Shown: positions 1 to 64,000 of the stretch, in pieces | How the letters are laid out: each line of letters begins with the position of its first letter | How positions within the stretch are numbered: position 1 is the stretch's first letter | From: Halarcobacter anaerophilus | GTDB lineage: Bacteria > Campylobacterota > Campylobacteria > Campylobacterales > Arcobacteraceae | NCBI RefSeq assembly: GCF_006459125.1 | Contig: NZ_CP041070.1 | Coordinates: 1,922,001-1,986,000 of the forward strand | DNA length: 64,000 nucleotides | Direction of reading: 5' to 3' | Program-made: the position numbers and the translations under genes | The notes under the pieces: model-generated | What the model was told of the DNA's origin: nothing | What the model saw: only the letters and a program-made list of their open reading frames with translations | Database searches by the model: none

Positions 1-2
1 AT

Positions 3-1484
3 AATGTTGAAAACCTTTTTGATTTAAAAAACAACAGAAGTGATTATAAAGAGTATATTCCAAACGACTACTCTAAATGGGACAAAAAAAAATTTACTCT
101 TAAATTGGCAAATCTAATAAAAGTTTTAAAAGATTTAGATAGCGATATTATAGCTTTACAAGAAGTTGAAAACAGAGAATTAATGCAGCTTCTTTTAAAA
201 AAACTTCCGAAATATAAATACTACAGCTTCTCAAAATATGAAAATGCTAGTGTAGGAATTGGCTTTTTAAGTAAAATCAAGATTATAAAAAATCAAGATT
301 TGAATATAAAATTTCCAAATAAAATATACAGACCTATTTTAGAAACAACTTTTAAAATAGATAATTACAAATTTAAAATTTTCAATAACCATTGGCCCTC
401 AAAAAGAGTTGCCGAAAGTTATAGAATAAAATATGCAAAAAAACTCTTTGATAGAGTAAATGAACTTCCCAAAGATTATGACTATATTCTTTTAGGAGAT
501 TTTAATTCAAATTATAATGAATTTGAGACCATATATTATGAAAAAAGATTGAATAATACTCAGGGAGTAACGGGAATAAATCAAGTTCTTAATACAACTG
601 TTGATAAAAAATATATCACTGTTGATGATATTTTAAGAAGAGACAAAAGAGTTCATTATAATCTTTGGCTTCAAGTAGATTATCCAAAAAGATTTTCAAC
701 CATATTTAGAGGAAACAAATATACTCCCGATAATATTATTTTATCCCCTGCTCTTTTTGATAATAAAAAACTCTCGTACAAACTAAACAGTTTCAAAGTT
801 TTTGCTCCCCAATATTTGTATAAAAACGGGAAAATAAACAGATGGCAAATAAAAGACGGTATTCACACGGGAAAAGGGTTTTCAGATCACCTTCCACTTA
901 CGGCAACCTTTAGCTCAAAAAAAGAGGATAAAAATCCTTTAAAAAAAATTCCCGAAAAAACTTTTAATAAAATCTCTGATTTTTATAACACGAACAAATT
1001 ACTAAAAGATGCGGATTTAAAAAATGTTGTAGTTATTTATAAAGATTCCAAAAGTGCAGTAATAAAACAAAAAAATGACAGAGCTATATATCTTTACAAC
1101 AATGTTGCAAAATTAAAAGAGGGGTACTCTTATGATTTAAGAGTCTCTCAAATAAAAGAGTTTTTTGGATTAAAAGAGATAAAAAAGTTTAAAATACTTG
1201 AAAAAAATAAAAAAATTCCTGATTATAAAAAACTCTATTTAGAGGGCAAAGATATTGATATTTTAGATTTAAAATATCAAAATGAAATCGTAACGAACAT
1301 ACAAGGAGTTTATAAAAACAAAAAACTCCTTTTTAACAATAAAGAGATAAAACTCTACTTTAGAAAAAAGAGTATTAACCCAAAAGAGGGAAGTTTTATA
1401 AAAATAAAAAGAGCACAAATCGGTTTTTTTAAAAACAGTGCTCAATTAGTAATTCATAAAAAAAGTGATATAGATGTTAATTAA
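3..1484 (+). CDS. Endonuclease/exonuclease/phosphatase family protein, 5' end cut by window edge
   Basis: Metal-dependent phosphodiesterase of the EEP (DNase I-like) superfamily, probably a nuclease. A TTG at 105 could start the protein, but the frame is open to the window edge and encodes the conserved first strand NVENLFD right at its beginning, so the true start lies upstream. Other family motifs are in order: QEVE (Mg2+-binding Glu), NNHWPS, GDFN and FSDHLP. About 190 residues follow the catalytic domain; they are Lys-rich and beta-strand-like and could be an OB-type nucleic-acid-binding domain (inference). It overlaps murJ by 11 bp, so the two are probably co-transcribed. Whether it has a signal peptide cannot be seen. 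The family is certain; the substrate is not. Confidence 0.85.
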   Translation, partial: NVENLFDLKNNRSDYKEYIPNDYSKWDKKKFTLKLANLIKVLKDLDSDIIALQEVENRELMQLLLKKLPKYKYYSFSKYENASVGIGFLSKIKIIKNQDLNIKFPNKIYRPILETTFKIDNYKFKIFNNHWPSKRVAESYRIKYAKKLFDRVNELPKDYDYILLGDFNSNYNEFETIYYEKRLNNTQGVTGINQVLNTTVDKKYITVDDILRRDKRVHYNLWLQVDYPKRFSTIFRGNKYTPDNIILSPALFDNKKLSYKLNSFKVFAPQYLYKNGKINRWQIKDGIHTGKGFSDHLPLTATFSSKKEDKNPLKKIPEKTFNKISDFYNTNKLLKDADLKNVVVIYKDSKSAVIKQKNDRAIYLYNNVAKLKEGYSYDLRVSQIKEFFGLKEIKKFKILEKNKKIPDYKKLYLEGKDIDILDLKYQNEIVTNIQGVYKNKKLLFNNKEIKLYFRKKSINPKEGSFIKIKRAQIGFFKNSAQLVIHKKSDIDVN

Positions 1485-2775
1485 ATCAATTTTTACAAAC
1501 AGCAGCGGTATTTTATTATCAAGAATTTTAGGATTTTTAAGAGATCTTCTAACAGCTTCGATTTTAGGAGCAAATATCTACTCCGATATCTTTTTTGTAG
1601 CTTTTAAGTTGCCCAATCTTTTTAGAAGAGTATTTGCAGAAGGAGCTTTTACCCAAGCTTTTATGCCCTCTTATGCAAAATCAAAATATAAAATCAGATT
1701 CTCTTCTCTTATATTTTTACAGTTAATCTCTTTTTTGATAATCTTATCTTTGTTTGTAACTCTTTTTTCTTCTTTGATAACAAAAGCAATTGCCTTTGGT
1801 TTTGATAAAGAGACTATAGATTTAGCTTCTCCTCTTGTAGCTATAAATTTTTATTATCTCCCTTTGATTTTTATAGTTACTTTTATGGCAGCATTACTTC
1901 AATATAAAAACCATTTTGCAACAACGGCTTATTCAACGGCACTTCTAAATCTAAGTTTAATTGCAGCTTTACTAATCTCCAAAAATTTAGATAAATATGA
2001 AATTACCTTTTATCTTTCATATGCCGTATTAATAGGCGGTGTTTTACAAATAATTGCCCACTTAATTGCTATAAAAAAACATAATTTATGTAAAATTTTT
2101 ACTCTAAAAAAACATAAGAAAAAAGAAGAAAACAGATTTTACAAAAACTTTTTCGCAGCCACGGTAGGAAGTTCAACGGCACATATTTCAGCTTTTTTAG
2201 ATACTTGGCTTGCCTCTTTTTTAGTTACAGGCTCAATCTCTTATTTATATTATGCAAACAGGGTTTTTCAGCTTCCTTTGGCACTTTTTGCAATAGCTAC
2301 TTCAGTTGCTTTGTTTCCTATGATTTCAAGAGCAATAAAAAATAAAAATGAAAAAAGAGCTTTATATCTGATGAAAAAATCATCTTTGATTCTTTTTTCT
2401 CTTTTGTCTCTTGCTACACTTATAGGAATTGTTTTTAGTAAAGAGATTATCTGGCTTTTATTTGAAAGAGGAGCTTTTGATTCAAAAGATACGGCAAATA
2501 CCTCATTGGTTTTAACCATGTATTTAATCGGATTGATTCCTTACGGTCTAGCTAAAATTTTTTCTCTTTGGTTATATGCAAATGAAATGCAGTTTCTAGC
2601 AGCAAAAATATCAATGAAAGCTTTAGGAGCAAATATAGTTTTTTCTCTATTGCTAATCTCACCTTTTGGAGCTTCAGGATTAGCTTTTGCAAGCACTTTA
2701 AGCGGATTTATTCTTTTCTTTTTAACCCTAAAGTCTTTTGGTTTCAAAAGAGTAAAATCTCTGTATTTTATGTAA
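1474..2775 (+). CDS. murJ: Lipid II flippase MurJ (MviN family)
   Basis: Flips the peptidoglycan precursor lipid II across the inner membrane (MOP superfamily). The N-terminus is diagnostic: SRILGFLRDLLTASILG, followed by FKLPNLFRRVFAEGAFTQAF, with the charged residues that line the cavity. Hydrophobic segments continue to the end. At 433 residues it is shorter than most MurJ proteins (usually about 460-520), and the sequence stops soon after the twelfth-helix region, so helices 13-14 are probably missing. The gene starts inside the end of the upstream nuclease gene. Confidence 0.93.
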   Translation: MLIKSIFTNSSGILLSRILGFLRDLLTASILGANIYSDIFFVAFKLPNLFRRVFAEGAFTQAFMPSYAKSKYKIRFSSLIFLQLISFLIILSLFVTLFSSLITKAIAFGFDKETIDLASPLVAINFYYLPLIFIVTFMAALLQYKNHFATTAYSTALLNLSLIAALLISKNLDKYEITFYLSYAVLIGGVLQIIAHLIAIKKHNLCKIFTLKKHKKKEENRFYKNFFAATVGSSTAHISAFLDTWLASFLVTGSISYLYYANRVFQLPLALFAIATSVALFPMISRAIKNKNEKRALYLMKKSSLILFSLLSLATLIGIVFSKEIIWLLFERGAFDSKDTANTSLVLTMYLIGLIPYGLAKIFSLWLYANEMQFLAAKISMKALGANIVFSLLLISPFGASGLAFASTLSGFILFFLTLKSFGFKRVKSLYFM

Positions 2776-2817
2776 ATTTAGATAAAATGCCATCTTCAAT
2801 AAAAAAATAGGATAGAA

Positions 2818-4527
2818 ATGAGAGACTTTTTTAAATATTACATGCCCTTTTATAAGAATTACAAATTAAAAATTTTTTATGCATTTATAGGTATTGTATT
2901 AGTAGCAGGAGGAAGCGGAGGATTAGCTTATATAGTTAAACCTTTGTTAGATGAAGTCTTTATTGCAAAAGACCAGCAAATGCTTTATATCGTTCCTGTA
3001 CTTCTAATTTTAGTTCAATCGGCACAAGGTTTCGGGAAATATATCCAAGTCTATTATGTATCATATATAGGACAAGATATTATCAGAATTACAAGAGACA
3101 GACTTCTTGCTCATATTCTTACTTTGGATATAGCCTTTTTTCAAAAAAAACACGGAGGAGAATTAATATCAAGAATTACAAATGATATTAATAAAATCCA
3201 ATCGGCAGTATCAAGTCAAATTGCAGGTTTTATAAGAGAAATATTAACAATAGTTGCCCTAATCGGTGTTGTAATCTACCAAAGTGCAGAGCTTGCTTTT
3301 TATGGACTTATTGTTATGCCTCTTGCTATTTACCCCCTCTCTGTTTTAGCAAAAAAAATGAAAAAATTATCATTTAAATCTCAAGAGAGTGCCTCTGATA
3401 TTACTTCTCATTTAAGTGAAACTTTTAATAATGTTGAAATTATAAAAGCAAACTGTACGGAAAAAATCGAACTTGAAAAATTTGAAAAACATAACAGCCG
3501 TTTTTTTAATATAAATATAAAAGCCGTTAAAACTTCTGAATTAACCTCTCCTATAATGGAGCTTTTAGGTGCTATTGCAGCTGCACTTGTTATTATTTAC
3601 GGAGGTTCGAAAGTTATAAATGCGGAACTCACAACAGGTGCATTTATGTCTTTTATAGCAGCTTTATTTATGCTTTATACTCCACTAAAAAGAATTTCAG
3701 GGATATATAATCAACTTCAAAGTGCAATTGCAGCTCATGAAAGAGTGCTTTCAGTATATGCCATAAACCCTACTATACTTACAGGAGATAAAAATTTTCC
3801 TAAAAATATAGAAAAAATCGAGTTTAAAGACGTGATGCTTAAATACAATGATTTAGTTGCTTTAAAACATATCAACCTTACGGCAATAAAAGGTGAAAAA
3901 GTTGCTTTAGTAGGAGACAGCGGCGGTGGAAAATCTTCACTTATAAATCTTTTAATCAGATTTTACGATACAAATGAAGGTAAAATACTCTTTAATGATA
4001 TAGATTTAAAAAATATAGATATTAAATCTTTAAGAAACAATATCTCAGTAGTAACCCAAAGAGTCTATATTTTCAACGATTCTGTTGCTTCAAATGTTGC
4101 ATATGGGTATGAAATAGATGAACAAAGAGTAATAAAAGCTTTAAAACAATCCCATGCTTATGATTTTGTTTCAAAGATGCCTGAAGGTATTTACAGCAAA
4201 TTAGATGAATTTGGAACAAATTTAAGCGGAGGTCAAAGACAAAGAATTGCCATTGCAAGAGCTTTATATAAAAATCCTCATGTTTTAATACTTGATGAAG
4301 CAACATCAGCACTTGATAATGAAAGCGAATCGATTATTTCAGATGTAATTGATGAAGTAAGTAAAGATAGAATAACTTTCGTAATAGCCCATAGATTGAG
4401 CACTATTAAAAATGCAGATAAAATCGCCGTATTCAAAAAAGGCGAAATAGTTTGCATTGATAAAGAAGAAAATCTACTAAAAAATTGTTTAGAATATCAA
4501 AGATTATACAACCTTGCAAACATATAA
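2818..4527 (+). CDS. MsbA-like ABC exporter (fused membrane and ATPase domains)
   Basis: Half-size ABC exporter of 569 residues that should act as a homodimer in the inner membrane. In Campylobacterota such proteins are usually annotated as MsbA, the lipid A-core flippase. The N-terminal ~310 residues form the six-helix transmembrane domain. The ATPase domain follows with Walker A GDSGGGKSS (about residues 367-375), signature LSGGQRQR (about 469), Walker B VLILDEATSALD and the H-loop IAHRLST. An SD-like AGGAT precedes the ATG, and a TAGATAAAAT -10-like element lies in the 42-bp gap after murJ. Neighbouring murJ fits an envelope role, but a peptide or drug substrate is not excluded. Confidence 0.85.
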   Translation: MRDFFKYYMPFYKNYKLKIFYAFIGIVLVAGGSGGLAYIVKPLLDEVFIAKDQQMLYIVPVLLILVQSAQGFGKYIQVYYVSYIGQDIIRITRDRLLAHILTLDIAFFQKKHGGELISRITNDINKIQSAVSSQIAGFIREILTIVALIGVVIYQSAELAFYGLIVMPLAIYPLSVLAKKMKKLSFKSQESASDITSHLSETFNNVEIIKANCTEKIELEKFEKHNSRFFNINIKAVKTSELTSPIMELLGAIAAALVIIYGGSKVINAELTTGAFMSFIAALFMLYTPLKRISGIYNQLQSAIAAHERVLSVYAINPTILTGDKNFPKNIEKIEFKDVMLKYNDLVALKHINLTAIKGEKVALVGDSGGGKSSLINLLIRFYDTNEGKILFNDIDLKNIDIKSLRNNISVVTQRVYIFNDSVASNVAYGYEIDEQRVIKALKQSHAYDFVSKMPEGIYSKLDEFGTNLSGGQRQRIAIARALYKNPHVLILDEATSALDNESESIISDVIDEVSKDRITFVIAHRLSTIKNADKIAVFKKGEIVCIDKEENLLKNCLEYQRLYNLANI

Positions 4528-4597
4528 TCTTTTTGACATTAACTTTTTTTCAATAGTTTTTAGATAAAATATTAAAATTTTTTGATAAAGGATCTCT

Positions 4598-5656
4598 TTG
4601 TTTAGTTACAAAACATTAAAAAAAGGACTTTTTTTATTTCACCCCGAAACTGCACATAATCTTGCGGAAACTGCACTTAGATTATTGCCTAAATGTAGAT
4701 TACTAAATAATTATCTGGTAAATAGAAACTTTATTATGGATCCTAAATTAAATCAAGAAATATACGGAATAAAATTTCCTAATCCCGTGGGTTTGGCTGC
4801 CGGGTTTGATAAAAATGCTACAATGATAAAATCAATGATGGCATTAGGGTTTGGTTTTACGGAAATAGGAACAATGACTCCAAGACCTCAAGATGGAAAT
4901 CCAAAACCAAGAATGTTTAGATATCCGAAATTAAATTCTGTTCAAAATGCAATGGGATTTAACAATAAAGGCTCTTCTCAAGTATTAATGAATTTAAAAA
5001 AAGTTTACCCTTTTTCTATTCCAATCGGAGCAAATATAGGGAAAAATAAAACAACTTCAGAAGAGTTTGCACTACAAGATTATAAAATATTAATTAGAAA
5101 ATTTGAATCTTTTAGTGATTATTTAGTAATAAATATCTCTAGTCCAAATACGCCGAATCTAAGAGATTTGCAAAATGAAAAATTTATCACCGAACTTTTT
5201 TCTATGGCAAAAGAGTTAACGAGTAAACCTATTTTCCTAAAAATTGCTCCTGATATGGAAACTAATGCTGCAGTTGAACTTTGTAAAACGGCAGTAGAAG
5301 CAGGAGCTTCGGGAATTATTGCTACAAATACAACCATTGATTACTCTTTGGTTCCAAATGCACAAGATTTCGGTGGACTAAGCGGTGCTTGCTTAAAAGA
5401 AAAATCTTATGAAATGTTTAAAGCAATAGCAAAAGAGCTTTACGGTAAAACAGTTTTAATCTCCGTAGGCGGGATTTCAGATGCAGATGAAGCATATAAA
5501 AGACTTAAAGCAGGTGCTTCATTGATTCAAGCTTATACGGGAATGATTTTTGAAGGACCTTCAATGGTGAAAAACATCAATGAAGGAGTGTTAGAACTTA
5601 TGAAAAAAGAGGGTTTTAACAATATATCTGAAGTTATAGGTTCAGATTTAAAATAA
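4598..5656 (+). CDS. pyrD: Dihydroorotate dehydrogenase (quinone), class 2
   Basis: Fourth step of de novo pyrimidine synthesis: oxidises dihydroorotate to orotate and passes electrons to quinone at the inner membrane. Class 2 is shown by the N-terminal amphipathic extension (KGLFLFHPETAHNLAE) and by the serine base in NISSPNTPNLRDLQ. FMN-site motifs NPVGLAAGFDKN, GTMTPRPQDGNPKPR, NAMGFNNKG and SVGGI are present. The start is TTG at 4598, 5 bp after an AAAGGAT Shine-Dalgarno; no better ATG precedes the conserved N-terminus. A TAGATAAAAT -10-like box lies upstream. Family length (352 aa) is normal. Confidence 0.96.
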   Translation: MFSYKTLKKGLFLFHPETAHNLAETALRLLPKCRLLNNYLVNRNFIMDPKLNQEIYGIKFPNPVGLAAGFDKNATMIKSMMALGFGFTEIGTMTPRPQDGNPKPRMFRYPKLNSVQNAMGFNNKGSSQVLMNLKKVYPFSIPIGANIGKNKTTSEEFALQDYKILIRKFESFSDYLVINISSPNTPNLRDLQNEKFITELFSMAKELTSKPIFLKIAPDMETNAAVELCKTAVEAGASGIIATNTTIDYSLVPNAQDFGGLSGACLKEKSYEMFKAIAKELYGKTVLISVGGISDADEAYKRLKAGASLIQAYTGMIFEGPSMVKNINEGVLELMKKEGFNNISEVIGSDLK

Positions 5657-5666
5657 AGAATAAATA

Positions 5667-7010
5667 ATGAATTATGCAAAAAATATAAATAAAATGAAAA
5701 TTTTCATTTTCTATTTTTCATTTTTCATTTTATCAGCGGGAGTTTTAATGGGTCAAAGTTTACCAAAATATTATACTGAAACTTTAGAGAACGGATTAAA
5801 AGTTGTTGCAATTCCTATGGATAACGGTTCAAATGTAGTTTCTACAAATATTTTTTACAATGTGGGAAGTAGAAATGAAACTATGGGAAAATCAGGAATT
5901 GCTCATATGTTAGAACACCTAAACTTTAAATCTACAAAAAATTTAAAAGCCGGTGAATTTGATGAAATAGTAAAAAGTTTCGGTGGAGTAAATAATGCTT
6001 CGACCTCTTTTGACTATACGAAGTATTATATTAAATCTAGCTCTAAAAATATGGATGAATCTTTAAAACTTTTTGCGGATTTAATGGAAAATCTTACTTT
6101 AAAAGATGAAGAGTTTCAACCCGAACGTGATGTTGTAGCAGAAGAGAGAAGATGGAGAACAGATAACAATCCAATGGGATATTTACAATATAGACTTTTT
6201 AACAACAGCTATATTTATCATCCCTACCACTGGACTCCAATCGGTTTTACATCTGATATAAAAACTTGGACTATAAATGATATTAGAGATTTTCACTCTA
6301 CTTTTTATCAACCTAAAAATGCAGTTGTCGTTGTAGCAGGAGATATTACAAAAGAGAAAGTTTTTGATTCAACAAAAAAATATTTTAAAGAGATAAAAAA
6401 CGAAAAAGCAATTCCTACCGTTCATACTGTTGAACCAAAACAAGACGGAGAAAAAAATCTTGTAGTCTATAAAGACACGCAAGTTCAAATGCTGGCAATC
6501 TCATATCATATTCCAAATTATGAAGATAAAGACCAAGTAGCATTATCGGCTTTAAGTGAACTATTAAGCTCGGGAAAAAGTTCATATCTTCAAAAAGAGT
6601 TAGTAGATAAAAAAAGATTGGTAAACTCTATTTACGCATATAATATGGAATTAACGGATCCCGGAGTTTTTATCTTTATGGCTGTTTGCAATGAGAATGT
6701 AAAAGCAAAAGATGTTAAAAAAGAGATTGATTTAATAATAAAAAATATTAAAGCGGGAAAAGTAAGTAAAAAAGATATTGAAAAAATAAAAATAAATACA
6801 AAAGCCGATTTTATTTTCTCTCTTGAAAATTCAAGTTCGGTTGCCTCTTTATACGGAAGCTATTTTGTAAGAGGAAATATCAAACCCCTTTTTGAATATG
6901 AACAAAAAGTGGAAAAACTTACAAAAGATGATATTATTAATGTTGCAAAAAAATATTTAAATAAAGAGAATTCGACAACAGTAATTTTAAAGAAGAGGAA
7001 AAGTGAATAA
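5667..7010 (+). CDS. M16-family zinc metallopeptidase, exported
   Basis: Insulinase-family (pitrilysin) peptidase. The inverted zinc motif HxxEH is at H80-M-L-E-H84, and the third ligand is E160 in VVAEERRWR, the expected ~75-residue spacing. The C-terminal half carries the inactive-like second M16 domain. An N-terminal hydrophobic stretch (KIFIFYFSFFILSAGVLMGQ) suggests a signal peptide and periplasmic location. An alternative ATG at 5694 would give a shorter, more typical n-region. Its stop overlaps the globin start (TAATG), so the two are translationally coupled. The order peptidase-(globin)-dapA recalls the peptidase-dapA order found in Campylobacter. Confidence 0.9.
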   Translation: MNYAKNINKMKIFIFYFSFFILSAGVLMGQSLPKYYTETLENGLKVVAIPMDNGSNVVSTNIFYNVGSRNETMGKSGIAHMLEHLNFKSTKNLKAGEFDEIVKSFGGVNNASTSFDYTKYYIKSSSKNMDESLKLFADLMENLTLKDEEFQPERDVVAEERRWRTDNNPMGYLQYRLFNNSYIYHPYHWTPIGFTSDIKTWTINDIRDFHSTFYQPKNAVVVVAGDITKEKVFDSTKKYFKEIKNEKAIPTVHTVEPKQDGEKNLVVYKDTQVQMLAISYHIPNYEDKDQVALSALSELLSSGKSSYLQKELVDKKRLVNSIYAYNMELTDPGVFIFMAVCNENVKAKDVKKEIDLIIKNIKAGKVSKKDIEKIKINTKADFIFSLENSSSVASLYGSYFVRGNIKPLFEYEQKVEKLTKDDIINVAKKYLNKENSTTVILKKRKSE

Positions 7011-7474
7011 TGGAATACAAAATTACAAAAACAAAATTTGGAGAAAGGCCCGATTATGAACTTCCCAAGCCCATATTTCTTGAAGAGATGGGTGAAGAGG
7101 GTTTGGTAAAGCTTTTTGACAAATTTTATGATTTGCTAGCAGATAGCGATATCGGTAATTTTTTTCCGCAAGATGAAGAAGAATTGAAAAAAGTAAAAGC
7201 ACATAACGTTAAATTTTTTATTGAAGCTTGCGGAGGAGAAAACTATTATTCTCAAACAGTAGGACACTTTGATATGATCAAAGCCCACGAACCTTTTTCA
7301 ATCACTGAAAAAGCAAGAACAGAATGGCTTGGCTGTATGGAAGAAGTTTTAAAAGAGTTTGATATTTCAGATGAAGCAAAGCAAAGCTTCTGGGAATATT
7401 TGGAAACTTTTTCAAAACATACTGTAAATGTAGATACTGGTTTAAAATTGCCCGAAGATATAGTAAAAATTTAA
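7010..7474 (+). CDS. Truncated globin (2/2 haemoglobin), probably group II
   Basis: Small cytoplasmic haem protein (154 aa) that likely handles O2 or NO. Visible family residues: Tyr40 in FDKFYDLL (B10 position), the GGENYYSQTVGHF segment, the proximal His93 in KAHEPFSI (F8) and Trp106 in RTEWLGCM (G8), which is typical of groups II and III. The 20 residues before the globin fold (ERPDYELPKP) are an N-terminal extension. It overlaps the peptidase stop by one base and sits 22 bp before dapA, so it is expressed with housekeeping genes rather than from an obvious nitrosative-stress promoter. Group assignment is by eye. Confidence 0.85.
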   Translation: MEYKITKTKFGERPDYELPKPIFLEEMGEEGLVKLFDKFYDLLADSDIGNFFPQDEEELKKVKAHNVKFFIEACGGENYYSQTVGHFDMIKAHEPFSITEKARTEWLGCMEEVLKEFDISDEAKQSFWEYLETFSKHTVNVDTGLKLPEDIVKI

Positions 7475-7496
7475 ATAGAAAAAAGGAAAAGATAAT

Positions 7497-8384
7497 ATGG
7501 AGATTATTACAGGTGCGATGACCGCACTTATTACCCCATTTAAAAATGGAAAATTAGATACATTAAAATATGAAGAATTGATAAAAAGACAAATTGCACA
7601 AGGAATTGATGCTGTTGTTCCTGTAGGAACTACAGGAGAGAGTGCCACTTTATCTGTTGAAGAAGATAAAGAGTGTATAGAAATTGCAGTAGCAACATGT
7701 AAAGGTACAGGCGTAAAAGTAATTGCCGGTGCAGGTTCAAATGCGACCCATGAAGCTTGTAATATAGCAAAACATGCTCAATCTGTAGGAGCAGACGGAC
7801 TTTTATCAGTAGCTCCATACTATAATAAACCTTCTCAAGAAGGAATTTATCAACACTATAAACAAATTGCACAATCTGTAGAAATTCCTTTTATCTTATA
7901 CAATGTACCTGGAAGAACAGGTTCGGATATTTGTGCCGATACTGCAATTAGACTATATGATGATGTAAAAAATATTTATGCAATAAAAGAGGCAACAGGA
8001 TCAATGGAAAGATCTGTTGAATTATCTTCAAGAAGACCTGAACTATGTGTATTTTCAGGTGATGATGCAATTGATTTTCCTATGCTTGCAAATGGAGCAA
8101 AAGGAATTATCTCGGTTACTGCAAATCTTCTTCCAAATATGAAATCAAAACTTGTTCACTCTGTTTTTGAAGGAGATTACGAAACGGCAAGAGAGATAAA
8201 CAATAACTTATTTCAATTAAATAATACGCTTTTTATAGAACCAAATCCTATTCCTATAAAAGCAGCTATGTATTTAGCAGGGCTATTAGATACTTTAGAG
8301 TATAGACTGCCTTTAACTGCTCCAAGTGCAGAAACAATGAAAAAACTTGAAAATGTATTAAAAAATTATGAGGTGATTAAATAA
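7497..8384 (+). CDS. dapA: 4-hydroxy-tetrahydrodipicolinate synthase
   Basis: Condenses pyruvate with aspartate semialdehyde, the first committed step to lysine and meso-diaminopimelate for the cell wall. Key residues are visible: TTGE near residue 44, the catalytic Tyr in FILYNVPGRTG, and the Schiff-base Lys in YAIKEATGSM. Length (295 aa) is normal for a class I aldolase of this family. SD AAAGGAAAAG precedes the ATG. Its last base overlaps the start of the reductase gene (TAATG). Confidence 0.97.
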   Translation: MEIITGAMTALITPFKNGKLDTLKYEELIKRQIAQGIDAVVPVGTTGESATLSVEEDKECIEIAVATCKGTGVKVIAGAGSNATHEACNIAKHAQSVGADGLLSVAPYYNKPSQEGIYQHYKQIAQSVEIPFILYNVPGRTGSDICADTAIRLYDDVKNIYAIKEATGSMERSVELSSRRPELCVFSGDDAIDFPMLANGAKGIISVTANLLPNMKSKLVHSVFEGDYETAREINNNLFQLNNTLFIEPNPIPIKAAMYLAGLLDTLEYRLPLTAPSAETMKKLENVLKNYEVIK

Positions 8385-9163
8385 TGAATGATTTTATGAA
8401 AGGGAAAACATTAGTTATTAGTGGAGGAACTAAAGGTATTGGTAAAGAGTGTGTTTATAAATTTGCAAGTAATGGTGTTAATGTGGCTTTTACTTATAAT
8501 TCAAATGCTCAAATTGCTGAAGATATATGTAAAGATGTAGAAGAGAAATTCGGTGTAAAATGTAAAGCTTATGCTTTTAATATTTTAGAACCTGAAAAAT
8601 ATAAAGAACTCTTTTTAGAAATTGACAAAGATTTCGACAGAATTGACTTTTTTATCTCTAATGCAATGATTTACGGTAGAGCCGTTGTAGGCGGATACGG
8701 TAAATTTATGAAGCTAAAACCAAGAGGATTAAACAATATCTATACTGCTACTGTTAATGCTTTTGTTTGCGGAGCACAACAAGCGGCAAAAAGAATGGAA
8801 AAAATCGGTGGAGGATCAATCCTTTCTCTAAGTTCTACAGGAAATCTAGTATATATTGAAAACTATGCGGGACATGGGACAAATAAAGCCGCAGTAGAAG
8901 CAATGGTTAGATATGCTGCAACAGAACTTGGTTCAATGGGGATTAGGGTTAATGCCGTTTCAGGCGGTCCGATTGATACAGATGCTTTAAAAGCATTTAC
9001 AAACTATGAAGAGGTAAAAGCAAAAACTGCTGAATACTCTCCTCTTAATAGAATAGGACAACCTCAAGATTTAGCTCAATCTTGTTTCTTCTTATGTACA
9101 CAAGATGCTTCTTGGATTACAGGTCACACATTAATTGTTGATGGTGGGACAACATTCAAATAA
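8384..9163 (+). CDS. FabL-like enoyl-ACP reductase (SDR family)
   Basis: NAD(P)H-dependent short-chain dehydrogenase. The cofactor loop is GGTKGIG (residues 14-20). The catalytic pair is Tyr161 and Lys168 (YAGHGTNK), a Tyr-x6-Lys spacing. That spacing marks enoyl-ACP reductases (FabI, FabL) and not ordinary SDRs, which have Tyr-x3-Lys. The C-terminus (GHTLIVDGG) is typical. I therefore favour the last reduction step of fatty-acid elongation over the 'hydroxysteroid dehydrogenase' label often given to such genes. Coupled to dapA and to pgsA by one-base overlaps, in keeping with lipid synthesis. Confidence 0.83.
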   Translation: MNDFMKGKTLVISGGTKGIGKECVYKFASNGVNVAFTYNSNAQIAEDICKDVEEKFGVKCKAYAFNILEPEKYKELFLEIDKDFDRIDFFISNAMIYGRAVVGGYGKFMKLKPRGLNNIYTATVNAFVCGAQQAAKRMEKIGGGSILSLSSTGNLVYIENYAGHGTNKAAVEAMVRYAATELGSMGIRVNAVSGGPIDTDALKAFTNYEEVKAKTAEYSPLNRIGQPQDLAQSCFFLCTQDASWITGHTLIVDGGTTFK

Positions 9164-9705
9164 TGAAAAAACCTCTAAATCTCCCAAACTCTTTGGCACT
9201 TTTCAGAGTGGCATTAACTCCGTTAATGTTACTCTTTCTAATAGAAAGAGATGCAGCATTTTTTCAAAGTTGGCATGTAAGCTGGCTTGATTATTTTGCC
9301 GGCTTAATATTCGTAATAGCTTCAGTTACGGATTTCTTCGACGGATATATTGCAAGAAGCTGGAATCAAATGACCAAGCTAGGAGCAATTTTAGATCCAC
9401 TTGCCGATAAAATGCTTATGCTAGCAGGCTTTTTAGGTCTTATGGTAATTGACAGAGCCTCAGGATGGGCAATATTTTTAATCCTTTCACGAGAATTTTT
9501 TATCACAGGATTAAGAGTAGTTGCCGTTGCAGAAGGCAAAAGTGTTGCTTCTACAATGGCAGGTAAAGTAAAAACTGTTTTTCAAATGATAGCAATAGGT
9601 TTTCTAATAATGAATTGGCCTTTTGCAACAACTCTTTTATGGGTAGCTGTTATTTTAACTCTGTATTCAGGGTATGAATATCTAAGAGACTACTTTAAAA
9701 TATAA
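9163..9705 (+). CDS. pgsA: CDP-diacylglycerol-glycerol-3-phosphate 3-phosphatidyltransferase
   Basis: Makes phosphatidylglycerol phosphate in the inner membrane. The CDP-alcohol phosphotransferase signature D-G-x2-A-R-x8-G-x3-D-x3-D is complete in DGYIARSWNQMTKLG followed by AILDPLADK. Several hydrophobic helices follow. Length (180 aa) is usual. It starts on the last base of the upstream reductase gene and ends 9 bp before rseP, so it is part of the same operon. Confidence 0.95.
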   Translation: MKKPLNLPNSLALFRVALTPLMLLFLIERDAAFFQSWHVSWLDYFAGLIFVIASVTDFFDGYIARSWNQMTKLGAILDPLADKMLMLAGFLGLMVIDRASGWAIFLILSREFFITGLRVVAVAEGKSVASTMAGKVKTVFQMIAIGFLIMNWPFATTLLWVAVILTLYSGYEYLRDYFKI

Positions 9706-9714
9706 GGAATATTT

Positions 9715-10767
9715 TTGGGTACAATTACTTTTTTATTAGTACTTTCTTTTTTGGTATTTTTCCATGAATTAGGGCACTTTACCGCAGCAAAATTTTTTGG
9801 TGTAAAGGTTGAAGTTTTTTCTATAGGTTTTGGGAAAAGACTCTATGCAAAACAGTGGAAAGGTACAGTTTGGCAGTTTGCATTGATCCCTTTGGGGGGA
9901 TATGTAAAAATGAAAGGTCAAGATGATACAAAACCCACATTAAGAGAGCAAGGAGATGATTCATACAATAACAAAGCTCCCTGGCAAAGAATAGTTATTC
10001 TTTTTGCGGGACCTTTTGCAAACTTTATTTTAGCGGCAATTTTATACTTTATAATTGCCATTGCGGGAGCAAATTCATTGAGTCCTACGATAGGGAATAT
10101 CCAAGCAAACTCACCGGCACAAAAAGCGGGAATACAAAAAGGTGATGTTATTTTAAGAATAAATAACAATGATATTAAGACTTGGGAAGAGTTAGGAAAA
10201 TATATTAAAGACTCAAAAGGTGCACTTAAATTTCATATAAAAAGAGATAATAAAATTTTAGTAAAGATTATAAAACCTTATATCTCCGATGCACAAAATA
10301 TGTTTAAAGAGAATATCAAAAAAAGAATGATAGGTATCTCCCCTGCCCCAAAAATAGTAACAATATATCATGACCCTATATCTGCCGTTTCTTATGCCTG
10401 GGATAAAACGGTAGAATCTTCAAAAATGATATTTTTAGGAGTACAAAAACTTATTCAAGGAATAATTCCAAGTTCAGAGATTGGAGGAGTTATTACTATA
10501 GGAAAAGTTATCTCAGATGCCAGTCAATCTTCAATTATCGCACTGCTTGCAATTACTGCTTTGATTTCAGTAAATTTGGGAGTATTAAATTTACTGCCTA
10601 TTCCTGCTCTAGACGGTGGACATATAATGTTTAATATTTATGAAATTATAGCCAGAAGAAAACCAAGCGATCAGGTATTTATGTTTTTAACTCTTGCAGG
10701 TTGGGTAATATTAGCTTCTTTAATGTTACTTGGAATATATAATGATATAAATAGATTATTTAAATAA
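9715..10767 (+). CDS. rseP: RIP zinc metalloprotease RseP (site-2 protease)
   Basis: Intramembrane protease of the S2P family. The zinc motif HELGH is in the first helix (FFHELGHFTAAKFFGVKVE), one PDZ domain lies in the middle (SPAQKAGIQKGDVILRINN) and the third ligand motif NLLPIPALDGGH is near the C-terminus. Four membrane helices are likely. The start is TTG at 9715, preceded by TAAGGAATA; no ATG lies before the HELGH motif. In other bacteria RseP cuts anti-sigma factors or remnant signal peptides; no anti-sigma gene is visible here. Confidence 0.95.
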   Translation: MGTITFLLVLSFLVFFHELGHFTAAKFFGVKVEVFSIGFGKRLYAKQWKGTVWQFALIPLGGYVKMKGQDDTKPTLREQGDDSYNNKAPWQRIVILFAGPFANFILAAILYFIIAIAGANSLSPTIGNIQANSPAQKAGIQKGDVILRINNNDIKTWEELGKYIKDSKGALKFHIKRDNKILVKIIKPYISDAQNMFKENIKKRMIGISPAPKIVTIYHDPISAVSYAWDKTVESSKMIFLGVQKLIQGIIPSSEIGGVITIGKVISDASQSSIIALLAITALISVNLGVLNLLPIPALDGGHIMFNIYEIIARRKPSDQVFMFLTLAGWVILASLMLLGIYNDINRLFK

Positions 10768-10776
10768 GGGGAAACA

Positions 10777-11454
10777 ATGCAAAAAGAGCTTGCAGTAAAA
10801 AATCTTGATAAAATAGTTACAAAAGTTGAAGCAGCAAGACTTAGAGTTTCGCAACACCATATAGTAAAAATCATAGCTATTTCAAAATACTCAACAGCAG
10901 AAGATATTTCAGCACTTTATGAAGTAGGACAAAGAGCTTTTGGTGAAAATAAAGTTCAAGATTTAAAAACAAAAGAAGAAAAACTTGACGAGCTTCCGAT
11001 TGAATGGCATTTTGTAGGAAGATTACAAAAAAATAAAATCAATAATCTAATTGATTTAAATCCTACATTAATGCACTCTTTAGACTCTCTTGAATTGGCA
11101 GAAGAGTTAAATAAAAAATTAGAAGCAAAAAACAAAAAGATGTCTTGCCTTTTACAAATCAATTCAGCATATGAAGAGAGTAAGGCAGGAGTTGATCCAA
11201 AAAACGCAATCGAAATTTATAAAGAGATTTTAAACTCTTGTAAAAATATAAGATTAAAAGGTGTAATGAGCATTGGAGCTCATACCGATGATAAAGAAGT
11301 TGTAAAAAAATCTTTTTTAACAACCAAAAATATTTTTGATGAAGTAGTTCCTTTAGGAGCAAAATATTGTTCAATGGGAATGAGTTCAGACTTTGAATTA
11401 GCCATTGCCTGTGGCTCAAATATGGTTAGAATTGGCTCGTCTTTATTTAAATAA
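10777..11454 (+). CDS. YggS/PLPBP-family PLP homeostasis protein
   Basis: Pyridoxal-phosphate-binding TIM-barrel protein of the YggS/PROSC family, without known enzymatic activity and involved in vitamin B6 homeostasis. Signatures: the PLP-lysine strand IIAISKYSTAED, FGENKVQD, IEWHFVGRLQKNK, the glycine-rich phosphate site SMGMSSDFELAI and the C-terminal MVRIGSSLF. SD GGGGAAAC precedes the ATG, 9 bp after rseP. Length (225 aa) is normal. Confidence 0.93.
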   Translation: MQKELAVKNLDKIVTKVEAARLRVSQHHIVKIIAISKYSTAEDISALYEVGQRAFGENKVQDLKTKEEKLDELPIEWHFVGRLQKNKINNLIDLNPTLMHSLDSLELAEELNKKLEAKNKKMSCLLQINSAYEESKAGVDPKNAIEIYKEILNSCKNIRLKGVMSIGAHTDDKEVVKKSFLTTKNIFDEVVPLGAKYCSMGMSSDFELAIACGSNMVRIGSSLFK

Positions 11455-11481
11455 AACCATTTCTATCTCTAAAATATTTTA

Positions 11482-11490
11482 TGCTATAAT
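11482..11490 (+). promoter_or_regulatory. Extended -10 promoter (TGCTATAAT) before the LRR-like gene
   Basis: TGCTATAAT is a perfect extended -10 box 55 bp before the next ATG, in an AT-rich stretch without a clear -35. This is the usual form of sigma-70 promoters in Campylobacterota. It would start the LRR-like gene and the small gene after it independently of rseP. Confidence 0.55.
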
Positions 11491-11544
11491 TAAAAAATAA
11501 TTTTTTACTTTAAGAGTAAGACTTCTGCGAAAAAAAGGTGCCAA

Positions 11545-13044
11545 ATGAAAACTTTAAGTGATATAAGAAAATGGTTAAAAAGCAAAAACGTTGAAAATTA
11601 TACTGTATCTGAAGATTTATATATCACTGTCCATGGAAATGTTGATTTGTCGGGGAAAATAGTAGAAAGCGAGCTACCTGTCAAGTTTGATGTAGTAGAT
11701 GGCTACTTTAATATATCAAATAACAATTTAGAAACTTTAGAAGGATGTCCTAAAAAAGTAGCAAAAGATTTTAACTGTTCTCACAATAAAATAACAAGCC
11801 TTTTCGGTGGTCCGTCAATTGTCGGAGACTTTGACTGTTCAAACAATGAATTAAAAAATAATTTATCTTACGGTCCTAAAGAGGTGTACGGTTATTATAA
11901 CTGTTCAAATAATAGATTATCTTCAATTGACGGTGCGCCAAGAAGTATTGTTGAATATTTTAACTGCTCAATAAATCTTCTTACTAGTTTAAAAGGCGGA
12001 CCTAAATATGTTGATGGGTTTTTTGACTGTTCTCAAAATAGATTAGAGACCTTAAAAGGCGGACCTATTACCGTTGGCCAAGATTATATGTGTTATTGGA
12101 ATCAATTAAAAAATTTAAATGATGTTGCCGATGAAATAGGATGGAATCTTATTACGGATATCTCTTTAAATCATATTACAAAAAGTTTTGATGAAGAGAA
12201 AAAAATCTGGAAATATAAAGGTGAAGAGGTAATAGGTCATATCTACAAACCTCTTCTTGATTTAACGGATAAAGAAGATATCAGAGTCTGGCTTAACAAA
12301 CATGGAGTAAAAGATTTTCATATTTTAAAAGATAATTCGGTAAAAGTACAAGGTGACGTAAATTTTTCTAAAAAGTTGGAAAACCTTTCAAAATTACCTC
12401 TTAGATTTCATGAAGTTACCGGAGATTTTGATATAAGCGATAATGTATTAATGACTTTAGAAGGTTCTCCTAAAAGAGTAGGAGGAAGTTTTCTAGCCTA
12501 TAAAAATGAATTAACATCTTTAAAAGGAGGTCCCATTGAAGTTGGGAAAAACTTTATTATTTTAAGAAATAATATAAACTCTTTGGAATACTCCCCTGTT
12601 AAGGTAAAAGAGGATTATATCTGTTCTCACAACCCTTTAAAAAGTCTGGTAGGAATTGTTGATGTAGGCGGGAATATTTTTACGAATCTTTTAATTGACG
12701 GACTAAAATATCAAGAGTTTACATACAATTCCGTAAAAACTTATAAATATGACGGTGAAAGCATTTTAAAATACATAGAAAGAGAGTGTAAAGTTCTTAC
12801 AGAAGAGGAACAGGTTTTTGAAACAACAAGAAGAAATATTCAAAATGCCATAAATAAAATGATAAATAACGATACTCTAAAAAAAGAGATGATAAACGAA
12901 ACTTTACTTAAAAATCTGACTAAATATAATCTTCATGATTTAAAAGAGATGGTTCTTCTTATCAAAAATCCTCCTATTGAGACTAAAAAGAAAGAACTTA
13001 GTGAAGAAGAAATTCTTCAATCGGTATTTGATAAAGAGATTTAG
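11545..13044 (+). CDS. Leucine-rich-repeat-like protein with an internally duplicated module
   Basis: No enzymatic domain recognised. The protein (499 aa, no signal peptide) is built from ~21-residue repeats of the form LxxLxGGPxxVxxxFxCSxNx, for example LTSLKGGPKYVDGFFDCSQN. Two arrays are present: about six units at residues ~55-190 and about three at ~310-375. Each array is introduced by a similar header (IRKWLKSKNVENYTV at ~7 and IRVWLNKHGVKDFHI at ~245), which reaches a ...GDFDIS-N-L-TLEG segment, so the N-terminal half has been duplicated. The C-terminal ~90 residues are charged and helical. Such repeats usually bind proteins. Likely cytoplasmic; function unknown. The small unknown gene follows 8 bp downstream. 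Confidence 0.75.
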   Translation: MKTLSDIRKWLKSKNVENYTVSEDLYITVHGNVDLSGKIVESELPVKFDVVDGYFNISNNNLETLEGCPKKVAKDFNCSHNKITSLFGGPSIVGDFDCSNNELKNNLSYGPKEVYGYYNCSNNRLSSIDGAPRSIVEYFNCSINLLTSLKGGPKYVDGFFDCSQNRLETLKGGPITVGQDYMCYWNQLKNLNDVADEIGWNLITDISLNHITKSFDEEKKIWKYKGEEVIGHIYKPLLDLTDKEDIRVWLNKHGVKDFHILKDNSVKVQGDVNFSKKLENLSKLPLRFHEVTGDFDISDNVLMTLEGSPKRVGGSFLAYKNELTSLKGGPIEVGKNFIILRNNINSLEYSPVKVKEDYICSHNPLKSLVGIVDVGGNIFTNLLIDGLKYQEFTYNSVKTYKYDGESILKYIERECKVLTEEEQVFETTRRNIQNAINKMINNDTLKKEMINETLLKNLTKYNLHDLKEMVLLIKNPPIETKKKELSEEEILQSVFDKEI

Positions 13045-13052
13045 AGTTTAAA

Positions 13053-13292
13053 ATGGAAATTTCAAATAAGCTTAACAGATATGACTCTACAATACAGCCA
13101 AACCAAATCAGACAAGCTACAAAAGTAGCTTCAAAAGGTAGTATAAAAGAGTTTACTGAAGCTTATAGAGTTGATATAAGCCAAAGAGCAAGGCAAAGTG
13201 CAGAGTTTAACGACAACTCAATAACTTTTCCTATTCATGACTCTGAGATTCTTCAATACAGCCAAAATCTTGATTTAACTTATAAATCTTAG
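13053..13292 (+). CDS. Small protein of unknown function
   Basis: 79 residues, polar, with no membrane segment or signal. A start 8 bp after the LRR-like gene suggests co-expression. The central [15 protein letters not shown] has the look of the short VxISxxAR segments seen in flagellar or anti-sigma-type small proteins, but I do not see enough to call FlgM. It converges on trpC with a 4-bp overlap of the two stop codons (TTAG). Real gene likely from spacing and composition; function not recognised. Confidence 0.6.
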
Positions 13293-14080
13293 TTTAAAGC
13301 ACTTTTGAATTTTTTAAGTTCTTCTTCTATTGAGGGAACTCTCATAAAATGTTCACCTATTAAAAAAGCATCTGCTCCTATTGAACTCAATCTTTTAATT
13401 GTTTCCACATTTGAAACTCCGCTTTCGGCAACTATTATTTTCCCGTTTGGAATCATTGGAATCAATTGGTCGCATAAAGTCATATCCATTTCAAAAGTTT
13501 CCAAATTTCTATGATTTATGCCTATTATATTTGCTCCGCATTTCATAGCTTTTTTCAAATCTTCTTTATCGTGAATTTCAACTAAAACTTCAAGCCCTAA
13601 ATGCAAAGCATAATCATAAAGTTCTTTTAGCCCTTTTGTACTTAAACTTTTTGCAATAAGCAAAATAAAATCTGCACCGTAAACTAAGGCTTCGACAATT
13701 TGATATTTATCTAAAATGAAATCTTTTCTAAGCAAAGGGGTTGGAACATATCTTCTAATTTGAGTAAGATACTCTTTATCTCCCAAAAAGTAATGAGGTT
13801 CAGTTAAAACGGAAATTGCATTTGCTCCGTTTTTTGAATACTCTTGAGCTATTAACAAAGGATCAAAATCTTCTTTTATCACCCCTTTGCTTGGACTTGC
13901 TTTTTTAACTTCCGCAATAATTCTAATAGGCTCTTCTTTTGTAGAAGTCAAATAAGGTTTTACGTCTCTTGGAGGAAAAGGATTAATACTTAAACTTCTT
14001 CCCAACCATTCCATCGGGTAATCTTTTTTTCTTTTTTCTACATCTTCTCTTGTTATTTTGTTTATTTCATCTAAAATCAC
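13289..14080 (-). CDS. trpC: Indole-3-glycerol phosphate synthase
   Basis: Converts carboxyphenylaminodeoxyribulose phosphate to indole-3-glycerol phosphate in tryptophan synthesis. TIM-barrel motifs are all present: [11 protein letters not shown] (catalytic Lys), [23 protein letters not shown] (second Lys), [12 protein letters not shown] and VAESGVS. Monofunctional, 263 aa. It overlaps the TPR lipoprotein gene by 4 bp and is last in its operon. The trpF gene lies separately near 23 kb, so trp genes are dispersed here. Confidence 0.96.
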
Positions 14081-15381
14081 TTATTGCACTCCTTAATTTT
14101 TTCCCAGTGAAGTCTTATTTCATCATCATTTAATCCCGTTGCATCAATCACTTTTTTCATATTTATATAGGCATTTTCACAATCTTTTAATTTATATTGC
14201 CCCCAAGCCAAAGAGTCGATATATGCCAAATTATTAGGAGCTTTTTCCAAAGCTTTTTTCACAAAATAGAGACCTTTTTTTACATCAATATCGTAATCTA
14301 TTAACAAATATCCCAAATAGTTTTGATAAACATGGCTGTCAAGTACGGTTAAAACATATTCAAATTTTTTGATAACGCCTTTTAGAACTTTCCTCTTATC
14401 TTTTGCCATTTCAAACTCTATTATTGCAATTTGAGCCAAATAATCAATATTTGAACTCTTTTCATAAAGTTTATTTGCTAAAGTATAAGCTTTTTTATAC
14501 TCTTGTGTAGCTTTATACAAAGACAAAAGTTTTTCATCGTTTGCTCCGCTCTCTTCTAAAAAAGATATTGCCTCTTTTACGTCTTTTTTCTCTAAATAAA
14601 ACATCAAAAGTTTATAGATTTTTTCTAAAGCTTGAGCATTTCCTTTATCTTTAAAAGTAATATATGTTCTTTTTAATATTGAAATTACTCCGTCAATATT
14701 ATTCTCATTTTGATAAAGTTCCAAAAGCCGTGAACATATAATATTATCACACCCTCTTATTGTAATATAAGATTCTAAGAGATTTATTGCTTCTGCTCTT
14801 TGATTCGTATATCTGTACATTATGTCTGTTAAACTAAGTAAAGAGCTGATAGAGGAAGTTCTTTCATAAATTTTTCCGAAAAGTTCTTTTGCTTTGTTAT
14901 ACTCGCCTTTTCTAATATAAACACTTCCTAAAAGTTCGTAAATTGAATCATTTTCTTCTATTTTTAGAAGATTTTTTATCTCTTTTTCCGCTTTTTCAAA
15001 CTCACTTTTTTGAACTAATGCCAAAATATAAATTTTTAATATATTATCTTCCGAATTAGTGATTTTTTCTCTGTTTTTTTCTATTATCTCTATTAAATCA
15101 TCATATCTTTTAAGAGCAAAACTTAATCTTGAATACTCCAAAAGATACTCATTATTAAAGGTATTTTCATAAAGTTTTTCAAAAAGATCAGCTGCCTCTT
15201 CTTTGTTACCTTCTCTTAAATACTCTAAGGCATACATAACATATCTATCTTCTTGGGCAAAAGTTTTATACTTGAAATCAGGATTTATTAAATTACTTTT
15301 TTGCGGTTCATTCAAAAAACTGCACCCTGATATAAAAAATGAAAAAATTATTAATATTACAATTCTACTATAGCCGGGCAC
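14077..15381 (-). CDS. TPR-repeat lipoprotein
   Basis: 434 residues. A lipoprotein signal peptide ends in FISGC (lipobox; Cys at residue 20), so the mature protein is probably anchored in a membrane facing the periplasm. The rest is tandem TPR-like helical hairpins (for example [22 protein letters not shown] and [22 protein letters not shown]), which bind partner proteins. The start is GTG at 15381, inside the end of the YkgJ-family gene; no other start lies before the signal helix. Partner unknown. Confidence 0.82.
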
Positions 15382-15737
15382 TCTTCTTTCACCTCATCTT
15401 TTCTTGTTTTAAAATATTCCCAGAACGGAAATGTTCTGCATTGTATCGGTCTTACATCATAAATAGAACACTGTTTTTTCTTTAAATCAAAGAAAAAACA
15501 CGCATAATTATCTTCTGCAAGTTTTATCTCTTTTATACTATATTTATAACCTCTTTTTTCTAAATATTTAACTCTTAATTCATCTAAAGAGATATTTAAA
15601 TATTCACTTAAGTTTTTCATTTCCTCTTTACTTATCCAGATATTTCCGCTTTCGCCTATACAGCAATTACCTTCACAGGTTTCACACCCTTTTGGATTAA
15701 AAGCAAAATCAAAACCCTCTTTTTTTACAATATTCAT
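15357..15737 (-). CDS. YkgJ-family cysteine-cluster protein
   Basis: 126 residues. The N-terminal cluster CETCEGNCC and the C-terminal RPIQCRTFPFW with C-S-I-Y-D-V are the zinc/iron-binding pattern of the YkgJ (UPF0153) family. The family has no firmly assigned biochemical role; an Fe-S or zinc centre is expected. It overlaps the methyltransferase by 4 bp (ATGA) and the TPR lipoprotein by 25 bp. Confidence 0.85.
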   Translation of the reverse strand: MNIVKKEGFDFAFNPKGCETCEGNCCIGESGNIWISKEEMKNLSEYLNISLDELRVKYLEKRGYKYSIKEIKLAEDNYACFFFDLKKKQCSIYDVRPIQCRTFPFWEYFKTRKDEVKEECPAIVEL

Positions 15738-16444
15738 ATTTCTACTTTTATACTGTGAGTTGAACTCATTTCATAAATTTTTTTAACTTTTTTTGAAAAA
15801 TCATCATTTTCAAAAACTACTAAAGGTTCTAATACCCTTAAAAGTGATTTAGAATTTTTTCTTGCATATATTAAAACCAATGTGGCATCTTTACTCTGCT
15901 TAGGATGAACAAACTGTAAAGCTTCAATATTTAATTTTGCCTCTTCTAAAAGTTTTATTATATCTTTTAACTGTTTTACATCATAGCAGAAAAAGAATTT
16001 ACCGTCGGTTTTTAAAACTTTTGAAACTTTTTTTATAAACTTTTCCAAAGGTAAACTATCATTATACCTTGCAATTTTTAAATTCTCATTTTCACTTTTT
16101 ATTACATTTGTATGATAAAAAGGAGGATTTGATACACAAATATCAAACTCTTTATCAAAATTCAAATTCAAAAAAGAGCCTTTATACATAGTTGTATCAA
16201 TGCCGTTACATTTTGCATTTTTCAAAGAAAAATCTTGGAACAGAGTCTGAATTTCACACTGATTAAGAGTTATCTTTTCATAATCCCTTGCTAAAAGCAA
16301 TCCTAAAATACCACTGCCGCTGCCGATATCTAACAACTGCCCTTTTATATTTTTAAATTTCTTTAAATTTTCTACTATAAAACTATATAAAAAATGGGTG
16401 TCGCTATTATAACAATATCCGTTGCTAGGCTGATATAGAACCAA
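15734..16444 (-). CDS. TrmN6/YfiC-like N6-adenine methyltransferase
   Basis: SAM-dependent methyltransferase of 236 aa. Motif I is LLDIGSGSGILGLLLA, and motif IV is NPPFY, which identifies methylation of an exocyclic adenine amine. In the YfiC family the substrate is A37 of tRNA-Val; that is by similarity only. The start is TTG at 16444 with AAAGG about 10 bp upstream. It is first in the minus-strand operon that ends with trpC. Confidence 0.82.
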   Translation of the reverse strand: MVLYQPSNGYCYNSDTHFLYSFIVENLKKFKNIKGQLLDIGSGSGILGLLLARDYEKITLNQCEIQTLFQDFSLKNAKCNGIDTTMYKGSFLNLNFDKEFDICVSNPPFYHTNVIKSENENLKIARYNDSLPLEKFIKKVSKVLKTDGKFFFCYDVKQLKDIIKLLEEAKLNIEALQFVHPKQSKDATLVLIYARKNSKSLLRVLEPLVVFENDDFSKKVKKIYEMSSTHSIKVEI

Positions 16445-16727
16445 AAAGAACCTTTTTTTAAATTTTGGTGATTATATCAAATCTTAGATTTAAATCAAGT
16501 GAGTCATTTCATATAAAAAAAGTCTGATTTCTCTCATTTTTATATAAATTATTAATAGATTTTATATAACTTTTATTTATATTTCTATTTGTATCGGATA
16601 GTAACATGGACGAGATTAAAAATTATTTATCTCATATTTAAATTAACTTTAATTCTTTAATTAGTTATCATAATTCAAGAATATTTGATATTTTTTAAAA
16701 TTTTTAAGCTTGGAAAAAGGAGAGCAA

Positions 16728-17045
16728 ATGTCAATACTAAAAGCTCCTGAAAATGTTCCTGTTTGGGTAGATGAAACAAGATGCAAAGCCTGTGACTTAT
16801 GTGTATCTGTTTGTCCTGCCGGAGTTCTTGCCATGAGACCCGAAGCCTCTTCAATACTTGGGGCTATGTTGGAGATTGAAAATCCCCAATCATGTATCGG
16901 ATGCTGTGATTGTGAGTTATCATGTCCTGATTTTGCTATTCATGTTGCAGATAAAAAAGAGTTTAAATTCTCAAAACTTACAGATGAGGCAAGACAAAGG
17001 GCAATAGATATTAAAAATAATAATTATAAAGTACTTAAAGTATAA
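16728..17045 (+). CDS. oorD: 2-oxoglutarate:acceptor oxidoreductase, delta (ferredoxin) subunit
   Basis: Two-[4Fe-4S] ferredoxin subunit of the OOR complex, which decarboxylates 2-oxoglutarate to succinyl-CoA in place of the dehydrogenase in Campylobacterota. Cluster motifs: CKACDLCVSVCPAG and CIGCCDCELSCPD. I place the start at the ATG at 16728, 4 bp after an excellent AAAGGAGAG SD; a TTG at 16710 in the same frame would add six unconserved residues. First gene of oorDABC, after a ~280-bp AT-rich leader. Confidence 0.93.
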   Translation: MSILKAPENVPVWVDETRCKACDLCVSVCPAGVLAMRPEASSILGAMLEIENPQSCIGCCDCELSCPDFAIHVADKKEFKFSKLTDEARQRAIDIKNNNYKVLKV

Positions 17046-17054
17046 GGAGAGAGA

Positions 17055-18185
17055 ATGGCTAGAGAAGTAATTTCAACGGGAAATGAATTGGCAGCACAAG
17101 CAGCAGTTGATGCAGGATGTGAATTCTTTGGAGGATATCCCATTACTCCCTCAAGTGAAATAATGCATAAACTCTCGGATTTACTTCCCAAAGCAGGAGG
17201 TGTTGCAATTCAGATGGAAGATGAAATTGCGGGTATCTGTTCAGCTTTAGGTGCAGCTATGTCAGGTAAAAGAGCAATGACTGCAACTTCGGGTCCAGGA
17301 ATCTCTTTAAAAGCGGAAAATATAGGTTTAGGATATATTGCGGAAGTTCCTTTAGTAATAATTGACGTAATGAGAGGCGGTCCCTCAACGGGTCTTCCCA
17401 CAAGAGTACAGCAGGGAGATATAAATCAAGTAAAAAATCCCACACACGGAGATTTTAAATCAATAACTCTTTGTGCCTCTTCACTTCAAGAGTGTTATAC
17501 CCAGACAGTAAGAGCTTTTAATCTTGCAGATAGATTTATGCAACCTGTATTTGTTCTTTTAGACGAAACAATAGGTCATATGTCAGGCAAAGCCGTAATT
17601 CCCGACATAGAAGAGATAAAAAAGAATATAAGATTAAGAAGAGTTTTTAAAGGAGAGCCAAAAGAGTACAAACCCTATAAAGTACCTAAAGATGAACCGG
17701 CTATCCTAAATCCGATGTTTCAAGGGTATAGATACCATTTTACAGGTTTACATCATGATTACAGCGGTCATCCTACAGAAGATGCAAAAATGTGCGAAGA
17801 TTTAATACAAAGACTTTTTAATAAAGTTGATGCACATTTAGATGAAATAGAATCGTATGAAGAGTATTTGCTAGAAGATGCCGAAATTATGATTATAGCC
17901 TACGGTTCTCTTGCTTTATCTGCAAAAGAGGCAATAAACAGATTAAGAAAAGAAGAAATAAAAGTCGGAATGTTTAGACCTATTACCTTGTGGCCAAGCC
18001 CTGAAAAAAAGATTGAAGAGTTATGTGACAAATTTGAAAAAATCTTAGTTGCCGAACTTAATATGGGACAATATATAAACGAAATTCAACGAATCAGCGG
18101 AAGAAAAGATTTTACAACAATGTTTAGAGCAAACGGTAGACCAATAGCTCCGCTTGAAATAATGGAAAAAATAAAAGGAATGTAA
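17055..18185 (+). CDS. oorA: 2-oxoglutarate:acceptor oxidoreductase, alpha subunit
   Basis: Alpha subunit of OOR (376 aa): pyrimidine-binding and transketolase-C-like domains of the pyruvate/2-oxoacid:ferredoxin oxidoreductase superfamily. Typical segments: FFGGYPITPSSEIMH near the N-terminus, QMEDEIAGICSALGAAMSGKRAMTATSGPG split over residues ~54-83, and GGPSTGLPTRVQQGD. SD AAGGAGAG. Start 9 bp after oorD and stop one base before oorB, so it is tightly coupled. Confidence 0.96.
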   Translation: MAREVISTGNELAAQAAVDAGCEFFGGYPITPSSEIMHKLSDLLPKAGGVAIQMEDEIAGICSALGAAMSGKRAMTATSGPGISLKAENIGLGYIAEVPLVIIDVMRGGPSTGLPTRVQQGDINQVKNPTHGDFKSITLCASSLQECYTQTVRAFNLADRFMQPVFVLLDETIGHMSGKAVIPDIEEIKKNIRLRRVFKGEPKEYKPYKVPKDEPAILNPMFQGYRYHFTGLHHDYSGHPTEDAKMCEDLIQRLFNKVDAHLDEIESYEEYLLEDAEIMIIAYGSLALSAKEAINRLRKEEIKVGMFRPITLWPSPEKKIEELCDKFEKILVAELNMGQYINEIQRISGRKDFTTMFRANGRPIAPLEIMEKIKGM

Positions 18186-18186
18186 A

Positions 18187-19020
18187 ATGGCATTTGATTA
18201 TGATGAATATTTAAGAGTAAACAAAATGCCTACACTTTGGTGTTGGGGCTGCGGAGACGGAGTTATTTTAAAAGCGGTAATCAGAACTATTGATAAACTA
18301 GGATGGAATATGGATGATGTTTGCGTGGTGTCAGGAATCGGCTGTTCCGGTAGATTTTCATCTTATATGAACTGCAATACAATACACACCACTCACGGTC
18401 GGGCAGTTGCTTATGCAACAGGAGTAAAACTTGCCAATCCCGATAAAAAAGTTATTTGCGTAACAGGGGACGGTGACGGTTTGGCAATAGGAGGAAATCA
18501 TACTATTCACGGATGCAGAAGAAATATTGACATAAACCATATCGTTATCAACAATTTTATATATGGTTTAACCAATTCTCAAACAAGCCCTACCACACCT
18601 CAAGGAATGTGGACGGTAACGATGAAAAAAGGAAATATTGACCCTACTTTTGATGCCTGTAATTTGGCAATAGCGGCAGGTGCCTCTTTTGTAGGAAGAG
18701 AATCTGTAGTTGATCCTAAAAAACTGGAAAAACTATTTATAAAAGGCTTTGAACATAAAGGTTACTCTTTCTTTGATATTTTTTCAAACTGCCATATAAA
18801 TCTGGGAAGAAAAAATAAAATGAACTCTGCACGCTCACATTTGGATTGGATAGATTCAATTACTCTTTCAAAATCTAAATATGACAAAATGGAAGAGGAA
18901 GAAAAAAAAGGACTTTTTCCTACTGGAGTTTTAAAACAAGATAACGAAGCAAAAGAGTATACGCAAATGTATGAGAAAGTAAAACAGGCACATCAAAATA
19001 ATACAACAGTAGAATTTTAG
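18187..19020 (+). CDS. oorB: 2-oxoglutarate:acceptor oxidoreductase, beta subunit
   Basis: Thiamine diphosphate-binding subunit (277 aa). Visible: WCWGCGDG (cluster/TPP region), VSGIGCSGR, THGRAVAYATGVKLANP and the TPP motif VTGDGDGLAIGGNH followed by NNFIYGLTNSQTSPTT. Together with oorA it forms the catalytic core. One-base gap after oorA and 11 bp before oorC. Confidence 0.96.
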   Translation: MAFDYDEYLRVNKMPTLWCWGCGDGVILKAVIRTIDKLGWNMDDVCVVSGIGCSGRFSSYMNCNTIHTTHGRAVAYATGVKLANPDKKVICVTGDGDGLAIGGNHTIHGCRRNIDINHIVINNFIYGLTNSQTSPTTPQGMWTVTMKKGNIDPTFDACNLAIAAGASFVGRESVVDPKKLEKLFIKGFEHKGYSFFDIFSNCHINLGRKNKMNSARSHLDWIDSITLSKSKYDKMEEEEKKGLFPTGVLKQDNEAKEYTQMYEKVKQAHQNNTTVEF

Positions 19021-19031
19021 GAGATAGGATT

Positions 19032-19613
19032 ATGGCTAGAACTTTAATGAGATTTACGGGTGTGGGAGGACAAGGTGTACTTCTTGCAGGAGAGATATTC
19101 GCAGCAGCAAAAATAAAAAACGGTGGATATGGATTAAAAACGGCAACCTATACTTCTCAAGTAAGAGGAGGTCCGACTGTTGTTGATATTACTTTAGATG
19201 ATGAACCTATTTTATACCCATACGCAAATGACGGAGAAATTGATTTTATGTTATCAGTTGCACAAATCTCTTATGACCAATTTAAAAAAGGTATAAAAAA
19301 AGGGGGGATAATAGTAATTGAGCCCAATTTAGTCACTCCTACAAAAGAAGATAGAGAAAAATGGGAAATATACGAAATTCCTATTATTACAATAGCAAAA
19401 GAAGAAGTAGGAAATGTTATTACCCAATCGGTACTTGCCCTTTCTATCGCAAATTATATGACAAAGGAGAGTGTAAAAAATGATATATTAAGAGAAACAA
19501 TGCTTAGTAAAGTTCCTAAAAAAGTTCATGATATAAATAACAAAGCCTTTGATCTGGGAATTGATTATGCAAAAGCGGTATATGATAAAGCTTTAAATTC
19601 TAATACAAAATAA
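19032..19613 (+). CDS. oorC: 2-oxoglutarate:acceptor oxidoreductase, gamma subunit
   Basis: Gamma subunit (193 aa) with the typical start MRFTGVGGQGVLLAGEIF and TYTSQVRGGPT. It completes the four-subunit complex in the order D-A-B-C, the arrangement known in Campylobacter and Helicobacter. SD TAGGAGATAGG. It is followed by a 129-bp gap before an unrelated histidine kinase. Confidence 0.96.
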   Translation: MARTLMRFTGVGGQGVLLAGEIFAAAKIKNGGYGLKTATYTSQVRGGPTVVDITLDDEPILYPYANDGEIDFMLSVAQISYDQFKKGIKKGGIIVIEPNLVTPTKEDREKWEIYEIPIITIAKEEVGNVITQSVLALSIANYMTKESVKNDILRETMLSKVPKKVHDINNKAFDLGIDYAKAVYDKALNSNTK

Positions 19614-19742
19614 ATAATTTTTTCCTAATTTTATTTAAGCTATAAACTTTAAGTTTAATAACAATAAAATTATTATATTGCATTATTAAAGTTCTTTATT
19701 AATAATGTAAAAAGATAGATAGAGTTTAAAAAGGAAGTATAA

Positions 19743-21581
19743 ATGAGCGAATTCAAAATACGAGATATATCTTTTTATAACTTTCTATTTCTAATATTCG
19801 GACTAATATTAATCAGCGGAATTTTATATCTCTCCTTAAAAAAAATAAAAGATTTAAATGACAAAATCTCAATAGTAACTACCACTCAAAACTCTTTTCT
19901 TGAAATGAAAGTAAATAGTGAAAGTCTTCTTCAAACAACAAATTTTGAAAATAGAAAAAATAGATGGAAAAATAGCATAGAAAAATTTGATAATGATTTA
20001 AAAAAACTAAAAACTCAAAGAAAAGAGTCTCTTTTAGAAATATGGAATATGGCAAAAGAGAGAATAAAAAGAATAAACAATCTACTTGACAAAGAGGTTT
20101 TAACAGTTATATATATGGATAGAAAGCCCTTATTAGTTTTGGAAAATGAACTTTTCATCAAAAAAGATACAAAGCTATATATAACAATATCTTCTTTAAC
20201 AAAAGAGATAAAAAGTCTTATTCAAGATGAAATAATGATGTTTCAAGAATTCAAGAAAACATACAAATTGGAAAAAGAGGATATTGATGAACAAATATAC
20301 AATACCGTTTATATTACAACCTCTTTAATAATTTTTATTTTATTTACACTTATAGGATTAATCAGCATATTTACTTCAAAAATTTCGAAAATAGAGAAAA
20401 AACTTATAAATACCCAGAATAGATTAAATGAAAATCTATTAAAGATAAAAGATTCAAAAATACTTCTTCAAAATATAATTGATTCTATTCCTGCCGCAAT
20501 TTTTTGGAAAGATACAAAAAACAGATACTTAGGCGTAAATAAGTATATTCTTAATAATGCAGGTTTCAAAAAACAAGAAGAGATGATAGGAAAAACAGAT
20601 CATGAAATGCCATGGAAAGATGAGGAAGCGGAAGTTTTTATAGCAGATGACAAAGCCATAATTGAAAGTGGCGAAGCAAAACTTCAAATAGAAGAAGAGT
20701 TAACACAAAAAAACGGCACTACAATAGAAGTTATAACCTCAAAAGTTCCTTTAAAAAACAGTAAAAACGAGATTATCGGTATACTTGGAATTTTTATGGA
20801 TATAACAGAAAAAAAAGAGATGGAAAAAATGTTAACTCAAAAAAACCAAATGCTGACTCAGCAATCAAAAATGGCAGCTTTGGGAGAAATGCTGGAAAAT
20901 ATAGCACATCAATGGAAACAACCTCTATCTTTGATTTTAAGTACAACAACGGGAATAAAATTAAAAAAAGAGTTTAATCAGCTAGATGATGATTTTTTAT
21001 TTGAATCAATAGAAAATATTATAAATTCAGTTGAACATATGAATCAAACAATGAACGATTTTAGATACTATTTCCAAGTTGACAAGGCTCCAAGATATTT
21101 TAATTTTGAAAAAGTTGTAGATAAAGCCCTGCTTTTAGTTCAGTCAAAATTAAAAAATCATTCAATAGAAGTTATAAAAAATATTTCGGCAAAAGACATT
21201 TACGGGCTTGAAAACGAGTTTATCCAGGTTTTAATGAATATCTTAAGCAATTCAATCTATATCTTAGAAAAAGAAGAGTCTGAAGATAGATTTATTTTTA
21301 TAGAATCAAAAGAGCTTAAAGAACCTTCAAAATACATAGAAATAAAAATCTATGACAACGCAGGAGGAATTCAAAAAGAGATTATTGATAAAGTCTTTGA
21401 TGCACACTTTACGACAAAAGGAGAAGAAGGTACGGGTATAGGTCTTTATATGTCCGAACAAATAATATGTAACCATATGAAGGGTTTAATTAAAGTCTCA
21501 AATAAAGAGTTTACATACAAAAATATAGAGTGCAAAGGTGCAGAATTTACTATTACTATACCCTCGGAAAAATATAATTAA
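19743..21581 (+). CDS. Membrane PAS-domain sensor histidine kinase (orphan)
   Basis: 612 residues: membrane helix ~16-31, extracytoplasmic helical sensor to ~180, second helix ~183-207, coiled coil, PAS domain ~235-355 (FWKDTKNRYLGVNKYIL), HisKA with phospho-acceptor His389 in AHQWKQPLSLI, and ATPase domain with N box ILSNSIYIL and G box GEEGTGIGLYMSEQI. No response regulator is adjacent: the next gene faces it and is an HD hydrolase. Ligand and partner are unknown. SD AAAAGGAAG. Confidence 0.88.
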   Translation: MSEFKIRDISFYNFLFLIFGLILISGILYLSLKKIKDLNDKISIVTTTQNSFLEMKVNSESLLQTTNFENRKNRWKNSIEKFDNDLKKLKTQRKESLLEIWNMAKERIKRINNLLDKEVLTVIYMDRKPLLVLENELFIKKDTKLYITISSLTKEIKSLIQDEIMMFQEFKKTYKLEKEDIDEQIYNTVYITTSLIIFILFTLIGLISIFTSKISKIEKKLINTQNRLNENLLKIKDSKILLQNIIDSIPAAIFWKDTKNRYLGVNKYILNNAGFKKQEEMIGKTDHEMPWKDEEAEVFIADDKAIIESGEAKLQIEEELTQKNGTTIEVITSKVPLKNSKNEIIGILGIFMDITEKKEMEKMLTQKNQMLTQQSKMAALGEMLENIAHQWKQPLSLILSTTTGIKLKKEFNQLDDDFLFESIENIINSVEHMNQTMNDFRYYFQVDKAPRYFNFEKVVDKALLLVQSKLKNHSIEVIKNISAKDIYGLENEFIQVLMNILSNSIYILEKEESEDRFIFIESKELKEPSKYIEIKIYDNAGGIQKEIIDKVFDAHFTTKGEEGTGIGLYMSEQIICNHMKGLIKVSNKEFTYKNIECKGAEFTITIPSEKYN

Positions 21582-22117
21582 TTTATATAAACAATATAGT
21601 TATTAATTTTATCTTCTAATCTTTTTGATAAATAAACATTACAGTTTTTCAAGCAAGACAAAATAAATTTTGCCTCTTTATGATAATTGAGTATTTTCAA
21701 ATTATCCCAGCTTTCAGGCGGCTTTTGTAAGTTTGTTATTCTATCTGCTAGTTTTACCATCTGTACTTCGTAAGGTTGTGACATTAACCTATTTATACTA
21801 TCTGCCATCTGATCTTTTTTTGACAAACTAAAATCTTTTGTTAAAGCTTCTACACCCTCAGCTATTTTGGCATCAAACTCATTATATAAATCATCATAAG
21901 TAATATTCGTATCTTCTATTGTATCATGCAATAAAGCAACACTTATAGCTAAATCACTTTTTTCAATCTCTAGTTTTGACTCTTCGCAAGCATGAATTAC
22001 TTCCATTGCAACTGAAGTTAAGTGAGTTAAATAAGGTAAACCGTAAGGAGTTTTTTGTTCTTTATGGGCTTTTGCCGCAAAATTTAAAGCTTTTAAATAT
22101 TTTTCTTGTGAAAACAT
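21578..22117 (-). CDS. HD-domain hydrolase resembling small (p)ppGpp hydrolases
   Basis: 179 residues, a single HD domain. H-H-HD-ED residues: AAKAHKEQKTPYGLPYLTHL, ALLHDTIEDT and VKLADRITNLQ. This pattern and order match the hydrolase half of RelA/SpoT proteins and stand-alone MESH1-type enzymes; no synthetase domain is present. Hydrolysis of ppGpp or of another nucleotide (NADPH is known for MESH1) is possible. It overlaps the exonuclease gene by one base (TAATG) and is last in the rpe-trpF-exonuclease operon. Confidence 0.78.
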   Translation of the reverse strand: MFSQEKYLKALNFAAKAHKEQKTPYGLPYLTHLTSVAMEVIHACEESKLEIEKSDLAISVALLHDTIEDTNITYDDLYNEFDAKIAEGVEALTKDFSLSKKDQMADSINRLMSQPYEVQMVKLADRITNLQKPPESWDNLKILNYHKEAKFILSCLKNCNVYLSKRLEDKINNYIVYIN

Positions 22118-22953
22118 TACTCTTCTTCCTTTCTTTTCTCTTTTTTCTTTCCGTTATCAGCCTTTACTTTAGGCATAACAGGATTTGCATTTTTTGAAAA
22201 GTATATTAAATCTTCTACTGTTTTTATACTACTGTCCAGACGAGAAAAAGCCTCTTTTAAAAGATAAGCCGTACTAAGAGCATCACTATATGCTCTATGA
22301 TGATTTTCTATATTTATATGAAGAAGCTCTTTTAAAAATCCTAAACCGTATTTTTCCGCTTTTATTGTTCGTTTTGCAAGATTTATCGTACATAATTTTC
22401 TATTTTCCAAAACTCCCAAATCATACTTTTTAAAAGAGTTCGATACAAAATTATAATCAAATTTTATATCATGGGCAACAAAAACATCATCTTCCAAAAA
22501 AAGTTTAAACTCTTTTAAAACAGCTTTCAAAGTAGGAGCATCCTCTAGCATTTCTGGAGTAATATTAGTAACCTCTTGTATATACTCAGGTATACTTTTG
22601 GCATAAACCAAAGATTCAAATTTGTCGATTATTTGACCGCCTTTTAGTTTTACCGCACCTATTTCGATTATTTGATGCCCTTTACTTACCTGAGAACCGT
22701 TTGTTTCAATATCGACTATGCAAAAAGTCTGCTCTTCAATTAATGTTCTTGTAGTCTTTAAATAGACTTTGTCATTTTCAATTTCCAAAGGAAAACCATT
22801 TGTCAAAAGCAATTCAAACTCTAATTCAGGAGAATCAAAAAATCTCTCTTTGTTTTGTTTTAGCTCGTCTAAAAACTCTTCGAAAGCTATGGGAGCTTTT
22901 TTTAATTTTTCTACTAATTTTAAAGTGAAAGTATTTAGAGGTCTAGATTTCAT
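22117..22953 (-). CDS. DnaQ-like 3'-5' exonuclease
   Basis: DEDDh exonuclease of 278 aa. Exo I: VDIETNG with DxE; Exo II: AHDIKFDYNFV; Exo III: HHRAYSDALST with the HxAxxD histidine. About 70 residues precede the nuclease fold and contain a small helical region. It could be the proofreading epsilon subunit of DNA polymerase III or a repair/RNA exonuclease; the Lys-rich tail is unusual. Its ATG lies inside the end of trpF (11-bp overlap). Confidence 0.87.
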   Translation of the reverse strand: MKSRPLNTFTLKLVEKLKKAPIAFEEFLDELKQNKERFFDSPELEFELLLTNGFPLEIENDKVYLKTTRTLIEEQTFCIVDIETNGSQVSKGHQIIEIGAVKLKGGQIIDKFESLVYAKSIPEYIQEVTNITPEMLEDAPTLKAVLKEFKLFLEDDVFVAHDIKFDYNFVSNSFKKYDLGVLENRKLCTINLAKRTIKAEKYGLGFLKELLHINIENHHRAYSDALSTAYLLKEAFSRLDSSIKTVEDLIYFSKNANPVMPKVKADNGKKKEKRKEEE

Positions 22954-23533
22954 TGGCAGCTTTTACAAAGTTAAACATTTTTTGTTTATCTTTTTTCCCT
23001 TTACTAATTTCAACCCCTGAACTTACATCAACTCCAAAAAAGTTATACCCTTTTAACTCTTTTAAATTTTTTTCATTTAATCCGCCGGCTAAAATAAATT
23101 TTGAACAATCTACATTATCAAACCACTGCAAAGCTACCCTTTTTCCTGCTCCTCCAAACTCTTCAACAAAAGCATCGACTAAAATATATTCATTTGCATT
23201 TTTTAAAATATCATCTTTTGATTTTGCTCTTAAAACCTTTATATATTTGGTTCTTAGTTTTTCATACTCTATTAAAGAGTTATCGTCATAAACCTGAGCT
23301 AAATTTATTAAAGCCTCATCACAGATTTTGTTTATATTTTCAGCTGTTTCATTTACAAAAAGTCCTACCGTTTGAATAAAAGGAGGAAGTTTTTTTACGA
23401 TTTTTCTTGCCTCTTTTGCTTCAATATATCTAGGACTTTTTTTATAAAAAACAAAACCTATAGCATCTGCTCCCGCTTCTATGGCATCAAGAGCATCTTC
23501 TAAATTCGTGATTCCGCAGATTTTAATTTTCAT
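22943..23533 (-). CDS. trpF: Phosphoribosylanthranilate isomerase
   Basis: Tryptophan pathway isomerase, monofunctional (196 aa). Motifs: KICGITNLEDA (catalytic Cys), GFVFYKKSPRYI, VGLFVNE, LAGGLNEKNL and GVDVSSGVE with the catalytic Asp. Length is normal for TrpF. Its start is directly after the rpe stop. Separated from trpC (13 kb) by unrelated genes. Confidence 0.95.
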   Translation of the reverse strand: MKIKICGITNLEDALDAIEAGADAIGFVFYKKSPRYIEAKEARKIVKKLPPFIQTVGLFVNETAENINKICDEALINLAQVYDDNSLIEYEKLRTKYIKVLRAKSKDDILKNANEYILVDAFVEEFGGAGKRVALQWFDNVDCSKFILAGGLNEKNLKELKGYNFFGVDVSSGVEISKGKKDKQKMFNFVKAANEI

Positions 23534-23534
23534 T

Positions 23535-24179
23535 TTATACCTGAAGTGATTTTATAGCTTTTGAGTAATCTTCATTTCCAAATACATAAGAGCCTGCAAC
23601 AACAACATCAACTCCGGCATCTTTTAACTGATGAATATTTTTATCGTTTACTCCGCCGTCAACTTCTATTAGACAAGCAGGATTTCTTTTATTAATAAGC
23701 TCTTTTAATTTTTTCGCTTTTTCAATTACGCTTGGAATAAATTTTTGCCCACCGAATCCGGGATTTACCGACATTAATAAAACCATATCCAAATCTTCCA
23801 ATAAATATTCAATACTCTCAGGTGTTGAATGGGGATTTAAAACTATTGCAGGTTTAATCCCCAAACTTTTTATTTTTTGAATAAGTCTGTGAGGATGTTT
23901 TTCACTCTCTATATGAAAAGAGATATATTCAGGCTTTAAAGGAGCGAAAAGCTCTACAAAAAAAGTGTTATTTTCAACCATCAAATGTACATCAAGAGGT
24001 TTTGTAGCTATTTTTGCAACAGGATTTACAACAACAGGTCCTAGTGTCATATTAGGTACAAAGTGACCATCCATAACGTCTACATGGATAAGATCACAGC
24101 CCCCGTCACAAATAGCTTTTATCTCTTCATTTAATTTTCCGAAATCTGCTGATAAAATCGAAGGTGCTACTTGCATCAA
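23535..24179 (-). CDS. rpe: Ribulose-phosphate 3-epimerase
   Basis: Interconverts ribulose-5-P and xylulose-5-P in the pentose phosphate pathway. Metal ligands and catalytic Asp are in IHVDVMDGHFVPNMTLGP; DVHLMVE, VNPGFGGQKFI and EVDGGVN complete the family pattern. 214 aa, normal. First gene of the operon, divergent from the phospholipase gene; a TATA-like sequence in the 94 bp between them (minus sense) may be its promoter. Confidence 0.96.
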   Translation of the reverse strand: MMQVAPSILSADFGKLNEEIKAICDGGCDLIHVDVMDGHFVPNMTLGPVVVNPVAKIATKPLDVHLMVENNTFFVELFAPLKPEYISFHIESEKHPHRLIQKIKSLGIKPAIVLNPHSTPESIEYLLEDLDMVLLMSVNPGFGGQKFIPSVIEKAKKLKELINKRNPACLIEVDGGVNDKNIHQLKDAGVDVVVAGSYVFGNEDYSKAIKSLQV

Positions 24180-24273
24180 AAACCTTTATATTAAAATTGA
24201 GGCGATTATACTATTTTATAGTTTTATTTTTCTTTTTATGATACTATTTCAACAGATTATAATAGGAAAAAAT

Positions 24274-25263
24274 ATGAATGCAATTAAATTTCCGGGCTTT
24301 TTTCTACTTTTTGTCTCTTTTTTGCTTGCAAATGACCAATTAGAAGATTTATATAAACAAGCCTCTTTTTACGAAAATCAAAAAGAGTATAAAAAAGCAA
24401 TGGAAATTTATAAAAAAATTGCCATTGAAGAGAAAAATGCAAATAGAATATATTTTGACGAAGAGAAACAAATTGCCCATAAAATTGCAACTGAAACTTT
24501 AGATAAAATAGATGATGAAGAGACGGAAAAGACTATTCAACAAATTTTGGCAAAATCTTTTGATTTGTACGCTTATGAAGAGAATTATTTTCTTCCTTTT
24601 TCTTATGATTCAAGACAAAGAGATGATAGGAAACAAACAGAAGCAAAATTTCAATTTAGTGTAAAAAAACCTATTATTTCAAACTTTTTAAAGATGAATG
24701 AAACTTTTTATTTCGGATATTCCCAAACATCCTTATGGCAGCTTTATGAAGACTCCTCGCCCTTTAGAGAGACAAGTTACAGACCAGAATTATTTGTAGA
24801 ACTTCCTTACGGCAAAAAAGGCAAAACTGTTATAAAAGGTTTTAAGTTCGGTTTTCTGCATGAATCAAACGGACAACCCGTTGAAAAATCAAGATCTTGG
24901 AACAGACTCTATCTTACAAGTTATTTTCAATTAGGAAATCTATTTATTGCCCCAAAAGTTTGGTATAGAATTCCCGAAGAAAAAAATGATGATGATAATC
25001 CTGATATTGAAAAATATCTTGGATATGGGGATTTAACTTTGGTACTTCCTTATAAAAGTCATACTTTTAAACTGCTTTTTAGAAATAATTTAAGATTTAA
25101 CAAAGATAATAAAGGTTTTGTTCAATTAGACTGGACCTTTCCTCTTCTTGGTTCAAAAAGTCTTTTTGCTTATGTACAAGCCTCAAGCGGATACGGAGAT
25201 AGTCTAATAGATTATGATAAAGAGATAAATAGGTTTAGTTTCGGTATATCTTTATCAAGATAG
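24274..25263 (+). CDS. pldA: Outer membrane phospholipase A (OMPLA family)
   Basis: Calcium-dependent phospholipase A1/A2 in the outer membrane. The catalytic His and Ser are in FLHESNGQPVEKSRSWNRLY (HxSNG...SRSWNR), the family signature. The C-terminal ~230 residues form alternating amphipathic strands ending in aromatic/Arg as expected of a barrel. A signal peptide (FPGFFLLFVSFLLA) precedes a ~80-residue helical region. I choose ATG 24274, after AATAGGAAAA; the in-frame ATG at 24238 would add 12 residues with no SD. In Campylobacter the enzyme contributes to haemolysis. Confidence 0.93.
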   Translation: MNAIKFPGFFLLFVSFLLANDQLEDLYKQASFYENQKEYKKAMEIYKKIAIEEKNANRIYFDEEKQIAHKIATETLDKIDDEETEKTIQQILAKSFDLYAYEENYFLPFSYDSRQRDDRKQTEAKFQFSVKKPIISNFLKMNETFYFGYSQTSLWQLYEDSSPFRETSYRPELFVELPYGKKGKTVIKGFKFGFLHESNGQPVEKSRSWNRLYLTSYFQLGNLFIAPKVWYRIPEEKNDDDNPDIEKYLGYGDLTLVLPYKSHTFKLLFRNNLRFNKDNKGFVQLDWTFPLLGSKSLFAYVQASSGYGDSLIDYDKEINRFSFGISLSR

Positions 25264-25264
25264 T

Positions 25265-25843
25265 TTATTTTTCATCTAATTTGTTTTCCATAAACCAAAG
25301 AAAAGAGAAAAGAAGTCCAGGAGTTTTTGCTTTACTTTCATCATACATAAACTCTTTATATTCACCTATGGGTAAATACATTAAATCAATCTCTTCATCA
25401 TGTATTCCTCCGCCTTCATGTATTTTCATTGATTCGTCAATCTCTGCATAATACAAATTTTGAGCCCCGCCGCTTACTCCTACGTTTGTATAAAAAGAGG
25501 TGATTTTTTCAATTTTTTCTAAAGGTACGTTATATCCACACTCTTCGTCAACTTCCTCTTTTACAATCTGTTCAAGGGATTTATCTTTATCCACAAGTCC
25601 CGCACACAATTCATATGTACATAATTTTGATTTATCGTTTAGAAAAACAGGAGCCCTAAACTGCTTTACCAATAAAAATGCGTTTTTTGTTTTATGAAAA
25701 AGAAGTATTGCAACAGAATCAAAACTTTTTACGGCTTCCCATACTTTTTGTGTTCCATTTTGTTTATAAGTTATTTTTACGGGATGTACGAACTTTGTTT
25801 CTTTTAATTCAGCAGTTTTAAACTCTTCAATTTTATTATTCAT
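25265..25843 (-). CDS. Nudix hydrolase, ADP-ribose/UDP-sugar pyrophosphatase type
   Basis: 192 residues. The Nudix box runs over GLVDKDKSLEQIVKEE and ends VDEECGY (GX5EX7-REVEEXGX pattern with KEEVDEE metal ligands). The preceding YELCAGLVDK is like the NUDT14/ADP-sugar branch, so ADP-ribose or UDP-glucose hydrolysis is likely. It ends one base after the phospholipase stop on the other strand. Confidence 0.87.
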   Translation of the reverse strand: MNNKIEEFKTAELKETKFVHPVKITYKQNGTQKVWEAVKSFDSVAILLFHKTKNAFLLVKQFRAPVFLNDKSKLCTYELCAGLVDKDKSLEQIVKEEVDEECGYNVPLEKIEKITSFYTNVGVSGGAQNLYYAEIDESMKIHEGGGIHDEEIDLMYLPIGEYKEFMYDESKAKTPGLLFSFLWFMENKLDEK

Positions 25844-25923
25844 TTTAAACCTTTTGTATATTTTATTGATATTTCAATAAAATAGTAGTAAATTTAATTC
25901 TCCAATAAAAAAAGGCTTTTTAC

Positions 25924-26532
25924 ATGGTACTAAAATATACAGGTCCCAAAGAGATGATCTCTGCTCACGGGATAAACTTCAAAAGTGGGAAAGATGATAA
26001 ATATGTATATATCTATCCGGCTTATCAAATATATAATGCACTTCACCATGATTATGAAAAAGGGCATGTCTACTCTCATAATATTCAAGGAAAAAGATTA
26101 AATGACGAAGAGCTTTTACATAATATATTATCTATCAATCCCGATTTAAAAAGAGATATTGAAAAAAAGATTGAAGAGTATAAAAACTGCTTAGACGATG
26201 AGATTGAAAAGGCAAAAGAGCATAAAGAGTATAAAGAAGAAGAGAAAAAAGTTTTTAGAAACAATCTTATTATTATGAAAAACTATAGAATACAAAGAGA
26301 GATAAATAAAATTGTCTATTATGAGTTAATCAAAACAATAGTCGATGAAATTATTGAACATAAAATAAAAGTAATAAACTCACCGTTTAGTGAAAGATAT
26401 TGGCATATTTTACAATCTCTTCAAGGTGAATTATCTAATCATAATCATCGTTCGATAGCCTCTTCAATCGAGACTTTGCATAATGAAGATGGTATTAGAA
26501 TAAAACTTAACATAAACTCTATCGGGAAATAA
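25924..26532 (+). CDS. Conserved-looking hypothetical protein
   Basis: 202 residues, soluble, not recognised. The N-terminal ~70 residues (KYTGPKEMISAHGINFKSGKD, split KDDKYVYIYPAYQIYNAL) are mixed alpha/beta. Residues 75-130 are a charged coiled-coil-like helix, and the C-terminus is helical with His-rich LSNHNHRS. Good coding statistics and an own leader (AAAAAAAGGC SD) support a real gene. Its last 14 bp overlap the end of the opposite histidine kinase gene. Confidence 0.65.
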   Translation: MVLKYTGPKEMISAHGINFKSGKDDKYVYIYPAYQIYNALHHDYEKGHVYSHNIQGKRLNDEELLHNILSINPDLKRDIEKKIEEYKNCLDDEIEKAKEHKEYKEEEKKVFRNNLIIMKNYRIQREINKIVYYELIKTIVDEIIEHKIKVINSPFSERYWHILQSLQGELSNHNHRSIASSIETLHNEDGIRIKLNINSIGK

Positions 26533-27691
26533 TAATTTTACTAAAATCGACAAAAAAAGTTGAGCCTTTGTCGGTTTTTGATTTAAAAAAAAGATCTAAA
26601 GAGTAATCATTACAAACTCTTTTTACAATATCCAAACCTAAACCGAATCCGCCTTCATTGTTTAATCCCCTTTTATATCTTTTAAATATCTCTTCTTGTT
26701 CCCCTTTTGAGATGCCTATTCCGAAATCTTCTACACTAAAAAGCCCCTCTTTTTTTAGACTTACAACTATTTTAGAGTCTTTTTTACTGTATTTAACGGC
26801 ATTTGAGATAAGATTATTAACTACTTTTTGAGCTTTTGTTTTATCCATTAAAATTTCACACTCTTCTAAAAAAGTCTCAATTACGATATTTTTGGTTACC
26901 GAAATATCGCTAAAAAACTCTACACTTTCATGTATTAAAAGATCTAATCTAATATTTTCATCTACACTCTCATATAAATTTTTAAAAGTTGAAAACTGTA
27001 TATCGTTATAAATTTGAGAAATCTGTTTAGAACTGCTTAAAATATATTTCATCATTTTTTCAGGGTTTTTACCCTTTTTTAACATACTAACAGAAGTCAT
27101 TAAAACAGATACCGGAGTATTTAATTCATGGGCTGAATCTTTTATAAAATTGTCTAAATGTATAACTTTTTCTCTTACGGGTTTTAATAAAATTCTTGCT
27201 AAAAGATAAGCTATAAAACCTACAAATATTGAACTTAAAATAAAAGCTATAACCGTATAAATTTTCAGTTTATCTCTGCTTTGAACCCCTCTGCAAGTCT
27301 CTAAAACTATATATTTAATAGGGATACCTACTTCATCCAAGCTGGATATAAAATAGTGATAATCCCCTTTTTCATAAAAATTCTCTTTAAATTTAAAATC
27401 TTTTCCGTCTAAATAAGAGAAAAGGACTTTTCCGTTTTTATCAAAAAGAGCATATTTAGTATCTTTTTGTTCTAGTTTTTTAGGTACAAAAGTTTTATGT
27501 CTCATATATGAGTTTAAAATATCCGTTTTTATCTTCATTGATGAGTTATTTAACTCCATACTGCAAGTTTTTTGTAAAGATTCAATCTCATCTTGGTAAT
27601 AGATATAAAGCAAAATACCTATTAAAAAAAGTGCCGAGCCCATATAAACAGATAAAAAACTGATTAAAGCTTTTTTTTCGTCTTTATTCAA
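26519..27691 (-). CDS. Sensor histidine kinase
   Basis: 390 residues: membrane helix ~10-31, periplasmic sensor ~32-143, helix ~144-166, HisKA with His188 in SAHELNTPVSVL, N box NLISNAVKYS, G boxes DFGIGIS and GFGLGLDIV. It has no HAMP that I can define. It overlaps the cognate OmpR-type regulator by 8 bp, so they form a two-component operon. The signal is unknown; no target gene is adjacent. Confidence 0.9.
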   Translation of the reverse strand: MNKDEKKALISFLSVYMGSALFLIGILLYIYYQDEIESLQKTCSMELNNSSMKIKTDILNSYMRHKTFVPKKLEQKDTKYALFDKNGKVLFSYLDGKDFKFKENFYEKGDYHYFISSLDEVGIPIKYIVLETCRGVQSRDKLKIYTVIAFILSSIFVGFIAYLLARILLKPVREKVIHLDNFIKDSAHELNTPVSVLMTSVSMLKKGKNPEKMMKYILSSSKQISQIYNDIQFSTFKNLYESVDENIRLDLLIHESVEFFSDISVTKNIVIETFLEECEILMDKTKAQKVVNNLISNAVKYSKKDSKIVVSLKKEGLFSVEDFGIGISKGEQEEIFKRYKRGLNNEGGFGLGLDIVKRVCNDYSLDLFFKSKTDKGSTFFVDFSKIIISR

Positions 27692-28343
27692 ATTTGTACC
27701 CTATTCCTCTTATTGTCTGAATTGAATCTTTTCCTAAGATTTCTCTTAAATTTTTTATATATACTCTTATTGTGGCATCACTTGGCATCTCTTCATATAC
27801 CCAAATATTTTGCAAAAGCTCTTCACTTGAAATAACTCTGTTTCTATGTCTTAAAAAATATTTTAAAATATCCCTCTCTTTTTGCGCTATATTTTTCACT
27901 TTTTCATCTATTTTTATTTGGCAGAAATCAGGAAGAAATTTAATCCTTGAACTTATCTCTATCTCGTTCTCCTGTTCTATAAAAAACTCTTTGCAAAGTT
28001 TCATTACTCTTTGGTCTAACTCTTCAAGATCAAAGGGTTTTTTAATATAATCATCGACTCCGTTTTCAAAAGACTCTTTTAGATGTTTTGTATCTTGATA
28101 AGCTGTTAAAATAATTATAGGTGTTCTGTTTTTATACTCATGTCTTAGACTCTTTAAAACTTCGATACCCGTCATTAAAGGAGTATTAATATCTAATAAA
28201 GCCAAATCATAAATATCATCAATAAGATTTTCTAAAGCCTCTTGACCGTTTGTGCATAAGGTTACTTCATAACCTTTGTCGATCAAATGTTCATTTAACA
28301 GATCGTTTAAAGCGGGATCATCTTCTAGTAACAAAACTTTCAA
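27684..28343 (-). CDS. OmpR-family response regulator
   Basis: 219 residues. Receiver: acidic pocket EDD (7-9), phospho-acceptor Asp51 in LALLDINTP, Thr in ILTAYQ, Lys in YIKKPFDLEEL. C-terminal winged helix of OmpR type ends RVYIKNLREILGKDSIQT then IRGIGYKFE. Expressed with the overlapping kinase gene. Confidence 0.93.
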   Translation of the reverse strand: MKVLLLEDDPALNDLLNEHLIDKGYEVTLCTNGQEALENLIDDIYDLALLDINTPLMTGIEVLKSLRHEYKNRTPIIILTAYQDTKHLKESFENGVDDYIKKPFDLEELDQRVMKLCKEFFIEQENEIEISSRIKFLPDFCQIKIDEKVKNIAQKERDILKYFLRHRNRVISSEELLQNIWVYEEMPSDATIRVYIKNLREILGKDSIQTIRGIGYKFE

Positions 28344-28400
28344 TATAAATCCTTTTGGTTAAAAGAAGATTATACTAAAAGTTTGTTTATTACGTGTGTA

Positions 28401-29000
28401 TTATAGGTTCAAGACTTTTTTTACTATATTATAAAGAGATTTTTCCGCTTCACTTAAAGTTTTTCCAAATGCCACTATAGAAAAATCATGCCCTTCAATA
28501 AAAAAAGAGTTATTTAAAAAAGGATCGACATTTTCATAAAGTTTGTCTAAGACTTCACTATTGTCAAGATTTTCAAAGCCAACCCTTAAAGCTTCATTGT
28601 TAAACATATAATCCCAGACTCTTTCATTGTTTATTACTATTACTGCTTTTATATTCATATCAAGTTTATACACATAAGAGTGGATAAGCCACTCGTTTGA
28701 AGGTTTGTTTACGCCTAAACAAAACATTTTTCCTTTTTGATAATCTACTTTTTTTACAAAAGAGTAATAATTTGCACTCAATTTAGGAAACTCTCCCGTA
28801 TCTTTTCCCGTTATTACAAAAGAGTTTTTATTTTTATTATATCGATAAGAGATACTTCCAAAACTGCTTCCGTTTGAATAGGCTCCTATTAAGCCCAAAC
28901 AAAAAAGGCGTGATCTTATCTTTTCAATTTTATTACACTCTTTTACGGCAATTTCTTCGGTTTTGGTATACTTTATTGTATAGTTAAAATCTTTTATCAT
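28401..29000 (-). CDS. Class II aldolase/adducin-like domain protein, apparently lacking metal ligands
   Basis: 199 residues. The fold pattern (LGLIGAYSNGSSFGSISYR, then FVITGKDTG, then NEWLIHSYVYK) follows class II aldolases/epimerases such as fuculose aldolase. The HxH zinc pair normally in the next strand is replaced (IKAVIVINNERVWDYM), and only isolated histidines remain (LIHSY and EGHDF). So catalysis of the usual kind is doubtful. Single gene with its own spacing; function unknown. Confidence 0.6.
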   Translation of the reverse strand: MIKDFNYTIKYTKTEEIAVKECNKIEKIRSRLFCLGLIGAYSNGSSFGSISYRYNKNKNSFVITGKDTGEFPKLSANYYSFVKKVDYQKGKMFCLGVNKPSNEWLIHSYVYKLDMNIKAVIVINNERVWDYMFNNEALRVGFENLDNSEVLDKLYENVDPFLNNSFFIEGHDFSIVAFGKTLSEAEKSLYNIVKKVLNL

Positions 29001-29059
29001 AATAATATCCTTAAATTAAAGAAGTCTAACAAAACAAAGTATCAATTTGATTTCAAAAA

Positions 29060-29557
29060 TTACTTAAAGTTATCAAATACCAAAGGAGATTTTAACTCCA
29101 AAGATTTAAGATGTTTCATAATAGTCTGCAAATCATCGATATTTTTCCCAGTTACTCTTATCTCTTCTCCTTGATTTACCGCTTTTACTTTTAATTTTAG
29201 TTTTTTAATTTCGCTTTGAATAAGTTTTGCTTCATCTGCTTTTATAGAATCGATAATTGCATAAGTATATTTTCTGTTTCCACCTGAGCTGTCCTCTTTT
29301 TTAGACTCTTCCAAAGAGTTTATTGATAAACCTCTTTTATTCATTTTAGAGATTAATATATCATACATAGCATCAACTTTATTATCACTTGAAGAGACTA
29401 AAACTAAAGTTTTTGCTCCTTGATTTAGATCAATCTCTTTTGAAATTCCTTTAAAGTCATATCTGTTATCTATCTCTTTTTGAGCCTGTATTACTGCATT
29501 TTTCATCTCACTCATATCAAGCTTAGCAGAAATATCAAAACTGTGTTCTTTTGCCAT
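29060..29557 (-). CDS. YajQ-family nucleotide/c-di-GMP-binding protein
   Basis: 165 residues. The N-terminus EHSFDISAKLDMSEMKNAV and NRYDFKGI, and the C-terminal VKAVNQGEEIRVTGK and DDLQTIMKHLK, are the conserved blocks of the YajQ (UPF0234) family. Members bind nucleotides, and one in Xanthomonas binds c-di-GMP. Monocistronic. Confidence 0.93.
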   Translation of the reverse strand: MAKEHSFDISAKLDMSEMKNAVIQAQKEIDNRYDFKGISKEIDLNQGAKTLVLVSSSDNKVDAMYDILISKMNKRGLSINSLEESKKEDSSGGNRKYTYAIIDSIKADEAKLIQSEIKKLKLKVKAVNQGEEIRVTGKNIDDLQTIMKHLKSLELKSPLVFDNFK

Positions 29558-29632
29558 TTTGTAATCCTAATTTTTATTTTATTATAGATAATTCAAAGTT
29601 TTATAATAATTAAAAAAGAAAAAAAAGAGAAT

Positions 29633-29654
29633 AAAAGGAGAAAATTCTCCTTTT
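29633..29654 (-). terminator. Intrinsic terminator of the uracil permease gene
   Basis: Perfect 22-nt inverted repeat (AAAAGGAGAA / TTCTCCTTTT) six bases beyond the permease stop. Read on the minus strand it is followed by ATTCTC and a run of eight T. Good Rho-independent terminator. Confidence 0.75.
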
Positions 29655-29659
29655 AAAGT

Positions 29660-30910
29660 TTAAAGTATATGGTCGCTTTTACGAGGTTGAGGCAAAATAA
29701 GATTTAATAGAATTCCGGTAATTGCTCCAAGACCTATTCCTGAAAAAGGAACTCCACCGAAATTAAAAATCATTCCTCCAATAGAAAATACCAAAATCAT
29801 AGAAACAATAATTAAATTTCTAGGACAATTAAAGTCCACATTTGCTCTTGTCAAAGTAGAGATACCGACACTTGCTATAATTCCGAAAAGAAGAAGCATA
29901 ACTCCACCCATAACAGGTACGGGAATAGTTGCCAAAACTCCTCCTAATTTTCCTACAAAAGCCAAAACAATAGCAAAAATTGCCGACCAAGTCATAATTG
30001 CAGGATTAAAAGCTTTCGTAACGGTAACTGCACCTGTAACTTCCGAATAGGTTGTATTTGGAGGACCGCCGAATAAAGATGCAATAGAAGTTGCCAATCC
30101 GTCACCTAATAGAGTATTTTTTAATCCCGGTTTTTTCAAATAATCAGTTTTCGTTACATTTGAAATTGTTAACATATCACCTATATGTTCAATTGCAGGA
30201 GCAATCGCGATAGGTAAAATAAATAAAATAGCCTGCCAGTTAAATTCAGGAGCCGTAAAACTAGGAATTGCAAACCACGCAGCATTTGAGACAGGAGAGA
30301 AATCTATAATCCCCATAAAAAGTGAAACAGTATAACCTACTATAATAGCACCTAAAATAGGAATAAGTCTAAAAATTCCAGTTCCTAATAAAGAGATAAA
30401 TACCATTGTAAAAAGAGAAATCATCGAAACAGTGATTGCCGTATCAAAAGGGATTAACTCAATTGCTCCGTCACCTGTTTTTCCCATTGCCATATTAACT
30501 GCAACAGGAGATAAAATAAGCCCGATAGAGATAATAACAGGACCTACAACAATAGGAGGTAAAAGTTTATGAATAAAATTATCTCCTTTTAATCTAATAA
30601 TCAAACTTAAAACAACATATAATAATCCTGCTGCTACAAGCCCCGATAATGTTGCTGCCAAACCCCAAGTTTTTACCCCTTCTGAAATGGGAGCAATAAA
30701 AGCAAAAGATGAAGCTAAAAATATAGGCGGAACTGCACCTCTATTTACAAACTGAAAAACCAATGTACCGATACCTGCCGTGAATAGTGCTACATTTGGA
30801 TCAAGTCCTGTTAAAATAGGAACTAACACTAATGCACCAAAAGCCACAAACAAGAACTGTAAACCTATAATCGAGTCTTTGACTCTAAAATTGTAATCCG
30901 TGGGTTTCAT
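29660..30910 (-). CDS. Uracil/xanthine permease (NCS2 family, UraA-like)
   Basis: Inner-membrane nucleobase:proton symporter (416 aa, ~14 hydrophobic segments). NAT/NCS2 features: LPPIVVGPVIISIG, PIAIAPAIEHIGD (conserved Glu of the substrate site in helix 8) and NTTYSEVTGAVTVT (helix 10). Divergent from upp with 129 bp between start codons, which makes uracil the likely substrate: uptake plus phosphoribosylation. Confidence 0.9.
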   Translation of the reverse strand: MKPTDYNFRVKDSIIGLQFLFVAFGALVLVPILTGLDPNVALFTAGIGTLVFQFVNRGAVPPIFLASSFAFIAPISEGVKTWGLAATLSGLVAAGLLYVVLSLIIRLKGDNFIHKLLPPIVVGPVIISIGLILSPVAVNMAMGKTGDGAIELIPFDTAITVSMISLFTMVFISLLGTGIFRLIPILGAIIVGYTVSLFMGIIDFSPVSNAAWFAIPSFTAPEFNWQAILFILPIAIAPAIEHIGDMLTISNVTKTDYLKKPGLKNTLLGDGLATSIASLFGGPPNTTYSEVTGAVTVTKAFNPAIMTWSAIFAIVLAFVGKLGGVLATIPVPVMGGVMLLLFGIIASVGISTLTRANVDFNCPRNLIIVSMILVFSIGGMIFNFGGVPFSGIGLGAITGILLNLILPQPRKSDHIL

Positions 30911-31039
30911 ACGTCCTCTTCGTGTAGAAATTAAATGTTAAATAATATCGAAACTAAGATAAGAATCACGGTAAATAAATGTGTAATTTATAAGCAATTT
31001 TTTGATAATATAGACAAAATTTCAAAAGAGAGTAAACTA

Positions 31040-31663
31040 ATGTATAAAGAGAGCACAAATGTTGTGGTTAAACATCTTGTAAACAGATTAAGAGATGTAA
31101 GGACTGCTTCAAATGAATTTAGACTAACAATTGAAGAAATATCAAGAATCGTAGCTTCAGAAGCTTTAAGTGAGTTTAAAACAATTACTACAAATATCGA
31201 AACTTGGCAAGGACCTTTAGATGTTGAGATGATAGAAGTACAAAAACTTGTTTTAATACCTATTTTAAGAGCAGGAGAACCGATGCTTACGGGAATTTTA
31301 AGAACGCTTCCTTATGCAAAAAGCGGTTTTTTGGCAATGAAAAGAGATGAAGAAACAGCAGAAAGTAAACTTTTTTATGAAAATGTTCCGCCTTTAGAAG
31401 ATAAAACGGTAATAATCCTTGATCCTATGGTTGCAACAGGAGGTTCTTTAATTGATGGAATTGATTATCTAAAAAATAAAGGGGCTCAAAAAATTATTTC
31501 ATTAAATATTTTAGGTGCTCCAGAAGGTGTAGAAGCAGTTACAAAAGCTCACCCTGACGTTAATATGTATATTGCTCAAATTGATGAAAGATTAGATGAA
31601 AAAAAATATATCAGACCAGGACTTGGAGATGCAGGAGACAGAGCTTTTAATACTCATATTTAA
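31040..31663 (+). CDS. upp: Uracil phosphoribosyltransferase
   Basis: Makes UMP from uracil and PRPP (salvage). PRPP loop VIILDPMVATGGS; PILRAGEPML and the uracil-binding C-terminus YIRPGLGDAGDRAFNT are diagnostic. I place the start at ATG 31040, giving 207 residues, the family length. The frame is open upstream to 30935, but those 35 residues are unconserved and lie across a likely -10 element (GATAATAT near 31003). Confidence 0.95.
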   Translation: MYKESTNVVVKHLVNRLRDVRTASNEFRLTIEEISRIVASEALSEFKTITTNIETWQGPLDVEMIEVQKLVLIPILRAGEPMLTGILRTLPYAKSGFLAMKRDEETAESKLFYENVPPLEDKTVIILDPMVATGGSLIDGIDYLKNKGAQKIISLNILGAPEGVEAVTKAHPDVNMYIAQIDERLDEKKYIRPGLGDAGDRAFNTHI

Positions 31664-32421
31664 TACTCTAGAGGATTTGGATATTTATATTTAAATCCTC
31701 TTTCTTCTATTTTACTTCCATCTATAATTCTATTGAAATACTCTTTTTTATTCTCAAATAGAGGTTTTTTAAATCCATACTTTAAAGCATTTTTGCAATA
31801 TATCTCTTTTCTTGTAGGATGTTCACTACTGCATAAATTAAAAACTCCATTTAAATTATTTTTCAAAGCAAATTTAACCGCTTCAATAACATCTTTTTGA
31901 TGGACATAATTAACTTTTACATCTTCACTATCTAAGGTTTTTCCAGAGAAATATCTTCCTGCAATTCTGTTTTCGCCCATTAATCCTGCACATCTAAAAA
32001 TTAAATCTGTTTTATCTTTTATAAACTCTTCAATATCGAATATTTTTTGAGATTTTGGATTAATGATTTTTATATCTTCTCTAAAAATATTTTCAGTATC
32101 CGGATAAATAGAAGTTGAACTAATAAAAATGATTTTTTCTATCTTAGCTATATTTTTGTGATTATATATTTCCCCCAGAAATTTTAAATAGTCTTCAAAT
32201 TTTGAAGGAGGAAAATTTATAAAAAGATAGTTTGTATCTAAAAGTTCATCTAAACTTTTTGTATTTTTTTCATCTAATAAATAAGAGTTTAAACCCTTAT
32301 TTATCAAATCCTTTAGTTTTTCTTCACTTCTTACGGATACTTTTACTTCAAACTCTTTTTTTAACTCAAAAGCCAAAGGAAGTCCAAGCCACCCTGCTGC
32401 TAAAATAGAAAAAGTTTTCAT
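31660..32421 (-). CDS. NAD(P)-dependent epimerase-like protein (YeeZ type SDR)
   Basis: 253 residues. A Rossmann start of unusual form, LAAGWLGLPLAFELKK, is like the YeeZ/extended-SDR branch. IIFISSTSIYPDT supplies a Ser and Tyr at the SDR active-site strand, but the usual YxxxK Lys is not obvious. Substrate unknown. It overlaps the ion channel gene by one base and converges on upp with a 4-bp overlap. Confidence 0.72.
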   Translation of the reverse strand: MKTFSILAAGWLGLPLAFELKKEFEVKVSVRSEEKLKDLINKGLNSYLLDEKNTKSLDELLDTNYLFINFPPSKFEDYLKFLGEIYNHKNIAKIEKIIFISSTSIYPDTENIFREDIKIINPKSQKIFDIEEFIKDKTDLIFRCAGLMGENRIAGRYFSGKTLDSEDVKVNYVHQKDVIEAVKFALKNNLNGVFNLCSSEHPTRKEIYCKNALKYGFKKPLFENKKEYFNRIIDGSKIEERGFKYKYPNPLEY

Positions 32422-33221
32422 TACTCTTTATCTTTTAACTGATTAACTTCAACTCTTAAACTTTTAATTTCATTTAACAAAGTATCCAATTTTTTACTGT
32501 CTTCATGCATTTCATCATGAAAATTTGATTCCTGAATTTTTTGCATCTCTCCTATGATTACTGCAACAAAAAGATTGAAAAATACAAAAGCCGCTATTAT
32601 TACAAAAGATACGAAATATATCCAAGACAGAGGATAAACTTCCATTGCTTCATACATAACATCAGTCCAGTCCTCAAAAGTCAATATTCTAAAAAGAGTT
32701 AACATTGAAACTAAAAAATCTCTCCATAACCCGGAAGGCAAATCATGAAAATAGAAGTTTCCAACAATTGCATAAATATAAAAAATAATAAACATTAAAA
32801 TTACGATATCGATTATTGAAGGAATAGCTCTGATTAACATATCGATTATTGCTTTAAGTTCGGGTCTTGCAGTAAAAAGTCTTAAAACTCTAAATACTCT
32901 TAAAACCCTTGCAACAGCTGCAAAACCTGATTGTTCCAAAGGTAATAGGGTTACGACTACGATTATAAAATCAAAAACATTCCAGCCTGATTTAAAAAAG
33001 TTTATAAATCTCTTTTCTGCAACCATTTTAATAGCGATTTCAAAAACAAAATATATTGTTACAAAATAATCTGCCAATCTTAAAAAAAGCGCATAATTTT
33101 CTTCAACCTCTCCTAATGTTTTAAACCCCAATACGGAAGCGTAGGCTAAAATTATAAATGTAGTTAAATTGGAAAACCACCTGGCATCTCGGATCTCCTC
33201 AATTTTAGCTATTACCGTCAT
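32421..33221 (-). CDS. Single-domain voltage-gated cation channel (BacNav/CavMr-like)
   Basis: 266 residues, one six-helix repeat that would assemble as a tetramer. S4 voltage sensor has Arg at 105, 108, 111 and 114 (ARVLRVFRVLRLF). The pore follows: P-helix LVSMLTLFRIL and filter T181-F-E-D-W-T-D187, then S6 (FVFFNLFVAVIIGEMQ) and a C-terminal coiled coil (~240-266). NavAb from Arcobacter butzleri has TLESWSM at this place; three acidic residues per subunit here resemble calcium channels (engineered CavAb TLDDWSD, vertebrate Cav domain I T-x-E-G-W-T-D). It lies between a one-base overlap with the DUF423 gene and one with the epimerase gene. Confidence 0.9.
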   Translation of the reverse strand: MTVIAKIEEIRDARWFSNLTTFIILAYASVLGFKTLGEVEENYALFLRLADYFVTIYFVFEIAIKMVAEKRFINFFKSGWNVFDFIIVVVTLLPLEQSGFAAVARVLRVFRVLRLFTARPELKAIIDMLIRAIPSIIDIVILMFIIFYIYAIVGNFYFHDLPSGLWRDFLVSMLTLFRILTFEDWTDVMYEAMEVYPLSWIYFVSFVIIAAFVFFNLFVAVIIGEMQKIQESNFHDEMHEDSKKLDTLLNEIKSLRVEVNQLKDKE

Positions 33222-33610
33222 TATAACTCCTTGATAACGCTAAATGCCGCTAATACCCATCCAATAATCATCAAAGTACCTCCAATAGGAGTTATAGCAC
33301 CGATAACAGGTATATTTAAAAGAACTAATAAATAAAGGGAAAATGAGAAAATTATCATACCAATAAATATCAACCATCCAGAAATAACACTTCTTTTTGA
33401 ATCACCTTTTAAGTAGATAATAAAAGCAATGGCAAAAAGCCCTAAAGTATTATAAAATTGGTATTCAACTCCCGTGTGATATACGGTTAACATAGCAGGT
33501 TCGACAATTGATTTTAAACCATGAGCACCGAAAGCACCTAAAGCAATGGCTAACGCCATCATAAAAGAGGCAATAGTTAAAAATAGTTTAACATTTTTAT
33601 TAGTTTTCAT
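33221..33610 (-). CDS. DUF423 (YgdD/TMEM256-like) membrane protein
   Basis: 129 residues with four hydrophobic helices. ALGAFGAHGLKSI and the YHTGVEYQFYNTLGLFAI segment are the signature of the DUF423 family. C-terminal PIGGTLMIIGW also fits. Function unknown in bacteria. First gene of the operon with the voltage-gated channel; the coupling suggests a membrane-related role but proves nothing. Confidence 0.88.
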   Translation of the reverse strand: MKTNKNVKLFLTIASFMMALAIALGAFGAHGLKSIVEPAMLTVYHTGVEYQFYNTLGLFAIAFIIYLKGDSKRSVISGWLIFIGMIIFSFSLYLLVLLNIPVIGAITPIGGTLMIIGWVLAAFSVIKEL

Positions 33611-33695
33611 TATAAACTTCCTAATTTTTTTTGGAAGTATATCTAAAAACTATTTGAAAGTATATTTAAAAAAATTTGACGAAATTTATTTCAAA

Positions 33696-33962
33696 CTACT
33701 TTTTATCTTTCTTCTTAGAAGAGAATCCTGCACCCTTTTTCTGCTTTTTCTTTAAATCCAAATCTTCAATTAAACTTCTGTAATCAATACCCTCTTTGTT
33801 CATCATGGCAAAACAGGCTGCAACCGCTGCGATTGCATTTGGAACTTCTTCTTTCTTTTTATAAGATTGAATGTTTTTTTCACTAACTTTAATTAAAGCG
33901 GTAAATTTCGGTATTGTTAATTCTGCATCTAGTAATAATTTTTTAAATTCGATAAATGTCAT
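33696..33962 (-). CDS. Small HTH-like protein with lysine-rich tail
   Basis: 88 residues. Residues 1-45 (FKKLLLDAELTIPKFTALIK then VSEKNIQSYKKKEEVP) have the spacing of an XRE-type helix-turn-helix. A helical middle (AIAAVAACFAMMNKEGIDYR) and a very basic tail (KKKQKKGAGFSSKKKDKK) follow. A DNA-binding role is plausible but not shown. Monocistronic, with ~130 bp AT-rich sequence upstream. Confidence 0.6.
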   Translation of the reverse strand: MTFIEFKKLLLDAELTIPKFTALIKVSEKNIQSYKKKEEVPNAIAAVAACFAMMNKEGIDYRSLIEDLDLKKKQKKGAGFSSKKKDKK

Positions 33963-34070
33963 TATTTAGTCCATGTATAATTTAGTTAAACTTATTATAC
34001 ACTATAAAGACTTGAAGTTTTTCTAAAAAAGTTATCTTTTATGTATTTTATATATATTTTATAGATAATA

Positions 34071-34095
34071 TAGAAAACAGTTTTACTGTTTTCTA
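34071..34095 (-). terminator. Terminator hairpin after the purine phosphoribosyltransferase gene
   Basis: 11-bp perfect stem TAGAAAACAGT / ACTGTTTTCTA with a 3-base loop; it includes the stop codon of the gene it terminates. The downstream minus-strand sequence is AT-rich, but the T-run is weak. Confidence 0.6.
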
Positions 34096-34539
34096 CTTTA
34101 CATCAACTTCCCAAAAGAAATCAATCCACTCTTTTGCCTCTTTTACGGCAAAGTCAGGTTGTAAACATGCGGTTTTTTTATAAAAGATTGTAGCAAGTTT
34201 GAAGTCAACGCTAGGAAATTTATCTCTTAGCACTTTTAAAATCTCTTCCATTGTTTCACCTGAGTCAACAATATCATCAATCAATAAAACTCTTTTTGCA
34301 TGAGAAACATCAGGAATATTAAAAATATTAAAACTATTTAATTTTAATTCACCCTCATAATGTATTGAATTCAAAGTATATAGATTTCTCATATCCATTG
34401 CCTGAGACATCAAATGAGCAAGAGTTAAACCTCCTCTTGCTATTGCCAATAAAATATCCGGTTGATAATCTCTACATTTGTCAACCAAAATTTGCGTATC
34501 TTTTGTAAACTCTTCGTATCCGTAATAATATTTTTCCAA
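34093..34539 (-). CDS. Purine-type phosphoribosyltransferase
   Basis: 148 residues, type I PRTase fold. PRPP-binding motif VLLIDDIVDSGETM; the N-terminal DILLAIARGGLTLAHLM supplies the PPi loop. The short length and C-terminal WIDFFWEVD resemble xanthine/guanine phosphoribosyltransferases (Gpt). It lies 9 bp after an NCS2 purine permease gene, so import and salvage of the same base is the likely role. Exact base not determinable. Confidence 0.82.
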   Translation of the reverse strand: MEKYYYGYEEFTKDTQILVDKCRDYQPDILLAIARGGLTLAHLMSQAMDMRNLYTLNSIHYEGELKLNSFNIFNIPDVSHAKRVLLIDDIVDSGETMEEILKVLRDKFPSVDFKLATIFYKKTACLQPDFAVKEAKEWIDFFWEVDVK

Positions 34540-34548
34540 AAAAATTCC

Positions 34549-35835
34549 TTATAAAATAAAAGCTAAAGCACTAATAAAAGTAATAACAAAAATACCTAGA
34601 TTTAAATCCTTAGTCTCTCTTTTTGCTAATTTAATAATAGTGTAAATCAAAAATCCGGCAGCAATCCCGTTTGTAATCGAGTATGTTAAAGGCATAAATA
34701 TTACCATTAAAAATGCTCCTGCACTTGTTGCCAAATCTGAATCTTCAAAATTTATTTTACCAAGTTCCGTAAACATTAGTACTCCTACTACTACAAGTAC
34801 CGGATAAATAGCATTACCCGGTATTGCTTTAAAAAGAGGAAGCATAAACAGTGTCGTAATAAAAAACAGTGCCGTAAATACTGCTGTAAGTCCTGTTCTT
34901 CCTCCCTCTTCTACTCCTGAAGCACTCTCTATAAAAGAAGTTGTTGTTGATACTCCAAGCAAAGATCCTGCTGTTGTTGCTATTGCATCTGCTTCTAAAG
35001 TTTTTTGTAAAGATTTATCATCTTTATTATTCTCTTGAAACAAGTTTGCTCTTGTTCCTACTCCTGTTAAAGTTCCTAAAGTATCAAACATATCTGTTAT
35101 TAAAAAGGTAATTATTACAGGAAGTAAAGAGAGAGTAAGGGCACTTGTTATATCAAGTTCAAATGCTATTGGAGCAATTGAAGAAGGTGTTGAAAGAATA
35201 CCTTCAGGAAGTTTTCCTATTCCTAAAAACCAAGCCACTGCGGAAGTTATTGCAATTGCTAAAATAAAAGCTCCTTTTATTCTATATGAATAAAAAGTAA
35301 AAGAGAGAAGCAAACCTAAAACACCCAAAAGTACGTTTTCATTTGAAAAATCTCCTAATGAGACCAAGGTTGCGGGATTATCTACTATCATTCCCATCTG
35401 TTTTAATCCGATAAAGGCAATAAAAGAACCTATCCCTGCACTTATTGCACGTCTTAAATTCATAGGAATCGAAGTCATTATCCAAATTCTAAAATTTGTA
35501 AAAGATAAGAGTACGAAAAGCAATCCTGATATAAATACTATTCCTAAAGCTGTTTGCCAAGGTATTTTCATTCCTAAAACCAAACCGTAAGAAAAATATG
35601 CGTTTAATCCCATACCTACTGACATTGCTATTGGTGTATTTGACCATATACCACTAAATAGTGTTGCTAAAATCGTGATTAATGCAGTTGCCGTTACTAC
35701 TGCATCCATAGGCAGTCCTGCATCTGCTAATATAAAACCGTTTACAGGTACTATATACATCATTGTCAAAAATGTTGTAAAGCCTGCACTAAGTTCGGTA
35801 CTTACACTTGTATTATGTTCTTTTAGTTTAAACAT
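34549..35835 (-). CDS. NCS2-family purine permease (AzgA/GhxP-like)
   Basis: 428 residues with 12-14 membrane segments. Family motifs: TTFLTMMYIVPVNGFILADAG near the N-terminus, NAYFSYGL, FLITDMFDTLGTLTGVGTR (conserved Asp), and TAGSLLGVSTTTSFIESASG. This branch transports adenine, guanine or hypoxanthine with protons. Operon with the downstream phosphoribosyltransferase. The upstream 113 bp holds a divergent promoter region shared with the ARMT1-like gene. Confidence 0.9.
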   Translation of the reverse strand: MFKLKEHNTSVSTELSAGFTTFLTMMYIVPVNGFILADAGLPMDAVVTATALITILATLFSGIWSNTPIAMSVGMGLNAYFSYGLVLGMKIPWQTALGIVFISGLLFVLLSFTNFRIWIMTSIPMNLRRAISAGIGSFIAFIGLKQMGMIVDNPATLVSLGDFSNENVLLGVLGLLLSFTFYSYRIKGAFILAIAITSAVAWFLGIGKLPEGILSTPSSIAPIAFELDITSALTLSLLPVIITFLITDMFDTLGTLTGVGTRANLFQENNKDDKSLQKTLEADAIATTAGSLLGVSTTTSFIESASGVEEGGRTGLTAVFTALFFITTLFMLPLFKAIPGNAIYPVLVVVGVLMFTELGKINFEDSDLATSAGAFLMVIFMPLTYSITNGIAAGFLIYTIIKLAKRETKDLNLGIFVITFISALAFIL

Positions 35836-35948
35836 AATTGTCCTTCATATTTAAATATTAAGAGCTTATTTTACTTAATCTAAGGTTTATTTATACTAAA
35901 AAATTGTATAAAATATATAACTAATATATAGAAAAAGAGTAACTAACT

Positions 35949-36806
35949 ATGAATATTACAGATGATTGCGTTAAATGTATTGTAGGACAAATAGAAAAAG
36001 CAACAAAAACACTTAAACTTGATAAAGATCTTGCAAAATCAATTATGTTTGAAGTAAATAAAAGAGCAGAAAATTTTTCTTTTAAAGAGACTCCTCCTTT
36101 TGTAGCTAAAGATGTTTATGAATATTTGGCACAAAGAACAAACTTGAAAGATCCCTTAAAAAAAATGAAACAAGAATCTATAAAAAAAGCGACAGGATAT
36201 CTGCCTTTTATTCAAAAAAAAATAGATAAAAGTGAAGATAAACTTTTTACTGCAATTAAAGCAGCCGTTGCAGGTAACGTAATTGACTTTGCTACAATAA
36301 AAGAGTTTTGTTTAGATGAAGAAATAAACTCTATTTTTCAAACAGATTTTGCAATAAATGATTATAAAGTTTTTAAAAATGAACTTGAAAAAACCGATTC
36401 TTTAATTATTCTTTCGGATAATGCAGGAGAAAATATTTTTGATAAAATTTTAGTTAAAACTTTAAAAAAGTTATATCCTAAGCTTGAAATTTATTATGCA
36501 ACCAGAGGTAAAGCTATAATAAACGATGTAACATTAGAAGAAGCAATACAAAGCGGTATTGATAAATACTGTAAAGTAATCAGCACAGGTGTTGATACTC
36601 CGGGACTTGAAAAAAAACAAGCTTCAAAAGAGTTTCTTGAACTTTTTGAAAAAACACCTTTGATTTTATCAAAAGGAATGGGAAATTTTGAATGCCTTGA
36701 AGGTTTTAATGATAAAAGAATTTTCTTTTTATTTAAAGTTAAATGTGCAGTTGTAGCAAAAACGATTTCAAGAAGTTTGGGAGAAATCGTATTAAAAAGA
36801 GGATAG
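35949..36806 (+). CDS. DUF89/ARMT1-like metal-dependent phosphatase
   Basis: 285 residues. N-terminal CVKCIVGQ helix and the central LSDNAGENIFDKILVKTL with D-N-x-GE are the signature of the DUF89 family (damage-control phosphatases; ARMT1 in humans). C-terminal SKGMGNFECLEG and KCAVVAK fit. Members hydrolyse damaged sugar phosphates with Co2+/Ni2+. The gene has its own TATAAAAT-like promoter and ends in a hairpin shared with the convergent aminotransferase gene. Confidence 0.85.
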   Translation: MNITDDCVKCIVGQIEKATKTLKLDKDLAKSIMFEVNKRAENFSFKETPPFVAKDVYEYLAQRTNLKDPLKKMKQESIKKATGYLPFIQKKIDKSEDKLFTAIKAAVAGNVIDFATIKEFCLDEEINSIFQTDFAINDYKVFKNELEKTDSLIILSDNAGENIFDKILVKTLKKLYPKLEIYYATRGKAIINDVTLEEAIQSGIDKYCKVISTGVDTPGLEKKQASKEFLELFEKTPLILSKGMGNFECLEGFNDKRIFFLFKVKCAVVAKTISRSLGEIVLKRG

Positions 36807-36829
36807 CTTTTAAGCTATACACTCTTTTT
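36794..36829 (+). terminator. Two-tier terminator between convergent genes
   Basis: Outer 8-bp stem AAAAAGAG / CTCTTTTT encloses an inner 7-bp palindrome ATAGCTT / AAGCTAT, followed on the plus strand by a T-rich run. It overlaps the stop codons of both genes that meet here, so it could act in both directions. Confidence 0.6.
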
Positions 36830-37937
36830 TTATTTCGTTGTTAGGAGATAACAGTTTTGCCAATCTTATAATACCTTGTTCAATCTGTTCAAAAGTAGAG
36901 TTTGTAAAATTGAATCTAGCTTCGTTTGAATCTTGATTATTATGAAAAAATACTTTTGCAGGTACAAAAGCAACATCAACTTCTAATGCTTTTTTTGCCA
37001 ATTCAAAAGAATCCTCTTTAAAACTTCCGTAAATAAACATTCCCCCTTGAGGTCTTTTAAATTCAAAACTCGGAATATATTTTTCAAAACATTCTGCCAT
37101 ATATTCCATTTTTGATTTATACTCTTTTCTTACAAGTTTGATATGTTCAAATAGATCAAACTCATTCATATATTCATCTAAAATCATTTGATTAAAAGTT
37201 GAAGTATGTAAATCAACAGCCTCTTTTGAAACCATCATTTGGTCAATATACTCTTTTTTTGCTCTAATCCAACCTACTCTGAAACCTGGAGCTACTATTT
37301 TAGAAAAAGATCCCATATGAAAACTTTTTTCATATAAAGCACTAATAGGTTTTCTGATAACCCCATTAAAATCAATCAAAGAGTATGCTCCGTCTTCTAT
37401 AAAATAGCACTCTTTTTTATTTAAGATTTTAGCAACATCTTCTCTTCTTTTTTGATCTATCACTCTTCCTGTAGGATTTGTAAAATCACTCATTGCATAA
37501 AAACCGTTTGTGCTGTTTAGTTTATTTTCCAAATCATCTAAATCATCAAAAGATTTAATATCCATATCTAAAACTTTATAAGCACTTAAAGCACCTATAT
37601 ATGTAGGTTTTTGTACATATAACTCTTTATCTAAAAATGTTTTTGCAATTATGTCAAAAGCTTGTTGGCTTCCTGTTGTAATTAAGATTTCATCTTTATT
37701 TGTCGGAAAGTCAAATTTATTTGTATAAATGTCTGCAATTTTTTCTCTTAATCCTTCTACACCTTGTGATTTAGAGTATTGCAAACATAAAGGATTTTCC
37801 AAAACTTTATTTGTAGCGACCTTTAAATCTTTGACAGGGAAGAGGTTCTCATTTGGTAAACCTCCTGCAAAAGAGATTGTTCTTTCATTTATTGCATCTA
37901 ATATTTGTCTTATATAAGACCGTTCTAGTTTTTTCAT
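36810..37937 (-). CDS. PLP-dependent aminotransferase (class I, 2-aminoadipate/MocR-type)
   Basis: 375 residues with no HTH, so an enzyme rather than a MocR regulator. Features: SFAGGLPNENLFP, QYSKSQGVEGLREKIA, ITTGSQQAFD, SDFTNPTGR, and the PLP Lys in MGSFSKIVAPGFRVGWI. The subfamily includes 2-aminoadipate and aromatic aminotransferases. It is divergent from an AraC/GyrI-like regulator with ~110 bp between them, which may regulate it (inference). Confidence 0.87.
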   Translation of the reverse strand: MKKLERSYIRQILDAINERTISFAGGLPNENLFPVKDLKVATNKVLENPLCLQYSKSQGVEGLREKIADIYTNKFDFPTNKDEILITTGSQQAFDIIAKTFLDKELYVQKPTYIGALSAYKVLDMDIKSFDDLDDLENKLNSTNGFYAMSDFTNPTGRVIDQKRREDVAKILNKKECYFIEDGAYSLIDFNGVIRKPISALYEKSFHMGSFSKIVAPGFRVGWIRAKKEYIDQMMVSKEAVDLHTSTFNQMILDEYMNEFDLFEHIKLVRKEYKSKMEYMAECFEKYIPSFEFKRPQGGMFIYGSFKEDSFELAKKALEVDVAFVPAKVFFHNNQDSNEARFNFTNSTFEQIEQGIIRLAKLLSPNNEIKKECIA

Positions 37938-38037
37938 CTCTTACCCTTATTTAAAAAAATACGACATTATACTAAAAAATGAATAGTTATTCTTTATTTT
38001 AAATTACAAAATACTTGTCTTATATTGCTATTTTTGT

Positions 38038-38043
38038 TATACT
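38038..38043 (+). promoter_or_regulatory. -10 box (TATACT) abutting the AraC-family start codon
   Basis: TGTTATACT places a -10 hexamer six bases before the ATG at 38050, so the predicted transcript would start at or very near the first codon. No Shine-Dalgarno is present. See the finding on leaderless starts. Confidence 0.4.
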
Positions 38044-38049
38044 TTTAGT

Positions 38050-38907
38050 ATGAAAAAAGATACAAAACATGCTAGAGATGATATTATAAACACGACTTTT
38101 TATTATATCTACAAAAATTTAGAGTATAAAATTACCCTTGATGAGTTGGCAAAACTAAATCATTTGAGCAAATATCATTATCATAGAATTATAAAAGAGG
38201 AGACGGGGAAGACTCTTTTTGAACTTATTGCAGATGAAAGATTAAAAAAAGCAGCAAATCTTTTAATTACCAATAAACACTCAACAATAAGCGAAATAGC
38301 AAATAAATGCGGTTATATTTCCCATTCATCTTTTATCAAAGCTTTTAAACTGAGATATAATTATACTCCTACACAATGGAGAAAAGGAAAGTTTAAAGAG
38401 TATTCAAAAGAGTTGATAGAGAAATTCCTTACGGCAAAAGATTTTTCAAAAATTGAACCTGAAATAAAAGTTTGCAAAGTTATTCATTGTGCTTATATAA
38501 GACACAACGGTTATGATAAAACAATCAAAAAAAGTTGGGAGAAACTTAAAGCTATTGCTTATGAAAACGGAATTAAAGAGTATAAACAGATTGCACTTTT
38601 TCATGATAATCCCGTAATTACTCCCCTTAAGAACTGCTCTTATGTAGCTTGTATAAATGTAAATAAAGATTTCAAAGCAATAAGCACTTTTGATATACCC
38701 GAGTCTTTATGTGCGGTGTTTAACCTAAAAGGAGTTTACGGAGATGTTTTAAATTTTATTAGATATGTGTATCACTATTGGCTTCCAAACTCAGGATATG
38801 AAGCAAAAACAATTCCCGCTTATGCAATTTATCATAAGAATTACTTTACCACTGAGCAAAAAGATTTTGATCTAGACTTTTACCTTCCGATTAATGTTTT
38901 ATACTAA
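38050..38907 (+). CDS. AraC-family regulator with GyrI-like effector domain
   Basis: 285 residues. N-terminal double HTH of AraC/XylS type: LDELAKLNHLSKYHYHRIIK then ISEIANKCGYISHSSFIKAF and RYNYTPTQWRK. The C-terminal ~155 residues are a GyrI/BmrR-like ligand domain (CAYIRHNGYDKTIKKSWEKL ... FDIPESLCAVFNLKG). This domain order is that of Rob/TetD-type multidrug or toxin sensors. Divergent from the aminotransferase gene. The ligand is unknown. Confidence 0.9.
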   Translation: MKKDTKHARDDIINTTFYYIYKNLEYKITLDELAKLNHLSKYHYHRIIKEETGKTLFELIADERLKKAANLLITNKHSTISEIANKCGYISHSSFIKAFKLRYNYTPTQWRKGKFKEYSKELIEKFLTAKDFSKIEPEIKVCKVIHCAYIRHNGYDKTIKKSWEKLKAIAYENGIKEYKQIALFHDNPVITPLKNCSYVACINVNKDFKAISTFDIPESLCAVFNLKGVYGDVLNFIRYVYHYWLPNSGYEAKTIPAYAIYHKNYFTTEQKDFDLDFYLPINVLY

Positions 38908-39158
38908 ATAAATAATCTTTATATTTATACTACAATTATTTTTTATATAAAAATAATTTATCTATTATAGTGATAACTGTTATTATAAATTTCCTATATA
39001 TAGCTATTTATAGAGTTTTAATAAAATCAATGATTTAATTATTTAAGCAATAAAAAATTATATTTATACATAAAAATAACTTTTTTATTTTAGATTATTT
39101 TTAAGTTATTTAATATAAAATATTTTTATGATGTGACAGTATATAGAAAGGAGTCACT

Positions 39159-41519
39159 ATGTTTAAAAATTTATCAATAAAAACAAAACTTTTAGCTACC
39201 GTAATCGGTTCAATAATTTTAATTGCACTAATTATGCTGTTTGAAATGTCGACAACGATTTATAAGGAAGTGAATCTTATTTTAAATGACAGCGAAAAAA
39301 GTGCATTTGATACAAAAGAGAAAGAGTTAAAAAATTATGTATCTTTAGCTTATAAAACTGTTGAATCTTATTATGAAAGAACTTCCAAAGAGAGAATTAG
39401 AAGTGAAGTAAAAGATTATATACAAGAGCAAACAAACTTTCTATTTTCAATTATTAACGAAGAGTATGAATAAAACAAAAATAAACTTTCGGAAAATGAA
39501 TTAAAAAATAGAATAGAATCTATTGTCTCATCGACACGATACGGAAAATCAGGATATTTTTGGATAAATGATTTTAATTATAAAATGATAATGCATCCAA
39601 TTAAAAAAGAGTTATCAGGAAAGATATTTAAAAATACACCTAAGACTCCATTTGTACAATTAGGAATAGAAGAACTTAGAAAAAGTAATAAAGACGTAGG
39701 TTTTATTGAATACTCTTTTTACAATCCTAGTACAAAAAAAGATGTATTTAAAACGTCGATAGTAAAAGTATTCAAACCTTTTAACTGGATAATAGGAACA
39801 GGTGCATATATAGATAATATATCCGAAAAAATGAAAAAAGAGGCTTTAAATGCAGTCTCAAAAATGAAGTACGGTGAAAACGGATATTTTTGGATTAATG
39901 ACTCAAACCACGTTGTATTAGCTCACGGAATAAAAGATTCTTTGGTTGGGAAAAATCTCTATAATCTAAAAGACAAAAAAGGGAATTACCTTTATAGAGA
40001 TATAGTAAAAACGGCAAATGCAAAAAAAGAGGGAGGAATCGTAAAATATTATTGGACAATTCCCGGAAGAGAAGGAGACTTTCAAAAATTTTCTTATGTA
40101 AAAAAATTTGAGCCTTGGGATCTGATTATAGGAACGGGAGCTTATGTAACGGATGTAGAAGATGCGATAAAAGAGATGCAAAAAAGAACACAAGAGAATG
40201 TTGTTGAAATTATAATCACTAATATAATTATGATTTTGGTTTTACTTGTAATAATCTCTTTTGCACTAATCTTCTTTATGAAAAAAGTTCTATTCAATCC
40301 TTTAATGAACTTCCAAACAGGACTCTTGAATTTCTTTAAATATATAAATAAAGAGCAAAAAGAGATTGAACCTTTAAATATAGAAGCCAATGATGAAATC
40401 GGTAAGATGGCAATTCTTATAAATGAGAATATAGATAATTCCAAAAAAATCATAGAGCAGGATAATGAACTTATTCATGAAGTAAAAGAGATAGTAAACC
40501 ATGTAGGACAAGGATATTTAGATAAAAAAATTTCAGGTTCTACAAATAATGAATCTCTTGAAGAGCTGAAATCTCTGCTTAATAATATGTTAGAAAATCT
40601 TCAAGCTCTTGTGGGAACAAATATCAATGCTTTAACAGATGTTTTAGAAAAATATGCAAATAGAGACTTTACCGAGAGATTACAGGCAAATCACGGGAAA
40701 ATAGGTAACAGCATTATAAATATGCATAAAATGATTACAAAAATTCTTCAAGATAATCAAGAAGACGGCTTACTTTTAAAAAATAAATCGGAAGAGTTAA
40801 CTTCAAGTGTAAGAACCTTAAGTGAAAATGCAACATCTCAAGCAGCTTCACTAGAAGAGACTGCTGCTTCTATTGAAGAGATAACAGGAAATATCAGACA
40901 AACAAGCGAAAAAGCACAACAAATGTTAAAAATCTCTTCAGATACTCAATCTTCTGCAAATAAAGGTAAAGAGTTAGCTAGTAAAACAGCAAAATCAATG
41001 GATGAGATAAATGATACGGTAATGAATATCAATGAAGCAATAACGGTAATAGACCAAATAGCTTTCCAAACAAATATTTTATCTCTTAACGCAGCAGTTG
41101 AAGCGGCAACAGCGGGAGAAGCAGGAAAAGGTTTTGCAGTAGTAGCCCAAGAAGTAAGAAACTTAGCGGCAAGAAGTGCAGAAGCAGCAAAAGAGATTAA
41201 AGATTTAGTTGAAAATGCTACAGTTAAAGCAAATGAAGGTAAACAAATAGGTTCATCTATGATAGAAGGCTTTAATGAATTAGACGCTAAAATAACACAA
41301 ACAAGTAACCTCATAGATGATGTTACAAATGCAGCAAGTGAGCAAAATACGGGAATGACACAAATTAGTGATGCAGTAAACCAACTTGATAGATTTACAC
41401 AAGAAAATGCAGCGGTGGCTGATAAAACAAATACCATAGCACAAGAGACAAATCAAGTATCCCTTGATATTGTTGAAAATGTAAATATGAATAATTTTGA
41501 AGGGAAAGTTAATAAATAA
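39159..41519 (+). pseudogene. Methyl-accepting chemotaxis protein interrupted by an in-frame TAA
   Basis: The frame 39159-41519 encodes a complete chemoreceptor except for one stop codon, TAA at 39471-39473. Before it: membrane helix (~10-29) and start of the sensor (104 aa). After it the same frame continues without shift as [15 protein letters not shown] and two Cache-like repeats ([12 protein letters not shown] and [12 protein letters not shown], each ending WxxIIGTGAY), a second membrane helix, HAMP-like region and the canonical signalling tip ([20 protein letters not shown]). A single A-to-T change (AAA to TAA) explains it. Reinitiation at ATG 39585 would lack the first membrane helix. 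Pseudogene, readthrough or sequence error are all possible. Confidence 0.85.
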
Positions 41520-41531
41520 CTTTTCCCTGCA

Positions 41532-42200
41532 ATGAAACTTTTAGACAAAACCCACAAAATATACCTTCTTGACAATGATAATTTTGATTTTCCTAGCTTA
41601 GAAATGATGAATGATGATTTAGTGGCAGTTGGAGGAGATTTTCATCCCCAAAGATTGATAAATGCCTATGAAAACGGTATTTTCCCTTGGTTTATAGATG
41701 ATTACAATCATATACACTGGTTTAGTCCAAACAAAAGAATGGTTCTATATCCAAATGAGTTTAGGCTTACAAAAAGTCTGAAAAGAACAATAAACAACAA
41801 AGGGTTTGTAGTAAAAACAAATAAAAACTTTGAAGAGGTTATAAGAAACTGCTCAACCATAAAAAGAAAACATGAAGATGATACCTGGATTGATGAAAAC
41901 TTTATTATAGCCTATACAAATCTATATAAATTAGGCTTTGCCTACTCTATTGAAACCTATTTAGATGAAAAGTTAGTAGGAGGTCTTTACGGAGTTTTAA
42001 TTAATGACGTATTTTGTGGAGAGAGTATGTTTGCAAAAGAGAAAGATGCTTCAAAAGTAGCATTTTATCACCTTTGCAAACAAGCACAACAAAATGGAAT
42101 CAAACTAATTGATTGCCAAGTTCATAATAACCACTTGGCATCACTTGGTGCAAGAGAGATTCCAAGAGTTGAATATTTTAAACTATTAAAAGAAGATTAA
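41532..42200 (+). CDS. aat: Leucyl/phenylalanyl-tRNA-protein transferase
   Basis: Adds Leu or Phe to proteins with N-terminal Arg/Lys, marking them for ClpS/ClpAP (N-degron pathway). Signatures: DDLVAVGGDFHPQRLINAYE, GIFPWF, WFSPNKRMVL, and GGLYGVLINDVFCGESMF followed by IDCQVHNNHLASLGA. 222 aa, normal. It lies one base before the methyltransferase ORF (42202), with which it is co-transcribed. Confidence 0.96.
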   Translation: MKLLDKTHKIYLLDNDNFDFPSLEMMNDDLVAVGGDFHPQRLINAYENGIFPWFIDDYNHIHWFSPNKRMVLYPNEFRLTKSLKRTINNKGFVVKTNKNFEEVIRNCSTIKRKHEDDTWIDENFIIAYTNLYKLGFAYSIETYLDEKLVGGLYGVLINDVFCGESMFAKEKDASKVAFYHLCKQAQQNGIKLIDCQVHNNHLASLGAREIPRVEYFKLLKED

Positions 42201-42201
42201 C

Positions 42202-42774
42202 ATGGCAATCGAAGATAAACAAAAATGGAATGAGAAGTATAAAAACACTCCTAAACTTTTAGAAGATAGAACTCCTAGTGAAAAATTGGTTGATACTATA
42301 AAAAACTGCAAAGGTAAAAAAGCTTTAGAAATAGCCTGCGGAAGCGGCCGAAACTCTATATTTTTAGCCCAAGAAGGGTTTGAAGTTGATGCTTTGGATA
42401 TTTCAGAAGTTGCTTTAGAAAAATTAAAACAAAAAGATTTTCCAAATATTCATGTCAAAATTGTTGATTTAGATGAGTTTATTCCTGAAAAAAACAGTTA
42501 TGATTTGATAGTTATGACAAACTTTTTGGATAGAAAAATCATCTCATCTTTAAAAAATGCTCTTAAAAAGGACGGTATTTTATTTATTGAAACCTATATG
42601 GAAGACAAAGAGAATGAAAAACCCGATTCCAACCCTGATTTTCTTTTGAAAAAAGGTGAACTAAAAGCTTTCTTTGAAGAAGGTTTTGAAATTTTAAATT
42701 ATGATGAGTTTTTTAATGAAACTTATGAACTTTACAGAATGAAAAAACAGTCAATTTCAGTAAGAAAATTTTAA
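42202..42774 (+). CDS. Class I SAM-dependent methyltransferase (TehB-like)
   Basis: 190 residues. Motif I is ALEIACGSGRNSIFLAQEG, followed by VDALDISEVALEKL; N-terminal WNEKY start typical of the tellurite-resistance/TehB-like group. Substrate unknown. Its stop lies ~55 bp before a terminator hairpin. Confidence 0.83.
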   Translation: MAIEDKQKWNEKYKNTPKLLEDRTPSEKLVDTIKNCKGKKALEIACGSGRNSIFLAQEGFEVDALDISEVALEKLKQKDFPNIHVKIVDLDEFIPEKNSYDLIVMTNFLDRKIISSLKNALKKDGILFIETYMEDKENEKPDSNPDFLLKKGELKAFFEEGFEILNYDEFFNETYELYRMKKQSISVRKF

Positions 42775-42830
42775 AAACTTTTCCACATCTCTTAATTTCT
42801 TGACAGAATTAATATTAATTTGAATTAATA

Positions 42831-42858
42831 GAAAATCCCCTTAAAAAAGAGGATTTTC
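42831..42858. terminator. Bidirectional terminator between methyltransferase and formate dehydrogenase operon
   Basis: 8-bp perfect stem GAAAATCC / GGATTTTC with a 12-base loop. On the plus strand it runs into CTTAGATTTTTTT; on the minus strand the loop and flank are A/T rich. It sits between convergent genes and probably ends both operons. Confidence 0.65.
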
Positions 42859-42860
42859 TT

Positions 42861-42890
42861 AGATTTTTTTAGATTTTTTTAGATTTTTTT
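42861..42890. repeat. Three tandem copies of AGATTTTTTT
   Basis: A 10-bp unit is repeated three times without mismatch across the stop codon of the formate dehydrogenase gamma gene. Since 10 is not a multiple of 3, copy-number changes would alter the last residues (Lys/Leu-rich tail) of the protein and the spacing to the terminator. Possible slippage site. Confidence 0.7.
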
Positions 42891-43762
42891 AACTTTTTAT
42901 AAAAAGTACTATGTAAAATTTCTACTTCTTCTTCCTCTTTATATCCGGTTATTATACTGTGAATTGCACCTTTAATTGCAAAAACAGACATATATACATG
43001 GGTCATAAATAGTGCTGCTACTGCCATTCCTAAGACATTATGCACTATTGCGCTTGCTCTTAATAAATCAATTTGCGATATTCCTAAAGATGTAATAAAT
43101 TCTAGTTTAAAATCTTGAAAGAACATAATTGCACCCGTAAGAATCATAATAATTCCGCCAAAAGTACAAATCCAAAACCACATTTTTTGACCCGCATTAA
43201 ATCTTCCTGCAGGGATAGGGTCTTTTCTTTTATTTAAATATCCTCCTAAAATCATCATCCATTTGATATCATCACTTGTAGGAAGCATATCTTTAAACCA
43301 CATCAATAACATCGGTATTACAGAAATCACAAATAATATTGTTGCAATGCCATGAACATCTTTACAAAATCTTACAAATCCACCACCGCCGAATGTTGTG
43401 CCAAAAACAAGTACAAATCCTGTTGGAATAATAAGAATAAATGCAATTGCGGCAATTGTGTGAACTATTCTATTAAAAACCGAAAAAACAAAGATCTTTT
43501 TTCTATCGTGTGAAAAAATCATTGGTCCTATAATTTTATAGTGTATAAAGAAGACTGCGGGTACTCCAATTAATACTCCAAAAAATATAGGTTTAAAATA
43601 TGTACTTTGTAAAAGAGTAAACCATTTACCTAAATGTAAAGAGTTCTCTTTATCATACGCCAAAATATTTGGAATTAAATCTTTTCCAAATATTGCACTT
43701 TCACTAGCTATTGCTAGTGAAGTTAATGTTAGAAATAAAATTAATATATATTTAAATTTCAT
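42869..43762 (-). CDS. Formate dehydrogenase gamma subunit (cytochrome b)
   Basis: Membrane cytochrome b subunit (297 aa) that passes electrons from the periplasmic FDH to menaquinone. It has a signal-like N-terminus (ILILFLTLTSLAIASESA), then about four membrane helices. His residues for haem are in NRIVHTIAAIAFI and VHGIATILFV, and IVHNVLGMAVAALFMTHVYMS lies near the end. Starts 11 bp after the beta subunit. The Lys-rich C-terminus is encoded by part of the tandem repeat. Confidence 0.92.
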   Translation of the reverse strand: MKFKYILILFLTLTSLAIASESAIFGKDLIPNILAYDKENSLHLGKWFTLLQSTYFKPIFFGVLIGVPAVFFIHYKIIGPMIFSHDRKKIFVFSVFNRIVHTIAAIAFILIIPTGFVLVFGTTFGGGGFVRFCKDVHGIATILFVISVIPMLLMWFKDMLPTSDDIKWMMILGGYLNKRKDPIPAGRFNAGQKMWFWICTFGGIIMILTGAIMFFQDFKLEFITSLGISQIDLLRASAIVHNVLGMAVAALFMTHVYMSVFAIKGAIHSIITGYKEEEEVEILHSTFYKKLKKSKKI

Positions 43763-43773
43763 AATAGTACTTT

Positions 43774-44376
43774 CTATGATTTATAAGCCGAACTCCAAGC
43801 AACAGCAGAGTCAGTATGCTTATGTCCTCTAGATATTACTCTTTGTCTATATATTTCAGAGACTTTTTGAGAATCACCTACTAAAAGTGCATTTGTTGAA
43901 CAAACGGCTGCACATATTGGAACTTTACCTTCAGCAATTCTATTTTGACCATAAAGTTCTCTCTCTTCTTCACTATTTGTTTCTAGCGGACCACCTGCAC
44001 ACATTGTACATTTATCCATTGCTCCTTTTGTTCCAAATGCACCGTCTCTTGGAAATTGAGGTGCCCCAAAAGGACAAGCATAAAGACAATATCCACATCC
44101 GATACATTTATCTTTATCATGAAGAACAATTCCGTCTTCTCTAATATAAAAACAATCTACGGGACACACTTGTTCACAAGGTGCATCACTGCAATGCATA
44201 CAAGCAATGGATAAAGAGTATTCTAATCCTTCAATACCTTCATTTAATGTAATAACTTTTCTTCTACTAATTCCTGTTGGTAATTCATGAGCTTCAGAAC
44301 AACCTACAGTACAAGCATAACACTCAATACATCTATCTTCATCGCAATAAAATTTCATTCTTGCCATTTCACTCAT
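43774..44376 (-). CDS. Formate dehydrogenase beta subunit (four [4Fe-4S] clusters)
   Basis: 200 residues, the electron-wire subunit. Four cysteine groups: CIECYACTVGCSEAH, CMHCSDAPCEQVCPVDC, CIGCGYCLYACPFG, and CTMCAGG with CAAVCSTNAL. It has no signal of its own and is expected to be exported with the alpha subunit via TAT. Between alpha and gamma with 9-11-bp gaps. Confidence 0.94.
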   Translation of the reverse strand: MSEMARMKFYCDEDRCIECYACTVGCSEAHELPTGISRRKVITLNEGIEGLEYSLSIACMHCSDAPCEQVCPVDCFYIREDGIVLHDKDKCIGCGYCLYACPFGAPQFPRDGAFGTKGAMDKCTMCAGGPLETNSEEERELYGQNRIAEGKVPICAAVCSTNALLVGDSQKVSEIYRQRVISRGHKHTDSAVAWSSAYKS

Positions 44377-44385
44377 AACTTACTC

Positions 44386-47226
44386 CTACGCTCTTTCTAT
44401 TCTGCAAAGACCTGCATTAAACTCAGGTATTTGTGTTATTACATCAAACCCGTAATTTGTAATAGTATTTGAACTTTCACCATTTACATAAGGTTTTGTT
44501 CCTTTGGGATATCTATGAGTTAAATCAACTCCTTGCATCATACCTGCAAAATTATATGGCATAGCTACACGGTCGGGAGTCACGCTATAGTTATAATATG
44601 CTTTAATTTTAATCTTAGTTCCTTGAGGTGAATGTAACCACATATCATCTCTGTCTCTAATTCCATGTTTAGCTGCTAAATCCGGATGAATATTTGCAAA
44701 CATTTCAGGAGTTATATGAGAAAGATATTTACTTGTTCTTTCAAGCATACCTGCACCGCTTAAGTTTACGAGTCTCATAGTAACAATCATTGTCGGGAAC
44801 TCTTTAAACCAATCTTTTTCACTCTGTTCTGATTCAAATTTCACATCAACCCTAAAGTTATTTTTTTGATCTGGATAAGTCGGATATTTTTTAACTAAAT
44901 CAAATCTTGGTGAATGAATTGGTTCTCTATGTTTTGGAACAGGGTCGGGGAATGTCCACACAATTGCTCTTGCTCTTGCATTTCCATACGCACAAACACC
45001 TTTTTCTCTACATTTTTCTTGAATAATTCCACTTAAATCAACTTTCCAGTTTGCTCCCATTTTTCTTTTTTCATCTTCTGTTAATTTAATATTTAAAACT
45101 TCTTCAATATTATCTTTGGTAAGTTCAGGATATCCACCTTTAACCTCTGATTTTTTAACAGTTGTAGCACTACTAGCTAATTGACTTATACCATCATGTT
45201 CCAAACCAAATCTATTTCTAAATCCCATACCACCTTCATTTACCGGTACATCGGGATTATACAAAATAGGACTTCCAGGATGTTTTGTATCCCAACACGG
45301 CCAAGGTAATCCATAGTATTGACCTTGCATTTTTCCATAACCTTTTAAAGTAAGAGGATCAAATAGATGCCAGTTCTCTTGATGTTCTTTAAGTCTTTTT
45401 GCAGTCCAACCGCCAAGACCGATAGTTTTCACTGTTCTTGCTAATTCATCTGCTGCATCATCAGGCCAAACAAAATCATCTTTTACTTTTTTTATTTCAC
45501 CGTCAACAATATCGTGTTTCATCCCGCTTACAAATTCATCATAAAACCCAAATTTTTTAGCAAATTCAAACATAATTTCATGGTCAGGTTTAGACTCATA
45601 TAGTGGATCAACAACTTTACTTCTCCATTGAGAAGATCTATTACTTGCCGTTACGCTACCTTCTGTTTCAAACTGCGTTGCTGCAGGTATTATATATATT
45701 CCATCTTTTCTATCACTCAAAATTGCAGCTTCATTTACAAAGGGTTCTGCAATAACAAGCAAATCAAGTTTTTTAATTGCTTCTTGAATTTTCACTTGTT
45801 GAGTCATAGAGGTAATTCCCGTACCTTGAACCCATAAAGCTCTAATTGGACTTGAAGAGTAAGTTTTCTCTTCTTGTAAAACACCTTGCCACCATTTTGC
45901 TAATGAAAATCCTTTTTCATTCATCCATTTATGAGAGTGAAATCTTCCTTTCAACCACTCATAATCAACTCCCCAGGCTTTTGCATAATATTTCCAAGCA
46001 TCATCACTTAATCCATAATAACCTGGAAGAGAGTCTGCTAGATTACACATATCAGTAGAACCTTGAACATTATCATGTCCTCTAATAATATTACATCCTC
46101 CACCTTTTTTACCTGCATTTCCTAATACTAATTGAAGTATTGGAATAATTCTAGTATTTGATGTACCTGTACTATGTTGAGTGATACCTAATGCCCAAAC
46201 TGCCGTTGCAGGTTTGGTAGTTGCAAATAATCTAGTGATTTGAATAATTTTTTCAGCCGGGATTCCCGTAACATCAGCTGTTACTTCCGGTGTCCATTTT
46301 TTAGCCTCTTCTCTAATCTTATCCATTCCGTAAACACGGCTTTCTATAAAGTTTTTATCTTCCCAGCCGTTTTTAAATATTAAATGAAGCATTCCATAAA
46401 CAAAGGCAACATCGGTACCGGTTCTAATTCTTAAATAATGATCAGCTTTTGCAGCGGATTTTGTATAAACAGGGTCAACAACAATTAGTTTAGCATTATT
46501 TCTATCTTTTGCTTGAAGAAAATGCTTAAATCCGATTGGGCAAGATGAAGCTGAATTTGCTCCAATCATTAATATAGCTTTTGAGTTTTCAACAACATCA
46601 CCGAAATGATTCGTCATTGCACCATAACCCCAAGTATTGGCTGCTCCTGCAACAGAAGCACTATGACAAACTCTTGCAACATGATCAATATTATTTGTTC
46701 CCCACATTGCAGCAAATTTACTAAAATAAAAAGATTGCTGCAAATTAAATTTTGCAGAGCCTAAAAACATTGCTATATCAGGACCGTTCTCTTTTCTTAA
46801 TTCAAGCATTTTTGATGATATTTCATCTATTGCTTGTTCCCAAGAGATTCTTTGCCACTTTCCATCTACTTTTTTAAGTGGATGTTTTATTCTTTGTTTA
46901 CTTTTTACTAAATCAATTTGGTCAATCCCTTTACAGCAATGACTTCCTTCACTAATAGGATGATCCTGTGCCACATCTTGTCTCACCCAAACACCATTTT
47001 GAACTTCTGCTATAATGCCACATCCAGCAGAACAAATACTACAAATTGTTTTAACTTTTTTCGAACCTGGAAAAGGATTTCTTATCTCTTCATTTGTTGC
47101 TTCTCTAACACTATTATTTGAAGCGAACATTGAAGTCACACCTACTCCTGCGCCAATTGAAGCAAGTTTAAGAAAATTTCTTCGTCCAAGTTTCAAAGAT
47201 AAATCGTTAAGTACATTTTTACCCAT
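44386..47226 (-). CDS. Formate dehydrogenase alpha subunit, molybdopterin, cysteine form
   Basis: Catalytic subunit (946 aa): formate to CO2 in the periplasm. Twin-arginine signal GRRNFLKLASIGAG (14-27). N-terminal cluster Cys62, Cys65, Cys69 and Cys97/98. The active-site residue is Cys187 (ARVCHSAS; codon TGT at 46668-46666), where E. coli and Campylobacter jejuni enzymes have selenocysteine. His188 follows, as in the family. C-terminal molybdopterin-dinucleotide domain (GAGMLERTSKYLSH). It may be tungsten- or molybdenum-dependent; not decidable here. Confidence 0.95.
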   Translation of the reverse strand: MGKNVLNDLSLKLGRRNFLKLASIGAGVGVTSMFASNNSVREATNEEIRNPFPGSKKVKTICSICSAGCGIIAEVQNGVWVRQDVAQDHPISEGSHCCKGIDQIDLVKSKQRIKHPLKKVDGKWQRISWEQAIDEISSKMLELRKENGPDIAMFLGSAKFNLQQSFYFSKFAAMWGTNNIDHVARVCHSASVAGAANTWGYGAMTNHFGDVVENSKAILMIGANSASSCPIGFKHFLQAKDRNNAKLIVVDPVYTKSAAKADHYLRIRTGTDVAFVYGMLHLIFKNGWEDKNFIESRVYGMDKIREEAKKWTPEVTADVTGIPAEKIIQITRLFATTKPATAVWALGITQHSTGTSNTRIIPILQLVLGNAGKKGGGCNIIRGHDNVQGSTDMCNLADSLPGYYGLSDDAWKYYAKAWGVDYEWLKGRFHSHKWMNEKGFSLAKWWQGVLQEEKTYSSSPIRALWVQGTGITSMTQQVKIQEAIKKLDLLVIAEPFVNEAAILSDRKDGIYIIPAATQFETEGSVTASNRSSQWRSKVVDPLYESKPDHEIMFEFAKKFGFYDEFVSGMKHDIVDGEIKKVKDDFVWPDDAADELARTVKTIGLGGWTAKRLKEHQENWHLFDPLTLKGYGKMQGQYYGLPWPCWDTKHPGSPILYNPDVPVNEGGMGFRNRFGLEHDGISQLASSATTVKKSEVKGGYPELTKDNIEEVLNIKLTEDEKRKMGANWKVDLSGIIQEKCREKGVCAYGNARARAIVWTFPDPVPKHREPIHSPRFDLVKKYPTYPDQKNNFRVDVKFESEQSEKDWFKEFPTMIVTMRLVNLSGAGMLERTSKYLSHITPEMFANIHPDLAAKHGIRDRDDMWLHSPQGTKIKIKAYYNYSVTPDRVAMPYNFAGMMQGVDLTHRYPKGTKPYVNGESSNTITNYGFDVITQIPEFNAGLCRIERA

Positions 47227-47243
47227 TATCTTTTACTCCTTTT

Positions 47244-47450
47244 TTAGTAGCTAGCTTTATAAAAAGCTTCCCATTCAGCGGTTTGTTTATATAAAACCTC
47301 TTTTTTAGGAGATTTTCCTACAACTACACCATTTGAACTTGCACCTTTATCACTTTTAGTACTTGCCATTGAAACAGTAGAACTCCCAACAGCCATAAGT
47401 GCACTTGCACCTAAAGTTTTTTTAATAAAACTCCTTCTATTTGTATTCAT
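47244..47450 (-). CDS. Formate dehydrogenase-region TAT small protein
   Basis: 68 residues: twin-arginine signal NRRSFIKKTLGASALMAVG, a short linker and a conserved-looking tail PKKEVLYKQTAEWEAFYKASY. This size and context match the small TAT proteins that precede fdhA in many Proteobacteria (the 'formate dehydrogenase region TAT target' family). Possibly a chaperone or subunit of the complex. SD GGAGGAAG. A nine-codon ORF overlaps its start (see findings). Confidence 0.88.
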   Translation of the reverse strand: MNTNRRSFIKKTLGASALMAVGSSTVSMASTKSDKGASSNGVVVGKSPKKEVLYKQTAEWEAFYKASY

Positions 47451-47568
47451 AACTTCCTCCGTTCATTTTTTCTCCTTCTTTTAAAAAAAGATAAATCAAA
47501 AAAGATTTTTACTTTTCTCATTTATCTCTTTTTATATAAAAGATTAGGAAAAGAGTTAAAATTAAACT

Positions 47569-48273
47569 TTATAAACTTGAAATCTCATCAAAATTTCTTT
47601 TTGCTCTTTTTGTAAAACTTTTTCTCTTTTTATGAAATATTTCATATTGTTTTCTAACTTTATGCTCTATAGGTTTTTTTATATTTAATAGTGTTCTTTC
47701 TAATTCTACAAATACTTTTAAAATCACTGCAATATTTTTATAGAAATGGCTATCTTCATGATTATAAACATCTTGAATAAACGAATCTATAAAACTATTT
47801 AGAACTACACTAAAAGTTTCTACTACCAATTTATTATCTATTTTTGAATAATCTTGTTCTAATAATTTTTGAATAAAATTAAAAATAAAACATACATGAT
47901 CTTCAGCTTCTTTAAAATTTGTATTATCTCTTCTATAAATTGATTTTAAAACTATATTTGTCATTTCAACTCTTTTTTGCCCGTCATCTCTGTCTTCATT
48001 ATAAAAAGAGGCAGTTACAGGAATAAATGTTGTACTTGGACTATAAAAAATTTGATTATTTTCATCAATTAATCCATCCATCCCTTTTTCATTTAAAAAA
48101 GAAGTTATTTCATCAAAAGATGTTTTACTATTTTCATCAATTGGAGCTTGACTTAAAAGTTCTATTGATTGTTTTATATTATTAAAATCTTTTTCACTGT
48201 TAATATATGAAAATAGAGAACTAAACAATCCGTAATAAATTGCTCTTACTTTATTTAATGCTACAGTATTCAT
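47569..48273 (-). CDS. TorD/DmsD-type chaperone for formate dehydrogenase
   Basis: 234 residues, all-helical. FYSPSTTFIPVTASFYNEDRD is close to the conserved E/YPxS...P..ASxY block of TorD-family redox-enzyme maturation proteins, which bind TAT signals and guard the molybdoenzyme until cofactor insertion. I choose ATG 48273, one base after the polyferredoxin stop and preceded by AAAGGAT; a longer ORF from 48303 overlaps that gene and is less likely. Confidence 0.83.
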   Translation of the reverse strand: MNTVALNKVRAIYYGLFSSLFSYINSEKDFNNIKQSIELLSQAPIDENSKTSFDEITSFLNEKGMDGLIDENNQIFYSPSTTFIPVTASFYNEDRDDGQKRVEMTNIVLKSIYRRDNTNFKEAEDHVCFIFNFIQKLLEQDYSKIDNKLVVETFSVVLNSFIDSFIQDVYNHEDSHFYKNIAVILKVFVELERTLLNIKKPIEHKVRKQYEIFHKKRKSFTKRAKRNFDEISSL

Positions 48274-48274
48274 A

Positions 48275-49948
48275 CTATTTATCCTTTCTTTCATTATTTG
48301 CAAACATCACTCTTGGTTTACAATCTTCACAACAGTAAAGTGTTCTTTGTTTTACCGGATCATTCGCAAAAATCGGTTTCATAATATTTGCAATTTTTTC
48401 TATTGATTTTTTTGTAGCAAACTCTTTACCACATTCAACGCAAGCAAATAGTTCATCTTTTGCAACAACTCTTTCAAAGAACCATTTTGGATTTAATTCT
48501 ATAATATCTTGCTCTATTGTCAGACAATCATTTTCAGGACAAGAAAGCTCACAATAACCGCATCCCGTACAAATTGATGGATTTAATCTTAAAGTATTAT
48601 CTTCGGGATATGCTTTTAATGCATCTACATTACAAGCACCGACACAAGAAAGGCATAAGGTACAGTTGTCTTGATTGATATTAACTTTTGCATAATGAAT
48701 ATCTTCTCCTGTTTTTACTGTACCTAAATCATCATTTTCCACAAGTCCCAATAATCTTACTGCAAAAGCTTCTCTTTTTCTTTCATCTATTTGATTATAT
48801 GAAAAATGTGAACCTTCAATTAAATCTGCATTTTCCATAGCCTCTTTTAGCTCTTCTTCATTCATTGCAACAAAAATAGCCTTCTTCCCATATTTCTTTT
48901 CATAAATATCATTTAATATTCGAATAGAATCCTTAGTTCCTTTTGATAAAAAGTCAGTATAGAAAATCACTTGAGAACCGCTCTCTTGTAAAATAGTTAA
49001 AAATGAAGTTTCATGTAAAAATTTTTCACCGTCTATTTTAAAAGGAAGAACATTCTCTTTTAGTTCAATATTTAAAGTTGAGATATTCATCTTATTTGGA
49101 ACAATTAAAGGTATTGTATTCCTAAATTTTTGTGCTATTTCATAAATGGAATTTCTTGTCATCGGTGCATAATCTAATGCTCCTGAAGGACAAATGGAGA
49201 TACAGGCTCCACAACCTTTACAATCTATTTGAGAAAACTCTAAATGTTTTTTATCTTCAATTTTTATAATTGCACTTGTGGGACATATATCTTCACATCT
49301 ACCGCAAATCTCTTCTCTTCTTTCATGATATTGACAAAGAGTTTCATCATATATTGTTATTTTCTTATACTCATACTCTTCAATATTTTTTCTTAATATT
49401 TTTATTATTTCTTCAATTGAAGAAGTCGTCGGGTCAAAACTTCCACTTTGTTTTAAACCCATCTCTTTTACATTAAACCAAACAATTTGATCTACTTTTA
49501 GAGTTACATCTTTCCCGTCATTATCGACAATAACAGTTAAATTTCCAATATGCCCGTCAATTGATTTAATTATATCTTCCGATATTTGATACATATCAAA
49601 CTCATTTGGTTTAATATAAGAGAAAAAGTTTTCTGCATCTTCTTTATTCGCAATAAGTAAAATTTTATTTCCCACTTTTTGAGTATATGTTATATCTTGA
49701 GCATTATCAAATCTAATTGCTGCGATTTCATAGAGTTTATAAACATTCTTTATTTTATCAGAAATCAAGTCTTTACTATTTTTAATATAAAAGTCTATTT
49801 CATCGGCATTTGTTTCACTGTCAACGGCAGAAGTATTAGAGATTAAGAAATTAGTACCCTTTGTTTCATCAATAGTTTTAGAAACAAAAATTGCTTCATT
49901 TAAAGGAAAATCCAAGCCCATTGGATTGTAGTATACAAAATCTTGCAT
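48275..49948 (-). CDS. Polyferredoxin-like 4Fe-4S protein of the formate dehydrogenase locus
   Basis: 557 residues, cytoplasmic. Residues ~1-200 are a non-cluster domain. Cluster motifs follow: CGRCEDICPTSA, CKGCGACISICPSG, and C-terminally CTLCLSCVGACNVDA with CTGCGYCELSCPEN; CVECGKEF and CCEDCKP near the end look like a zinc-finger-type site. Homologues accompany fdh in Campylobacterota, presumably for electron transfer or maturation. First gene of the six-gene fdh operon, divergent from the PBP/HK/RR operon. Confidence 0.85.
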   Translation of the reverse strand: MQDFVYYNPMGLDFPLNEAIFVSKTIDETKGTNFLISNTSAVDSETNADEIDFYIKNSKDLISDKIKNVYKLYEIAAIRFDNAQDITYTQKVGNKILLIANKEDAENFFSYIKPNEFDMYQISEDIIKSIDGHIGNLTVIVDNDGKDVTLKVDQIVWFNVKEMGLKQSGSFDPTTSSIEEIIKILRKNIEEYEYKKITIYDETLCQYHERREEICGRCEDICPTSAIIKIEDKKHLEFSQIDCKGCGACISICPSGALDYAPMTRNSIYEIAQKFRNTIPLIVPNKMNISTLNIELKENVLPFKIDGEKFLHETSFLTILQESGSQVIFYTDFLSKGTKDSIRILNDIYEKKYGKKAIFVAMNEEELKEAMENADLIEGSHFSYNQIDERKREAFAVRLLGLVENDDLGTVKTGEDIHYAKVNINQDNCTLCLSCVGACNVDALKAYPEDNTLRLNPSICTGCGYCELSCPENDCLTIEQDIIELNPKWFFERVVAKDELFACVECGKEFATKKSIEKIANIMKPIFANDPVKQRTLYCCEDCKPRVMFANNERKDK

Positions 49949-50111
49949 ATTAACCTCTCTTTTTTGGTAAAATTATTTTTACCTAATAGTATTCCTTAAA
50001 TTATTAAATTAAACTTAATAATTAAAAAAAGTTTTACCAAAATTCAAAATTAAATAAAACTTTAGAAAAAATATTATTTTTATAAATTCAATATTTTAAC
50101 TATTCTTTTTG

Positions 50112-50117
50112 TACAAT
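50112..50117 (+). promoter_or_regulatory. -10 box (TACAAT) five bases before the binding-protein start codon
   Basis: TTTTTGTACAATTAAAG precedes ATG 50123. The -10 spacing would put the transcript start on or next to the ATG, and no Shine-Dalgarno is present. The 174-bp gap to the divergent fdh operon also holds its promoter, which I could not place. Confidence 0.4.
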
Positions 50118-50122
50118 TAAAG

Positions 50123-51262
50123 ATGGATAAAAAATTATTAATTTTAATATCAATACTTACGGTGTTTTATCTTTTTTTTAAAGATAAAGAATATACAAAA
50201 TCAGAAATAGTATTAGGCGGTTCTATTCCCAAAACAGGAATACTAAAGCAGTGGGGAGAATCTGTACTTATTGGTGCAAATTCATATTTTAATTATGCAA
50301 ATGAAAAGAATCTCATTCCTAATAGAAAAATAAAATATATTACATATGATGATAAATATGAGCCAAAATTAACGGCAAATAATACCAAAAAACTTCTATA
50401 TCAAGATGAAGCATTTGCACTTTTTGGATATGTAGGAACTTCAACTGTAAAAAACATATTAAATCTATTATTAGAAGAGAATATCCCTTTTATTTCTCCT
50501 TTTACCGGAGCTAGTTTTTTAAGGGAACCCCAAGAAAAAAATTTTATTAATTTTAGAGCATCTTATGCACAAGAAATTGAAGCAATTATTAAACATCTAC
50601 ATTATAATAAAAAAATTTCTAAATTTGCCGTTTTTTATCAAAATGATGATTTTGGTGAAGAAGGATATGTAGCAGTTATAAAATCACTTAAAAAAAGAGA
50701 GCTGAAACTTATAGCCGAAGGAAGTTACAAAAGAAATACCTTATCAATAGGACATGCTTTTAATGAGATAAAAGATGCAAAACCCCAAGCAATTATTATG
50801 ATAGGAGCAAATAAAGAAAATACTCTATTTATAAAAAAAGCTAAACATAACAGCAACTTTAAAGATACACTGTTTTGTAATATTTCTTTCGGAGATGCAA
50901 ATGCTATGATAAATGAATTAGGAGAAAATACAGATAATTTAATTTTTTCTCAAGTTGTACCCAATTATAACGATATTTCTATTCCTGTTGTAAAAGAATA
51001 TCACAAAGTGGTTAGTAAATATTATAAAGATTTTAAACCTGGATTTATATCTTTAGAAGCTTATTTATCTGCTAAAATAATAGTAACCGGATTGGAAAAC
51101 GTAAAGGGTTCTCTAACAAGAAAAAGATTTTTAGAAACAATGGAACATCTTCCTAAAAATATATTAAAAGGAATACCTATTAATTTAAAAAATAGACAAT
51201 ATTTAAATAATATCTATTTATTTACATATAAAAATAATAGATTTGAAGAGATTAAGAAATAA
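50123..51262 (+). CDS. Type I periplasmic binding protein of a three-component sensor
   Basis: 379 residues, Leu/Ile/Val-type (Peripla_BP_6) fold: IVLGGSIPKTGILKQWGES, ALFGYVGTSTVKNIL, PFISPFTGASFLR, FAVFYQNDDFGEEGYVAV, and AIIMIGANKENTLFIKKA. The N-terminal helix (LLILISILTVFYLFF) lacks a clear cleavage site, so it may stay membrane-tethered. No ABC permease is nearby; instead it overlaps a histidine kinase gene by one base, so it is likely a sensory ligand-binding partner, as TorT is for TorS. Ligand unknown; formate metabolism is suggested only by position. Confidence 0.85.
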   Translation: MDKKLLILISILTVFYLFFKDKEYTKSEIVLGGSIPKTGILKQWGESVLIGANSYFNYANEKNLIPNRKIKYITYDDKYEPKLTANNTKKLLYQDEAFALFGYVGTSTVKNILNLLLEENIPFISPFTGASFLREPQEKNFINFRASYAQEIEAIIKHLHYNKKISKFAVFYQNDDFGEEGYVAVIKSLKKRELKLIAEGSYKRNTLSIGHAFNEIKDAKPQAIIMIGANKENTLFIKKAKHNSNFKDTLFCNISFGDANAMINELGENTDNLIFSQVVPNYNDISIPVVKEYHKVVSKYYKDFKPGFISLEAYLSAKIIVTGLENVKGSLTRKRFLETMEHLPKNILKGIPINLKNRQYLNNIYLFTYKNNRFEEIKK

Positions 51263-52857
51263 TGTTAAAAAAAATATTTCTTTACTTCGATAATTTCAAT
51301 TTTACATTAAAAACAAATTTTCTTATATTTATTATTTCAAGTAGTATGTTAGGAATAGTCATACTTGCATTAATAACCACTTTTTCCATTAGATACGACT
51401 TTGACAGACTTTATGAACAAAGAACAAAACCTCTTATAAAACTGGAAAATATCAAAGATACATATAAAGTAAATATTCAAGATACTCTTTATGATATTGA
51501 AGATAAAAGTATTAGTTTTAAAAAAGCAAGTGACGTAATAAATCTTGCATTACAATTAATAGAAACAAACTGGGAAGAGTATAAAAGACCAAATGAGATG
51601 ACTCCCCCTACTATATACATCGGGAATATTATAAAAAAATTTTTAACTACACAACAACAATATTATAAAAATGAGATTTTATATAAGAGTATTTCTAAAA
51701 ATATCGATAAAAAGATGATAAATATCAATGCGACCCTTCATAACCTAGAGTTATCGCATAAAGATGAAAACAATCTCAAAGAAGAGTTTAATAAACTTCA
51801 TTTAGAGATTAATGCAATAAATATTTATATTACAAGTTTAATTAACTATGATTTAACACTTGCTTTAAATGAAAAAAGAGACACAGAAAAAAGTTTTGAT
51901 GTAATTATTGCGGTTTCAATGATTTCTATTGTATTAATATTCCTGTTTTCTATTATCCTTTCCGTTCTTTTAATCAACCACTTTAAAAGATTACATAAGT
52001 TACTTGAAGAAAAAGTAAAAAGTAAGACAAAACAACTTGTCAAACTAAATAATTCATTGGGAGAGAGAGTATTACAAGAAGTTAAAAACAATCGAAAAAA
52101 AGATATTATAATGTTCCAACAAGCAAGACTCGCAAGTTTAGGAGAGATGTTGAATAATATAGCACATCAATGGCGCCAGCCCCTTGGTTCTATCACTATG
52201 ATTATTCAAAGTTTCCAAACAAAAAGGCAACTTGGAAAATTGACAGATGAGTTTATTGATGAAAAAGTTAAAGATGCCTTATTCTTAGCCCAAAATATGT
52301 CCAATACCTTAGACGATTTTAAAAACTTTTTTTCTCCGGATAAAACTAAAGAGATTTTTAGTATAAAAGATTGTATTGAACACTCTTTTGAATTATCTAA
52401 ATATGCCTTAGAGAAAGCAGGAATAAAAGTAATACTTATAATAAAACAAGATATAAAGATCAATAGTTATTACAATGAACTATCTCATGTTTTTTTAAAC
52501 TTGATTAATAATTCAAAAGATGCTTTATGTTCTAATGTAAATAAAAATGATAGAATTATTAAAGTAATTGTAAAACAACATAAAAACAATATATTAATTA
52601 ATTTTATTGACAACGGCGGCGGTGTCCCTGAAGAGATAATACACAAAATATTTGAGCCGTATTATACTACTAAATATAAAAGTGCAGGCACGGGAATTGG
52701 ACTTTATATGTCAAAACAAATTATTGAAAAACATATGTATGGATCAATCTATCAAAAAAATATACGTCATAAAATTGATAAGATAAATGATTACTCTTGT
52801 AGTTTATTTATTATAAAAATTCCAATATTAAATGAGGTGATAAAAGATGCAGAATAG
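51262..52857 (+). CDS. Sensor histidine kinase partnered with a binding protein
   Basis: 531 residues: membrane helix ~18-38, periplasmic helical sensor ~40-210, helix ~213-238, coiled coil, HisKA with His302 in AHQWRQPLGSI, and ATPase domain with N box LINNSKDAL and G box GTGIGLYMSKQI. Overlaps the binding protein (1 bp) and the regulator (11 bp). The regulator's target may be the divergent fdh operon (inference). Confidence 0.9.
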   Translation: MLKKIFLYFDNFNFTLKTNFLIFIISSSMLGIVILALITTFSIRYDFDRLYEQRTKPLIKLENIKDTYKVNIQDTLYDIEDKSISFKKASDVINLALQLIETNWEEYKRPNEMTPPTIYIGNIIKKFLTTQQQYYKNEILYKSISKNIDKKMININATLHNLELSHKDENNLKEEFNKLHLEINAINIYITSLINYDLTLALNEKRDTEKSFDVIIAVSMISIVLIFLFSIILSVLLINHFKRLHKLLEEKVKSKTKQLVKLNNSLGERVLQEVKNNRKKDIIMFQQARLASLGEMLNNIAHQWRQPLGSITMIIQSFQTKRQLGKLTDEFIDEKVKDALFLAQNMSNTLDDFKNFFSPDKTKEIFSIKDCIEHSFELSKYALEKAGIKVILIIKQDIKINSYYNELSHVFLNLINNSKDALCSNVNKNDRIIKVIVKQHKNNILINFIDNGGGVPEEIIHKIFEPYYTTKYKSAGTGIGLYMSKQIIEKHMYGSIYQKNIRHKIDKINDYSCSLFIIKIPILNEVIKDAE

Positions 52858-53512
52858 AGATTTAAATATATTAAATAAGTTTAATATTTTATATCTTGAA
52901 GATGATGAAAATTTGTTAAAGCATACCCATGATGTATTAATTGATTTTGTAAATGAGATTTATGCGGTAAAAACTTCAAAAGAGGCTTTAGAGGTTTTAA
53001 GAAATAAAAAAATTGATGTAATTATTTCAGACATATTACTTAAAGATGAAAATGGCATTGATTTTTTAAAATATTTGAAGGAAGATAAAAATATCAATAT
53101 TCCGACAATATTAACAACAGCTTACACAGATACGAAATATCTACTTGATGCAATAAAGTTAAAAGTAGAAAATTATATAGTAAAACCAATAAATATTAAA
53201 GAGTTGTTAACTACTTTACATGACATATTATTACCTATTGTTCAAGAAAAAGAACTAAGAAGAAATAATTGTGTAATTAAAACAATATCGGCAATTACAG
53301 ATAGTAAACAAGTTGAAGTTATAAAGTATATTATAAATAATTTAGATAACAATAATACCTTTACTGCTTCATATAGTGATATTATGAATAAAATTAATAT
53401 TTCAAAACCGACTTTAATTAAACTCTTTAAAGAGTTAGCAGAAAAACATATTTTAGTTAAGATTCAACATAAAACTTACAGATTTAATGAGAATGCCTTA
53501 GATAATATCTAA
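52847..53512 (+). CDS. Response regulator with C-terminal winged-helix-like domain
   Basis: 221 residues. Receiver: LYLEDDENLL acidic pair, phospho-acceptor Asp62 in VIISDILLKDENG, LTTAYTDTK and YIVKPINIKEL. The output domain is not the OmpR type: SYSDIMNKINISKPTLIKLF and LAEKHILVKI look like a simple HTH/winged helix. Last gene of the PBP/HK/RR operon. Confidence 0.87.
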   Translation: MQNRDLNILNKFNILYLEDDENLLKHTHDVLIDFVNEIYAVKTSKEALEVLRNKKIDVIISDILLKDENGIDFLKYLKEDKNINIPTILTTAYTDTKYLLDAIKLKVENYIVKPINIKELLTTLHDILLPIVQEKELRRNNCVIKTISAITDSKQVEVIKYIINNLDNNNTFTASYSDIMNKINISKPTLIKLFKELAEKHILVKIQHKTYRFNENALDNI

Positions 53513-53520
53513 TCTAAGGC
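53495..53520. terminator. Hairpin between convergent regulator and chemoreceptor genes
   Basis: 9-bp perfect stem GCCTTAGAT / ATCTAAGGC, 8-base loop, overlapping the last codons of the regulator and three bases short of the chemoreceptor stop. The T-run is weak on both sides, so termination efficiency is uncertain. Confidence 0.5.
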
Positions 53521-53523
53521 TAT

Positions 53524-55737
53524 TTAAAAACTTTCCCACTGCTCTTCATCTTTTTTCTCTATTTTCTCTTTTTTATCTTTAAATATTTTACTTTCTGCTT
53601 TTTGATTTTTTACAGATTTATCTTTTGAAACATTGATATTTATTTCATTTTTTCCTAAAAACTCTTTTTTATCTGCCTCTTCTATAATTTTTTCTGCAAT
53701 TTTTGACGTTGTATTTGCTATTTCTTGAGTTTGATTTGCTATTTGGGCATTTTGTTGAGTCTGCTGATCAAGAGAGTTAACTGCATCATTTATCTGTTTT
53801 ATTCCCGTAGATTGTTCTTTACTTGCCGTTCCTACATTTGATATAAGTTCAATAGTTTTTGAAACATTTTCATTTAAACTATTAAATCCTTGAATCATAC
53901 TATCTGCTATACTTTTTCCGCTGTTTGCTTTTTGTGTTGCCTGCTCAACCAAATCTTTAATCTCTTTTGCCGCTTGCGCACTTCTGTTTGCCAGATTTCT
54001 AACTTCTTGTGCAACTACTGCAAAGCCTTTTCCTGCTTCTCCTGCCGTTGCCGCTTCTACGGCTGCGTTTAATGAGAGAATATTTGTTTGAAAGGCAATT
54101 TGGTCTATTACCGTAATTGCTTCATTGATTGCAGTTACTTCACTGTTTATTTCATCCATTGAAACTGTTGTTTCATTTGCCAGTTTTTCACCTTCATTTG
54201 TAGCAGATGTCAATTCTTGTGCATATTCCGTCATTTTTACAATATTGTTTGTATTACTTTGTATATTTCCCGTAATCTGCTCTAAAGCTGCGGCTGTCTC
54301 TTCTAATGCTGCAGCTGCTTTATTTGAATTTGTATTAAGAACTTTTATATTTTCAAGAAGAGAATAAGATGAATTATTTATTGTTAGACCGCTTTTTTTG
54401 TTTTCAACTAAAATTTCACTTACGGAATCAGCTAAAGTATTTACTCCTTCTGCTAATTCTAAAACATGTTCTTTTAAACCGTTTGTAGGAATTCTGTTTA
54501 AAAAGTTATTGTCAGAATACTCTTTTAAAATATTTAATATAATTTCAATATTTTTTTCAAGATTTACTGCCATTTGATTTAATAGATTTGTTAATTGATT
54601 TAAAGAGGGATTTGATGAATGAGATTCAACTCTTTGGGTAAAATCACCTTTTTCAAACTCTGCTAATACAGATATCGTATCATCAATAGCTATTCTATCT
54701 TCTTCTATATTTTGTTTAATACTTTTTATGTTTTTATTTACAACAGCAGACATTATACCTATCTCGTCTTTTGAAGAATCATCAAGATGTTTAACATCTT
54801 CAATCTCTTTATTTAAATATTTAAAAAAGCTTAATAATCCTTCTTGAAAATTTTTAATCTTATTTGAGATAGCATTTGAAACAATAATTGAAAGCGCTAA
54901 GATAAATAAAATCATAATAAAAGAGATAATAATAACGGTACTCTTTTTTGAACTAATCTCCTCTTTAATAATCATAGAACTGTCATTTATCATCTTATTT
55001 AATAAAATTTCCGTTTTATGAACGGTATTTCTCATTTGAGCTTTAATACCTTCTTTACTGTTAAGTCCCAGCTCTTTTTCAGCTTCTATTAAAGCTAAAA
55101 AATCTTTTTTATATTTAAGCAAATAATTTTTTCTTTCACTATCAAGCATATTATCGGAAGATAAAAGAGTATCAATTTTTTTTACGAATTTATCTACATA
55201 TTTTATATCTCTTCTTAACATAAAATCTTTTTCTTGTTTTCTCAAATCATAAACGGTTGCAAGAAGTTTGTCATTATTTGACTCTTTTGCACTATCTTGC
55301 ACTTTATGAACAGCATCCCTTAAACTTCCATATAGTCCGTCATTGTGGCTAAGACCTATTTCTTGTTGTTTGGAAACTAAATTAAAAAAGATTTTTTCAT
55401 AGTCATTGATGATTTTATTAAAAACATCTACGTCCGAAGTATTAATAGAAAATTCAGATAAAATTGCTTCTAGCTGTTTTGAATTGTTGTGCAGTTTTTT
55501 TACGTTTTCTTGAAATTCTGCTTTATATTTTAAATCTTTTCTTGCTAAAAAATCTTTTTCATTTCTTCTTAACATCAACATATCCGAATCCAAAGCTTCT
55601 ACTAAAACCCTGCCTTCACCCAATTTGTTTATACTATTTACAGAATTAATCAATAAAAAGGTCAAGATAAATAACCCTAAAATCGATACAACTGCCAATA
55701 AATACAATTTTGCTTTTATTGAAATATTATTCAACAT
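53524..55737 (-). CDS. HBM-type methyl-accepting chemotaxis protein with CheR-tether tail
   Basis: 737 residues: membrane helix ~10-28, helical bimodular-type sensor with two similar signatures ([17 protein letters not shown] and [16 protein letters not shown]), membrane helix ~270-290, HAMP-like region and a signalling domain with [20 protein letters not shown]. The C-terminus is a Lys/Glu-rich linker ending QWESF, resembling the NWETF pentapeptide that tethers CheR/CheB. HBM sensors in other bacteria detect organic acids. Monocistronic; a TATAAT lies about 30 bp before its ATG. Confidence 0.9.
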
Positions 55738-55829
55738 TCTTTTTCCTCTTATTAATGGCTTAAATTATAATATATAGTTATGATAAGTTCAAGATAAATT
55801 TGTATATTTTATTATAACTAAAAGTAAGT

Positions 55830-55856
55830 ACAAGATTTAATAATTTAGAATCTTGT
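55830..55856 (-). terminator. Possible terminator downstream of panE
   Basis: 8-bp stem ACAAGATT / AATCTTGT with an 11-base AT loop, about 60 bp beyond the panE stop on the minus strand. No strong T-run. Could also be an operator near the chemoreceptor promoter. Confidence 0.35.
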
Positions 55857-55916
55857 AATAAGTGCGAAATCTTATTAAATTAATAATTTATATAAAATTA
55901 ATAAAAAAATTTAATT

Positions 55917-56873
55917 TTATTTTTTATAAATAAGATTTTTTTCTAAATAAGTATACTCTAAAAGTGTAGAAATAGTTCTTGTATAAGGAGCATCCGAATT
56001 TAATTTTTCGCACTTTTCTACTACTACATTACAAATTTCATCTAACTCTATTGCTCTGTTGTTTTCCACATCAACAAGCATTGAAGGTTTTATAGAATCA
56101 AAATCTTTTATAAGTTCAAACATCTGTTTTACATCATCTTGTGATATTTCAATCCCGTCATATCTTGCGGCAATTGCGGTTTCACACATTAGTCCGTAAA
56201 CTATTTTTGAAAGTTTTTTATGGGACATGATTTCACCTGTTTTTACTCTAAGCAAAGCACAAAGAGCATTTACTCCATTGTTTATTATAAGTTTTTTCCA
56301 AAGTTCAAATTTAATATCTTTTGTTATCTCACACTTTGTTCTTGCTTCAATCAACTGCTTTTTAAACTCTTCTAAAAAATTTCTGTTTTTATCACTCTGT
56401 TCAATAGCACCTATAATTGTCTCAACATCCCCTGTTGCTTCTATAACTCCGAAAGATATAATGTGCGCACCTATTTTTCTTGATAAACCGCCTATAACTT
56501 TGTTTTTAGGGAAATATTCACAAATAATATCTTCATTTTCTACACCGTTTTGCAAAGAGAGTAAAAAAGGATATTTTTTATCTTTATTAATTTTTTTGGC
56601 CAAATCTTGGGAAAGTTGTTTTGTAGAAGCTGATTTTGTAGTAAAAATAACGGCATCACAATTTTGAATTTTACTGTTTTCAAGCTCTTCAAAAGAGCAA
56701 ACATTAATTTTCCCGTTAAAAGTAAAGGTTGGATGAGTTAAGCTCAAACCGTTATTTTTCAAAGCTTCAAGCTGTTTTCCTCTTGCTATAAAAGTTACGT
56801 TATTACCGATACTTTGAAGTTTCGCTCCGTAAAAAGCACCGATACCGCCTGTTCCTAAAATAATAAAATCCAT
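55917..56873 (-). CDS. panE: 2-dehydropantoate 2-reductase (ketopantoate reductase)
   Basis: NADPH-dependent reduction of ketopantoate to pantoate for coenzyme A. Rossmann start ILGTGGIGAFYGAKL, KSASTKQL, LLSLQNGVENEDI, catalytic Lys in FELWKKLIINNGVNALCALL (with Asn) and the C-terminal SMLVDVENNRAIELDEICN with the catalytic Glu. ATG 56873 follows AAGGAG by 5 bp; a TTG one codon earlier is unlikely. A family paralogue with another 2-oxoacid substrate is possible. Confidence 0.88.
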   Translation of the reverse strand: MDFIILGTGGIGAFYGAKLQSIGNNVTFIARGKQLEALKNNGLSLTHPTFTFNGKINVCSFEELENSKIQNCDAVIFTTKSASTKQLSQDLAKKINKDKKYPFLLSLQNGVENEDIICEYFPKNKVIGGLSRKIGAHIISFGVIEATGDVETIIGAIEQSDKNRNFLEEFKKQLIEARTKCEITKDIKFELWKKLIINNGVNALCALLRVKTGEIMSHKKLSKIVYGLMCETAIAARYDGIEISQDDVKQMFELIKDFDSIKPSMLVDVENNRAIELDEICNVVVEKCEKLNSDAPYTRTISTLLEYTYLEKNLIYKK

Positions 56874-56876
56874 CAA

Positions 56877-57215
56877 AACTCCTTGAAAAAATCAGGATAT
56901 TATAACATTTACAAGGATATTTCTAAATTAAAAAAAGATTCAAATAAAGCGTTAAAAGAGTATTTTTCTTATTTAAAAGTTATATTTAATAACCAATATA
57001 TCTGATAATTTATTATTCATTAAAATAGTATAAAAAATATAATTTAATTATAGAACTTCAATTTTATTATGATTTAGTTACATATATTAACATTTAAAGT
57101 CTCTAGTTTACAAGTTAAAAAGATTTTTATATTAAGAAGATAAAAATTCTTAATAAAAATAAAAAAGTAAATTGTATATTTTATATACATTATTACTCTT
57201 TAACTTTTTTCTTAT
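56877..57215. other. Noncoding AT-rich gap upstream of the riboswitch
   Basis: About 340 bp with stop codons in all frames and no recognisable gene remnants, tRNA or repeats. It separates panE (minus) from the guanidine riboswitch transcript (plus) and contains several TATAAT-like sequences; none can be assigned except the one at 57221. Confidence 0.6.
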
Positions 57216-57220
57216 TCTTT

Positions 57221-57226
57221 TATAAT
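57221..57226 (+). promoter_or_regulatory. -10 box (TATAAT) of the riboswitch transcript
   Basis: Consensus TATAAT in the context CTTTTATAATGGG, about 25 bp before the first leader hairpin. The transcript would begin near 57233, which includes the complete aptamer. Confidence 0.6.
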
Positions 57227-57247
57227 GGGTTACAACAAAACATATTA

Positions 57248-57380
57248 GAGAGGCATTTGCCTCTATGACTACAAAAGGCGGCTAGGGTTCCGATCTAAAT
57301 AAAGATGACTGGTCCGAGAGCTACCGACTCTTAAATAGGAGTTACACGGAGGGATAAAAGCCCGGGAGGTTTATGCCTCC
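57248..57380 (+). promoter_or_regulatory. Guanidine-I (ykkC) riboswitch with expression platform
   Basis: The conserved ykkC aptamer core is present in order: CTAGGGTTCCG (57282-57292), GGTCCGAGAG (57311-57320), TTACACGGAGGGATAAAAG (57342-57360) and CCCGGGAG (57361-57368). This sequence matches the guanidine-I consensus as I know it. A 5' hairpin AGAGGCA/TGCCTCT (57249-57264) precedes it. Downstream GGAGG/CCTCC (57365-57380) forms a hairpin followed by TAGTGTGTTTT that would use the aptamer's last bases. Ligand binding would therefore block this terminator-like hairpin (ON switch). The downstream genes fit guanidine rather than the ppGpp or PRPP subclasses. Confidence 0.93.
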
Positions 57381-57415
57381 TAGTGTGTTTTAAATTCTAT
57401 TTAGGAGAGACTAAG

Positions 57416-58495
57416 ATGAAATCATCTAACTTTACGAAACTTTTCAAGTTATTGTCCGTGATTGTTCTGTTTGCAGGATTATCAACAACTTCGCTTTTTG
57501 CCAAAACAAAAAAAGATTTCAAAATAGCATGGAGTATTTATGTAGGATATATGCCTTGGCCGGTAATTGATTCACAAAAAATACTGGATAAATGGGGGAA
57601 AAAATACGGAATAAATATTGATGTGGTTCAAATAAACGATTATATTGAATCAATAAATCAATACAGCGCAGGAAAATTCGACGGTTGTGCAATGGCAAGT
57701 TTCGACTCACTAAGCATCCCTGCTGCAGGTGGTGTTGATTCAACTGCTCTTATTTTAGCTGATTATTCAAACGGTAATGATGCTATCCTTTCTAAAACAG
57801 CTAAAACAGTTAAAGAGTTAAAAGGTGAAAAAATAAATCTTATTGAACTCTCTATTTCCCACTACCTTCTAGCAAGAGCTTTGGAATTAAACGGAATGAG
57901 TGAAAGGGATATTAAGACTGAAAATACCAGTGATTCTGATATGGTTGCAGCATACGGCACTGATGATGTGACAACTGTTACAACTTGGAAACCTCAAGTA
58001 AGCGAAATTGAAAAAATACCAAATACAAATAATGTATTTAACAGTAGTAATCTTCCGGGTGAAATAATGGACTTTTTCATAGTTAATACTAAAACATTAA
58101 AAGATAATCCTGCTTTTGGTAAAGCTTTGGTGGGTGCTTGGTATGAGATGATGGATTTAATGACACAAAAAAATGAAAAAGCAAAAGAAGTTTTAAGCCA
58201 AATGGCAACAGACAGCGGAACTGATTTAAATGGATTTTTAAGTCAAGTTAAGACTACTCATTTCTTTTATACTCCTAAAGAAGCAGTTGAATACGTAAAC
58301 GGTAAAAAAATCAAAGATACTATGAAATTTATGGCTGAGTTCTCATTTAATCATGGATTATACGGTGATGGAGCAACTGATTATAAATTTGTAGGAATTG
58401 AGTTTCCAAACGGAGAAGTTATTGGAGATAAAAATAATATAAAACTCAGATTTGATGATACATATATGAAAATGGCAGAAAATAACAACTTATAA
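57416..58495 (+). CDS. ABC transporter substrate-binding protein, urea carboxylase-region type
   Basis: 359 residues with a signal peptide (VIVLFAGLSTTSLFAKTK). The mature start FKIAWSIYVGYMPWPV, QINDYIESINQYSAGKFDG, IPAAGGVDSTALILADYSNG, VELSISHYLLARALE and TTWKPQVSEI follow the NitT/TauT-type binding proteins found next to urea (guanidine) carboxylase genes. ATG 57416 follows TTAGGAGAGA; an in-frame GTG at 57383 lies in the riboswitch platform. No permease or ATPase gene follows, which is unusual. Guanidine or a guanidino compound is the probable ligand. Confidence 0.88.
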   Translation: MKSSNFTKLFKLLSVIVLFAGLSTTSLFAKTKKDFKIAWSIYVGYMPWPVIDSQKILDKWGKKYGINIDVVQINDYIESINQYSAGKFDGCAMASFDSLSIPAAGGVDSTALILADYSNGNDAILSKTAKTVKELKGEKINLIELSISHYLLARALELNGMSERDIKTENTSDSDMVAAYGTDDVTTVTTWKPQVSEIEKIPNTNNVFNSSNLPGEIMDFFIVNTKTLKDNPAFGKALVGAWYEMMDLMTQKNEKAKEVLSQMATDSGTDLNGFLSQVKTTHFFYTPKEAVEYVNGKKIKDTMKFMAEFSFNHGLYGDGATDYKFVGIEFPNGEVIGDKNNIKLRFDDTYMKMAENNNL

Positions 58496-58517
58496 AATAA
58501 TAAAATAAAGGGAAAAG

Positions 58518-59198
58518 ATGGAAAAGAAAAAAAGTATCATATTAAGTTTAATTGTTGCTTCATCTATTGCAACATATGCACAGGCAGAAGAAATTGGTAT
58601 TAGTACAAGTATAACAGCAGCAAGTAACTATATCTCAAGAGGTATGACCCAAACTGATGATAAAGGTGCAGTTTTTGGAGAGGTAACTCTATCTTATAAA
58701 AATTTTTATGCAGGGTTATGGGCTTCAAACGTAGATTTTGAAGATGTTGATGCAGATGTAGAACTTGATACATATATAGGTTATGCAACCTCATTTGATA
58801 ATTTTAATATTGATGCTTCTTATATAAGATATTATTATCCTAACTCTGATGATCTTTTATATTATGATGAAGCAGTACTTGATTTAAGTTATACTTTTGA
58901 TAAACTAACTCTTGGAGCAGCGTATTATTGGGGAACATATACAGAAGATGACGGAGATAAACTTGATTATTACGAAGGATATGCTTCTTATGATTTTGAT
59001 GTAGTAACTGCTCATGCTAGTGCGGGAGATTATGAAGATCTTGGAGATAACTACACTATTGGATTAACAAAAACTTTTGCATTAAGTAATGATGATTCTC
59101 TGACTTTAGATATTTCATATGCAGATTTTGATGCCGAAGGCTCAAGCGGATATGATGACGAAAGTAATCTTTTTGCTACGATTACATACACTTTTTAA
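58518..59198 (+). CDS. TorF-family putative outer membrane porin
   Basis: 226 residues. Signal peptide SLIVASSIATYAQAEE, then ISTSITAASNYISRGMTQTD, the N-terminal signature of the TorF/Gcw_chp family, and alternating aromatic strands ending in F (LFATITYTF), so an outer membrane beta barrel. The barrel surface is rich in Asp/Glu, which could favour a cation such as guanidinium (inference). 22 bp after the binding-protein gene, under the same riboswitch, and followed by a strong terminator. Confidence 0.85.
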   Translation: MEKKKSIILSLIVASSIATYAQAEEIGISTSITAASNYISRGMTQTDDKGAVFGEVTLSYKNFYAGLWASNVDFEDVDADVELDTYIGYATSFDNFNIDASYIRYYYPNSDDLLYYDEAVLDLSYTFDKLTLGAAYYWGTYTEDDGDKLDYYEGYASYDFDVVTAHASAGDYEDLGDNYTIGLTKTFALSNDDSLTLDISYADFDAEGSSGYDDESNLFATITYTF

Positions 59199-59203
59199 AA
59201 AGT

Positions 59204-59225
59204 AAAAGAGGGGAACCCCTCTTTT
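59204..59225. terminator. Bidirectional terminator closing both guanidine transcripts
   Basis: Perfect 22-bp palindrome AAAAGAGGGG AA CCCCTCTTTT with T-runs on both strands (ATTTT after it on plus, TACTTTTTAAAAAG on minus). It ends the plus-strand binding protein/porin operon and the minus-strand catabolic operon, whose last stop codon it touches. Confidence 0.85.
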
Positions 59226-60171
59226 ATTTTAAATAATCAAGATAACGATTCAACGTTCTTGACTCTTTTTTAAACCAACTTTTTGCTTCTTCCGTAGTAT
59301 CTGTTTTTGTTTCAAAGTTAAAATCCGAATCTATTATATCTATTTCATAAATTCTTTTAAACTTTTTACCGTTTTCTTCAAAAAGCTGAGATACCTCTCC
59401 CTCTTTGTTTTCTAATTGAAAACCGTCTAACTTGGTCAGTTCTTCATCATATCTATTTGGATTAGTTGAAGCAAAAATCTTATACCCTTTTTCCAAACTT
59501 CCTTTTGCAATTGAAGTTTCAAAGTTTAGATACTCTTTTTTTTCATCAAGAGAATACTCTTTATTTAATAAAATATCTTCAAGGGTATAATTCATTGATG
59601 AAAATCTATCTTCAAGTGATTTTTCTCTTCCTAAACAAATAGCGGCAAATTCACCGCAAATAATCAAACCGCCGTCGCTTCTTCTACTTTCATTTGTCTC
59701 TAAATCAATCTCTTGAACTACTCTTAGACCTATTAGATAATCGTTTTTACTGTTTTGAAGTCTCCAGTCCTCTACATAAACATTACTAGGACAAAACTCC
59801 AACATACAATTTCCGATCTTTTTCATAAATGCAGGTTCAGGCCATTTATTTCTATTTTGGTAAAATATTCCACCTTCCCAAAATAGTTTTTCTCCGTCAA
59901 AAATCGAATCGGCAACCCATCCTTCATAATTAGCTATTTCAGACAAATTTTCTTTTGTATAAGCTGCTAACTCTTTTTTTTCGATAATCTCTTTAGGCAG
60001 TCTTAGATCTATAGTAAAATTTCTACTTTGAATCCAAAAAACATCGGTAGTATTATCACTTAAACCGTTGTAAAAAGAGATACTTCTTCTTTTAAAAGTT
60101 CCCAACATCCAGTTGGGAACACCTTTTTTATCTTTTTTATTTATATCTTTGACTAATTCTAATAATTTCAT
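59224..60171 (-). CDS. Uncharacterised protein, last gene of the guanidine operon
   Basis: 315 residues, cytoplasmic, not recognised. N-terminal half is beta-rich: TFKRRSISFYNGLSDNTTDV, WIQSRNFTIDLRLP, NYEGWVADSIFDGEKLFWEG, and SNVYVEDWRLQ, like a calycin/lipocalin-type barrel (weak guess). No metal or nucleotide motif stands out. C-terminus: charged helix ESRTLNRYLDYLK. ATG 60171 follows AAGGG; an in-frame GTG at 60177 is less likely. It lies 12 bp after the dioxygenase gene, so both are probably made together. Confidence 0.7.
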   Translation of the reverse strand: MKLLELVKDINKKDKKGVPNWMLGTFKRRSISFYNGLSDNTTDVFWIQSRNFTIDLRLPKEIIEKKELAAYTKENLSEIANYEGWVADSIFDGEKLFWEGGIFYQNRNKWPEPAFMKKIGNCMLEFCPSNVYVEDWRLQNSKNDYLIGLRVVQEIDLETNESRRSDGGLIICGEFAAICLGREKSLEDRFSSMNYTLEDILLNKEYSLDEKKEYLNFETSIAKGSLEKGYKIFASTNPNRYDEELTKLDGFQLENKEGEVSQLFEENGKKFKRIYEIDIIDSDFNFETKTDTTEEAKSWFKKESRTLNRYLDYLK

Positions 60172-60183
60172 AGACACCCTTTT

Positions 60184-61206
60184 TTACATATCTTTGAATT
60201 TTCCGTAAGAGGCTATCTCTTTTGAACTTTCAGGTAATGATATTTCATTGTTTTTTAATCTGTTTTTTAAATATGTGAAAGTATGTATTGTTTGAGCATA
60301 AAGATGCTCTCCACATATAACTTCATCATATTTTTTATCTTTAAATCTAGGTTTGATTGAATCCAAAGGTTTAATAACGGTTTCATAATCACAAGTAAAA
60401 AACAGAGGAAAAGCATATCTCTCTTCTTTTACTTTTCTAACTCTATGTGAAGTTGCTACAAAGTTTCCGTTACTTAAAACTTCCAGCATATCGCCTATGT
60501 TTATTACAAAAGCATCCTCAACCAAAGGAGCATCAATCCATTCCTTGTTACCGTTTAAAACTTCTAATCCCGGTGCTGTAGGTAAAAGGATAGTAAAACA
60601 CTCATAATCGGTGTGTTCACCTATCCCTTTTTGAGTATTTGTTTCATCAAGGTTTGCCGGGTAATGTATAAGTCTTAACTGATTTGGCGGAGTAGTGATA
60701 AATTTATCAAAACTGTTCTCATCAATATCAAGAGCTAAAGCAAAACCTTTTAATAAGACTTTTCCAAGTTCCATTGCACTGTCGTAATACTCTTTTACAT
60801 TCTCTTTGAAACCTTCCATTACAGGCCATTGATTTGGTCCAAGCAAAGGATATATTTGTTTTGATTCCGTATAATCGTAATTTACGTCGTAAGCTTCTTT
60901 TTTATCCTTTTTACCGCCGTAAAACATCTCTTCACCCTCAGGAACATATCCGCTGTGGTTTGTAGATTTTCCGATATAATTTTCCATTTTCGTATCATAA
61001 TCTTGTGCAAAATATTTTTTTGTAGTATCTTTTAATTTTGCAATCTTTTCTTTATCTATTCCATGACCTGTTATATATAAAAATCCTACTTCTCTTGCTG
61101 CTTTTCCAAGCTCTTTTGCCACTTCTTTTCTATCTTCTAAATCAGATGAAAATAGTTTACTGATGTTAACTATAGGTAACTCTTTAAATGCTGTATGACT
61201 ACTCAT
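60184..61206 (-). CDS. 2-oxoglutarate/Fe(II)-dependent dioxygenase (IPNS/EFE-like)
   Basis: 340 residues. Fe ligands His198-x-Asp200 (GIGEHTDYECF) and His254 (ATSHRV); Arg263 in ERYAFPLFF is the 2OG (or analogous) site, with R-x-A instead of the more common R-x-S, as in ethylene-forming enzyme as I recall it. EVGFLYITGHGI, GPNQWPVMEGFKE and FVINIGDMLEVLSNG complete the DIOX_N/2OG-FeII_Oxy pattern. Relatives in this branch release guanidine from arginine (EFE) or homoarginine. ATG 61206 follows AAAGGAAT; a 23-residue longer frame lacks support. Position next to gdx suggests a guanidino substrate (inference). Confidence 0.9.
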   Translation of the reverse strand: MSSHTAFKELPIVNISKLFSSDLEDRKEVAKELGKAAREVGFLYITGHGIDKEKIAKLKDTTKKYFAQDYDTKMENYIGKSTNHSGYVPEGEEMFYGGKKDKKEAYDVNYDYTESKQIYPLLGPNQWPVMEGFKENVKEYYDSAMELGKVLLKGFALALDIDENSFDKFITTPPNQLRLIHYPANLDETNTQKGIGEHTDYECFTILLPTAPGLEVLNGNKEWIDAPLVEDAFVINIGDMLEVLSNGNFVATSHRVRKVKEERYAFPLFFTCDYETVIKPLDSIKPRFKDKKYDEVICGEHLYAQTIHTFTYLKNRLKNNEISLPESSKEIASYGKFKDM

Positions 61207-61217
61207 AAAAATTCCTT

Positions 61218-61535
61218 TTATCTTAATCCAAAAATTCCGATTATTATCAGAAAAATTGAAAATATTTTTATCCAAGACATTTGGATTCCAAAAAAGAAAT
61301 ATTCAATTGCGGTTAGACAAAGTATAGAGATACCTGTCCAAACACAATAAGCAATTCCCGTAGGCAATACTTTCATAACTTTAGAAAGCATATAAAAAAT
61401 CAGTATTGTAAAAACAACAATCATAACTGTAGGAAATAATTTAGTAAAGCCGTCACTGAGTTTTAGGCTTATTGCCCATAAAGCTTCAAGAACTCCGGCT
61501 ATTATTAAAACTGTCCATGCTAATGTTATTGACAT
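61218..61535 (-). CDS. gdx: Gdx/SugE-type guanidine exporter (SMR family)
   Basis: 105 residues, four membrane helices, small multidrug resistance family; functions as an antiparallel dimer exchanging guanidinium for protons. The proton/substrate Glu17 lies in IIAGVLEALWAISLK, with Trp20 and Lys25 in the Gdx pattern (GLxEVxWAxxLK). LPTGIAYCVWTGI is typical. ATG 61535 follows GGAGAGAATACAA; the longer frame from 61550 is not needed. Overlaps the preceding allophanate hydrolase C gene by 10 bp. Confidence 0.93.
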   Translation of the reverse strand: MSITLAWTVLIIAGVLEALWAISLKLSDGFTKLFPTVMIVVFTILIFYMLSKVMKVLPTGIAYCVWTGISILCLTAIEYFFFGIQMSWIKIFSIFLIIIGIFGLR

Positions 61536-61918
61536 TTGTATTCTCTCCAACTTCCGTATTTTGAAATCTCTTTTTCACCTTTTGTGTAATAAGGTTCACA
61601 TAAAAATCCGTGAACACTTTCACCCTCTTCTAAAAATATAGTTCCAATACCAAGCGGTGAAGCAATTAGCTTCATAAATTTTCCGAAATTGTGTATTGGC
61701 ATAGACCAAATCTCTAAACCGACATAAAATTCACTGTTACCGTCAAAAAACATTCCAGGTCTAAAAGGCTTTTTTCTTGTTAGTTCAAACATTCTATATC
61801 CTTTTACGGTTTTTGCCTCTTTTATAAATTTTGCATCTAAATCAAGAAGTTGATAATTTAGAGGCAAACCTCTCATATGAGCTCCGCAAACACCTACTAG
61901 AATTTCGTTTTCAGACAT
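61526..61918 (-). CDS. Allophanate hydrolase C-terminal domain as a separate protein
   Basis: 130 residues. VGVCGAHMRGLPLNYQLLDL, RPGMFFDGNSEFYVGLEIWS, GKFMKLIASPLGIGTI, and GFLCEPYYT match the C-terminal domain of AtzF, the domain that decarboxylates N-carboxy products or releases the second ammonia. Here it begins one base after the stop of the amidase gene (TAA-A-ATG) in a different frame. Removal of one A from the run before that stop would fuse the two (see findings). Confidence 0.88.
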   Translation of the reverse strand: MSENEILVGVCGAHMRGLPLNYQLLDLDAKFIKEAKTVKGYRMFELTRKKPFRPGMFFDGNSEFYVGLEIWSMPIHNFGKFMKLIASPLGIGTIFLEEGESVHGFLCEPYYTKGEKEISKYGSWREYKCQ

Positions 61919-61919
61919 T

Positions 61920-63248
61920 TTATTTTCCTAAATATTTAGAAGAGTACTCAAATAAAAGCTCTTCATCAAACTTGTCACCTACTATTGTTACTCCAAAAGG
62001 AAGAGAGTTTTTTCTAAATCCAGCAGGAAGTGCAAGAGCACTTAAATCAAGCAGATTCATAAAGTTTGTGTAGTATCCAAGATTTGTATTTAGCTTTATT
62101 GGATCTGCATTTACCTCAGCAATTTTATATATCGTTCCGGTAGTCGGAGTTAAGATAAATTCAAACTTTTTTAAAACTTTGTCCACATATTTTCTATTTT
62201 TTTTCAAAGTGTACTCTGATTCAAAATAGTTTACGGCATCGATTTTTTCACCGCTTTTTATAATAGTTCTAACAGTAGGATTTACAACTTCTTCATTTTT
62301 TGTAATCACATCTTTTATTGCAATAAATCTTTCAGTTACCCAAGGTCCGCTGTAAAGTAGATTTGCACTCTCTATAAAAGGAGCAAAATCTATTTCCACT
62401 GCTTTTCCTCCAAGAGATTCAAACTTTTTAGCTGCTTCAAAATATAACTTTTTAGCCTCTTCATCGCCAAAAAACTCCAACTGCTCTTTTTTTGGAATTG
62501 CAAAAGTGAAGTTTTCTTTTGATTTTTTATTTGTTGGAATATAAACTCTGCTGTAAATATCCTCTTCGTCATATTTGTTTGCTATCTCAAAAACAGTTTT
62601 TGCCTCAGTCAAAGATTTTGTAAAAATCGTAACGCAGTCCAAACTTCTGCAAGCAGGAACCACACCGCTTGTACTAACAACTCCTTTAGAGGCTTTTACT
62701 CCAATTAAGTTATTAAAAGCAGCAGGAACTCTTCCTGAACCTGCTGTATCGGTTCCTAAAGAGAAACTTGCCATTTCAAGAGCAACACTTACGGCACTTC
62801 CAGAACTAGAACCTCCTGAGATATATTCAGGATTTATTGAGTTTTTGCACTCACCGTAATCACTTCTAGTTCCAACAAGTCCCGTTGCAAACTGGTCCAA
62901 ATTTGTTTTTCCTACTGGAATTGCTCCTGCATCAATCAAGCTTTGTACTACAAAAGCAGACTTTTTGGGAGTATATTTATACTCCTTGCAAGCAGCAGTT
63001 GTGGGAATATCTTTTAAATCAATATTATCTTTTATTGCAAAAGGGATACCGTAAAGAGGAAGTTCTTCTATATTTTTATTTTTTAGATTCTCTAAATAAG
63101 GAGAAAGTTGCTCATCACTTAAAGTATAAATCCAAATATTATAATCTTTTGTTTGTTCAATTTTCTCTTTAATAGAAGATAAAACCTCTTCTACGTTAAG
63201 CTCTTTTTTTAGATATTTTTCTCTTAATTTTTGAATATTTAGATTCAT
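61920..63248 (-). CDS. atzF: Allophanate hydrolase amidase domain
   Basis: 442 residues. Amidase-signature enzyme: catalytic Lys73 (PFAIKDN), Ser-rich loop GGSSSGS (145-151) and nucleophile Ser171 in [11 protein letters not shown]. The N-terminus and [16 protein letters not shown] resemble AtzF and DUR1,2. It converts allophanate (from urea or carboxyguanidine) to CO2 and ammonia. It overlaps the carboxylase gene by 4 bp (ATGA). Confidence 0.92.
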
Positions 63249-64000
63249 TTTTTATCCTTTTTTATTACAACTAAGATATCTCCGCTTTCTATATTATCAC
63301 CCTCTTTATACAAAATTTTAGATACGGTTCCTGAAACTTCAGTTTCAATTTCAACTTCCATTTTCATACTTTCAAGTACAACTAAAACTTCCCCTGCTTT
63401 TACTTTCTGCCCTACTTTAACCTCAATTTTCCAAATATTTCCGGACATGATAGATTCAACGGCTTCTTCATCGTCTGCTAATATAATTTCATCTTTTATC
63501 TCATGATGCAGCTCTTCAACTTTGAAACTGTCTAAACCTTTTGCTTTCCACATTGCTTTTTCATCATTAAAGGCTTTTTGTCTCTTTTTATTAAACTCTT
63601 CAATCTCATCTGATTTTGATTTTAAGAACTCTTTATACTCTTTAAGATTAAAACTTCCCTCTTCTATTTTTAAAGGATATTTTCCAAATAAAAATTTACT
63701 TCTAATATCCATTAATTCATCATGGCTTACAGGATAAAATTTAACAACATCAAAAAATCTAAGCAACCAAGGTTTTTCAAACTCTTTTGTTTTTTTAAAG
63801 CTATTCCACATTTGTAAGGTTCTTCCGAAAAGTTGATAACCTCCAGGTCCTTCCATTCCGTAAACACACATATAAGCTCCACCGATACCTACTGCATTTT
63901 GAGGAGTCCATGTTCTAGCTGGATTGTATTTTGTTGTTACGAATCTATGGGTTGGATCAAGCGGTGTTGCAACAGGAGCACCTAAATAAACATCACCTAA
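63245..64000 (-). CDS. Urea/guanidine carboxylase, C-terminal part (cut by window edge)
   Basis: Biotin enzyme of the urea carboxylase family. The frame runs unbroken to the window edge and encodes [54 protein letters not shown] and a biotin-carrier domain with the biotinyl Lys in [11 protein letters not shown] first Met inside the frame is not the start. Family members include true urea carboxylases and guanidine carboxylases; this fragment cannot decide, but the riboswitch and exporter favour guanidine. First visible gene of the minus-strand operon; the promoter lies outside. Confidence 0.92.

Follow-up and report, generated by a model that had tools for sequence, protein, structure and literature searches.

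The question raised by this locus is which ion is passed by a bacterial voltage-gated channel whose selectivity filter, TFEDWTD, places three acidic residues in each subunit. The channel is encoded in a 64,000-nucleotide stretch of Halarcobacter anaerophilus DNA (contig NZ_CP041070.1), here termed the window, to which all coordinates without a locus label refer. A preliminary description put it forward as a candidate native prokaryotic calcium-selective channel, pointing to its filter acids, as numerous as those of the engineered Ca2+ channel CavAb (TLDDWSD), and to its resemblance to ancestor-like bacterial sodium channels (AnclNavs). Two AnclNavs are the principal published comparators. NavPp, from the marine myxobacterium Plesiocystis pacifica, has the filter TLEDWTD, which is like the predicted ancestral filter, and prefers Na+, with a PCa/PNa of 0.308; extracellular Ca2+ blocks it with low affinity (PMC7041947). 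CavMr of Meiothermus ruber, with the filter TLEGWVD, is natively Ca2+-selective, and the glycine at filter position 4 is reported as its key determinant (PMC7041947).

The channel gene and its parts are placed as follows:

32421-33221, minus strand: single-domain (six-transmembrane, 6TM) voltage-gated cation channel of 266 residues, xEDWTD or ancestor-like BacNav type, with an Ion_trans domain and a NavAb-type fold
32868-33182, minus strand: voltage-sensor domain S1-S4, about residues 14-118 (model helices and a 33-row alignment)
32880-32909, minus strand: S4 gating arginines R105, R108, R111 and R114 (33-row alignment)
32682-32717, minus strand: P1 pore helix, residues 169-180 (AlphaFold secondary structure)
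32688-32690, minus strand: Arg178 on P1, at the position of NavAb Gln172 (residue counts in the channel rows)
32661-32681, minus strand: selectivity filter TFEDWTD, residues 181-187 (translation and conservation)
32673-32675, 32670-32672 and 32661-32663, minus strand: filter acids E183, D184 and D187, respectively (translation)
32637-32669, minus strand: P2 helix, residues 185-195, without the NavAb Arg185 (alignment and model)
32427-32534, minus strand: C-terminal helix after S6, about residues 230-265 (model; weakly conserved in the alignment)

The filter is read from the minus strand as ACT TTT GAG GAC TGG ACT GAT, and the plus strand at the same positions translates as ISPVLKS. Hence the placement of the filter in the preliminary description is right, as is its count of three acids per subunit, equal to that of CavAb. 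Its four regular S4 arginines are likewise found, one at every third residue and unchanged across the 33-row alignment, which includes two NavAb-like rows. The Pfam Ion_trans domain matches residues 14-232 (E 8.9e-45). An AlphaFold monomer model from the 33-row input (mean pLDDT 82.6, pTM 0.59) begins the P2 helix at W185 and renders residues 197-265 as a single unbroken helix. Its best structural match by VIA-align is NavAb 5yua (Z 19.8, rmsd 2.8 over 227 residues), along with CavAb 4mvz (Z 19.4), CavAb 5klb (Z 19.3) and NaChBac 6vwx (19.1). The protein thus combines a 6TM Ion_trans domain, S4 arginines, a T-x-E-x-W filter between two pore helices and the NavAb fold, as is typical of single-domain voltage-gated cation channels of the BacNav superfamily. 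By whole-sequence score, the top PDB matches are T-type Ca2+ channels, with 255.7 bits summed over several domains and 81 bits for the best single domain; the filter aligns with Cav3.2 domains without a gap, for example with TLEGWVDIMY and TQEDWNVVLY. The best single-domain PDB chain by sequence is 4dxw (161 bits, rising to 241 bits when profile A1 is used), which we take to be NavRh, whose filter lacks an acid at position 4.

Searches with the whole window protein recovered an orthologue in all 16 genomes of the genus, its own included (80-100% identity), in 51 of 104 genomes of the family (at least 65% identity) and in 21 of 397 evenly sampled genomes of the class (at least 67% identity). 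All 51 high-identity family matches and four additional class matches were read, with the NavAb-like matches read in part, and TFEDWTD is present in each of these 55 Campylobacterota orthologues. When L043, a relative from outside the Campylobacterota, is added to them, T181 is encoded by ACT, ACC, ACA or ACG and D184 by GAT or GAC, with the D187 codon being GAT in 56/56 rows. Over a 155-codon block, comparison with the window gene gives a median dN/dS of 0.06, from 48 usable pairs of 55; six of the pairs left out are saturated (one being that with L043) and one contains N. Because all 55 orthologues keep the filter while its codons vary, and in view of the dN/dS of 0.06, TFEDWTD is not a chance sequence: the filter is old and under strong constraint. 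The distribution of the channel in the sister genus g2 (G016-G046), with only two of 31 genomes (G016 and G034) having it and 11 of 31 having a NavAb-like channel, suggests that it was lost there. A remnant of the gene was also seen in another genus of the family (L104:4148-4375, minus strand). It encodes 75 residues in which the N-terminal part joins directly to the end of S5, the gene having thus lost most of its length.

The same genome encodes a second channel, L002, of 267 residues, with the filter TLESWSM, 34% identity to the window channel and NavAb entries as its best PDB matches (5yua, E 8.6e-113). A second channel of this kind, at 34-37% identity, is found in nine of the 16 genomes of the genus, where both types coexist. 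Also in this genome is L003, which resembles a potassium channel with a TrkA-like part and has an Ion_trans match. In a tree of 94 of the 218 rows, with the big groups sampled at random, 23 canonical-side rows, among them L002, are separated from 71 xEDWTD-side rows with a support of 100/100; the window channel is therefore not a copy of L002 with an altered filter. The xEDWTD side comprises 47 TFEDWTD, 15 TLEDWTD, eight TFESWAT and one TLESWTS rows. Here the 21 Campylobacterota TFEDWTD rows (100/99) have as their sister a group of 34 rows (100/99), mostly from Gammaproteobacteria, that also holds L148, a Polarisedimenticolaceae MAG. Sister to both is a 16-row group (99/99) with 14 of the 15 TLEDWTD rows, the fifteenth, L151, falling among the gammaproteobacterial TFEDWTD rows. 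The long branches L145 and L241 are of uncertain placement in this tree.

The window channel neither clusters with NavAb orthologues nor carries a TLESWSM-type filter, and is hence no canonical NavAb-like BacNav. It has extra filter acids as in the predicted ancestor TLE(D/S)WTD, including the EDWTD of NavPp, and lies on a branch apart from the NavAb-like group, and the likeness to ancestor-like BacNavs drawn previously is thereby borne out. These features fit membership in a large xEDWTD family of Campylobacterota and Gammaproteobacteria that matches the published ancestor-like BacNavs. The channel is more likely a further member of this large, already described group than a new calcium channel.

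A profile built from eight TFEDWTD rows was used to search 150 genomes and the genus Halomonas, with the best 30 loci read in each case. In the 150-genome sample these comprised 11 TFEDWTD, 14 TLEDWTD, two TFESWAT, one TLESWTS and two TLESWSM filters. A contig scan yielded at least 393 relatives, of which the best 80 were taken; its filter counts are biased because loci were partly picked by the TFEDWTD pattern. Neither Meiothermus ruber nor Plesiocystis pacifica, the species of CavMr and NavPp, is among the matches listed (best 80 of at least 393). The filter of L006 is TFEDWTD, and the more distant channel L214 gave no filter match. Glycine at position 4 occurs in two of 217 rows read, both on the NavAb-like side: these are the short Campylobacterota channels L100 (248 residues, TGEGWSE) and L105 (244 residues, TLEGWSE), which share this residue with CavMr. 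A channel with the filter TFDDWSG was seen on the Microvirga plasmid pMVF16-1 (L124).

The pore behind the filter differs from that of NavAb in two respects. Firstly, the distance from the filter tryptophan to the next conserved tryptophan is 13 residues in 129/129 TFEDWTD rows, 15/15 TLEDWTD rows and the TLESWTS row L238, instead of the 14 residues found in 51 of 52 TLESWSM rows (one unmeasured) and in 13/13 TFESWAT rows. Alignment to NavAb-like channels places a one-residue gap directly past the filter tryptophan. The register assumed in the preliminary description therefore stands in part: D187 corresponds to the position-7 aspartate of CavAb when counted from the tryptophan, but counting back from P2 breaks the match. 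Secondly, the P1 residue ahead of the filter is Arg in all 145 xEDWTD rows (130 TFEDWTD, 15 TLEDWTD) and Gln in all 52 TLESWSM rows. The latter also have an arginine on P2 at Trp+6, that is, NavAb Arg185 (52/52); in xEDWTD rows the five residues past the filter never include Arg or Lys, and none of the 145 rows has Cys within 20 residues past it. In NavAb, Arg185 is described as holding Gln172, which in turn holds the backbone of the filter glutamate, and no current is reported for Q172N (PMC12919392). Judged by these alignments, the support behind the filter appears to be made of other residues than in NavAb, and of the same residues in rows with the exact filter of NavPp, the P1 arginine and short P2 being common to TFEDWTD and TLEDWTD rows. 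This commonality would make NavPp, itself compared by its filter, the appropriate model, and CavAb is a poor yardstick since P2 is one residue shorter here than in NavAb and the arginine sits on P1 (R178) rather than P2. We also considered that R178 might act as a counter-charge rendering the filter less acidic than that of CavAb. This idea was dropped, as canonical channels have the P2 arginine, so that subunits of the two kinds could be equal in net charge; what differs is where the arginine sits.

A filter of another kind has arisen within the family. A second tree, of 137 of 139 rows with the pore segment masked, contains 21 rows with TFESWAT and a P1 glutamine, nested in the gammaproteobacterial part among Halomonas and its relatives, Marinobacterium (L189) and L219. 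Loci with this combination are L153, L155-L157, L160, L165, L184, L185, L189, L196, L215, L219 and L265-L272. On this tree three changes are required for TFESWAT (with the starred branches forcing at least two) and three for Arg/Gln. In the genus of L153, Halomonas, the best 30 loci read divide into 21 TFEDWTD and nine TFESWAT. The changes thus come as a linked set: Gln replaces Arg on P1, Ser replaces Asp4, Ala replaces Thr6, Thr replaces Asp7, and P2 gains one residue. An exception is L238 (TLESWTS), with serine at position 4 yet retaining the P1 arginine and the 13-residue spacer. In open-licence main texts no published description of this switch was found, and the strings TFESW and TFESWA occur in no paper. 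The presence of TFEDWTD and TFESWAT in one genus offers natural pairs for testing how P1, filter and P2 jointly control selectivity.

The genomic context was surveyed for 88 loci by tblastn (E 1e-6, 40% coverage), some of the contigs being only about 3 kb long. The neighbours of the channel in the window include:

33221-33610, minus strand: small membrane protein (Pfam DUF423) upstream, whose last base is the first of the channel gene; adjacent to the channel in only some relatives
31660-32421, minus strand: 253-residue protein downstream (ORF), whose first base is the last of the channel gene; no Pfam match at E 0.001
29660-30910: flanking permease, apparently of the NCS2 nucleobase type (Pfam Xan_ur_permease)
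34549-35835: flanking permease, apparently of the NCS2 nucleobase type (by appearance)

Phosphoribosyltransferases adjoin both permeases, and the whole block reads YajQ, NCS2 permease, upp, 253-residue protein, channel, DUF423, 88-residue protein, phosphoribosyltransferase and NCS2 permease. L111, L112, L130 and L132 match all nine genes, and further Arcobacteraceae-type loci match most of them; for the gammaproteobacterial loci and the majority of the more distant Campylobacterota ones, the channel gave the sole match. We draw no functional link to partner genes. A mobile-element origin was likewise set aside. A viral scan with the single protein gave one match, L043:4974-5795, located at one end of a viral contig, behind apparent tail genes; because of this terminal position, and because the channel groups with L163 of Aidingimonas in the 94-row tree, it probably represents host sequence adjoining a prophage. 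No relative emerged from another viral scan, this time with an alignment as query, and a match to a phage record was weak (26.6% identity).

Building on the sequence, predicted fold, kinship, filter constraint and changed P1 and P2 residues established above, we put at roughly 0.6 the probability that the window channel is a voltage-gated channel of the AnclNav type, with modest, Na+-leaning selectivity and block by Ca2+. By analogy with NavPp, it would be a homotetramer activated by depolarization, with four S1-S4 sensors opening one central pore. The ring of E183 would form the high-field site, with that of D184 directly above and that of D187 in the first P2 turn. On a scaffold with a short P2 and a P1 arginine, the extra aspartates may retain Ca2+ in the pore rather than speed its passage, so that conduction of Na+ would exceed or roughly equal that of Ca2+, and extracellular Ca2+ would block, again as in NavPp. 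The earlier inference of calcium selectivity is not supported, as the filter of NavPp, one residue away from that of the window channel, has been recorded as Na+-preferring and Ca2+-blocked; moreover, the glycine at position 4 is missing here. NavPp had also been cited as showing that such filters can pass calcium, and some Ca2+ does get through, but the channel prefers Na+ (PMC7041947). Within the AnclNav group an aspartate at position 4 works against Ca2+ selectivity: the PCa/PNa of CavMr is more than 200 in the wild type and 7.7 in G4D, and D4G confers divalent selectivity on NavPp (PMC7041947). The authors of these recordings state that the acid count is no predictor of selectivity in this group (PMC7041947). 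Thus, the observation of an acidic and deeply conserved filter is correct; the evidence falls short of the claim that this is a native calcium channel.

An unlikely alternative to this Na+-leaning, Ca2+-blocked channel is a voltage-gated cation channel that admits Na+, K+, Cs+ and Ca2+ without selection or marked block. CavMr became more non-selective with the NavPp filter, keeping its Ca2+ preference (PCa/PNa 13.8) (PMC7041947), and the side chain at position 2, phenylalanine here, varies widely among tetrameric channels (PMC10349818); NavPp itself, however, still favours Na+ over Ca2+, Sr2+, K+ and Cs+ (PMC7041947). Judged by the same swap, a Ca2+ preference is conceivable for a TFEDWTD channel whose body resembles that of CavMr, which counts against the Na+-leaning reading. 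Phenylalanine at position 2 has been noted in some BacNavs and AnclNavs, and we rejected it as a cause of Ca2+ block, for which the NavAb mutant L176F gives no support, showing no such block (PMC10349818).

Also improbable is the reading of the preliminary description, a native voltage-gated Ca2+-selective channel with acid rings at positions 3, 4 and 7 acting as in CavAb. Beyond the three CavAb-like acids per subunit and the ungapped filter match to Cav3.2 domains, it can draw on the roughly 100-fold rise in Ca2+ over Na+ permeability when bacterial Nav channels (NavAb) are given TLEDWSM, and on the 'beacon' scheme, in which an aspartate at position 4 marks channels that are Ca2+-selective or strongly Ca2+-blocked (PMC10120453). 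Against this, engineered Ca2+-channel filters produced no Ca2+ selectivity in NavPp, with TLEDWSD still blocked and TLEDWAD more so (PMC7041947). The window channel lacks both the glycine at position 4 and the disulphide-bearing extended loop that follows P2 in CavMr (PMC10120453), its P2 falls one residue short of the NavAb-like length, and other residues stand behind its filter. A broader form of the idea is likewise improbable: that the TFEDWTD channels of Campylobacterota and Gammaproteobacteria might form a large, hitherto unrecorded family with a selectivity of its own, consisting of native Ca2+ or divalent-gated channels by virtue of Asp4, Phe2 and an arginine on P1 instead of P2, with the Halomonas and Marinobacterium members reverting to a Na+-type filter through the linked changes. 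That the channel is decayed or non-conducting is very improbable, for although the L104 remnant derives from the same gene and two cloned AnclNavs were silent in insect cells (PMC7041947), a missing current in Sf9 cells is weak evidence, and the window gene has an intact frame, a low dN/dS and orthologues throughout its genus.

Were the channel Ca2+-selective after all, prokaryotes would have a second native Cav, and aspartate rather than glycine at position 4 would suffice outside engineered channels. If it is NavPp-like, as is more likely, the counting of acids fails to predict selectivity. Open-licence main texts yielded no recording of a TFEDWTD channel, and TFEDW and TFEDWT occur in none of these papers.

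Set beside known systems, the window channel shares with the NavAb-like L002 the S4 arginines and the T-x-E-x-W core, L002 differing in its serine at position 4 and methionine at position 7. With CavAb, an engineered NavAb, it shares the fold and three acids per subunit at about 32% identity; CavAb has aspartate at position 3, a P1 glutamine, a P2 arginine and a P2 one residue longer, whereas the window channel has glutamate at position 3, no Gln172/Arg185 pair and a spacer of 13 instead of 14. CavMr is likewise single-domain and ancestor-like, with glutamate at position 3 and aspartate at position 7, but has Gly and Val at positions 4 and 6 in place of Asp184 and Thr, and a disulphide loop that is missing from the window channel, which contains no cysteine. 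Marinimicrobium is near Teredinibacter, and both its locus L173 and loci of the genus Halomonas carry TFEDWTD in our data. AnclNavs of Halomonas elongata and Teredinibacter turnerae with NavPp-like filters belong to the same published group and were cloned, giving no current in insect cells as reported there (PMC7041947). Closest by filter, the basis of this comparison, is NavPp, with the same acids at positions 3, 4 and 7 and the same threonine at position 6, and with leucine at position 2 where the window channel has phenylalanine.
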